Of a DNA stretch of 32,151 nt, positions 1-32,151 are shown in pieces. Under the pieces are notes generated by a model. It searched no databases. It worked only from the letters and a program-made list of their open reading frames with translations, and was not told the DNA's origin. The DNA is from Geobacter sp. (GTDB lineage: Bacteria > Desulfobacterota > Desulfuromonadia > Geobacterales > DSM-12255): assembly GCA_016223015.1 (NCBI GenBank), contig JACRPV010000102.1, positions 1 through 32,151 on the forward strand, read 5' to 3'. Numbering within the stretch: the first letter of the stretch is position 1; every line of letters starts with the position of its first letter. The translations under genes and the position numbers were made by a program.

Positions 1-2
1 TT

Positions 3-575
3 ACCCTCTGCCAGAAGATCACCGGCTTCCCTTACAACCGCGTTATCGGCCAGGCAGGCGTACTCGATTCAGCCCGTTTCATCACCTTCATTGCCTGGGA
101 ACTGGGCGTTTCCGTAAAGGACGTAAATGCAATGACCCTCGGTGGCCACGGCGACGACATGGTACCGCTCGTTCGTTACGCCAGCGTCAACGGCATTCCC
201 GTCATGGAACTCCTTGAGCGCAAGTACAAGGACAAGGCCAAGGCCAAGGAAGTCATGGAAGCAATGGTCAAGCGGACCCGCGGTGCAGGCGGCGAGGTTG
301 TTGCTCTCCTTAAAACCGGTTCTGCATTCTACTCCCCGGCTTCTTCCGCCATTGCCATGGCGGAGGCGATCCTCAAGGATCAGAAGCGCGTTCTCCCGAC
401 CTGCTGCTACATCCAGGGCGAGTTCGGCGTGAATGGCTACTATGTTGGCGTTCCTGCAGTTCTCGGTGAGAAAGGTGTCGAGCAGATCCTTGAGTTCGCA
501 CTTGATGCTGAAGAGCAGGCCATGATGGACAAGTCGGTTGCTGCCGTGAAGGGTCTTGTCGACAGCATGAAGTAA
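3..575 (+). CDS. mdh: malate dehydrogenase, 3' part (5' end outside window)
   Basis: Frame-3 translation ...[56 protein letters not shown]... is typical of LDH-like malate dehydrogenase; TAA at 573-575. Confidence 0.95.
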
Positions 576-617
576 ACGAAACGATAAGTATCGTTTCATC
601 AGTATTCCGTAAGCAAG

Positions 618-641
618 AGAAGGGCTTCGGCCCTTCTTTTT
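618..641 (+). terminator. rho-independent terminator after mdh
   Basis: GAAGGGC-TTCG-GCCCTTC hairpin followed by TTTTT. Confidence 0.85.
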
Positions 642-712
642 GCTGTGTGCTCCACTATAGACACAGGGCTTGCCCGATCCGACAGTTTCGGAAACATTGT
701 TCGATACCGGGC

Positions 713-742
713 TTGCAATTTTCGTATACGCTGTGCTATAGT
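713..742 (+). promoter_or_regulatory. probable sigma70 promoter for korDABC
   Basis: TTGCAA (713-718), 18-nt spacer, TATAGT (737-742), about 50 nt upstream of korD. Confidence 0.5.
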
Positions 743-794
743 CTCACGGTTTCTCAGCCTGATCGGCTTCAATACACAAAAGGAGCGTATGTAG

Positions 795-989
795 ATGGAA
801 AAGAAGCTTCCCACAATCGAGATCATCGAGAAGTATTGCAAGGGTTGCCACATCTGCGTCGAATTCTGCCCCAAGCAAGTCTTGGAAATGCGCGGATTTG
901 TCGTGGCAGTCAAAGACCTGGAGGCCTGCATCAAGTGCATGCAGTGCGAACTCCGCTGCCCCGATTTCGCTATCAAGGTAACGGCGTAA
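795..989 (+). CDS. korD: 2-oxoglutarate:ferredoxin oxidoreductase, delta (4Fe-4S) subunit
   Basis: 64 aa with two CxxCxxCxxxC(P)-type clusters (CKGCHICVEFCP, CIKCMQCELRCP); first gene of the kor operon. Confidence 0.9.
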   Translation: MEKKLPTIEIIEKYCKGCHICVEFCPKQVLEMRGFVVAVKDLEACIKCMQCELRCPDFAIKVTA

Positions 990-1013
990 CCAATTTTATA
1001 GGAGGTATGTAAC

Positions 1014-2147
1014 GTGGCTAAGAAAGTTGCTTTTCTTCAGGGTAACGAAGCTGCCGCTCACGGCGCTCTCTATGCCGGCTGTAAGTTTTTTGGCGGTTAC
1101 CCGATCACCCCGTCCACAGAAGTTGCCGAGGTCATGTCGGCCGAGCTTCCGAAGGTGGGGGGTAAGTTCATTCAGATGGAAGACGAGATCGGGGCCATGG
1201 CTGCCCTCATCGGCGCCTCCTTGACCGGTACCAAGGTTCTCACCTCCACTTCCGGTCCCGGCCTCTCTCTCAAACAGGAAAATATCGGTTACGCCTGCAT
1301 TACCGAAGTCCCCTGCGTTATCTTCAACGTTATGCGCGGTGGCCCGTCCACCGGTATGCCGACCGGTCCGTCCCAGTCCGACGTGATGTGCGCCAAATGG
1401 GGCACCCACGGCGACCACCCGGCCATCTGTCTGGTTCCTGCTTCGGTGCAGGAAGTCTTCGAGGAGACGGTCAGGGCATTCAATCTTGCCGAGAAGTACC
1501 GTACACCGGTCATGATCATGCCTGACGAGATCGTTGCCCACATGCGCGAGCGGATCGTGTTTCCCGAGCCGGGCGAACTGGAAGTCATCGACCGGACCGG
1601 ACCCTCGGTTCCGCCCGAGCAGTACAAGCCGTACGATACCTCCTTCGGCGATATCCCGCCGCTGGCTGCATTCGGTTCCGGCTACAAGTTCCACGTAACC
1701 GGGCTCAACAAGATGCAGGATGGCTTCCCGACCACCAAGGCCGAGATCGTTCAGGCAGAGGAAGAGCGTCAGGTTCGCAAGGTGGAGGCCAACAAGGCCG
1801 ACATCATGAAGTGGGAAGAGTACCTGGTTGACGATGCCGAAATCGTCGTTGTCGCTTTTGGTTCCACGTCCCGTTCTGCACGGTTCGCCGTTGATGAAGC
1901 CCGCAAAGCCGGTATCAAGGCTGGCCTGTTCCGTCTGATCACCTTCTGGCCCTTCCCTGAGGAGCGACTTCTCGAACTCTCCAAGAAGGTCAAGGCATTC
2001 ATTTCTCCGGAAATGAACCTCGGCATGTGTGCCGGCGTCATCAAAGGCTGCATCGAGGGGAATGCCCCTGTCCTCGGTATTTTCCGTGTTGACGGTGAAC
2101 CGGTCAACCCGGGCCAGATCCTCGACAAGATGAAGGAGGTCAAGTAA
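1014..2147 (+). CDS. korA: 2-oxoglutarate:ferredoxin oxidoreductase, alpha subunit
   Basis: GNEAAAHGALYAGCKFFGGYPITPSTEVAEVM... typical KorA/VorB; RBS GGAGG upstream; GTG is an alternative start just upstream. Confidence 0.93.
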   Translation: MAKKVAFLQGNEAAAHGALYAGCKFFGGYPITPSTEVAEVMSAELPKVGGKFIQMEDEIGAMAALIGASLTGTKVLTSTSGPGLSLKQENIGYACITEVPCVIFNVMRGGPSTGMPTGPSQSDVMCAKWGTHGDHPAICLVPASVQEVFEETVRAFNLAEKYRTPVMIMPDEIVAHMRERIVFPEPGELEVIDRTGPSVPPEQYKPYDTSFGDIPPLAAFGSGYKFHVTGLNKMQDGFPTTKAEIVQAEEERQVRKVEANKADIMKWEEYLVDDAEIVVVAFGSTSRSARFAVDEARKAGIKAGLFRLITFWPFPEERLLELSKKVKAFISPEMNLGMCAGVIKGCIEGNAPVLGIFRVDGEPVNPGQILDKMKEVK

Positions 2148-2149
2148 CC

Positions 2150-2971
2150 ATGTCTTTTGATTATGATAAATGGATACGTCCCGGCAAGCTGCCGCACATC
2201 TGGTGTCCCGGCTGCGGCCATGGCATCGTCATGAAGGGGTTGATCCGGGCTCTGGATACCCTTCAGCTGAAGAAGGAAAACACGGCAATCGTATCGGGTA
2301 TCGGCTGCGCTTCCCGTTTGCCCGGCTACATGGACTGCTGCACCCTGCACACCGCACATGGCCGCGCTGCTGCCTTTGCCACCGGTGTGAAGATGGCACG
2401 TCCCGACATGAACGTCATCCTGTGCGGTGGCGACGGCGATGGCACCGCCATCGGCGGTAACCACTTCATCCATGCCTGCCGTCGCAACATCGACATGACC
2501 TACATCATCATGAACAACAAGATCTACGGCATGACCGGTGGTCAGTTCTCCCCCTGTACCCCGACCGGCGACAAGGCTTCCACTACTCCTTACGGCAACC
2601 CCGATCCTGGCTTCGATATCGCCAAGCTCGCCATCGGCGCCGGTGCTTCGTTTGTTGCCCGTGGAACCGCCTTCCATGCGAACCAGATCGACAAGCTGAT
2701 CGCAGAGGCCATTCAGCACAAAGGTTTCTCTGTTGTTGAAATCCTTGACGACTGCCCGACCACCTATGGTCGCCGCAACAAGTACAAGTCCGTCATCGAA
2801 ATGATGAACAAGCTGAAGGAAATTGCCGTTCCGGTCAAGGCAGCCGAGAAGATGGACCCCGAGCAGCTGAAGGGGAAAGTCCTTACCGGTGTTCTCTACA
2901 AAGAGGACAAGCCCGAGTACTGCGAACAGTACCAGAAGGTCATCGAGCGGGCCCAGGGCGCTGCCAAGTAA
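2150..2971 (+). CDS. korB: 2-oxoglutarate:ferredoxin oxidoreductase, beta (TPP) subunit
   Basis: HIWCPGCGHGIVMKGLIRA... and GGDGDGTAIGGNHFIHACRRNIDMTYIIMNNKIYGMTGGQ TPP-binding motif. Confidence 0.95.
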   Translation: MSFDYDKWIRPGKLPHIWCPGCGHGIVMKGLIRALDTLQLKKENTAIVSGIGCASRLPGYMDCCTLHTAHGRAAAFATGVKMARPDMNVILCGGDGDGTAIGGNHFIHACRRNIDMTYIIMNNKIYGMTGGQFSPCTPTGDKASTTPYGNPDPGFDIAKLAIGAGASFVARGTAFHANQIDKLIAEAIQHKGFSVVEILDDCPTTYGRRNKYKSVIEMMNKLKEIAVPVKAAEKMDPEQLKGKVLTGVLYKEDKPEYCEQYQKVIERAQGAAK

Positions 2972-2998
2972 TCCACTTGCACTAAAGGAGAAACAATA

Positions 2999-3547
2999 AT
3001 GGCTGGAAGATATGAGATTCGCTTTTCCGGCGCCGGTGGGCAGGGGCTGATCCTGGCCGGTGTCATCATGGCCGAGGCTGCTTCGATCTATCAAGGGATC
3101 CAGGCCGTTCAGTCCCAGAGCTATGGTCCGGAAGCCCGTGGTGGCGCCTCCAAGTCGGAGGTCATCATCTCCGACACTGCTATCGACTACCCGAAGGTGA
3201 CCAAATGTGATGCTCTCCTCGCTCTTACCCAGGAGGCTTGCGACAAATATTCCCACGATCTCAAGGAAGGCGGGGTACTCCTGATTGACTCCGACCTCGT
3301 TCTGAGGCAACCGGAAGGGAATTTCAAGGTAACCAAGTTCAACATCACCAATACGGCAAAGAACGAGGTAGGTCGCGAGATCGTTACCAACATCGTTGCC
3401 CTTGGCGCCATGGTGGCTCTGACTGGCGTCGTCTCGAAAGAGAACGCAGAAAAAGCCGTTCTGGCCCGCGTTCCCGAGGCTTTCCTCGAACTGAACAAGA
3501 AGGCATTCAATATCGGCTACGATAAGGCTATGGCCGCCAAGGCCTAG
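2999..3547 (+). CDS. korC: 2-oxoglutarate:ferredoxin oxidoreductase, gamma subunit
   Basis: RYEIRFSGAGGQGLILAGVIMAEAASIYQG...SYGPEARGGASKSEVIIS typical POR gamma domain. Confidence 0.94.
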   Translation: MAGRYEIRFSGAGGQGLILAGVIMAEAASIYQGIQAVQSQSYGPEARGGASKSEVIISDTAIDYPKVTKCDALLALTQEACDKYSHDLKEGGVLLIDSDLVLRQPEGNFKVTKFNITNTAKNEVGREIVTNIVALGAMVALTGVVSKENAEKAVLARVPEAFLELNKKAFNIGYDKAMAAKA

Positions 3548-3568
3548 GTTCAATCGTACCTGTCATGA

Positions 3569-3602
3569 AAGCCCGGCACACTAGTGTGCTGGGCTTTTTT
3601 TT
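3569..3602 (+). terminator. rho-independent terminator after korC
   Basis: AAGCCCGGCACACTAGTGTGCTGGGCTT hairpin followed by a T-tract. Confidence 0.9.
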
Positions 3603-3692
3603 CATTTTCGGGCTCCTGCATCTGATTGATAGGGAAAGCAACCTGAATAGAGAATGAAGTCATCACCTCGCGCATGCTCCGGAGAACTGTCG

Positions 3693-3851
3693 ATGACCAC
3701 TCGTCTCACGGGTAAAATCAAGGCCGAGGTGGAGGATATCAGGCAGCAGGCGATTGCGGACGGCATGACGACGCTGAAACAGGACGGGATTCTGAAGGTG
3801 CTGCAGGGGATCTCGGATCTGCGCGAGGTTCGACGGGTCTGTATCAAATAG
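3693..3851 (+). pseudogene. orphan C-terminal fragment of a GspE/PilB-type secretion ATPase
   Basis: MTTRLTGKIKAEVEDIRQQAIADGMTTLKQDGILKVLQGISDLREVRRVCIK resembles the extreme C-terminus of GspE/PilB (R..A...GM.TLKQDGILKVLQGIT..EEV.RV); no ATPase domain nearby. Start position approximate. Confidence 0.6.
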
Positions 3852-4095
3852 GGAGAAGTGGCGTCGGTGCTGGAAACACGGCAGCAGTTTTTTTCCTTCG
3901 ATTCTGACCGCGATAGGGAGCGCATTCAATACTGAGAGTTTCTCCCGGCATTTCTCTGGTCTGTTTGGAACCCACCTTTACCCACTCATCGGATCGTGAA
4001 AACTCCACGATTTTACCGGTCACGATGAGATATTCCAGGCAGTAATCTTCAACGATGTCATAGTCATTGTCGCAGTACCGGACCAGGATGAGCAT
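3844..4095 (-). CDS. small hypothetical protein (83 aa)
   Basis: RBS GGAGG 6 nt before the ATG at 4095; MLILVRYCDNDYDIVEDYCLEYLIVTGKIVEFSRSDEWVKVG... resembles small conserved Geobacter hypotheticals. Confidence 0.6.
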   Translation of the reverse strand: MLILVRYCDNDYDIVEDYCLEYLIVTGKIVEFSRSDEWVKVGSKQTREMPGETLSIECAPYRGQNRRKKTAAVFPAPTPLLPI

Positions 4096-4252
4096 GATCA
4101 GCCTCCGTAACTTCATTGAATATCACAGTATTCAATATCGTCAATGGATGGTAATACTTTAACGTATAAGGGGAAAACTGATTTAGCGTTGACAAAGCCG
4201 CTGAAAAAGGCTAAAAAGAAAATCCGCTCCGGGGTGAAACCTCTTCAGAAGC

Positions 4253-4327
<75 letters not shown>

Positions 4328-4329
4328 TA

Positions 4330-4367
4330 AAAATAAGCACTTAGATTAAGTTCTAAGTGCTTATTTT
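4330..4367 (+). terminator. strong hairpin/terminator after tRNA-Cys
   Basis: Perfect 16-bp inverted repeat AAAATAAGCACTTAGA / TCTAAGTGCTTATTTT with a 6-nt loop; bidirectional A/T tracts. Confidence 0.85.
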
Positions 4368-4414
4368 GTACTTGACGCGAAAATTGTCGCAAGAAGAAAA
4401 ATTGACCTCCAGCC

Positions 4415-4951
4415 ATGGCCCTACCATCAACTATCTATCGGGTAACACTCCATCTTTCGGATATTGACCGCGGCATCTACGAATCAGTGCAGACGACCGT
4501 TGCCCAACATCCATCGGAAACCGAAGAGCGACTGGTAGCCAGACTGCTGGCTCTGGCCATCTTTTACCAGCTGGGACTGACCTTCACGAAGGGGCTGAGC
4601 GCAACCGACGAGCCTGACTTCTGGGTCAAGGGTTCCGACGATAGAGTGCAACTCTGGGGAGAAGTCGGACTCCCCGACTCTGACCGAATCATCAAGGCGA
4701 GCCGCCATGCCGACCGGGTCGCTCTTCTGGCGTGCGGCAGGTCTCTGCACAACTGGAATCAACAGCACTTTCCCAAACTGGAGAAACTGGCCAACCTGAC
4801 CATCGTCAGCCTTGATCAGGCATTCATCTCCAACCTCGCGGCACAGTTGCATCGCTCCATTATCTGGTCGATTACCATCACCGAAGGTATCCTCTACCTT
4901 GCGTCCGGCGAGCAGACCTACCAAACCACCATACTTTCGCATATCCGATAA
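4415..4951 (+). CDS. yaeQ: YaeQ family protein
   Basis: MALPSTIYRVTLHLSDIDRGIYESVQTTVAQHPSETEERLVARLLALAIFYQ...GLSATDEPDFWVK is diagnostic of YaeQ. Confidence 0.93.
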   Translation: MALPSTIYRVTLHLSDIDRGIYESVQTTVAQHPSETEERLVARLLALAIFYQLGLTFTKGLSATDEPDFWVKGSDDRVQLWGEVGLPDSDRIIKASRHADRVALLACGRSLHNWNQQHFPKLEKLANLTIVSLDQAFISNLAAQLHRSIIWSITITEGILYLASGEQTYQTTILSHIR

Positions 4952-5248
4952 ATGAATAGACCGCCGGTAGGGTTGCCGATAACGCCGGGGCTTTTAAAAC
5001 CATGGATCGCTGTATGCTGAATGCCCAATAGGTCCATTTCTCGGGGAAATCTCCCTCCTTAACAGGAAATCCCTTATATACATTTGCGTAAATATTACGA
5101 TACATAAAACAACATCACGAGAAAGGGATGGCAATATCCGTGGTAATCGACTAGATGCTCCTCCCTCTGGACGATATGCAACCTTCGATGCCCGGCTCGA
5201 GGAACCCGTATCACCTGTTCTGAGGCTTCACTGCTGCATGGAGGCGTC

Positions 5249-5920
5249 ATGATGAATTCAAAAGACTGGAGCGACAAGCTTCTGGTCACCATGATCAATG
5301 CTGATCGCTCCGGTGCGGCGGAGATTATTGAACGGACTCTGGCTACCGGCATTGAGGCTCGTCAGGTGATTGCGGAAATCCTCGACCCTGCGATTGTACA
5401 ACTCGGGCGATTATGGGAAGAAGAGACCATGTCGCTGGCACAGAACTTTGTCGCTTCAAAAATAGCCGAAGACACTCTTCTCCGCTGCATCCCGAATATG
5501 ACCGCTCATCCCCATTCAAAGGGGGCTCTCGTGATCGGCAACATTGAGGATGATTTCCACAGCCTTGGCCGGAAGGCTGTCGGTCTGTTTCTGGTTGCCG
5601 CCGGCTGGGATGTTCATGATCTGGGGAATGACGTGCCCGCGGAGGAACTCCTGGAAAAGGCGCTGGAGGTCGATGCCTGCGTCATAGGCGTTTCAGCCAT
5701 GATGCAGACTACGGCATTGAACATCCGCAAATTGCGTCAGTTGATCGACAAGCGCGGACTGGCCCATCGGATCAAGCTGGCGGTGGGTGGTGCCGTGTTC
5801 AACTGGCGACCGGATCTGGTGGCAGAAGTTGGCGGCGACGGTACGGCGCACAATGCGGTCGGGGCTGATGAGCTGTTCATGCGACTGCAGGCTGAGGTGT
5901 TGAGAGGTAAGGCGCTATGA
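5249..5920 (+). CDS. corrinoid (cobalamin)-binding protein, MtaC/MtbC-like
   Basis: B12-binding two-domain architecture with DFHSLG (DxHxxG), SAMMQTT and VGGAVFN. Confidence 0.85.
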   Translation: MMNSKDWSDKLLVTMINADRSGAAEIIERTLATGIEARQVIAEILDPAIVQLGRLWEEETMSLAQNFVASKIAEDTLLRCIPNMTAHPHSKGALVIGNIEDDFHSLGRKAVGLFLVAAGWDVHDLGNDVPAEELLEKALEVDACVIGVSAMMQTTALNIRKLRQLIDKRGLAHRIKLAVGGAVFNWRPDLVAEVGGDGTAHNAVGADELFMRLQAEVLRGKAL

Positions 5921-6951
5921 ATTCGTATCAGCGCGTGATGAATACCCTGGCAGGGCAACCGGTGGACCGTCCGCCGGTTTTTGCCGTTCTGGGGGCGTAT
6001 GGCGGCAGATTGACGAACACCGGCCTGCGGGCAATTTTCAGCGATGCGTCTGCGTACGTTGCAGGACAAAGGGCGTTGCAGGAAACATTCGGTTTTGATC
6101 TGGTCATGACCCCGTTCATTTTCACCGCAATTTCGGAAGCCTTTGGCGGAGTGACCGCCTGGAGCGACGACCAGGTTCCCAACATGAAACGTCCCGGTGC
6201 GCGCGCTCCTGTCGAGGCGCTTGCCTTGCCGCTGCCAAACCCCCTTGTGGCCGGGCAGCTGTCCGTTGTCCTGGAAGCTACGCGACAATTGGCGGATCTT
6301 TACAAGGGAGATGTGCCGATCATCGCCGTGGTGCCGGGACCCGGCATCATGCCATCCCTGATAACCGGCATGGAGCAGTGGATGGAGACTGTTCTGTTCG
6401 ATGAACCGCTCGCCCGGAAGCTGCTCGATCATACTGCCCCGTTTTTTGTCTCCTGGGCCAATGCCTTGCTGGCGGCTGGTGCCGACTGCCTGGTCGTCAC
6501 CGAGGGGATGGCAACGGCCGAGATCGCGCCGCGTTCCATGTTTGCCGAACGCTTTCTGCCGCTGTTGGCCTCAACCTTTGCGCAGATCCCCGGGCCGAAG
6601 GTACTGCATCACACCGGTGGCCGCATGAACCATAACCTGGATCTGCTCCCCGGTCTGGATGGCCTGGTCGGGGTTGCCGTCGGCTCGAAAGACGACCTTG
6701 CCGAGGCGAGGCGGCTCATCGGCCCGGATCTGAACCTGATCGGGAATCTGGACAACCTGAGCTTTCCCGCACTCTCCGCCGATGCCGTCTATTCCATGAG
6801 CCAGGCCTGCCTGCGGACGGCTGCACCTTCCGGCCACTACATATTGGCAAATGCCGGTGCGGACATCCCGCTGACGACGCCGCCCGAGAACCTGCGGGCA
6901 ATGCGGTTGGCTGTTGCAGACTATCCTGCGGTGCGGGGGTATGGGTCATGA
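5917..6951 (+). CDS. uroporphyrinogen decarboxylase/MtaA-MtbA superfamily protein
   Basis: RVMNTLAGQPVDRPPVFAVLGAYGG...KVLHHTGGRMNHNLDLLPGLDGL...LIGNLDNL...YILANAGADIPLTTPPENLRAM; adjacent to the corrinoid protein with an ATGA overlap. Confidence 0.82.
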   Translation: MNSYQRVMNTLAGQPVDRPPVFAVLGAYGGRLTNTGLRAIFSDASAYVAGQRALQETFGFDLVMTPFIFTAISEAFGGVTAWSDDQVPNMKRPGARAPVEALALPLPNPLVAGQLSVVLEATRQLADLYKGDVPIIAVVPGPGIMPSLITGMEQWMETVLFDEPLARKLLDHTAPFFVSWANALLAAGADCLVVTEGMATAEIAPRSMFAERFLPLLASTFAQIPGPKVLHHTGGRMNHNLDLLPGLDGLVGVAVGSKDDLAEARRLIGPDLNLIGNLDNLSFPALSADAVYSMSQACLRTAAPSGHYILANAGADIPLTTPPENLRAMRLAVADYPAVRGYGS

Positions 6952-7556
6952 GCGATCGTACGATCTGGCTCAGTTGTGGTGTGGTGAGCGCCGAGATGGA
7001 GGAATTGCAGCGCCGTGGGTTGATCGAGGGCGAGCTGTTGTTTCTTGATTCCATGTTGCATATGGACCCTCAGAAGCTGGAAGCGCAGCTGACCGCAACG
7101 CTTGAGCAGATAATGGTAGGTTGTGGCTGCCTGGTCCTGGTCTACGGCGACTGCTCGGCCCGGATGCTCGACCTGGTCCGCAGTTACCATGCGGGCAGGG
7201 TTGCCGTTATCAACTGTGCCCAATTGCTGGTTGGCCGGGATCGCTACCGCCAGTTGATGGGAGAAAAGGCCTTTCTTGTCCTCCCTGAATGGGCGCGGCG
7301 CTGGGAGCAGATCATGAAGAATGAACTCGGCTTGAACCGAGCGGTGGCACACGACCTGATGGGTGAGCATTGCGGGATACTGGTCTATCTCGACACCGGC
7401 CTGCTTCCGGTGCCGGAGCAGCAGTTGCAGGAGTTTTCATCCTATACTGGTCTGCCTTGGCGGATAGAGGCCGTATCACTGGATACCATGCTGGCGAACC
7501 TGCTGGCGGCACAGGAAGATGCATGTTCCCATAGGCAACACGAGGAGCCGGCATGA
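6948..7556 (+). CDS. DUF1638-like protein associated with corrinoid methyltransferase genes
   Basis: WLSCGVVSAEMEELQ...LFLDSMLHMDPQKLEAQLTATLEQ...LVYGDCSARMLDLV...; family call from recall and context, not a search. Confidence 0.65.
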   Translation: MSDRTIWLSCGVVSAEMEELQRRGLIEGELLFLDSMLHMDPQKLEAQLTATLEQIMVGCGCLVLVYGDCSARMLDLVRSYHAGRVAVINCAQLLVGRDRYRQLMGEKAFLVLPEWARRWEQIMKNELGLNRAVAHDLMGEHCGILVYLDTGLLPVPEQQLQEFSSYTGLPWRIEAVSLDTMLANLLAAQEDACSHRQHEEPA

Positions 7557-10027
7557 GTGCGACGGAACCCTCCATACTTTCCTCGCCGGCAGCCCAGTTG
7601 ATGGCTATCGAGGTCATTACCGAACTTCTGGTTTCCACATCGCCGCAGAAACTGGGCGAGGTCCTGACCGATCACCTGCGCGAACTGAGCGGCGCCAGGA
7701 CCGTGATGGTCCTGGCCCATCGAAAAAGGCCTGAAAGAGATAGTCTGCTGCATGTCAGCCCGCTGCGGAGATTCGACCTCTTTGCTCCAGCGGAGCTCGA
7801 CCTGTTTTGCCTTGAGCATACCCCTGGAGAACTCCCGTATTCTCCGGACGAACTCCCCGCAGATCTTCCCTTGAAGGGAGTGCTGGTGCGGGCAGGCATC
7901 CAGTCTCTCGCACGGTTTCCGTTGCGTGCTGTCGGCGAACTGATCGGCATGCTGCTCCTGTTTGATCTGCCGGGGGTTGACCGCATCACCGAGACAAACC
8001 AGATCATCCATCTCCTTTCCTCGCCGATTGCCCTTGCCCTGAAAAACGCCCTGGCATACCGGCAGATCGAACAGCAGGCAAAGGAACTGGAAAAGCGGGT
8101 AGTGGAGCGCACCGCCGAGCTCAGCACGGCACAGATGCTTTTCAGGTCAGCCATTTACAATTCTCCGATTCCCATCATGATCCACGATGAAGACAACAGG
8201 GTTTTGCAATTGAGTCTCGGCTGGACGAACTTTTCCGGCTATACCCTGGAAGATATCCCGACGCTGGCCGATTGGACCGAACGTGCATACGGGGAGCGGA
8301 CAGGGAGCAAGAAGGCATATATCGATAACCTTTTCGAGATTGACCAGACGGTCGATAACGGGGAATGGACGATTACGGCGAAAGACGGCTCGAAAAGGAT
8401 CTGGCATTTCCAGACCACACCATTAGGAAAAGTCGGCAACAAACGTGTTCTCCTCAGCATGGCAGTCGACATCACCGAGCAGAAGCTGAACGAGGAGTCT
8501 TTGCGCAAGAGTGAGGAACGGCACAGGACTATCCTGCGAACGGCCATGGATGGCATCTGGCTGATGGATTTACAGGGACGCTTCCTTGAGGTGAACGAGA
8601 CCTATTGTCGCATGAGCGGTTACAGCATGCACGAGCTTTTGACGTTGACCGTTCATGATATCGAGGCCATGGAAACATGTGATGACGCTGCTGCCCACAT
8701 CAAAAAAATCATTGAACAGGGCAATGATCGCTTCGAGACCAGGCACCGCCGCAAGGATGGGTCCGTGTATGAGGTCGAAGTCAGCGCACAGTTTCGGCCG
8801 GTCGAGGGCGGGCAGATTGTGAGTTTCATCCAGGATATTTCCGAGCGGAAACGGTCAGAGGCAGAGAAAGCCACACTTGAAGGCCAGCTCAGACAGGCAC
8901 AGAAGATGGAGTCAATCGGCCGTCTGGCCGGCGGAGTGGCCCACGATTTCAACAATATGCTGGGAGTCATCCTGGGCCATACGGAAATTGGGCTCCTGAG
9001 AATGGACCCTTCCCATCACCTCTTTGCTCGACTGGTAGAAATCCGCAAGGCAGCGGAGCGCTCTGCCGACCTTACACGGCAGTTGCTGGCCTTTGCCCGG
9101 AAACAGACGGTTACACCCAAGGTCGTCGACCTCAACGAGACTGTGGGGGAGATGCTCCAGATGCTGCAACGGCTCATCGGAGAGGATATTACGCTCACCT
9201 TCCAGCAGGCACCCGATCTCTGGCCGGTGATGATGGACCCGTCTCAGGTAGACCAGATCCTTGCCAATCTGTGCGTTAATGCACGGGACGCCATCGAGGA
9301 CACCGGCCGGATTGCCATAGTTACGGAAAACTGCAGTGTCGATGCCGCCTATTGCACCCATAACCCGGACGCGGAACCGCGGGAGTATGTGCGGCTTGTC
9401 GTGAGCGACGACGGCTGCGGCATGGACAGGGAGACGCAGAGCCACATATTCGAACCGTTTTACACGACCAAGGAAATGGGGAAGGGGACCGGTCTGGGGC
9501 TGGCAACAGTCTATGGTGCAGTCAGGCAGAATGGCGGGTTCATCAACATCTACAGCGAGCCGGGACAGGGCTCTACCTTTTCGGTCTATCTCCCCCGCCA
9601 TGCAGGGAAGACCCATGAGGTGCAGCCAGAGGCCGCTTCGCCACCGGTTCAGCGCGGCCATGAGACCATCCTGCTGGTGGAGGATGAGCCGGCCATACTG
9701 GAAATAACCTCCATGATGCTGGAGGAGCAGGGGTATGCCGTCCTGGCGGCGACAACCCCTGGCGAGGCGATCCAGTTTGCCAGGGAACACGTCGGGGAGA
9801 TCAACCTGCTCATGACCGACGTGATCATGCCGGAAATGAACGGCCGCGATCTGGCCAAAAACCTCCTCACCCTCTATCCCCGCATGAAGCGCCTCTTCAT
9901 GTCAGGCTATACGGCCGACATAATAGCCCATCACGGCGTGCTGGATGAAGGGGCTCATTTCATCCAGAAACCGTTCTCGCTCGCCAGCATGACGGACAAG
10001 GTCCGCCTGGTGCTGGACAGCCCGTAA
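7553..10027 (+). CDS. hybrid sensor histidine kinase (GAF-PAS-PAS-HisKA-HATPase-REC)
   Basis: PAS/PAC segments, H-box GGVAHDFNNMLGVILGHTEIGL, N/G boxes (NLCVNARDAI, GKGTGLGLATVYG), C-terminal receiver ILLVEDEPAILEI...LLMTDVIMPEMNG. Confidence 0.93.
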   Translation: MSATEPSILSSPAAQLMAIEVITELLVSTSPQKLGEVLTDHLRELSGARTVMVLAHRKRPERDSLLHVSPLRRFDLFAPAELDLFCLEHTPGELPYSPDELPADLPLKGVLVRAGIQSLARFPLRAVGELIGMLLLFDLPGVDRITETNQIIHLLSSPIALALKNALAYRQIEQQAKELEKRVVERTAELSTAQMLFRSAIYNSPIPIMIHDEDNRVLQLSLGWTNFSGYTLEDIPTLADWTERAYGERTGSKKAYIDNLFEIDQTVDNGEWTITAKDGSKRIWHFQTTPLGKVGNKRVLLSMAVDITEQKLNEESLRKSEERHRTILRTAMDGIWLMDLQGRFLEVNETYCRMSGYSMHELLTLTVHDIEAMETCDDAAAHIKKIIEQGNDRFETRHRRKDGSVYEVEVSAQFRPVEGGQIVSFIQDISERKRSEAEKATLEGQLRQAQKMESIGRLAGGVAHDFNNMLGVILGHTEIGLLRMDPSHHLFARLVEIRKAAERSADLTRQLLAFARKQTVTPKVVDLNETVGEMLQMLQRLIGEDITLTFQQAPDLWPVMMDPSQVDQILANLCVNARDAIEDTGRIAIVTENCSVDAAYCTHNPDAEPREYVRLVVSDDGCGMDRETQSHIFEPFYTTKEMGKGTGLGLATVYGAVRQNGGFINIYSEPGQGSTFSVYLPRHAGKTHEVQPEAASPPVQRGHETILLVEDEPAILEITSMMLEEQGYAVLAATTPGEAIQFAREHVGEINLLMTDVIMPEMNGRDLAKNLLTLYPRMKRLFMSGYTADIIAHHGVLDEGAHFIQKPFSLASMTDKVRLVLDSP

Positions 10028-10078
10028 CTGCAGATGGCCAATACCCGCTCAGACGCACTGTAACGCTCAGGCCCTCAG

Positions 10079-10324
10079 TTGATGGAAGTCTCTTTCCGGC
10101 TACGAAGAGGGGCATACGGCCATTGCACGGTTGTCCTCTTTGAGCGGGAAGGGGCGGAGATCTGCGTTACCGCCGGGGAAGCGGGGGTCCGGTTTCTCTT
10201 TATCGCCGGCAAACCGCTGCACGAACCGGTTGCCTGGTACGGTCCCATTGTCATGAACACCCAGGAGGAGTTGCGGATCGCCTTCGAGGAATTCGAAAAG
10301 GGGACGTTCATCAAGAAACGGTGA
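10079..10324 (+). pseudogene. truncated pirin family protein (C-terminal remnant)
   Basis: GVRFLFIAGKPLHEPVAWYGPIVMNTQEELRIAFEEFEKGTFIKK matches the pirin C-terminal signature; the N-terminal cupin is absent. Confidence 0.7.
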
Positions 10325-10341
10325 GTGCCGGGGTGAACCGG

Positions 10342-11055
10342 TCAGTCGATCAGGAGGGGCGCCTGTTCCGGGCTAGAGGTTGCATCGGTCGGTCCCAGGG
10401 GGAGGATGCATTCTGGTGTATCGTTCCGTGGGTTGTTGACTAGCGATGTGACAGGATAGGCCGTCATGACACCGGGAGGGTAGGGCTTGCAGAGGGGGAG
10501 CAGCCTCTCGGGCTCCGATACCTCGCGGTCCAGCCAGAGTGAATATTCGGCAGGATGCAGAATGACCGGCATCCGGTCATGGATCTCTTCCATGAGCTTG
10601 TTGGCGCTGGTCGTAAGGATGGCGCAGGATTCTAGGATGGCTCCTTCAGGGGTTTTCCAGTGTTCCCAGATGCCGGCAAACCCCATGGGAGAACCATCGG
10701 CCATGCCGACATAGTAGGGCGATTTTCCCGAGTCGAGCTGGCGCCATTCGTAGAAGCCCGTGGCAGGGATCAGGCAGCGGCGGGTGCGGACTGCCTGACG
10801 GAAGGTGCGTTTTTCGAAAACGGTCTCTGCTCGGGCATTGAGCAACCGGTAGCCGATGGCGGGATCGTCGGCCCATGACGGAACAAGGCCCCATTTCATG
10901 AGATCGAGCCGGTTTTCGCCGCCGAGGCTCCTGATGACGGCAATCTGCTGGCTCGGCGCAATATTGAAACGAGGCAACAGGTCAGGCGTGCCCAACAGCT
11001 TGAAGATTTCGGCAAGCTGTATCGCGCTCAGTTGTAGGGTAAATCGGCCGCACAT
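10342..11055 (-). CDS. SOS response-associated peptidase (SRAP/YedK/HMCES family)
   Basis: MCGRFTLQLS (catalytic Cys2), ...RFNIAPSQQIAVIR, NARAETVFEKRTFRQAVRTRRCLIPATGFYEW, TTSANKLMEEIHDRMPVIL. Confidence 0.96.
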   Translation of the reverse strand: MCGRFTLQLSAIQLAEIFKLLGTPDLLPRFNIAPSQQIAVIRSLGGENRLDLMKWGLVPSWADDPAIGYRLLNARAETVFEKRTFRQAVRTRRCLIPATGFYEWRQLDSGKSPYYVGMADGSPMGFAGIWEHWKTPEGAILESCAILTTSANKLMEEIHDRMPVILHPAEYSLWLDREVSEPERLLPLCKPYPPGVMTAYPVTSLVNNPRNDTPECILPLGPTDATSSPEQAPLLID

Positions 11056-11243
11056 GGGATCTCCTCTGGTTCCGGATTTGCTGATTGACTGTGAGCACGA
11101 ACAGGTTCAACCCTGAAAGAGCATACCATATGTGTATCATGCCAGGAATCAAGAGCAAAGAGAATCTCATCCTATTCGCGTAAAAGCGCTTATACGGCCG
11201 ATCCAGGGGTGGGGAGATACCGGCGGGGTTCTCGTGGACAGGA

Positions 11244-11271
11244 AAGGGGCCGGCATGGTGTCCGGCCCCTT
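11244..11271 (-). terminator. possible terminator hairpin downstream of the RHH gene
   Basis: AAGGGGCCGG-N8-CCGGCCCCTT perfect 10-bp stem; only a short T-run on the minus strand. Confidence 0.4.
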
Positions 11272-11304
11272 GCAGGGAATCCGTCAGATCAGAAAGCGGT
11301 GCGG

Positions 11305-11529
11305 TCAGGCATCGAGACAGAGTCTCTGCCGCTGTGCCATCCAGAGATCCAAGGCCTCGCGGATCACCTCCGACACATTCTTTGAACTCGACTTGGTTAT
11401 CCGTTCAAGCGTCTTCTTTTCCTTATCACTGATCCGCAGCGAAACGACATTCTTCAGCGCACTGTCGTCACGTTTCCGTTTTTGTGCCTTTGGCGATTCA
11501 TCCTGGGGTCTTTTTCTGTAATAGCGCAT
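11305..11529 (-). CDS. ribbon-helix-helix (CopG/MetJ-like) protein
   Basis: NVVSLRISDKEKKTLERITKSSSKNVSEVIREALDLWM; internal ATG at 11529 has a strong RBS (GGAGGAGAGGAG). Confidence 0.7.
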   Translation of the reverse strand: MRYYRKRPQDESPKAQKRKRDDSALKNVVSLRISDKEKKTLERITKSSSKNVSEVIREALDLWMAQRQRLCLDA

Positions 11530-11658
11530 CTCCTCTCCTCCTGTTGTGAATAGATTGGTCTGTTTCTGCGATGACTTCCTGCCTTTGTTGATCTCCACAC
11601 CCTGGCGTTCGGACATCAGGAGATCCACGTTGTCACAGACGGGACATTTCATCTGCAT
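11530..11658 (-). pseudogene. zf-TFIIB-type zinc-ribbon gene with internal frame-shifting deletion
   Basis: MQMKCPVCDNVDLLMSERQGVEIN is the start of the family; the second knuckle (YCPxCRGVWLDRGEL) is missing, and a shifted frame reads ...RQEVIAETDQSIHNRRRGDALLQKKTPG*. Confidence 0.5.
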
Positions 11659-11673
11659 CCTCCTTGGTTGAAT

Positions 11674-12444
11674 TCAGCTGTTTTTTTCAAGTGCCGCGTT
11701 TTCCTCTTCTTCGGTAAATGGCTGGTGGAGTTTGACCGGCGTCCCGGTCTGACGAAGGCGGAGGTTAAGCATCTCGACCATGACGGAAAAGGCCATGGCG
11801 AAGTAGATGTATCCCTTGGGGAGGTGCCGGTCCAGACCGTCACCGATCAGCGCCACCCCTATCAGGATGAGGAAGGAAAGGGCCAGCATCTTGATGGTCG
11901 GGTGCCGATCCACGAAGGCGCTGATCTTGCCGGAGAAGAGCATCATGAAGCCGACCGCCAGGACCACCGCAGCGACCATCACTCCGACCTTGCTGGCCAT
12001 TCCCAGTGCGGTGATGATGGAGTCCAGGGAAAAGACGATATCCAGGAGAAGGATCTGGACGATGACCGCGGCAAAGCCTGCCGCAGCCCGGGTGCTGGAG
12101 TGTCCTTCCTTCCCCTCCAGCTTCTCGTGGATCTCCATGGTGCTTTTCCCCAGGAGAAAGAGCCCGCCGGAGAGAAGTATGAGGTCCCTCCCGGAGATCT
12201 CGTTGCCGATTACCGTGAAGAGCGGGGCGGTGAGACCCATCAGCCAGGTAAGGGAAAAGAGCAGGGCTATCCGGATGAACATCGCCAGGCCGAGCCCGGT
12301 CAGGCGGGCCTTTTCCTGCTGGTGGGCCGGGAGTTTCCCGGCAAGTATGGAAATAAATATGATGTTGTCGATGCCGAGTACGATCTCCAGCGCCGTCAGT
12401 GTCGCCAGCGCCAGCCAGACCTGGGGGTCAGCCAACCACTCCAT
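11674..12444 (-). CDS. TerC family integral membrane protein (YkoY/Alx-like, putative Mn exporter)
   Basis: ALEIVLGIDNIIFISILAGKLP and LLLDIVFSLDSIITALGM hallmark TerC motifs. Confidence 0.93.
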   Translation of the reverse strand: MEWLADPQVWLALATLTALEIVLGIDNIIFISILAGKLPAHQQEKARLTGLGLAMFIRIALLFSLTWLMGLTAPLFTVIGNEISGRDLILLSGGLFLLGKSTMEIHEKLEGKEGHSSTRAAAGFAAVIVQILLLDIVFSLDSIITALGMASKVGVMVAAVVLAVGFMMLFSGKISAFVDRHPTIKMLALSFLILIGVALIGDGLDRHLPKGYIYFAMAFSVMVEMLNLRLRQTGTPVKLHQPFTEEEENAALEKNS

Positions 12445-12495
12445 GGTGTGAGGCTCCTTGTCCTATGGTGAATTATGCTCGTTACTGCTGCAATC

Positions 12496-13356
12496 TTACC
12501 GGGGCCGGCTCGCCATCCCCTCCAGCCGGGCGATCCGCTCCTCCATGGGGGGATGGGTGGAGAAGAGGGACATGAGGCTGCCGCCGGTGAGCGGGTTGAC
12601 GATGAAGAGGTGCGCCGATGCGGGTCGGGCCTCCTGCATCGGGATCATCTGCGAGGCCGAGTGGAGCTTGCGCAGGGCGTTTGCCAGGGCCAGCGGACGG
12701 CCGCAGATGCGGGCTCCGCTCTCGTCGGCCAAGTATTCGCGGGAGCGGGAGACCGCCATCTGGATCAGCATGGCAGCAATCGGGGCAATGATCGCCATGG
12801 CCAGCGAACCGATCAGTCCGCCTGCTCCCTCGCCATCTTCGTCGCTCCGGCCGGCACCGAGCATGGCCCCCCACTGCAGCATGTTGCCGAGCATGGAGAT
12901 GGCGCCGGCAAAGGTGGCGGCAATGGTGGAGACGAGGATGTCACGGTTCTTGACGTGGGCCAATTCATGGGCCATGACCCCTTCCAACTCATCAGGGGAG
13001 AGGATGCGCAGGATCCCCTCGGTGGCGGCGACCGTGGCATGATCCGGGTTGCGGCCGGTGGCAAAGGCGTTGGGGCTCTCCGAAGGGATGATGTAGACCT
13101 TCGGCATGGGGAGGCCGGCCTGAAACGCCAGGCGGCGAACCATGCCGTAGAAAGCGGGATGGTAGTTTTCGCCGATCTCCTGGGCGCCGTACATCTTCAG
13201 GACGATCTTGTCGGAGAACCAGTAGGAGTAGAAGTTCATGGCGAGTGCCATGCAAAAGGCAAAGACCATCCCGGTCTTGCCGCCGATGGCGCTACCCATC
13301 AGGACCATCAGCACGGTGAGCAGTGAAAGGAGAAGGGTTGTCTTGAGTTGATTCAT
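12496..13356 (-). CDS. htpX: zinc metalloprotease HtpX
   Basis: [29 protein letters not shown]..., [44 protein letters not shown] before the ATG at 13356. Confidence 0.95.
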
Positions 13357-13392
13357 GGTGTCTACCTCCAACGTTCTGGTAATCGCCGGGGT

Positions 13393-13438
13393 AAAAAAAA
13401 GACCTTTACCCGCGGCTTGGTTGCCTGGATAAAGGTCT
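13393..13438 (-). terminator. riboswitch expression-platform terminator upstream of htpX
   Basis: Minus strand AGACCTTTATCC-N15-GGGTAAAGGTCT-TTTTTTT. Confidence 0.85.
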
Positions 13439-13536
13439 AGTTGGCAGATTACTGCCCCGGTTCCGGGCCTTGCGGCCGTCTTGACGGAAACCGGGTCGGC
13501 CTTGTCGGTGGCCGATAACTACTCCCCTTTACGATA
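13425..13536 (-). ncRNA. yybP-ykoY family (Mn2+) riboswitch aptamer
   Basis: Minus strand GTAAAGGGGAGTAGTTATCGG...CCGTCAAGACGG...CTGCCAACTAGACCTTTATCC: AAAGGGGAGUAG 5' signature and AGACCUUU 3' P1 strand; followed by a terminator and by htpX-terC. Confidence 0.78.
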
Positions 13537-13541
13537 TCGAA

Positions 13542-13570
13542 ACAATAATAATCATCGGGTCGGTTGTCAA
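13542..13570 (-). promoter_or_regulatory. sigma70-like promoter for riboswitch-htpX-terC
   Basis: Minus strand TTGACA (13570-13565), 17-nt spacer, TATTGT (13547-13542); predicted start falls at the 5' end of the aptamer. Confidence 0.75.
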
Positions 13571-13668
13571 GGCAATTTTTCAACCCGTTTCCCGATACCG
13601 GTCGCTCTTGCCGACTGTGTGCCGTGGTATGATCGTCCCGACCTGCGTATACAGGCGCTCTACAGACG

Positions 13669-14745
13669 TCAGTTGCTTTCTTGCCCCTTGTTCAGCGGGC
13701 CTTCAGACTGGTACAGGTCGAAGAAAACGATGATCAGGGCCAGGATGATCGGTCCGATCATTACACCCAGAAGCCCGAATGCCAGGAGGCCGCCCAGGGC
13801 GCCCAGGGCTATCGCCAGGATGGGGAGCTGGGCCTTGCCGCTGATGAAGAGCGGCCTGATGAAATTGTCGATGGAACCGACCGCCAGAACCCCCCAGGCG
13901 ATCAACAACACCCCCTTCAGGATGTCGCCGTGGAGCAGCAGGTAGCCGGCACCGGGCAGCCAGACCAGGGCCGTTCCGACCAGGGGGACCAGGGCACAGA
14001 TCGCCATCAAAGCGCCAAAGAGAAAAGGCGACGGCAACCCGGCGACCCAGAAGCCGAGCCCCCCCAGCGCACCCTGCACCAGGCAGGTGAGGAAGATGCC
14101 GTACATCACGGCACTCACGACGCGCTTGACCGTGGCTATTATGATCTGTCGATTATTCTCGCTGATGGCAACAACCCGCCAGAATCCTTCCTGCATCCGC
14201 CGACCGTCCTTGTAGAGGAAAAACAGCGTGATCACCATCAGGACCATGTTGATGAAAAAGCCGAAAAAGTTTTTCAGGATGCCGGTGGAGTAGTTGAGCA
14301 GAGAGGAAACCCCCCGCTTTACGGCATCCAGCAGCATGGTATCCATCTCCTGGCTGACAGGCTGGATCATTGGCATGATCCGTTTCAGCCAGGGGCCAAC
14401 CATCGGGTGGCTCAGCAGGTCCTGGAATTCGAGCAGGCGAGAGCCCTGGGCAGCGCTTTCGAGATAGGAATAGGCTGCTGCTGCCTCTTGCGTCAGGGAG
14501 ATGCCCAGAATCATGATGGGGATGATCAGTGTCAGGACAACCGCCGTGGTCATCAGCGCTGCGGCGGTTATTTCCCGGCCTTTGCAGCGGTGCAGCAGCC
14601 TGACATGGAGCGGGATGGTAACGGTCCAGATGACCCCGGCCCAGCCCAGCGCATTCAGAAACGGCGAAAGAATGACATAGACGAGGTAGAGAAAGAGGCA
14701 GGTCGTGAAAAGAACGAATAATGTCACATAGAGTTTGCGGTCCAT
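13669..14745 (-). CDS. AI-2E family transporter (PerM/UPF0118)
   Basis: Multi-TM protein with FFINMVLMVITLFFLYKDGRRM and ...LVPLVGTALVWLPGAGYLLL, FGLLGVMIGPIILAL motifs; start chosen at MDRKLYV. Confidence 0.88.
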   Translation of the reverse strand: MDRKLYVTLFVLFTTCLFLYLVYVILSPFLNALGWAGVIWTVTIPLHVRLLHRCKGREITAAALMTTAVVLTLIIPIMILGISLTQEAAAAYSYLESAAQGSRLLEFQDLLSHPMVGPWLKRIMPMIQPVSQEMDTMLLDAVKRGVSSLLNYSTGILKNFFGFFINMVLMVITLFFLYKDGRRMQEGFWRVVAISENNRQIIIATVKRVVSAVMYGIFLTCLVQGALGGLGFWVAGLPSPFLFGALMAICALVPLVGTALVWLPGAGYLLLHGDILKGVLLIAWGVLAVGSIDNFIRPLFISGKAQLPILAIALGALGGLLAFGLLGVMIGPIILALIIVFFDLYQSEGPLNKGQESN

Positions 14746-15006
14746 ACCCATTCCCTTGTCGCGAGTGAAGGTTAACGGTGGAATCTCCCCGTGCAGCCTG
14801 AGACTCCCTCCCAACGTCGAAGCGTACATCTGCTCAATATCCTGAAACAACCTCGTTGTAAAGCGCTTGTTTTATTTGATCGGCGATCTGTCGATCTTGA
14901 TGCGTTCTTGACACGTTCAGGGCCTATCTTGAAACCGAATTTATATTGGATGTCATATCTTGAAATCAGAGAAGGCATATTGGATCGGGAACGGAGGTCT
15001 CGCGTC

Positions 15007-15258
15007 ATGAAAATCTACTATTTCGACCCGAACAGCGGCTTGTACCAGGGAGAGGAGTTCGAGGATGACGCGTTCATCCCCGACATTGACGAGGCAACTA
15101 CCGTAGCTCCTCCATCATGGCAGAAAGGTGAGATCCCGGTGTTTGACCCGGCAGCACGGGAGTGGGGCATCAGGAGTGTCGCAGAGGTTTCCGGGCAGAC
15201 GCGGTCCCCTGACGGGAACCATGGCCAAAACCTGCTCAACGCTCCTCGTAAGCGGTAG
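15007..15258 (+). CDS. small hypothetical protein (83 aa), weak similarity to phage tail-associated proteins
   Basis: RBS GGAGG before the ATG at 15007; MKIYYFDPNSGLYQGEEFEDDAF...EATTVAPPSWQKGEIPVFDPAAREW. Confidence 0.5.
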   Translation: MKIYYFDPNSGLYQGEEFEDDAFIPDIDEATTVAPPSWQKGEIPVFDPAAREWGIRSVAEVSGQTRSPDGNHGQNLLNAPRKR

Positions 15259-15307
15259 GAAATGCGCTACAATTGCACCATGTACCAGTGAGAGAGAGTG
15301 AGAAACC

Positions 15308-17089
15308 ATGCCAGTCTATGCTGATCTCATCCAGTCCTTCGTCCTGCTGGCGCTGCTTGTTGTGCTTGTCCGGCCCATGGGCGGCTTCATGAAGAAGGTC
15401 TATCAGGGAGAGCCGACGCTTCTGACTCCCCTGATCGGCCCCTGCGAACGTCTCCTCTATCGCCTCTGCGGGGTCGATCCGGACGAGGAGATGACCTGGC
15501 AGCGGTATGCCCGGTCCATGGTCCTGTTCAACCTGGTACTCGGCGTAACACTCTTTGCCATGCTGCTGTTGCAGCACCTGTTGCCGCTCAATCCGCAGCG
15601 GATGCCCGGATTTCCGTGGCAACTGGCATTCAACACGGCTGTCAGCTTTGTCACCAACACCAACTGGCAGGCATACAGCGGCGAGCAGGCTGCCAGTTAT
15701 TTTACCCAGATGGTCGGTCTCACTGTCCACAACTTTGTCTCTGCAGCCACCGGCATGGCGGTCGCCATTGCCCTGATCCGCGGCTTCGCGCGGCGCAAAA
15801 CCACGGCCATCGGCAACTTCTGGGTGGACATGACCCGCGGCACTCTGTATATCCTGCTCCCTTTTTCACTCATAGCCGCATTGTTCCTGGTTTCACAGGG
15901 GGTGATCCAGAATTTCAGCGCCTACCGGAACGTGCCGCTGGTTCAGCCCGCAAGCATTGAAAAACCGAAGTCGGATGAAAATGGCAACCTGCTCAGGGAT
16001 GCAGCCGGCAGGCCGGTCATGGAAACCGTGACAGTCAAGGATGCCCTGATTCCCATGGGGCCGGTGGCATCACAGGAGGCGATCAAGGAGCTGGGAACCA
16101 ATGGCGGCGGCTTTTTCAACGCCAATTCGGCCCACCCCTTCGAGAATCCGACACCGCTCACCAATTTCGTTGAGATCCTCCTGATCCTGCTGATCCCGGC
16201 CGGACTCACGGTGACCTTCGGCCTGATGGTCGGTAACATCGCCCAGGGGCGGGCGCTCTTCGGGGTCATGCTCCTTCTGCTGGTATTCACGTTCGGAGTC
16301 CTGTTCTGGGCCGAAACTGCCGGCACTTCACTGGCTTCCACCTTGGGCGTGCAGGGTGGAAACATGGAAGGGAAGGAGATCCGTTTCGGGATCTCGGGCA
16401 GCGCCCTGTTCAGCGTTGCCACCACAGCCACATCCTGCGGCGCGGTGAACGCCATGCACGATTCCCTCACCCCGCTTGGCGGCATGATCCCCCTGGGCCT
16501 GATCCTTCTGGGGGAGATCGTCTTCGGCGGCGTTGGTTCCGGGCTCTATACAATGCTTGCCTTTGCCGTGATAGCGGTCTTTGTCTCCGGCCTGATGATC
16601 GGGCGCACCCCGGAGTACCTGGGGAAAAAGATCGAGGTGCGGGAGATGTGGATGTCGATGCTGACGATCCTGACGGCCGGGGTCACGGTGCTGGTCATGT
16701 CGGGCATTGCCATGATCACCCCCTCTGCTGTGGCTTCCATGGCTAATCCCGGAGCTCATGGCCTCTCGGAGGTGCTCTATGCCTTTGCCTCGATGGCAAA
16801 CAACAACGGCAGCGCCTTTGCCGGCCTCAACGCCAGCACCGGTTTCTATACCATCCTCGGCTCCCTGTCCATGCTGCTGGGTCGTTATGTCCCGGCCATT
16901 GCCATCCTGGCCATGGCCGGGTCGCTGGCGGAAAAGAAGTACGTCCCGCCGAGCCTCGGGACCCTGCCGACCGACAAGGTCCCCTTTGCCCTCTGGCTGA
17001 CCCTGGTTATCCTGATCGTCGGGGCGCTGACCTTTTTCCCGGCCCTGGCACTGGGGCCGATCGTCGAGCACCTGACCATGACAATGTAG
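15308..17089 (+). CDS. kdpA: potassium-transporting ATPase subunit A
   Basis: [35 protein letters not shown]...[18 protein letters not shown]...[26 protein letters not shown]. Confidence 0.97.
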
Positions 17090-17177
17090 GGGCGAATCTT
17101 GTATTCGCCCGCTTGTATCCGCCGGCTTGTATCCGTCTGCATTTGTGGGGCGATCACGAGGATCGCCCCTACGGGAG
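17086..17177. repeat. composite palindromic repeat island 1 (kdpA/kdpB gap)
   Basis: Hairpin GGGCGAAT-CTTGT-ATTCGCCC (17090-17110), three 14-nt degenerate tandem units TTGTATYCGYCBGC (17099-17140), hairpin GGGGCGATC-ACGAG-GATCGCCCC (17147-17169). Confidence 0.85.
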
Positions 17178-17184
17178 AACCGAA

Positions 17185-19254
17185 ATGTCCAAACATCCAC
17201 CCGAACCGATATCGATCTTCGACGCACGGATCATGGGCCCCGCGTTCGTCCAATCCCTGAAGAAGCTCGATCCCCGCTCGCTCTGGCATAACCCGGTCAT
17301 GCTCTGCGTGGAGATCGCCAGCGTTATCACCGTGGCGACCTTTATCATGTCCCTTGCCGGCGCCAACCGCGAGCCGGCCTGGTTCACCGGCACCGTTTCC
17401 CTCTGGCTCTGGCTGACGGTGATCTTTTCCACCTTTGCCGAGGCGCTGGCCGAGGGGCGTGGCAAGGCGAGAGCCGCGTCGCTGCGGAGTTCACGTGCCG
17501 ACGTGACCGCAAAGCTCCTTGCCAAGCCGGAATTCGGGAGCTCTTTTACGACGGTAGGCGCCGGCCAGCTCCGAAAGGGTGACCTGGTCCTGGTGGAGGC
17601 AAACGATGTGATAGCAGGCGACGGCGACGTAGTGGCTGGCGCGGCCCTGGTGAACGAGTCGGCGGTGACCGGCGAGTCTGCACCGGTGGTGCGCGAGTCG
17701 GGCGGCGACCGGAGCGCTGTGACCGGGGGGACCACGGTCATTGCCAATGCCATCATCGTCCGGATAACCGCCAATCCGGGCGAGACCTTTCTCGACCGGA
17801 TGATCGGCCTGATCGAAGGGGCCAAACGGCGCAAAACCCCCAACGAGATCGCCCTGGAAGTGCTACTGATCGCCCTGACCCTGGTCTTCCTGCTGGTCTG
17901 CGCCAATATCAGCCCTCTTTCCATTTACAGCGTCAAGGCTGCCGGACAGGGGTCTCCCATATCGCTCACCGTGCTGGTGGCGCTCTTTGTCTGTCTCGCA
18001 CCCACCACTATCGCCGCGCTCCTGCCCGCCATCGGCATCGCCGGCATGGACCGGCTCTTCCAGAAGAACGTCATCGCCCTGTCCGGCCGGGCCATCGAGG
18101 CGGCGGGTGATGTGAACGTGCTCCTCTTGGACAAAACCGGCACCATTACCTACGGCAACCGGGAGGCGGTCGCCTTTGTCCCGGTGGGAGGACATAACGA
18201 ACGGGAGGTCGCCGAAGCTGCCCTGATGGCATCACTGACCGACGAAACCCCTGAGGGGCGCAGCATCGTGACGCTGGCCGTGCAGCAGTACGGTCTGCAG
18301 GCAGAGGAGCTTCCCGCCGACGCCGAACCGATCGTTTTCAGCGCCGATACCCGCCTATCGGGGCTCAATCTCGGCGGGCGGCAGTACCGCAAGGGTGCGT
18401 CCGATTCTCTGGTCGCCTTTGTGAAGCAGCAGGGAGCGCAGGCCATCCCCGACAAACTCGCCGAGATCGTGGACAAGATCGCCCGAGCCGGCGCCACGCC
18501 GCTGGTGGTCAGTTGCGACAGGGAGATCGTGGGAGTCGTCAACCTGAAGGACATCGTCAAGGCAGGCATCCAGGAGCGCTTCCTGCAACTGCGCAGCATG
18601 GGGATCAGGACCGTGATGATCACCGGGGACAATCCGCTCACCGCGGCGGCCATTGCAGCCGAGGCCCAGGTGGACGATTTCCTGGCCCAGGCAAAGCCGG
18701 AGGACAAACTGCGCCTGATCAGGGACAACCAGGAAGCGGGATTCATGGTGGCCATGACCGGTGACGGCACCAACGATGCCCCGGCCCTGGCCCAGGCAGA
18801 TGTGGCGGTTGCCATGAATACCGGCACCCAGCCGGCTCGCGAGGCCGCCAACATCATCGACCTGGACTCGAACCCGACCAAGCTGCTGGATATCGTCGAG
18901 GTGGGGAAACAGATCCTCATGACGCGGGGTAACCTGACCACCTTCAGCATCTCCAACGACATTGCCAAATACTTCGCCATCATCCCGGCGGCCCTGCTCT
19001 CCATCTATCCGCAGCTGGGAGTGCTCAACGTGATGCGTCTTGCAAGCCCCTACAGCGCCATCCTGTCGGCGGTCATCTTCAATGCCGTCATTATCCCGAT
19101 GCTGGTGCCGCTGGCGCTCAAGGGGACCAGGTTCCGCCCGCTGCCGGCCGAAAGGCTCCTGATCCACAACCTCCTCATCTACGGGGTAGGAGGGATCATT
19201 GCCCCGTTCGTCGGCATCAAGGCGATCGATATGGTGGCAGGGATGATGATCTGA
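17185..19254 (+). CDS. kdpB: potassium-transporting ATPase subunit B
   Basis: [11 protein letters not shown] phosphorylation motif, [22 protein letters not shown], KdpB-specific N-terminus; start ATG at 17185. Confidence 0.97.
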
Positions 19255-19263
19255 CGATTTTCG

Positions 19264-19358
19264 TAGGGGCGATCCTCGTGATCGCCCTATTCAAGGGGCG
19301 AATACGGGTACTGGGCGAATACGGTACTGGGCGAATACGAGATTCGCCCCTACGGGAG
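19264..19358. repeat. composite palindromic repeat island 2 (kdpB/kdpC gap), inverted relative to island 1
   Basis: Hairpin GGGCGATC-CTCGT-GATCGCCC (19267-19287), tandem GGGCGAATACGGGTACT/GGGCGAATACGGTACT/GGGCGAATACGAGATT (19296-19344), hairpin GGGCGAAT-ACGAG-ATTCGCCC (19329-19349). Confidence 0.85.
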
Positions 19359-19365
19359 GAATACG

Positions 19366-19935
19366 ATGAAAGATCTGAAACCCGCAATCCTGATGCTGAT
19401 CGTATTCACCGTCATCTGCGGAGGAATCTACCCGGCTGTCGTCACTGGAATTGCCCAGGCGGTTTTCCCGCACCAGGCCCGGGGAAGCTTCATCGCCGGC
19501 GCGAATGGCCGCGAAATCGGTTCGGCACTCATCGGCCAACCCTTTTCCGATCCGAAGTATCTCTGGCCCCGGCCGTCGGCTACTCCTGACAGTGCCTACA
19601 ATCCCGCAGGATCGGGCGGTTCCAATGCCGGACCCACCAACCCCGGCTACCTGCAGACCGTTGCCGACCGGGTCAAGTCCCTGCGGTCGGCGGGCATCTC
19701 AGGAACGATCCCCGCCGAGATGGTCCAGGCATCTGCCAGCGGCCTCGACCCCCACATTTCGCCCGCAGCGGCTCTGATGCAGGTTCCGCGCATTGCAAAG
19801 GCGCGCAACCTGAGCGAGGAGGTACTGCAACGCATTGTCGCTGCCCATACCGAAAACCGGCAGTTCGGCATTTTCGGTGAATCGCGGGTGAATGTGCTTG
19901 CAGTCAACGGTGTATTGGATAAGCTGACCCCATGA
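19366..19935 (+). CDS. kdpC: potassium-transporting ATPase subunit C
   Basis: MKDLKPAILMLIVFTVICGGIYPAVVTGIAQAVFP...GSALIGQPFSDPKYLWPRPSAT. Confidence 0.97.
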   Translation: MKDLKPAILMLIVFTVICGGIYPAVVTGIAQAVFPHQARGSFIAGANGREIGSALIGQPFSDPKYLWPRPSATPDSAYNPAGSGGSNAGPTNPGYLQTVADRVKSLRSAGISGTIPAEMVQASASGLDPHISPAAALMQVPRIAKARNLSEEVLQRIVAAHTENRQFGIFGESRVNVLAVNGVLDKLTP

Positions 19936-22607
19936 CCGATCAAGGCGACGACATGCGTCCTTCTCCCGAAATCCTGCTGAAACGGGCCCAGGCCGAAGAA
20001 GCGGAGCAGGGGAGGGGGAAGCTCAAGATCTTCCTCGGCTATGCGGCTGGCGTGGGAAAGACCTATGCCATGCTGGAGGCTGCAGAGCAGCGCAAGCTCG
20101 AAGGCATGGATGTGGTGGTCGGCTATGTGGAGTCCCACGGCCGATTCGAGACCGACTCGCTTCTGGCGCTATCGGCGCTGGAGATCATCCCCAAGGCCCG
20201 GATCAGCTACCAGGGGGTCGTGCTGCCTGAGCTGGACATCGATGCGGTGCTGGCCCGCAAGCCGCAGATCGTGCTGGTTGACGAACTGGCCCACACCAAC
20301 GCACCCGGCTGCCGCCACGAGAAGCGCTGGCAGGACGTGGAGGAGCTGCTGGCTGCCGGCATCGATGTCTACACCACCCTGAATGTCCAGCACTTTGAAA
20401 GCCTCAACGATGTGGTCGCTCAGATCACCGGCATCGTCATGCGGGAAACCGTGCCCGATCAGCTCCTGGACGAGGCTGCAGAGATCCGTCTGGTCGATAT
20501 CTCTCCCGATGACCTTCTGCAGCGCCTGCGCGAAGGGAAGGTCTACATTCCCGAGCAGGCGGCCCGGGCCATGGAGACCTTTTTCCGCCCCGGCAACCTG
20601 CTCGCCCTGCGGGAGCTTTCCATGCGGCGGGCAGCCGCCCGCGTCGACGACCAGATGCGGGCCTACATGGAGAGGCAGTCCATCGCCGGGCCCTGGCCGA
20701 CAGCGGAACGTCTCCTGGCCTGTGTCAGCGGCAGTCCGAACAGCGACACCCTGATCCGCGCCACCCGGCGCCTGGCCGACGAACTGAAGGCAGGCTGGAT
20801 GACCCTGTACGTCGAGACACCCGACGGCGGCCGGCATGCACACGAAAACAGGGAGCGGGTCTGGCGGGACCTCCGGCAGGCAGAGAGCCTGGGTGCAGAG
20901 GTGGCAACGGTGACGGCACCTTCGGTGACCGATGCGGTGGTCGATTTTGCCCGGCGTCACAACATCACCAAGATCGTCATGGGCAAGCCCCATCGCTCAC
21001 GCTGGCAAGAGATCATCAGTCCGCCGCTGGTGCATCGTATCATCCGCCAGAGCGGTTCCATCGACGTGATGGTGGTCAGTTTCGCCTCGCCTGTGTCTGC
21101 TTCGATAAAAATGGCTGTGAAACCGAAACAGCCATTCGATCTGACCGGTTATGCCGGCAGTTTCCTCCTGGTCGTCGCAGTGTCCCTGGTCTGCGAGATG
21201 CTCCGTTCCGTTCTGGCGCCCACCAACATGGTCATGTTCTACCTGCTGGCCGTGGTTCTGGCTGCGGTCCGTCTCGGCAGGCGTCCGGCCGTGGCCACCG
21301 CCTTTTTCGGGGTGCTGGCCTTCGATTTCTTTTTCGTCCCTCCACGTCTCACCTTTGCCGTGGCAGATACCCAGTATCTGTTGACGTTCGTGGGGCTGTT
21401 CGTCGTCGGTGTGGTCATCAGCTCGCTGGTGGCCCGTTCCCGCGAACGGGCCGAGGTGATTCGCACCAGGGAGGTGCAGACCGCCAGCCTCTACTACCTG
21501 AGCCGCGATCTGGCCGCTGCCGGTGACCTGGCTGCAATCTTCGAGGCGCTGGTCAGGAACCTGGAAAGCGCCCTGGATGCGCGGATGGCTCTCTTTCTCC
21601 CGGAAGGGGAGCGGTTGGAGATAGCTGCCGTCAGCACGGACCTCGCGGTTGACCTGAAGGAACAGGCAGTTGCGGACTGGGCGTTCCGCAATCGGCAACC
21701 GGCCGGGCGCGGCACGGAAACGCTTGTCTCGGCCGGGATGATCTATCTGCCGCTCTCGACCCAGGCTGCTGTCCTGGGAGTGCTCGGGGTGCGGATGGAG
21801 AACGAAACCGACTACCGTTCAACGGAAAACCGCCGTCTGCTGGACGCCTTTGCCATGCAGACGGCCATGGCCATCGAACGGGTGCAGCTGGCCAAGCAGG
21901 CTGAGCAGACCCAGATCCTCCAGGCCAGGGAAAACCTGGAGCGGGCACTGCTCAATTCCGTCTCCCACGACCTGCGGACACCGCTGGTTACCATCACCGG
22001 AGTGCTGGCGAGCCTGCGCAAGGAAGACTGCACACTTGGAGAAGCGGCCCGGAGCGACCTTCTGGATACTGCCTGGGGTGAGGCGGACCGCCTCAACCGG
22101 TTTGTCGGCAATCTGCTGGACATGACCCGGCTCGAATCGGGAAATGTCGTCCTGAAACATGAGCTGTGCGATATTCAGGACCTGGTCGGCTGCACCCTTG
22201 CCGCGCTGGACCAGAGTGTCAGCAGTCGGGCCATCGCGGTAAAACTCCCTCCCGATCTCCCGCTGGTAAGCATGGATATGGTGCTGATGACTCATGTGCT
22301 GGTGAACATCCTGGATAATGCCGTGAAATATGCGCCGCCCGCAAGCCCGATCGAGATCGCGGCACGCAGCGACCGGGAATGGCTGACCATAGAGGTGACG
22401 GATCTGGGACCGGGGGTGCCGGAGCATGACCTGAAGAGGATATTCGACAAGTTCTACCGGATTCCGGTCCCCGAAGGGGCAGGGGGGACCGGTCTCGGGC
22501 TCTCCATCTGCAAGGGGATCGTCGAGGCGCATGGGGGAAGGATTCGGGCGGAAAATCTCTCCGGCGGCGGCTTCAGGATCATTGTCCGGCTGCCGCTCGC
22601 CGCCTAG
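19932..22607 (+). CDS. kdpD: sensor histidine kinase KdpD
   Basis: N-terminal GKLKIFLGYAAGVGKTYAMLEAA, USP domain, DUF4118 TM region, HisKA SVSHDLRTPL and HATPase. Confidence 0.97.
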   Translation: MTDQGDDMRPSPEILLKRAQAEEAEQGRGKLKIFLGYAAGVGKTYAMLEAAEQRKLEGMDVVVGYVESHGRFETDSLLALSALEIIPKARISYQGVVLPELDIDAVLARKPQIVLVDELAHTNAPGCRHEKRWQDVEELLAAGIDVYTTLNVQHFESLNDVVAQITGIVMRETVPDQLLDEAAEIRLVDISPDDLLQRLREGKVYIPEQAARAMETFFRPGNLLALRELSMRRAAARVDDQMRAYMERQSIAGPWPTAERLLACVSGSPNSDTLIRATRRLADELKAGWMTLYVETPDGGRHAHENRERVWRDLRQAESLGAEVATVTAPSVTDAVVDFARRHNITKIVMGKPHRSRWQEIISPPLVHRIIRQSGSIDVMVVSFASPVSASIKMAVKPKQPFDLTGYAGSFLLVVAVSLVCEMLRSVLAPTNMVMFYLLAVVLAAVRLGRRPAVATAFFGVLAFDFFFVPPRLTFAVADTQYLLTFVGLFVVGVVISSLVARSRERAEVIRTREVQTASLYYLSRDLAAAGDLAAIFEALVRNLESALDARMALFLPEGERLEIAAVSTDLAVDLKEQAVADWAFRNRQPAGRGTETLVSAGMIYLPLSTQAAVLGVLGVRMENETDYRSTENRRLLDAFAMQTAMAIERVQLAKQAEQTQILQARENLERALLNSVSHDLRTPLVTITGVLASLRKEDCTLGEAARSDLLDTAWGEADRLNRFVGNLLDMTRLESGNVVLKHELCDIQDLVGCTLAALDQSVSSRAIAVKLPPDLPLVSMDMVLMTHVLVNILDNAVKYAPPASPIEIAARSDREWLTIEVTDLGPGVPEHDLKRIFDKFYRIPVPEGAGGTGLGLSICKGIVEAHGGRIRAENLSGGGFRIIVRLPLAA

Positions 22608-22752
22608 CCAGGTTGTTGAAAAACAGCCATCTCGCCGCCGTCCTCGAAAGCCGCCTTGTGCGGCGTGGCGCTGCCACGCCTCCGCGGGGCTTTCTGCGGG
22701 TGCGACGATCTGACCGTTTTTGAACAACCTGAGGTTTTCAACAACCTGCTGG
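22608..22752. repeat. long-hairpin/MITE-like element in the kdpD/kdpE gap
   Basis: Ends AGGTTGTTGAAAAAC ... GTTTTTGAACAACCT (one mismatch), internal GAAAGCC...GGCTTTC, core palindrome GGCGTGGC-GCT-GCCACGCC; extra end-like copy TTTTCAACAACCTGCTGG. Confidence 0.8.
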
Positions 22753-22768
22753 CGAAAGGAGAAGACCA

Positions 22769-23476
22769 TTGGCTCTCGAACCTACCCGGAGCGCTGCTCT
22801 TCCTCGCATTCTGATCGTGGACGACGAGGTGGCGATCCAGCGCTTTCTCCATGCCATCCTGGACAAAGGGGAATTTTCCCTGCATCGGGCCGAAACCGGC
22901 CATGCCGCGTTGGCCGCGGCAGCAGCGGTTCGGCCCGACCTGATCCTGCTCGATCTGGGCCTGCCCGATCTCGACGGGGTCGAGGTGATCCGGCGGATCC
23001 GGGAATGGTCTCCGGTCCCGATCATCGTCCTGTCGGTACGGGAGCGGGAGGACGACAAGGTGAATGCCCTGGATGCCGGCGCCGATGATTACCTGACCAA
23101 GCCGTTCGGCATCGGCGAACTGTTGGCCCGGATGCGCGCAGCCCTGCGCCGGGCCATCCGGACTCTGCCCGAGCCGGTCTTCCGGGTCGATGAGCTGGAG
23201 GTGGATCTGCCGCGGCGCCGTGTCCTTGTCCGGGGGGAGGAGGTCCAGCTTACGCCCACCGAGTACGAGCTGCTGAAGTTCATGGTGACCCATGCGGGAA
23301 AGGTCCTGACCCATCGGCAGATGCTCCGGCAGATCTGGGGGCCGGCCTATGTGGAGCAGCCACATCTGCTCAGGGTCAATGTCAGCAACCTGCGGCGAAA
23401 GATCGAGCCGGACGCCTCCCGGCCACGCTACATCCTGACCGAACTGGGGGTGGGGTACCGGTTGAAGGAAGGCTAG
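22769..23476 (+). CDS. kdpE: response regulator KdpE (TTG start)
   Basis: REC domain ILIVDDEVAIQRFLHAIL...LDLGLPDLDG plus OmpR-type winged helix; RBS GGAG 7 nt before the TTG. Confidence 0.95.
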   Translation: MALEPTRSAALPRILIVDDEVAIQRFLHAILDKGEFSLHRAETGHAALAAAAAVRPDLILLDLGLPDLDGVEVIRRIREWSPVPIIVLSVREREDDKVNALDAGADDYLTKPFGIGELLARMRAALRRAIRTLPEPVFRVDELEVDLPRRRVLVRGEEVQLTPTEYELLKFMVTHAGKVLTHRQMLRQIWGPAYVEQPHLLRVNVSNLRRKIEPDASRPRYILTELGVGYRLKEG

Positions 23477-23559
23477 TGCCGCACCGCATGACGAGTTGGC
23501 GAGAGGGGCATGTTTTGTTTTACAAGGGTGGCTGATTTTGCTAGATTCCCATACTGCAA

Positions 23560-26184
<2,625 letters not shown>

Positions 26185-26188
26185 AACC

Positions 26189-27628
26189 ATGCAGCATTGT
26201 ATCGTTCGATTGATCGGAGGTGTCTGCCTCGCGCTTATGCTCATGACCGCTCAGGTCAGGGCAGAGGATGAGCAGCCGCGGATCGCTAAAAAACAGGCTG
26301 TTGTGAAGAAAAAGGCCCAAAAAGGCAAGGCTGCGGCGGTCAAGGCGACAAAGGCGACCAAAGGTGCCCGGAAAAAAGGTGCTGCCGATTCGGCAAAGAA
26401 ACCTGTTGTCAAGCCCCGGACGGTTGCGGAGAACCCGCCAGCCGATACCAGGCCGATGGCCGTGGTCAGGGAGTTCCGCTCCTGGTCCAATCCGGATTAC
26501 ACCAGGATTGCGGTAACCCTGGATCACGACGCACGCTTCGAGTATCACCAGTTGGGCCAGAACCGGGAGTCAGGCATTCCGGGTCGGCTCTATCTCGATA
26601 TCGGCAATGCGCACCTCGGTCCGGGGGTGAAGGACATACCCATCGGCGACGGTCTGCTGAAGACCGCCCGGATAGGGCAGTTCCGTTCCGACACGGTGCG
26701 GGTGGTGCTGGACATGGAGAGTATCAAGGACTACAAGGTCTTTACCTTTTCCGATCCTTACCGGATCATGATCGACGTGCGCGGCGAGCGCCGCATGGAG
26801 ATCTCCTCGCTCAGGGAGCGGATAGAGTCGGCACCGTCACTCCCTCCTTCCGCAAAGGAACCGGCCGTTGAAAAGCCTTTGCGGCCGACGGTTGCCAAGA
26901 CTGCTCCGGCCGCCATCGGCAAGATCCGCCGGGTGGTGGTCGATCCGGGGCATGGGGGGCACGACCCCGGCGCCATCGGCGCGGGTGGCACCAGGGAAAA
27001 GGACGTGGTGCTCGCCATCGGTCTGAAGCTCGCCAAAAGGCTCAAGGAGGAGCTCGGCCTGGATGTGGTCATGACCCGCACCACCGATGTCTTCCTGGAA
27101 CTCCAGGAGCGGACGGCCATTGCCAACCAGGTTGGCGCCGACCTCTTCATCTCCGTCCATGCCAATGCGGCTCCCAATCGAGCCAGCGCCGGGATCGAGA
27201 CCTACTATCTCAGCCTGGCCAAGACCGAGAAGGCTGCCCAGCTTGCGGCCAAGGAAAACGGTACCTCCCTGGAAAAGGTGAGCCTGCTCCAGGCCGTGCT
27301 GTTCGATCTGATGGTCAATTACAAGATCAACGATTCCGCCCACCTGGCCGAGGTGGTCCAGAAAGAGCTCCATCACAAGGTGGATGCGCGGTATCCGGTC
27401 AAGTCGCTGGGGGTGAAGCAGGGGCCGTTCTACGTGCTGGTCGGTGCCACCATGCCGAGCATCCTGGTGGAGACCGCCTTTCTCAGCAATGAAAAAGAGG
27501 AACAGCGTCTGCGGGATGCCCAGTACCAGGAAATGACAGCCGACGGGATCATGGAAGGCGTCAGGGCGTACATCGCCAGTCAGCATCAGCAGTCAGCCTA
27601 TGTGCGACAGGGTGACACAGGCCGCTGA
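26189..27628 (+). CDS. N-acetylmuramoyl-L-alanine amidase (AMIN + Amidase_3)
   Basis: VVVDPGHGGHDPGAIGAGGTREKDVVLAIGLKLAKRL...SVHANAAPNRASAGIETYYL; N-terminal signal and AMIN region. Confidence 0.93.
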   Translation: MQHCIVRLIGGVCLALMLMTAQVRAEDEQPRIAKKQAVVKKKAQKGKAAAVKATKATKGARKKGAADSAKKPVVKPRTVAENPPADTRPMAVVREFRSWSNPDYTRIAVTLDHDARFEYHQLGQNRESGIPGRLYLDIGNAHLGPGVKDIPIGDGLLKTARIGQFRSDTVRVVLDMESIKDYKVFTFSDPYRIMIDVRGERRMEISSLRERIESAPSLPPSAKEPAVEKPLRPTVAKTAPAAIGKIRRVVVDPGHGGHDPGAIGAGGTREKDVVLAIGLKLAKRLKEELGLDVVMTRTTDVFLELQERTAIANQVGADLFISVHANAAPNRASAGIETYYLSLAKTEKAAQLAAKENGTSLEKVSLLQAVLFDLMVNYKINDSAHLAEVVQKELHHKVDARYPVKSLGVKQGPFYVLVGATMPSILVETAFLSNEKEEQRLRDAQYQEMTADGIMEGVRAYIASQHQQSAYVRQGDTGR

Positions 27629-27642
27629 CCAAAGGGGAGCCG

Positions 27643-30302
27643 ATGGAATTCAGCATCAACAAGTATTTCCCGGATGAAACGCACGAAACGGGCGATGCCG
27701 GCAAGGCCTCCTTCGAGGAGAAGCGGCCGCTCTATTTCACCGCCAGCAAGCGTTTTCTCGCCCATTACCGGCAGGTCATCATGGAGAAGCACCGTGCAGG
27801 CGCCTCCGGCGAAGAGGTGGTGCATCATATCACCAAGATGACCGACACCATGATCATCAAGCTGTTCCGCTCCATCCTGGAGGATCTGCCCCCGGTCAAG
27901 CGGAAGGACGAAACCCCTTCTCCGACATCGACCTGATGTTCCTCTACAAGGGGAAGGATTCGGCCCGGATCGAGGATATTGCCCAGAAACTCCTCTATTT
28001 CCTCTGGGACATGCGTCTCGATGTCGGCTACTCTGTGCGGACCATTCCCGATTGCATCGAGATGGCGGGGAGCGACCTGACGATCAGGACGGCACTGCTG
28101 GACAGCCGCTACCTGGCCGGGGGCCGGCTCCTGTTCAAGGAGCTGCAGAAGGTGATCTTCACCCAGATCCTGACCAAGGGGAGCGATGCCTTCATCCGCG
28201 AGAAGCTGGCGGAGATGCGCAAGCGGCGGGAAAAGTACGGCTCGTCGGTCTACATCCTGGAGCCGAACCTCAAGGAGGGGGAAGGGGGACTTCGGGATCT
28301 GCATACCGCCATCTGGGCGGCTAAGAGCAAATACAAGGTCGCCACCCTGCGCGAACTGATCATCAAGGGGGTGCTGGCCGAAGAGGAGTTGGACGAGTAT
28401 TCCCGGGCGCTCTCCTATCTCTGGCGGATCAGGAACGAGCTCCATTACCTGGCCGGCAGGAAGAACGACCAGCTCACCTTCGATGCCCAGAACAGGGTAG
28501 CCGAGTTCCTCGGCTATCAGGACAACGGGCGGGTCCTTGCCGTCGAGGAGTTCATGCGGGACTACTACCTGCATGCCAACGACGTGGAGCATTTCTCCTC
28601 GCTCCTGGTCAACAAGTGCGTCACCCGCGAGGAAGGGGCCTTCAGGATCATCGGCTACTTCATCCGCCGCCCCATCGGCGAGGGGTTCTACGTCCTCAAG
28701 GGTGAACTGGTGGTGCCGGACGAATCGGTGATTGAAAAGGACCCGGCCCGGCTGATGAAGCTGTTCGAGTACGCCCAGAAGCAGGGGGTCAGCCTCAGTC
28801 TCAGGGCAAAGGCCCTGATCCGGCGCAGTCTCGACCTGGTGAACGACAAGTTCCGGCGCAGCCGCGAGGTGAATGCCTCGTTCTTCAACATCCTGCGTAG
28901 CGACAAGGGGGTGGCCGAGACCCTCCGGCTGATGCATCACCTGCAGTTCCTGAACCGGTTCATCCCCGAATTCGAGCGGACCTACTGCAAGGTCCAGCAC
29001 GATCTCTATCACATCTACACCGTCGACATCCATTCCCTCTTTGCCGTGGAGGAGATCATCCGGCTCTGGAAGGGAGAGCACGCAGAAGACCTGCCGCTTC
29101 TGACCCAGGTCGCCCGTGACGTGGACAAGCGGGAACTCCTTTTGCTGTCGGTCCTGATGCACGATATCGGCAAGGGGGGAGGAGGGCGCCACGCCGAGCT
29201 GGGGGCGGAGATGATGCCGACAATTGCCCGCCGCATGGGTCTTTCCAAGGAGGACAGCGAGCGGCTGGAGTTCCTGATCCGGCACCATATCCTCCTGGCG
29301 CACATTGCCCAGCGCCGCGATCTCAACGACGAGAAGATGATCGTCCAGTTTGCCCGCCAGATGGGAACCAGCGAAAACCTGAAGATGCTCTACCTGTTGA
29401 CCTATGCCGACATCAAGGCGGTCGGTCCCGATGTCTGGACCGAATGGAAGGGAAGGCTGACCCAGGAGCTCTACGAGAAGGCGTTCCAGGTCCTGGAGCG
29501 GGGCGATTTCCGCATGGAGGCGAGCAGCGAGCGGGTGAAGAAGGTGAAGCGCCAGGTCATCGAGATTCTGGGGGACGAATTCCCGCTCCCGGCGGTGAAG
29601 GAGGAGCTGAAGGCCATGGCCATCCGCCACCTCCTGGCCAATCCGCCCAAGGTGCTGGCGGAGCATGTGAAGATCCTCCTCTCCCTGGAGGGGAAGACCA
29701 TCGTTACCCGTGTCGAGCACGACCACGAAGGGGGCTTTTCCAACTGCACCGTCTGCACCCTCGATGTGCCGGGTCTGTTCTCCATGATCACCGGGGTGAT
29801 GGCGGCCAACGGCATGAACATCCTCGGCGCGCAGATCCACACCGGCACCAATGGCAAGGCCCTGGACGTGCTGCAGGTCAACGCCCCCCAGGGGTTCGTC
29901 ATTACCGATGCCGCCAGGTGGGCGCGGCTGGATGAGGACCTGAGGCAGGTCCTGCAGGGGCAGGTGAATGTCCGCACCCTGGTGGAAAAGCGCCAGCGGG
30001 GCACCGTGCTCACCGACCGGCCCCGGCCCCGCTTCCCGACCAGGGTGGAGATCGACAACGAGGTCTCTGCCGATTATACGGTCATCGACATCTATACCCA
30101 CGACAAGGTCGGCCTGCTCTACAGCATCACCAGCACCCTGACCGAGCTGGGGCTCTACATCGGCATCTCCAAGATATCCACCAAGGTGGACCAGGTCGCC
30201 GACGTCTTCTACGTCAAGGATATCTTCGGGCACAAGGTAACCAGCGACAGGAAGGTAGAGGAGATCAGGGAGCGTCTCTGCAAGGCCATTGACGAGTTAT
30301 GA
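27643..30302 (+). pseudogene. glnD: [protein-PII] uridylyltransferase GlnD, frameshifted with a small deletion near 27905-27915
   Basis: 27643-27936 encodes the N-terminus; the shifted frame reads ...NPFSDIDLMFLYKGKDSARIEDIAQKLLYFLWDMRLDVGYSVRT... through HD and ACT domains to 30302; the GGYGRGEL part of the NTase motif is absent. Confidence 0.88.
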
Positions 30303-31160
30303 ACGAATACCTGGACCTCTTCCTGAGCTATCTCGTGGTGGAGAAGGGGTTGTCCCGCAATACCCTGGAGGCATACAGCCGGGACGTGGCAGGCTACCTG
30401 GGGTATCTGGAGCGGCAGGGGGTGGCAACGGCGACAGATGGCCGGCCGCTGGATATCAGCGGCTACCTGGCGGAACTGAAGGGTGCCGGACTCGCCCCGC
30501 GCAGCCGGGCCAGGGTGCTGTCGGCCATCCGCATGTTTCACAAGTTCCTGGTCATCGAAGGGTATGCGACGGTCAACCCCGCGTCGCTCATCGAGGCGCC
30601 CAAGACCCTGCACCGGTTGCCGTCCGTGCTTTCGTCCCGCGAGGTGGAGCGGCTCCTGGCGGCTCCTGGCGGCGACGATCCGGGCGCCATCCGCGACAGA
30701 GCCATGCTGGATTTCCGAGCTGGTGTCGCTCAGGGTCCAGGACATCAACCTGAACGCCGGTTATCTCCTGACCATGGGGAAGGGCTCGAAGGAGCGGGTG
30801 GTGCCGATCGGCGATTCGGCCCGGGACCAGTTGAGCGACTATCTCGGCCGGGCCCGGCCCGAACTGGGGAAGTCGGGCGATTCGGCCCATCTCTTTCTCA
30901 GCAGGCTCGGTAACGGCATGAGCCGCCAGGCATTCTGGAACATCATCAAGAAACGCGCGCTGGAGGGGGGGATCGTGAAAAACATCTCCCCCCACACCCT
31001 GCGCCATTCCTTTGCGACGCACCTGCTGGAAAACGGGGCGGATCTGCGGAGTGTCCAGCTGATGCTCGGCCATGCCGACCTCTCCACGACCCAGATCTAT
31101 ACCCACATTACCCGTGAGAGGCTGAAACGGCTTCATGCGGAGCATCATCCCCGCGGCTGA
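30299..31160 (+). pseudogene. tyrosine recombinase XerC/XerD, frameshifted with a small deletion near 30709-30711
   Basis: N-terminal SAM-like domain in frame 30299-; catalytic domain ISELVSLRVQDINL...HTLRHSFATHLLENGADLRSVQLMLGHADLSTTQIYTHI in the shifted frame; ELLYATGLR segment missing. Confidence 0.88.
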
Positions 31161-31240
31161 CAACGATCCGGCATTCCTGCCGCGAGAGACCGGCATGGAG
31201 CTTTTTTCTGTAACTGAGCGAACATTTTGCGGTATAGTTA

Positions 31241-31382
31241 GTTTCCAGCCGGAAACGGTTCTTTTTCGCCCTGGCGGTGTCAATCTGCGGGATTCCTTGT
31301 GCGGCGTAGCGCTGCTACGCCTCCGCGCAATCCCTTGATTTCCTTGCCAGGACGAAAAATCCCTCGTTTCCGATCTGGAAAC
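31241..31382. repeat. second long-hairpin element sharing the 33-nt core with the kdpD/kdpE element
   Basis: Outer arms GTTTCCAGCCGGAAACG / CGTTTCCGATCTGGAAAC, inner TTTTTCGCCCTGGC / GCCAGGACGAAAAA, GGGATT/AATCCC, core GGCGTAGC-GCT-GCTACGCC. Confidence 0.8.
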
Positions 31383-31461
31383 CGGCAGTGTTTCATCCGG
31401 TGTTTCCGGATGGGCACTAGTTAACGGATCATATTCCGGATGAAAGGATCTCTTCTTCGTT

Positions 31462-32151
31462 ATGAAATACTTGGTTCTCCTTGGCGATGGCATGTCCGAT
31501 GAAAAACTTCCCCAGCTCGGCGGGAAAACCCCTCTGCAGGCGGCCCATACGCCAAACATGGACTTCATGGCGCGCCGTGGCCGGCTGGGACTGGCCAGAA
31601 CCGTGCCCAAGGGTTTGCCGCCGGGGAGCGATGTCGCCAACCTGTCGGTGTTCGGGTATGACCCACGGACCTGCTATACCGGCCGTTCCCCCCTGGAGGC
31701 AGCCAGCATGGGCGTCTCCCTCGGTGCCGACGACGTGGCGTTCCGCCTCAACCTGGTTACCCTCAAGATCTCCGGCAGAAGGATCTTCATGCAGGACTAT
31801 TCGGCAGGCCATATCACCACCGACGAAAGCCGGGTGCTGATCCAGGACCTGCAGAAGGAGTTCGGCACCGACGGTGTCGAATTCCACCCCGGCGTCGGCT
31901 ACCGCCACCTGATGGTCTGGCGGGGGGGGAAGGATGCGCTCAAGGCGACCCCGCCCCACGATATCACCGGCAAGGACATATGCGAGTTTCTGCCGCAGGG
32001 GGATGGTGCGGACCGCCTCATTTACCTGATGAACGCATCGCAGATGCTCTTTTTGAACCACCCGCTGAACAAACAGCGCGAGGCGGACGGCAAGAATCCC
32101 GCAAGTTCCATCTGGCTCTGGGGACATGGCAAGTCGCCGCGCATCGAGACC
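31462..32151 (+). CDS. cofactor-independent phosphoglycerate mutase (ApgM-type), 5' part, runs off window
   Basis: MKYLVLLGDGMSDEKLPQLGGKTPLQAAHTPNMDFMARRGRLGLARTVPKGLPPGSDVANLSVFGYDPRTCYTGRSPLEAASMGV; open to the window end, so absent from the ORF list. Confidence 0.92.
   Translation, partial: MKYLVLLGDGMSDEKLPQLGGKTPLQAAHTPNMDFMARRGRLGLARTVPKGLPPGSDVANLSVFGYDPRTCYTGRSPLEAASMGVSLGADDVAFRLNLVTLKISGRRIFMQDYSAGHITTDESRVLIQDLQKEFGTDGVEFHPGVGYRHLMVWRGGKDALKATPPHDITGKDICEFLPQGDGADRLIYLMNASQMLFLNHPLNKQREADGKNPASSIWLWGHGKSPRIET

Follow-up and report, generated by a model that had tools for sequence, protein, structure and literature searches.

Hairpin elements behind stop codons in Geobacter-like genomes: a candidate superfamily of non-autonomous mobile DNA

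The window, by which we mean the whole 32,151-nt stretch of Geobacter sp. DNA analysed here, contains one 33-nt core sequence twice on its plus strand, at 22654–22686 and 31295–31327, exactly where the first-pass annotation had placed it. The two copies differ at two positions that together make up a single compensatory pair, A-T in one and G-C in the other. The self-pairing arms that had been reported around them, GGGATT/AATCCC, GAAAGCC/GGCTTTC and GTTTCCAG/CTGGAAAC, are all present. A chance pair is ruled out, as 0 matches to the core pair are expected in dinucleotide-preserving shuffles. The locus raises the question of what the core is, and how one short sequence came to stand at the tip of two hairpins with dissimilar arms. 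In the following, G000 denotes the draft genome to which the window belongs, 81% complete and with 2.88 Mb in 295 contigs; the other G numbers denote the genomes compared with it, and L numbers denote element loci.

The copy at 31295 belongs to element B, a unit of ~187 bp on the minus strand (31238–31424) with the outer ends (T)TAGTTTCC...GGCACTAGTTA. It is located between the gene for a Xer-type tyrosine recombinase (30483–31160, plus strand; Pfam Phage_integrase) and that for a 2,3-bisphosphoglycerate-independent phosphoglycerate mutase (31462–32151, plus strand; Pfam PhosphMutase), which runs off the window. In BLAST matches the repeat unit corresponds to window positions ~31241–31421. The predicted fold has −96.9 kcal/mol on the minus strand and −90.8 kcal/mol on the plus strand. 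Within the unit, a conserved hairpin of 131 model positions (31250–31381, minus strand) was detected by the covariance model R1 with 115.6 bits (E 3.2e-26), the plus strand reaching no more than 26.6 bits. R1 was built from 36 copies of the classes B and C described below, including the copy at 31295 and excluding that at 22654.

The stems of element B form a ladder. The outermost arm, GTTTCCAG (31241–31248), is paired in the fold with CTGGAAAC (31375–31382). Further inwards, sequence and fold together define P1 (CGGAAACG, 31250–31257, with CGTTTCCG, 31365–31372), P2 (TTTTTCG, 31262–31268, with CGAAAAA, 31353–31359), P3 (CCTGGC, 31270–31275, with GCCAGG, 31346–31351), P4 (AATC, 31282–31285, with GATT, 31337–31340) and P5 (GGGATT, 31289–31294, with AATCCC, 31329–31334). 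The core (31295–31327) closes the ladder and consists of CCTTGTGC, the apex GGCGTAGC-GCT-GCTACGCC and TCCGCG.

The copy at 22654 is part of element A (22605–22751, minus strand), which lies between kdpD and kdpE. It starts at the TAG stop codon of kdpD (22605–22607) and ends at CAACAACCTGCT. The upstream gene encodes a KdpD-type sensor kinase (19932–22607, plus strand; Pfam KdpD and HATPase_c), the stop codon of which abuts the element, and the downstream gene a KdpE-type response regulator (22769–23476, plus strand; Pfam Response_reg and Trans_reg_C). This copy, which is not in R1, matches the model at 22608–22741 on the minus strand with 81.4 bits. Its outer arm, AGGTTGTTGAAAAACAG (22610–22626), pairs with GTTTTTGAACAACCT (22716–22730) in both sequence and fold; the partner is present in a second copy at 22732–22751. 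In its core (22654–22686), the variable apex pair is G-C. Elsewhere in the window, direct and inverted GTAGGGGCGATCCTCGTGATCGCCC-like palindromes are present at 17086–17110, 17148–17177, 19262–19287 and 19329–19358, and look like GTAG-tagged REP pairs.

The core is found at 35 places in G000 when up to three mismatches are allowed, and a reversed control pattern at none. Each element is an imperfect hairpin of ~130–190 bp with the core as its apex. On the plus strand, the left arm reads from outside in as the variable P1, P2 (CTTTTCCGC), P3, P4, P5, CTTGTGCG and the apex GGCGTAGC-GCT-GCTACGCC, and the right arm mirrors it as ..CTCCGCG, P5′, P4′, P3′, GCGAAAAAT and P1′. Three classes can be told apart: class A, with the outer arm GTTGTTGAAAAACAG, includes the copy at 22654; class B, with TAGTTTCC...CGGAAACGG, includes that at 31295; and class C consists mostly of single copies, each with its own P1. 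In nearly all copies the core holds GGCGTAGCGCTGCTACGCC or its compensated form. One suggestion of the first-pass annotation was a core module that had inserted into unrelated palindromes. Given that the arms fall into the related classes A, B and C with a common ladder of stems, we reject this suggestion: the arms belong to the element, and one covariance model spans all 131 positions in distant genomes. On balance, we regard the two window sites as members of classes B and A of a single superfamily of non-coding, non-autonomous mobile elements, ~130–190 bp in length.

Several variations on this architecture were observed. The hairpins at L078, L081, L091, L114, L128, L134 and L160 harbor a nested, structured mini-element of ~75–80 nt (GACTCGGCC..CCCCTTCGGGGCGCCTTCGCGGTCCAATT-N8-AATTG), the last hairpin of which covaries between copies. 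Its entry point within the core is repeatedly identical (CTTGT^GCGG), it also occurs within P2, and its insertion apparently involves a one-base duplication of T. The apex can be swapped as a block, with GTAGCGCTGCTAC in one genome and GTACTTCCAGTAC or a similar sequence at the orthologous copy, while the remaining element is nearly unchanged (L246 versus L247 at argF-argG, and L058 versus L089); such swaps suggest that the apices of a genome change in concert. An extended apex, GCGCTG-TTTATGCCC(T/A)GTGGGTAC, in L271 and L283 of G001 and L249 of G022 represents another version.

The earlier proposal that structure is conserved over sequence is borne out by covariation, in a hairpin that is selected or actively maintained. 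When 36 diverse copies of classes B and C are aligned, both sides have changed in 35 of the 47 base pairs. The covariation score is 0.442, as compared to 0.155 in shuffles, none of 500 shuffles reaches 0.442, and a control with slid partners gives at most 0.114. In the same alignment 87% of the cells are paired, a figure biased upward by the derivation of the structure from the same sequences, and the counts of two-sided change are the stronger measure. The letters of P1 vary among copies with the pairing kept, as at the orthologous argF-argG sites, where the stems read GTGAGCG/CGCTCAC, GGAGCG/CGCTCC, GGAGCG/CGTTCC and GAAACG/CGTTTC. Likewise, P3 reads CAATATC/GATCTTG or CAGCTC/GATCTG in other copies, and P4 reads GATC/GATC, GGCC/GGCC, AGGC/GCCT or GTC/GAC. 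Among 172 copies, one of the two most variable apex pairs is A-T or G-C in 151 + 16 and the other G-C or A-T in 144 + 16; intermediates read on the plus strand are A.C in 2 and 10 copies versus G.T in 1 and 2. Apparent non-compensatory changes in the stems, which had been named as evidence against a conserved hairpin, thus do exist, but most of them are wobble pairs tolerated on the minus strand, where A.C becomes G.T.

This bias identifies the strand that folds. We aligned each hairpin to itself blindly, scored it ignoring wobble and counted mismatches on the plus strand. The ratio of G.T to A.C was 2:26 in P1, as compared to 29:33 when the arms were permuted among copies, 0:20 in P2, 0:15 at the variable positions of P3 (permuted arms, 18:40) and 4:13 in P5 (permuted arms, 30:21). 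P4, in which the pairing register is ambiguous, leans the opposite way (17:3). When both strands are folded with RNA parameters, the one antisense to the upstream gene is the more stable in 92 of 97 B/C copies and in 29 of 31 class A copies, with an average advantage of ~10 kcal/mol; DNA parameters give a similar picture. From the strand-specific wobble together with the stability, it follows that the structured strand is a single one, opposite to the upstream gene. The asymmetry is compatible with an RNA or a single-stranded DNA form alike, and selection against a stable hairpin in the mRNA could be a source of the same asymmetry.

The elements are anchored at the 3′ ends of genes. With a simple ORF caller applied to 172 copies, 103 of the 115 intergenic class B/C cases had an upstream gene on the same strand, with a narrow distance peak. 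Of the 92 distinct B/C copies, 84 have the end of a stop codon no more than 8 nt from where P1 starts, mostly no more than 3 nt, and in class A the stop distances are mostly −2 or −3. Most class C copies begin no more than 3 nt from the upstream stop codon, with a single orientation and within core operons (nuoA-nuoB, argF-argG and dapB-dapL); at the last of these sites, L042, the upstream protein is dapB (TIGR00036) and the downstream one dapL (TIGR03542). TAG makes up 41 of the 84 anchored B/C stops; its share among 959 stops at a distance from elements is 27% (p 8e-5). Furthermore, YTAG is present in 13 of 41 class A cases (p 1.6e-6) and 18 of 83 class C cases (p 8e-6) versus 6.7%; the base before TAG varies, with CTAG and TTAG over-represented. 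The TAG pre-exists at the empty sites L026, L021 and L002, and is present in both genomes at L010, L008 and L019. TAA and TGA stops are also abutted by elements, and element B of the window abuts no stop, that of the Xer-type gene lying 77 nt before it. At L024 in G000, the element has entered before the nuoA stop, such that the NuoA C-terminus extends into the hairpin and takes a new stop from inside the element. This overall pattern would be explained by a target preference combined with purifying selection, and would be explained equally by a functional demand.

Comparison with a near relative revealed that the elements come and go. In G001, which belongs to the same genus as G000 and has flanks 92–97% identical, neither window element is present at the orthologous place, implying that classes A and B have been mobile recently. 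We aligned 16 further sites between the two genomes, all occupied by class A or B in G000, and eight of them are empty in G001 (L001, L002, L011, L012, L016, L020, L021 and L026). At L010, class A in one genome and class B in the other sit at an identical position, to the nucleotide, after a TAG stop, and L008 holds class A versus a C type in the same manner. The element is in opposite orientation at L014, L018 and L023, and L019 appears to have suffered a deletion in G001, only the two P1 arms being left. The junctions are uneven, with possible duplications at L026 (6 bp) and L002 (7 bp) and none at L016, L020 and L021.

Class C copies are older than those of classes A and B, yet they are patchy too. 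The argF-argG gap is filled in G000, G001, G008, G014, G017 and G022, and is a plain short gap without the element in G002, G003, G007, G009, G010 and G015. Similarly, the nuoA-nuoB gap is filled in G000, G001, G008 and G015, is divergent in G011 and G012, and lacks the element in G007, G009, G010, G014, G017 and G020. In G002, G004, G006 and G022 (L217, L211, L222 and L212), the latter gap holds unrelated inverted GAGGTTCGAGG-type repeats, which marks it as a hot spot for palindromic elements.

Of 58 relatives from the same order, 29 contain the core pattern, with up to 69 copies per genome. Among these relatives it occurs in none of the searched genomes of genus g14, whose sister genera have dozens of copies, and the g14 genomes offer a natural comparison for the loss of a mobilizing factor. 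Exact core matches in named genomes come mostly from Geobacter, Geotalea, Oryzomonas, Pelotalea and related MAGs, with one Nitrospirae MAG. The MAG GWC2_56_14, which is labelled Nitrospirae, contains several copies (L074, L082, L105 and L114), of class A where the flanks were examined, owing to either horizontal transfer or mis-binning. Across the phylum, R1 matches 56 of 247 genomes, 41 of the 198 good ones (E <= 1e-6), and with 13 candidates scored per genome the copy numbers are lower bounds. Distant members mostly belong to class B and have other apex loops (GTAC-N-GTAC), and the apex of the window copies is therefore a local version. At the sensitivities used, viral contigs, plasmids and phages contained no copies.

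Taking these observations together, we lean towards a non-autonomous superfamily of mobile hairpins, moved as a folded single strand by a trans-acting enzyme and entering next to a TAG-like target. The mobile form is probably folded single-stranded DNA. The strand opposite to the upstream gene would fold when single-stranded, and the enzyme would cut and join the element end next to the target, with insertion in one orientation and without consistent duplication. Since harmless TAGs in coding-dense genomes are stop codons, the copies that survive would be those directly after stops. Old copies, as in class C, may then stay in operons as harmless or mildly useful 3′-end hairpins that drift with their fold kept, and surviving copies may lose their middle by deletion or be replaced. 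A bolder and distinctly more tentative version holds that the hairpins transpose as single-stranded DNA throughout the phylum and insert specifically behind TAG stops by means of an enzyme of an unrecognized kind; if so, the genetic code itself would supply safe landing sites inside operons. As for the enzyme, Y1 transposases were found neither in G000 nor in the three near-complete carriers G002, G003 and G017, and a scan of 36 Y1 loci elsewhere for a flanking element gave one weak match and otherwise none. The element fills dozens of intergenic gaps per Geobacter-like genome, including gaps within core respiratory and amino-acid operons, and a mobile hairpin with a preference for landing at stop codons accounts for its location, its differing arms and its coming and going between sister species. 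It also makes testable what the moving enzyme is, and whether the hairpins behind stops are kept as harmless or as active.

The position directly behind stops, mostly between co-directional genes, could instead reflect a cis-acting mRNA element, in which the hairpin stabilizes the upstream message, tunes the next gene or prevents Rho-dependent polarity, while selection keeps the fold and rare recombination spreads the copies. Its presence in the core operons nuo, arg and dap fits such a role, as does the dapB-dapL copy, which is conserved in G. metallireducens and G. sulfurreducens too (PMC2700814). However, the folding asymmetry favors the antisense strand, orthologous operons in sister genomes of the same genus do without the element, unrelated genes carry it, and one site can hold different classes depending on the genome; we consider this explanation unlikely. 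The better fold of the opposite strand, with its G.U-type and tandem G.A-type mismatches, would also suit a family of small RNAs transcribed from that strand, in line with the annotation as "predicted short RNA" in the 2009 study (PMC2700814). This seems improbable, as the family has dozens of copies with site-specific outer stems and shows insertion polymorphism; by eye, the class C flanks contain no conserved promoter- or terminator-like sequence beyond P1, and the family is without an Rfam match. A search against Rfam 15 at the gathering score returned just a tRNA for the window, and one with E up to 5 returned nothing relevant for five element loci. Separately, intrinsic terminators were considered and dismissed, because the class C copies listed show, by eye, no run of T after P1, whichever strand is read.

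Two further explanations were considered. The inverted terminal arms of class A (GGTTGTTGAAAAA) and class B (CTAGTTTCC..GGCACTAG), the possible 6–7-bp target duplications at L026 and L002 and the recent multiplication would all be expected of a conventional MITE, that is, a deletion derivative of an IS with a DDE transposase, the outer arms being its terminal inverted repeats. Against this, the duplication is inconsistent at the junctions aligned, the orientation relative to the upstream gene is fixed and anchored at stops, and the covariation extends over the whole length, beyond the terminal repeats. Furthermore, the G001 matches listed include no IS-sized relative with class A ends, no inverted pair of IS size being found among the 100 listed of 142 matches. 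A MITE origin is less probable than a cis-acting mRNA element, though ahead of a small RNA. Least probable of all are integron-like attC sites or other substrates of tyrosine recombinases, bottom-strand folded behind stops. An attC site is likewise a bottom-strand hairpin adjoining a stop codon with structure kept over sequence; by eye, however, the ends lack the RYYYAAC...GTTRRRY pair, P1 reading for example GGAAACG/CGTTTCC or GTGAGCG/CGCTCAC, and the copies are single and scattered beside chromosomal operon genes rather than in cassette arrays.

The mobile hairpins that we favor share features with several known systems. Bacterial MITEs are non-autonomous, have inverted arms and show insertion polymorphism between near relatives. 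The present elements resemble them in their terminal inverted arms (classes A and B), their insertion polymorphism and their lack of autonomy, and differ in having no constant target duplication at the junctions aligned, a structure conserved over the whole length and no parent IS with class A ends among the G001 matches listed. With integron attC sites, they have in common the folding of the bottom strand and a site adjoining the stop codon, but not the end motifs.

REP sequences are also many-copy palindromes near the 3′ ends of genes; their GTAG end often doubles as the TAG stop of the neighboring gene (PMC3733652), and TnpA-REP acts strand-specifically on their single-stranded form, which contains mismatches (PMC8266576). 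However, REPs measure 20–40 bp, whereas the present hairpin spans 131 model positions (147–187 bp for the elements in the window) and has five or six stems. It has no conserved GTAG or CGTC foot, YTAG being enriched instead, and no linked Y1 gene, some carriers being devoid of any Y1 gene. The strand-specific hairpins, the orientation fixed by a short target and several junctions without duplication recall the IS200/IS605 mechanism (PMC8266576), but the present elements contain no transposase gene, and no autonomous partner with class A ends was found among the G001 matches listed.

The closest precedent comes from Geobacter itself. Aklujkar et al. (2009) described 24 "predicted short RNA elements" in Geobacter metallireducens (Gmet_R) with the central palindrome GRCGTAGCGCTGCTACGCC, and reported relatives in G. 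sulfurreducens, G. uraniireducens and Desulfotalea; one of them, Gmet_R1005 (GSU0160.1), lies between dapB and dapL (PMC2700814). In the open-access literature, GTAGCGCTGCTAC as a sequence word led to that paper alone, other such words led to unrelated work, and we found no paper on the structure, strand, mobility or anchoring of the family. Judged from the main text of the 2009 study, the Gmet_R family is the same family as the elements described here: the apex palindrome is identical, the location is intergenic and the dapB-dapL copy is our site L042. The passages of that text on the family present BLAST-listed, presumed RNAs, without a full-length covarying structure, strand, anchoring, empty sites or phylum-wide relatives. 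What appears to be new here is the mobility of the family, the strand that folds, the covariation, the anchoring at stop codons and the spread across the phylum.
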